This document shows positions 1 through 7,637 of a DNA stretch of 7,637 bases, piece after piece. The notes under the pieces are model-generated. The model was not told the DNA's origin and ran no database searches. It saw nothing but the letters and a program-made list of their open reading frames with translations. The DNA is from Cyanobacteria bacterium K_DeepCast_35m_m2_023 (GTDB taxonomy: Bacteria > Cyanobacteriota > Cyanobacteriia > PCC-6307 > Cyanobiaceae). A program made the translations under genes and the position numbers. Each line of letters begins with the position of its first letter. Positions within the stretch are counted from its first letter, which is position 1. Location: contig VGQR01000084.1 in the NCBI GenBank assembly GCA_016882345.1, forward strand, positions 1-7,637. The letters are read 5' to 3'.

Positions 1-127
1 CAGTCGAAGAACAGAAGCAGTGGCGTGGACACCAACAGTGCGGTCAATGAAGAAAAAGCTGCGCCAATGTGCCACGTCGAACCACGTTGGGCAAGCCTGG
101 GGAATCTGGCGCGACCGTCAGCGGCCT
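1..127 (-). other. Unresolved left edge, possible 5' end of a truncated minus-strand gene
   Basis: No gene can be fixed here. Reading the minus strand downstream of the glycosyltransferase stop, two frames stay open to the edge. One contains a hydrophobic stretch (SSLTALLVSTPLLLFF) that could be the first membrane helix of a protein, but it has no ATG or GTG and would need a TTG or ATT start. The other has a GTG at 73-75 and reads VAHWRSFFFIDRTVG. Neither start has a clear ribosome binding site. The plus-strand frames here run on into the antisense of the glycosyltransferase and look like shadows. A downstream gene in the same minus-strand operon is plausible but unproven. Confidence 0.2.
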
Positions 128-1216
128 TCAGGTCCCCTGCAGCAAGGCCACCAATGCCGCTGCAGCCTGCCCGCAGCCGCCGTCCGGCAAGGGGGCCAGA
201 CGGGGCGGCAGCAGGGGCTGATCGAGCTGCCAGTCGCCGCGACTCAGGTCATCGCGTCGCAACAGGCGATGCCATCCATGGTTCTGGAGATCACGTTGCA
301 GCACAGCGGCCTCAGCGAACCCCTCGCGTTCCACCAGGTGAATCCCCAGCCCCTGGCTCAGAGCCTCGCAAAAACTGCTGTAACCAGGTTTGGTGATCAA
401 CCGACCGCAGCGCGGCATCAGATCGAGTGGCCGCAGACCATCGGGAATGCAGCGGCCGTTGCTGTGCCGGGCTAACGACGGATCGGGTCCGATGAACACA
501 TGGTTAGGCCAGCGTTCAAGCGGCAGATCGGCCAGGTCCAGACCCAGTCCGCCAAAGCTGATCAGGATGCAGCGATCTCGATCACTTGGCAGCTGCCACT
601 GCTGGGCCAGTGCATCGAGATCCGCAGAACTCAAGCGTGGAGTCCCGGCGGTGAGACCGACATCGACCACCCGAATCCCCCAATCGATGGGCATCGACAA
701 GGGGCAACGCAACAGCAGATCGCCCTGGCGGTAGGCACGTCGTGCCGCGTCGGCCCAAGGCACAAACGCAGGGCCCATGGGGCCGTAAATGGCCTCCCAA
801 CCAAAGCTGGCCAACCAAACCAACGGCGCACCCAGACGCCGTGCCAACGGGGCCGCAGCGGGCGGCACGTCACCCACGACCACAACTGGTTCATCGGGGC
901 TGCTGCGCTGCGCTTCGATCCAACAGGCTTCGGTCTCAATCTGCTCGGGGAGTCGGTGGTCGAGATCTTGCAGCGCACGCAAGGTCGCTGCGGGATCCGA
1001 ACCCAGAGCGTCAGCCTGGATCACCCCAACATCCCATTGGCAGCTGCGGTGCGTGAAGCCAAGCGGCCCCATCGCCAGATCCAAAAAACGACGCGGCAAC
1101 GCCGTCGACAACACCAGGCGCCACTGAGGCTGCAACTGCGCCAGCGCAGTCAACACAGCGGTCGTGCGCGACCCATGGCCGTAGCCATGCGCGCTGATGC
1201 AAGCGATGATCAGCAT
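128..1216 (-). CDS. GT-B fold glycosyltransferase-like protein (MurG/GT28-like), 362 aa
   Basis: Probable nucleotide-sugar-dependent glycosyltransferase; donor and acceptor are unknown. The N-terminus carries a glycine-rich motif, SAHGYGHGSR (residues 8-17), as in the acceptor domain of GT-B enzymes. A segment around D116-PP and SFGWEAIY (137-144) resembles the N-terminal glycosyltransferase-like domain of plant arabinokinases. The C-terminal Rossmann half begins near ISFGGLG (219-225) and contains the donor-site-like stretch DLMPRCGRLITKPGYSSFCE (265-284), whose KPGYSSxxEA pattern is typical of MurG-like enzymes. No signal peptide or membrane helix is visible. The frame stays open 65 codons further upstream, but that part is the antisense-like overlap with the neighbour's 3' end; the ATG at 1214-1216 starts directly with a beta-strand (MLIIACISAHG) and lies four bases after the neighbour's stop, implying co-transcription and probably translational coupling. 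It could also be a non-catalytic relative. GC-rich like its partner. Confidence 0.72.
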   Translation of the reverse strand: MLIIACISAHGYGHGSRTTAVLTALAQLQPQWRLVLSTALPRRFLDLAMGPLGFTHRSCQWDVGVIQADALGSDPAATLRALQDLDHRLPEQIETEACWIEAQRSSPDEPVVVVGDVPPAAAPLARRLGAPLVWLASFGWEAIYGPMGPAFVPWADAARRAYRQGDLLLRCPLSMPIDWGIRVVDVGLTAGTPRLSSADLDALAQQWQLPSDRDRCILISFGGLGLDLADLPLERWPNHVFIGPDPSLARHSNGRCIPDGLRPLDLMPRCGRLITKPGYSSFCEALSQGLGIHLVEREGFAEAAVLQRDLQNHGWHRLLRRDDLSRGDWQLDQPLLPPRLAPLPDGGCGQAAAALVALLQGT

Positions 1217-1220
1217 CCGA

Positions 1221-2102
1221 TCACAGCCGGGGAGGTCGACACAGGCAGGGGGGGCGTTGATGCAACACCTCTTGGTAATGCACGCGTCCGTCGAGGCCGT
1301 ACCAGCGGTGCGCAGCCAGGCACACCCCATCGGCGTCCAGTTCAACCCAACTGAAATGGCGCAGGGGGACATCAGCATCATCGACCAGATGCCGCGGCAC
1401 ACAGGCGGCATTGAGGTAAGCAGTTCCCTGGCGATCGATCACAAAAGTGCTGCGTTCGCCGCTACCGCGCCGCAGACGGTGGTGCATGTGCCCAAACACC
1501 ACCAGCGGCAGCGAACGAAACCGGCGGATGCGATCGATCGCCAAGGCCAAGTCTTGATCACCCCAATCACAGGCCGGAGGTTTCCAGTCACGGCCACAAG
1601 GATCCGCGGCCTGACTCCCCAGACCAGTCGGGCCGCAGTGCGCTAACAGCACCAGAGGTCGTTCTGCTGGGGCCTGAGCAGCTGCATTGACGATCAGCTC
1701 AACCGACTGGTCGCAACTCACCGGGCCATACACCGCCTGGCAGGCTCTGGCCACCGAAAACCCCCCACCAGCCGTCGCCGGGCGACCACCGACCACGGCA
1801 AGGCCAGGAAGCCTGCGTAGGTCCCATCCGCAGTGCAACGGCCCAAGGGCGTCCAGCTGGCGCAACAACGTGCGTCCCGAGGCGTCCTTGCCAGTGTCGT
1901 GGTTGCCAAGGATGCACGCCACAGGCAGCGGCAACTGTCGCAAAAGCGCCGGGATGCGTGCGTCACCATCGCTGAGATCACCGACCACCAGCAAGGCATC
2001 AGGGCTCAGACGGCTCAACACTGCATGGTCGTGCCCATCCCACTGGCCATGGAGATCGCCAGCGATCGCCAGGCGCAGAGGTGCAGTCAATGACAGCGGC
2101 AA
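1221..2102 (-). CDS. Calcineurin-like metallophosphoesterase (cyanobacteria/plant type), 293 aa
   Basis: Dinuclear-metal phosphoesterase; its substrate is unknown. All five signature blocks are visible in order: GDLHG (15-19), GDLSD (41-45), GNHD (66-69), AHCG (154-157) and GHMHH (204-208). These supply the metal-binding Asp, Asn and His residues, so the enzyme should be active. Length and the long insert between blocks three and four resemble the family I know as TIGR04168, found in cyanobacteria and plants; this is from memory. No signal peptide, so probably cytosolic. The start is a TTG at 2100-2102. An in-frame TAG lies five codons upstream with no ATG or GTG between, and another TTG at codon 5 is an alternative. 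It is the first gene of a minus-strand pair with the glycosyltransferase four bases downstream, and is divergent from nadA across only 48 bases. Confidence 0.86.
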   Translation of the reverse strand: MPLSLTAPLRLAIAGDLHGQWDGHDHAVLSRLSPDALLVVGDLSDGDARIPALLRQLPLPVACILGNHDTGKDASGRTLLRQLDALGPLHCGWDLRRLPGLAVVGGRPATAGGGFSVARACQAVYGPVSCDQSVELIVNAAAQAPAERPLVLLAHCGPTGLGSQAADPCGRDWKPPACDWGDQDLALAIDRIRRFRSLPLVVFGHMHHRLRRGSGERSTFVIDRQGTAYLNAACVPRHLVDDADVPLRHFSWVELDADGVCLAAHRWYGLDGRVHYQEVLHQRPPCLCRPPRL

Positions 2103-2150
2103 GGAGTCCCATGACTAGGGTGGCACCATCTTCGCCCAAGGGTTACGAGG

Positions 2151-3119
2151 ATGGTCTTTGCGGCTTCTCAAAGCACTGTCACAACAAACAGCGAACACAA
2201 GTTCGCCATTGAACGTCTCAGACGAGAACGCAACGCAGTAATCCTGGCTCACTACTACCAAGACAATGACATTCAAGACATCGCCGATTTCATCGGAGAT
2301 TCACTTGAATTATCAAGAAAAGCCGCTCAAACCGATGCCGATGTGATCGTTTTTTGCGGCGTTCACTTCATGGCAGAGACAGCAAAAATACTCAACCCTG
2401 CAAAAACAGTACTGATTCCAGATTTGACTGCCGGATGCAGCCTTGCTGATGCCTGTCCGAGCGATGCATTTTCCAGATTCCGTCAAGAACATCCAGATCA
2501 TATTGTGGTCAGCTACATCAATTGCTCTGCCGCGATCAAGGCACAGAGTGACTTGATCTGCACAAGCAGCAATGCTGTCGATCTCGTGAAACAACTCCCA
2601 GCCGACAAGCCAATATTGTTTGCACCTGATCAAAATTTAGGTCGTTGGGTTCAAGAGCAATGCGGAAGAGAACTGACATTGTGGCCTGGCAGCTGCATGG
2701 TCCATGAAAGCTTTAGCGAGCAAGCATTGCTGAAACTCAAGTCCGAACAACCCAACGCAGAAGTGCTAGCCCATCCAGAATGCATATCCAGCCTACTGGA
2801 GCACGCCGATTTCATCGGTTCGACAAGCAAGCTGCTACTACAGGCCCAACAAAGCAGCGCACAAAGCTTCATCGTTTTAACCGAACCAGGAATCCTTCAC
2901 CAGATGAGGCTTAAAGCTCCGGAAAAAACCTTTTATCAAGTGGCTGGAATTGATGGCTGCAGCTGCAACGAATGCCCCTACATGCGTCTCAATACAATCG
3001 AAAAATTACAGGATTGCCTTGAAAAAATGTCACCAGAAATTAACATAGAGGAAGAGCTAAGAATCAAAGCATTAAAACCGATACAAAAAATGCTTGAGAT
3101 GAGCAGTACCAGTAAATAA
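2151..3119 (+). CDS. nadA: Quinolinate synthase NadA, 322 aa, complete
   Basis: Condenses iminoaspartate (made by L-aspartate oxidase NadB) with dihydroxyacetone phosphate to quinolinate, in de novo NAD synthesis. It is a cytosolic enzyme with an oxygen-sensitive [4Fe-4S] cluster. Visible family motifs are AHYYQ (33-37), [10 protein letters not shown] (46-55), [14 protein letters not shown] (67-80), TAGCSLAD (93-100), [10 protein letters not shown] (121-130), PGSCMVHE (179-186) and NECPYM (273-278). The three cluster ligands are most likely C96, C182 and C275; C270 and C272 form a Cys-rich approach to the last ligand. Length is normal and the gene looks intact. ATG 2151 is the first usable start in frame after a stop at 2115-2117, with AAGGG at 2138-2142 about eight bases upstream. 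Base composition falls toward AT-rich in the last quarter, unlike the GC-rich genes to its left. It stands alone on its strand, converging on the TPR gene 36 bases away. Confidence 0.96.
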
Positions 3120-3142
3120 TTTAGAAAAGTACAAAGTTGCAG

Positions 3143-3169
3143 TCAATATCAAAAATTAAGCGATATTGA
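3143..3169. repeat. AT-rich inverted repeat between convergent genes, weak terminator candidate
   Basis: The arms TCAATATC (3143-3150) and GATATTGA (3162-3169) are perfect complements around an 11-base loop. The repeat spans the stop codon of the TPR-oxygenase gene and lies just after nadA, so it could help end transcription from both sides. The stem is AT-rich and no good T tract follows on either strand; the only T run on the minus strand is inside the loop. It may be chance in AT-rich sequence. Confidence 0.25.
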
Positions 3170-4664
3170 ATGCAATGCAAACGCGTTGCTGTTCTGAAAC
3201 AAACGATGATGTTTCGTGGGGCAGATAAGATGGAAACAAAACGACCAAGCCAGGGTAAGGTTTGATCGTAAAGGGGGTCTGGTTATCGAGATCTTGGTAA
3301 ATAGAGTGAGTGAACTGCAGTGAGCCCTGACCATCGGAACCTTGCACCACCGAATCCGGAACCTGCAAGTACAACACGCCACTAAGGAACGACTCAGGAT
3401 GCGTGTGTCGTCGTTGACGACCGCCAGATCGCAATGCAACACCCCACCCACTCCAACGCCAGTTGCAATGCAAAGACTGGTCTGTGGATGAGGATTTGTG
3501 CTGTAAGTGGGCTAAAAGTGGATGCTGTGAATGGTGTGACAAGTAATCGCTGACAAGGGGGGCTATTCGTTGACGAAGTGCAACTGCGCAAGGATGGCCA
3601 GAATCAAGCAACTCATGGGACTGCAGACCCATATCAGTCGGCTTACCAACACGGTTATCGACAAGGCTGGAGGAATTAAGGACATAATCAGTTAACAACT
3701 CCAAATCATTATCAGCAGAAGGAAAGATCTGTTGAGATGCGACGACGTTCTCTGGACGCAACAGGAACGGATCTACAAAAGGAAGTTGCAGGCTCTCAGG
3801 GAGATCGCAGAGAAGACTCCAAAGACGCGTGTCAAATGGAAGGCTGCTAGCAGACATGAAAGAATGAAGACACTCCCGTACAGCTTCAAGATCATTATTA
3901 GCGAGCAGAGAATAGACAAAAGGAACAACAATCCGCAGATCGGCAGGATGAGCGCGGTAAAGCTTCGTCCACTGGCTAACGACATCAAGATTATCTGCAG
4001 AAAGCTGCATCAATTCAGCTTTCAACAATTGAGCGTCAAGATTTTCGGTGTCGCAATCAACCAATTTCGAGATTAACAGATCTGCAACAACAAGATTCTG
4101 CGAATGCAAAAAGAAACGACAGGCATTGGCCAGGATTAAAAGATCTGCAGGATATTTGTCGATAAGTTTCAAATAAACAGCTTTTGCGTCATCAAGCCTG
4201 CCGCTTTCTGAATAAGCAATAGCAAGGTTGACAAACGGCTCCCGCTCATTGGGAAAGCGAACGGCCAAACGTTTCAGTAGTGATATGGCCTCATCGAGTC
4301 GCCCACCACCGATCAAAGCCTCAGAAAGCATCAATAACAGGCTGGCGTCATCTGGCCTGAACTGAAGAGCAGCTTCGATGGCAGCGCTGGCTGCCGAATA
4401 ATGACGTGTGGACAAAAAAACCTGACCACAAAGTGCATTTAAGACTGCATGACGAGAACCAAATGGAATCGTCTGGGCAAGCTTCAATGCCTGATCCAGC
4501 TCACCAATCCTTAATAAAACACGCAAAAAATTTAACTGAGCACCTGTATGACCCGGAGAGTCACTCAGAAAACAGCGATAGAGTTTAATTGCATCATCAA
4601 AACGATGATGACTGACATGCGAGAGTGCCATTTGATTAAGTTGCTCAAAATTTTTTAAATTCAC
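3156..4664 (-). CDS. TPR-repeat protein with C-terminal 2OG-Fe(II) oxygenase-like domain, 502 aa
   Basis: Two-part protein. The N-terminal half is helical with about four tetratricopeptide repeats (roughly 13-46, 73-105, 107-140 and 141-174; the last two read cleanly, e.g. NLAIAYSESGRLDDAKAVY), followed by less regular helices to about 330. The C-terminal 130 residues match the pattern I know from Pfam 2OG-FeII_Oxy_5 (PF13759): HTHPESFLSGVLYLQVP (420-436), GSLQF (447-451) and PGLVVLFPSYLPHETSSF (471-488). Likely Fe(II) ligands are H420, H422 and H483, and R494 is a candidate 2-oxoglutarate-binding residue, so the site looks complete. The TPR half probably recruits a protein or peptide substrate. 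No signal peptide. The start is a GTG at 4662-4664 without a clear ribosome binding site; ATG at codon 12 is an alternative but would cut into the first helix. A terminator ends about 14 bases upstream. Confidence 0.85.
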   Translation of the reverse strand: MNLKNFEQLNQMALSHVSHHRFDDAIKLYRCFLSDSPGHTGAQLNFLRVLLRIGELDQALKLAQTIPFGSRHAVLNALCGQVFLSTRHYSAASAAIEAALQFRPDDASLLLMLSEALIGGGRLDEAISLLKRLAVRFPNEREPFVNLAIAYSESGRLDDAKAVYLKLIDKYPADLLILANACRFFLHSQNLVVADLLISKLVDCDTENLDAQLLKAELMQLSADNLDVVSQWTKLYRAHPADLRIVVPFVYSLLANNDLEAVRECLHSFMSASSLPFDTRLWSLLCDLPESLQLPFVDPFLLRPENVVASQQIFPSADNDLELLTDYVLNSSSLVDNRVGKPTDMGLQSHELLDSGHPCAVALRQRIAPLVSDYLSHHSQHPLLAHLQHKSSSTDQSLHCNWRWSGWGVALRSGGRQRRHTHPESFLSGVLYLQVPDSVVQGSDGQGSLQFTHSIYQDLDNQTPFTIKPYPGLVVLFPSYLPHETSSFVSEQQRVCIAFNIA

Positions 4665-4678
4665 GTGTGGAAGAATCG

Positions 4679-4712
4679 AAAGAAAAGGCCTTCCCGGTAA
4701 AACCAGGAAGGC
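4679..4712 (-). terminator. Factor-independent terminator after the epimerase-STAS gene
   Basis: Read on the minus strand, GCCTTCC pairs with GGAAGGC (plus-strand 4706-4712 with 4688-4694). A T/G mismatch is followed by an inner GGT/ACC pairing closed by a TTT loop, then the tail CTTTTCTTT. The hairpin begins 35 bases after the stop of the epimerase-STAS gene and points in its direction. The plus strand has no T tract, so it is one-directional. It ends about 14 bases before the GTG of the TPR-oxygenase gene. Confidence 0.72.
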
Positions 4713-4747
4713 AACGAATCGAACAAACGTCTAAATAATGATAGTGA

Positions 4748-6901
4748 CTAGGAAACTGTAAACTCCTCTTCAAGCTCAGCGTCAACAAGAGATTGACGAA
4801 CATTAGGATTCAAACCCGATAGTGCAACCGTAAATTGGGCGCCTGCACGTTGCTTCGTGAACAGAAGATAGTTCCAGCCCGTGTCACTAATCACCTTGAG
4901 GTGTGTCATGTCGAGTTGCAAACCGGTAAGACACGGTAGCTTCTCGACCTCGGACTTGAGATATCTCAAGGTAGATGTATTTAACTCACCACTCAAAGAG
5001 AATTTTGCAATACCATCCTTGAATTCAAGCAGATCAGCGTCGAAACCTGTCCCCGCTGGGGTGATACGACAACGTACTTTAAGCTGTTGATCAGTTTCAG
5101 GTAACGTGACATAAAGCTTGCAACGATCGAATTTTTCATAAATCTGGTTGTTGATCCAAACTTCTGTCAGTTCGACGCTGCCTGGAGGCAACAGGTCAGG
5201 TGCTACCCGCAAAATATTATCAGGCCAGGCACCAGGCAATGGACTAAAGTAAAAGTCCATCGCCTGGCGATTAATCAAGAGATTTGAATAGATAGCTGCC
5301 AGGAAACACAGCTCGAAAGAGTGGTAACCCGCCATCGAATGACTGCCTTTACCCCTTTCAGTGCCTAATGCGTAGGGCTGACCATTCGCAAGCACATTAA
5401 AGTAAATGCCACCCTCTTCATAATCAAGAAACCAACCATTATAGAATGCTGAGCCTTCGCGAGCATACTGTAAATATTCTGGTTTGTCATTATAGACACC
5501 AGCCATAATGTAGTAAGCAAGAATACCTTGTTCTTGCTGCCACCAAGCCTTACGGTCGTGCCAAACGAGACGGTGGAAATCCTCACCATCTTTTTTGGTA
5601 CGCTCCATCATGTCATACCAACCACCACGCTGGTTGTCACACCCGGCTGCAGGAATGGCGTCTGCAATTTGATGAGCAAAAGTCTTATAGGAGTCTTTGG
5701 CACGCAGACTTTGCATGCGCGTTAAATTCCAGGCCACCTTAAGGTTGTGGCCAACAACGCAACGAGCTTGATGAATGCCCCAGCTTAAATCATGAGTCCA
5801 ATCATCATAGAACTTTTCGTTCATGAATGGACTGTATCCATAGTCCGGGAAATGCTCACAGATGGTATCAAAAGTATATTCGAGGAAATCAGCATATTCT
5901 GGCTCTGCCGTTGCCAGATAGAGGTTAATCAGATAGGCGGGCGCATGATCTCCTACAGAATTCCAATTCTTTTTGGCTTTATTGATTCCTAGTGAGTCAG
6001 CCTTAGCGTCAAAAGTAACAGGGTCAATGTGTGAATAATAACCACCATAAGGACCATGATCCTTATAATAACGATTCAAGAAGGAGATCGTGTCAACAAT
6101 GTCTGTAAGGATATCACCGGCACCTGTGATCCGATAGGTCTGAGTTGGACCTGCCAGCGCATAGATCTGTTCATAGCAAGGAATTGCATTACCGCCTTCA
6201 TCTCCACCAGCAGTAGAGCCCATATATTTTCGTACACTGCCATCAGACTGAATGTCAATTTGACTATACCAATATGTTATGCCTTCACTAATATCACGAT
6301 GCCGGAAGTGCTTCTGCATATACTGTGTACCCTTGGTAGCAGCCTCAAGAGCACGCTCGTCACCAGTCATCATGTAGGCGGTAGCAAAACCATAGACAAG
6401 CCGCGAAATTGTGTCCAGGTTTTGCACACCGTCAAGTTTTAAACCTTCTGCACTCAGGTCAGTGCGAAAATTACGGAAGTCAATTGTTTCCCCTTCATTG
6501 ACCCTGAATTGGGCCTCAAGGTAGAAATTGAGGAGTTGTTGTATTTGATGAACCCACCAATTTTGTTCCTCAAAACGAAGATGATCGGATTCGCGACCAA
6601 AGAGAAGAATATGCTTAGCCTCGAATTTTAAACCTGAGGATTCTGGATAGAATAGACCATAAACATGTATAAAACGACCAACTACTAATGTGTCCTTAAT
6701 CGAGGGAGCAACCTGGAAGGGTTCACCAAGATTGCGAACAAGTTCTGCATAACATGCAGCAGTGACCTTAACGGTATATGTACGGCCATCAGAGGTTTCG
6801 AGAACTACAAACCCCTGCGAATCAAAGACATCTGGAAAATCAACTTTGCGAATGTATCCAGCAATGAGATCTGAGAATGTAAAGTTGAGTTGGCCTAACA
6901 T
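4748..6901 (-). CDS. N-acylglucosamine 2-epimerase-like barrel with C-terminal STAS domain, 717 aa
   Basis: Three-part protein. Residues 1 to about 112 are beta-rich and unrecognised (possibly OB-like: AGYIRKVDF, RTYTVKVTA, GRFIHVYGLFYPE). Residues about 115-560 resemble the (alpha/alpha)6 barrel of the AGE family, which interconverts N-acylglucosamine and N-acylmannosamine or epimerises free sugars: GGWYDMMER (426-434), KAWWQQEQGILAYY (451-464) and YHSFELC (526-532). GHNLKVAWNL (384-393) matches the family GHxxE motif, except that Lys388 replaces the catalytic Glu. After a beta-rich linker, residues about 615-717 read as a STAS domain: FSLSGELNTSTL (634-645), LQLDMTHLKVISDTGWNYLL (661-680) and LSGLNPNVRQSL (694-705). 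Thr674, before the Gly, aligns with the Ser that is phosphorylated in SpoIIAA/RsbV. Standard AGE proteins are near 400 residues. No signal peptide. ATG 6899-6901 has no clear ribosome binding site. Probably follows the debranching gene in one transcript; enzymatic activity is uncertain. Confidence 0.85.
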   Translation of the reverse strand: MLGQLNFTFSDLIAGYIRKVDFPDVFDSQGFVVLETSDGRTYTVKVTAACYAELVRNLGEPFQVAPSIKDTLVVGRFIHVYGLFYPESSGLKFEAKHILLFGRESDHLRFEEQNWWVHQIQQLLNFYLEAQFRVNEGETIDFRNFRTDLSAEGLKLDGVQNLDTISRLVYGFATAYMMTGDERALEAATKGTQYMQKHFRHRDISEGITYWYSQIDIQSDGSVRKYMGSTAGGDEGGNAIPCYEQIYALAGPTQTYRITGAGDILTDIVDTISFLNRYYKDHGPYGGYYSHIDPVTFDAKADSLGINKAKKNWNSVGDHAPAYLINLYLATAEPEYADFLEYTFDTICEHFPDYGYSPFMNEKFYDDWTHDLSWGIHQARCVVGHNLKVAWNLTRMQSLRAKDSYKTFAHQIADAIPAAGCDNQRGGWYDMMERTKKDGEDFHRLVWHDRKAWWQQEQGILAYYIMAGVYNDKPEYLQYAREGSAFYNGWFLDYEEGGIYFNVLANGQPYALGTERGKGSHSMAGYHSFELCFLAAIYSNLLINRQAMDFYFSPLPGAWPDNILRVAPDLLPPGSVELTEVWINNQIYEKFDRCKLYVTLPETDQQLKVRCRITPAGTGFDADLLEFKDGIAKFSLSGELNTSTLRYLKSEVEKLPCLTGLQLDMTHLKVISDTGWNYLLFTKQRAGAQFTVALSGLNPNVRQSLVDAELEEEFTVS

Positions 6902-6964
6902 GGATTAAAAAGCAAGAAAATAGTGATGAAAAAAGTGATTTATGAAAATAGATTAACTAAGCAA
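6902..6964 (-). other. Short AT-rich spacer between debranching and epimerase-STAS genes
   Basis: These 63 bases hold no hairpin that would end the upstream transcript, which favours co-transcription of the two minus-strand genes. A weak promoter-like pair (TTGCTT, then an AT-rich CATAAA about 17 bases on) can be picked out on the minus strand, but it is not distinguishable from background in such AT-rich DNA. Confidence 0.35.
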
Positions 6965-7637
6965 TCATGAGACGCGAGTCGTAAGGACAACAATACTGCG
7001 CCCTGTGACCAAGTACCTTCCCGAAGTAATGGGGGGCGCTTCGTCAACTCTAAGAATGTCACTCGAAGATTGCAACGCTGTATCAATGGTGCGCTTCCAA
7101 ACTAAATCACCATATTGTGGTATTTCGAATTCAACTGCATCCCAGTACATGTTCATCATGATATGCAGATTGTATAAATTGTCAGTATCCTCAGATGTAT
7201 CGCCAAACGTGAGACCTAGGCAACGAGCATTAGGATCTCCCCAATTAGGTTGATTTAATTGCGTACCATGCCATGAAATTTCAGGGACACCATATTTGTT
7301 AACCTGACCTGTAAAATATTTACCCTTAAAGTGGTGAAGGAAGTCAAGTCGTTTTTCAATAAGCATAGACCAAAAACGATACATATCCTGAGATTCTTTG
7401 GACGCGATACGATCCCAATCAAACCAATTCAACTGGTTATCGTGGCAATAGGTATTATTATTGCCATATTGTGTACGCCTATGCTCATCACCAGCGACGA
7501 TCATAGGAACACCCATGGAGAGAAGAAGCAGGATAGCAAAATTCTTGATCTGTCTATTACGTAAATCGATAACAAACTGATCATCTGTTTCACCTTCTGC
7601 TCCACAATTCCAACTCAGATTATCAGAGATGCCATCA
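6965..7637 (-). CDS. glgX: Glycogen debranching enzyme (GlgX/isoamylase type, GH13), C-terminal 223 residues, truncated by the window edge
   Basis: Hydrolyses alpha-1,6 branch points in glycogen or limit dextrins; cytosolic. The frame is open to the right edge, so the ATG at 7514-7516 is an internal methionine, not the start: the in-frame codons beyond it encode family sequence (SWNCGAEGETDD, fragment residues 8-19, then RNRQIKNF, 26-33). Next comes GVPMIVAGDE (42-51) and GNNNTYCHDN (58-67), the conserved block late in the GH13 barrel of GlgX proteins, then the C-terminal beta domain ending in GRYLVTGRSIVVL. The catalytic Asp and Glu lie beyond the window, so activity cannot be judged. Where GlgX usually reads GDExGRTQ, this protein has GDEHRRTQ, hinting at a divergent subfamily. 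The C-terminus is complete, with TGA at 6965-6967. AT-rich; lies 63 bases upstream of the epimerase-STAS gene on the same strand. Confidence 0.92.
   Translation of the reverse strand, partial: DGISDNLSWNCGAEGETDDQFVIDLRNRQIKNFAILLLLSMGVPMIVAGDEHRRTQYGNNNTYCHDNQLNWFDWDRIASKESQDMYRFWSMLIEKRLDFLHHFKGKYFTGQVNKYGVPEISWHGTQLNQPNWGDPNARCLGLTFGDTSEDTDNLYNLHIMMNMYWDAVEFEIPQYGDLVWKRTIDTALQSSSDILRVDEAPPITSGRYLVTGRSIVVLTTRVS

Follow-up and report, generated by a model that had tools for sequence, protein, structure and literature searches.

A cyanobacterial protein of 717 residues, encoded in a 7,637-nucleotide stretch of DNA (the window; Cyanobacteria bacterium K_DeepCast_35m_m2_023, contig VGQR01000084.1), joins a barrel of the N-acylglucosamine 2-epimerase (AGE) superfamily to a C-terminal STAS domain of a type that relatives encode separately, near the same kind of barrel. 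With aspartate where a partner-switch antagonist has its phosphorylatable serine, it may be, in a reading to which we give about even credence, a hard-wired, phosphomimetic form of one portion of the IcfG partner switch known from Synechocystis PCC 6803.

The fused protein and its surroundings

The STAS domain, the sugar epimerase-like barrel and the adjacent glycogen debranching gene of the original prediction are all borne out (Table 1). PF01740 matches the protein with 28.1 bits, the curated cut-off being 22.6; the region has the SpoIIAA-like beta/alpha fold, and its best structural matches are SpoIIAA/RsbV chains, STAS domains of transporters ranking lower. Shared with cellobiose 2-epimerase and the N-acylglucosamine 2-epimerase superfamily are the (alpha/alpha)6 barrel fold and an aligned pair of histidines, His385 and His527 (matching those of cellobiose 2-epimerase 5zig, and both invariant in 49 relatives), which we take to mark the place of the catalytic His pair of AGE-family 2-epimerases. 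Unlike those epimerases, the protein has an extra N-terminal beta domain, the C-terminal STAS domain and, instead of the Glu of the GHxxE motif, Lys388, a substitution that suggests a changed barrel chemistry. PF07221 has no match in it at E ≤ 1 and matches 25 of the 49 relatives at E ≤ 0.01. The structure model is of low confidence at residues 489–524.

Table 1. Features of the window (position 1 is its first nucleotide)
Feature	Position	Strand	Basis
CDS, 717 aa: N-terminal beta domain, AGE-type barrel, STAS	4748..6901	-	
N-terminal beta-rich domain, residues 1-104	6590..6901	-	DSSP on model; no Pfam match above cut-off
AGE-superfamily (alpha/alpha)6 barrel, residues 105-548	5258..6589	-	
Lys388, replacing Glu of cellobiose 2-epimerase GHxxE	5738..5740	-	Alignment to 5zig; invariant in 49 relatives
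STAS domain, residues 620-717, STAS_b (Slr1859-like) type	4751..5044	-	
Asp673, at phospho-acceptor position (SpoIIAA Ser58)	4883..4885	-	Alignment
Thr674, aligned with SpoIIAA Ser59	4880..4882	-	Alignment
GlgX/isoamylase-type debranching gene, 3' part, cut by window end	6965..7637	-	TIGR02100 E 1.1e-43
Terminator-like hairpin with T-rich tail, 11 pairs (7 G-C), directly 3' of CDS	4688..4712	-	
TPR + 2OG-Fe(II) oxygenase-like protein (PF13759), directly downstream	3156-4664	-	
NadA	2151-3119	+	
TIGR04168 metallophosphoesterase	1221-2102	-	
ORF without Pfam or NCBIfam match	128-1228 (scanned)	-	

The glgX gene lies 63 bp upstream of the fused gene on the same strand. The terminator scan overall gave 4 sites against a mean of 4.5 in shuffles, and thus no excess. 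In 20 of 81 clustered loci, the window among them, the gene that follows the fused one encodes a PF13759-type homologue. The window stands at 87% to two of the other loci (L001 and L002) and resembles Cyanobium/Synechococcus.

As to the enzymes of the wider family, GlgX retains its three catalytic acids in 75, 75 and 73 out of 75 fused cases and in all 27 rows labelled split (one being the truncated L023). Loss of GlgX catalysis in fused clusters is rejected, the absence of the nucleophile motif in 75 being an artefact of a regular expression, with the acids aligned. When only loci of 18 kb or more are counted, 23 of 26 split ones and 45 of 60 fused ones contain a DJ-1/PfpI gene, and an enzymatic link is likely; such genes also accompany three of three distant paralogues.

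Fused and split clusters

Homologues of the window protein numbered 4588 at E ≤ 1e-3 among 7998 candidates scored, 120 of them listed. A scan with one genome per species supplied the best 80 loci of 548 relatives, and since these were the best for a fused-type query, the ratio of fused to split forms is not a census. By record titles, the hosts include picocyanobacteria, Nostocales and other cyanobacteria, Competibacteraceae, Rhodobacteraceae, Planctomycetota, Chloroflexota and Chlorobiaceae. In a cyanobacterial sample 36 of 386 genomes matched, 24 with the split and 11 with the fused form (one genome having both) and 2 with a distant paralogue only; two more phylum samples had matches in 4 of 398 and 3 of 294. 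Among viral contigs five stretches matched a pattern, none encoding a relative. Profile annotation of 118 loci yielded 86 fused, a number that includes at least one duplicate because L149 and L050 seem to be the same contig, and 28 split. Four of the 32 labelled split were left out as mislabelled, namely L023, where the contig is cut inside a probable fused gene, and the distant paralogues L171–L173.

The usual order of the split form is AGE barrel, a first STAS protein (STAS_a), GlgX, a second (STAS_b), a SpoIIE/PP2C phosphatase and an RsbW-like kinase. The order of kinase and phosphatase varies, and some loci place them elsewhere in the row. L076 and L077 have the full row, L078 its first four genes and then the contig end, while L094, in the genome of L003, combines a STAS-free AGE barrel with a separate STAS protein, GlgX, an RsbW-like kinase and a SpoIIE phosphatase; the parts of L076, L077 and L094 are confirmed by Pfam matches above cut-offs. 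Kinase or phosphatase is found in 24 of the 28 split loci and both in 20, the later L175 and L176 also having both. The loci with neither are L078, L142 (whose contig ends close by) and, within the stretch read, L145 and L166. L174, from Thiodiazotropha, has phosphatase and STAS_b, with no STAS_a or kinase within the stretch examined. The proposed tie between a carbohydrate enzyme and a partner switch is upheld by these split relatives, which group barrel, GlgX, two STAS proteins, RsbW-like kinase and SpoIIE-type phosphatase as the icfG cluster does.

Of the 86 fused loci, 80 have GlgX on the strand of the fused gene, and neither an RsbW-like kinase nor a SpoIIE phosphatase occurs in any of the 86 (window counted; flanks of at most 10 kb, on contigs some of which are short), where a phosphorylatable anti-anti-sigma factor would have both encoded beside it. 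The 7.6-kb window itself, which ends inside GlgX, has no STAS_a, PP2C phosphatase or RsbW kinase; it does have an AGE barrel, GlgX and a STAS_b-type domain side by side, like an icfG-type cluster. Five genomes (G003, G140, G408, G428 and G445) have both forms, and since REEB417 (L094) and Thiodiazotropha (L174) hold fused and split copies, the two are not simply alternatives.

In two quick STAS trees the fused domains form one clade (SH-aLRT 97 and 98); STAS_a is one side of a branch (99.6), and a monophyletic STAS_b is not rejected (p 0.77). An AGE tree rooted with an outgroup has the split form nested within the fused one, the outgroup branches being very long, and a short tree of this kind cannot tell the older form from the younger. 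The GlgX tree has the split (86) and the fused (48) sequences each on one side of a branch, with the outgroup filling only about a quarter of the columns.

A side observation concerns a mostly Nostocales set of fused loci (L040–L073), where 24 loci have a response-regulator/thioredoxin-reductase-like gene near the fused gene (in 21 it follows immediately) and 22 have a cNMP-binding histidine-kinase-like gene. It is possible that these response-regulator and histidine-kinase-like genes are a replacement input.

Type of the STAS domain and loss of the acceptor

All 86 fused STAS domains score higher with the STAS_b than with the STAS_a profile (median 50 versus 17 bits; for the window 41 versus 18), and Phe681 and Lys683 are common to the fused STAS and STAS_b, not STAS_a. 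The family-profile alignment sets Met-Asp57-Ser58-Ser59-Gly60 of SpoIIAA on window residues 671–675, and so puts Asp673, not Ser or Thr, at the place of Ser58. Thr674, earlier put forward as the regulatory residue, is rejected, being off by one relative to SpoIIAA and in a column that is Glu in 68 of 116 full-length close homologues (Thr in 25, Ser in 13); 33 of the same 116 have Ser or Thr at position 673. The split proteins have Ser as acceptor without exception (STAS_a 28/28, STAS_b 26/26; 54/54), whereas the 86 fused domains have Asp in 25, Ser in 21, Thr in 15, Ala in 8, Pro in 7, Glu in 4 and others in 6, a difference whose Fisher p of 9e-15 ignores kinship and is descriptive only. Loss is not uniform among the fused, since 36 of 86 keep Ser or Thr; in the window's clade Asp is found in 24 of 29 and Ser or Thr in one.

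An Asp at the acceptor should neither take phosphate nor bind an RsbW kinase. Replacement of Ser59 and Ser60 by Asp in the related STAS protein Ssr1600 abolished both binding to the kinase Slr1861 and phosphorylation (PMC12329169), and by analogy the window's STAS should be blind to such a kinase. As Thr674 is not the acceptor, the acceptor is unconserved in the fused family and no kinase or phosphatase was found beside any of the 86 fused genes, a working phospho-switch on the fused domain is unlikely; of the predicted phospho-switch, the ancestry stands and a switch on Thr674 does not.

Degeneracy extends to column 709, which is Gly in 54 of 54 split STAS proteins and in 5 of 86 fused ones. 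Together with the acceptor, this would suit a STAS domain kept as a structural or oligomerising appendage only, its regulatory past irrelevant to the barrel. We think that unlikely, given that the STAS_b type shares an operon with the unfused barrel and that Phe681 and Lys683 are conserved between STAS_b and the fused domains.

Kinases and phosphatases elsewhere in the genomes

An RsbW-like kinase gene persists in most picocyanobacterial genomes with the fused gene, PF13581 exceeding its cut-off in 15 of 17 (in 14 as an ORF of 132–183 aa), and SpoIIE phosphatase matches occur in 13 of the 17, the ubiquitous phosphatase of such genomes probably being HltA (PMC9430166). In the stretches read, kinase and phosphatase are located at a distance from the fused gene; the exception is REEB417, where the kinase sits in the second, split cluster. 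They leave room for cross-talk in fused proteins that keep Ser/Thr; these may still be phosphorylated by a kinase elsewhere, which counts against the hard-wired reading. Both the genome counts and the 36 retained acceptors would fit a fused STAS that is still a working partner-switch input, with an RsbW/PmgA-type kinase encoded elsewhere. The near absence of Ser/Thr from the window's clade, however, makes this quite improbable, as do the other, separate short STAS proteins present in 17 of 17 of these genomes, which are the obvious substrates and of which the two examined, at L097 and L100, keep Ser at the acceptor. STAS domains in transporters sense small molecules, and such a role has been proposed for other STAS domains too; that the fused one is a sensor, with a nucleotide, an anion or a lipid as its ligand, is very improbable, with SpoIIAA/RsbV chains rather than transporter domains as its closest structural matches.

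The icfG cluster and a proposed mechanism

The icfG cluster is already known, and the fusion is in databases only under automatic names; in the open-access library searched no paper was found that joins a STAS domain with a 2-epimerase, and for anti-anti-sigma with 2-epimerase none was, by title, on a fusion. In Synechocystis PCC 6803 the cluster comprises the N-acetylglucosamine 2-epimerase Slr1855, the antagonist Slr1856, GlgX (slr1857) and IcfG (PMC8670252), with slr1859 encoding a STAS protein, slr1860 (icfG) the phosphatase and slr1861 the kinase, which phosphorylates Slr1856 and Slr1859 (PMC12329169). The parts and order of slr1855–1861, as so described, are those of the split loci, though orthology is judged from published names and gene order. 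With this cluster the window shares an AGE-type barrel, GlgX and a STAS_b-type domain, and it differs in that STAS_b is fused to the barrel, the acceptor is Asp, and STAS_a, phosphatase and kinase are not seen nearby. Compared with SpoIIAA/RsbV, the differences are the Asp for the acceptor Ser, the setting as the C-terminal part of a large enzyme-like protein, and no linked kinase or sigma factor.

For the split operon we envisage that STAS_b (Slr1859 type), when dephosphorylated, would dock onto the AGE-type barrel (Slr1855 type) and thereby set barrel activity or assembly of the barrel with GlgX; phosphorylation of the invariant Ser of STAS_b by the RsbW-like kinase would bring release, and resetting of a STAS protein would fall to the PP2C phosphatase. 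Where STAS_b is fused to the barrel, with kinase and phosphatase missing from the neighbourhood and Asp as acceptor, as in the window's lineage, the STAS would be a fixed docking or assembly element. The identities of the domains, the STAS_b type, the gene orders and the loss of the acceptor are observed; the contact of STAS_b with the barrel, its control of the enzyme, the enzyme's reaction and the fixing of the arrangement by fusion are what we infer. Fusion only suggests STAS_b–barrel binding, and suggests that the target of Slr1859, listed as unknown in PMC12329169, is the AGE-like Slr1855; the lost switch residue in the fused protein is a hint that the switch really targets the enzyme. 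More tentatively, and with somewhat less than even confidence, an IcfG-type switch would act on an enzyme and not on a sigma factor alone, Slr1859 being a subunit or allosteric regulator of Slr1855 with GlgX, and many lineages would have frozen STAS_b in a single state by fusion and by acidic or other residues in place of phospho-Ser.

The main point against an enzyme as target is that Slr1861 controls SigC via Ssr1600, an ordinary partner-switch output (PMC12329169); also against it, Slr1859 is reported in PMC12329169 and PMC11619594 not to be dephosphorylated by IcfG. On the other side, loss of slr1859, and not of slr1856, impairs growth on glucose at low carbon (PMC11619594). Both Slr1856 and Slr1859 gain phosphate in the dark (PMC7466104). 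A precedent for direct control of an enzyme through binding by a switch protein is Pseudomonas aeruginosa SiaABCD, where SiaC so controls SiaD; as SiaD is a diguanylate cyclase and SiaC a separate protein, the likeness is one of working, not of family (PMC8457831).

Significance

The association of the icfG cluster with control by glucose and inorganic carbon goes back three decades. An Slr1859-type STAS fused to an Slr1855-type barrel beside GlgX names a candidate target of the icfG STAS protein, and its natural phosphomimetic versions, found in very small marine genomes, offer material for the study of a metabolic partner switch.
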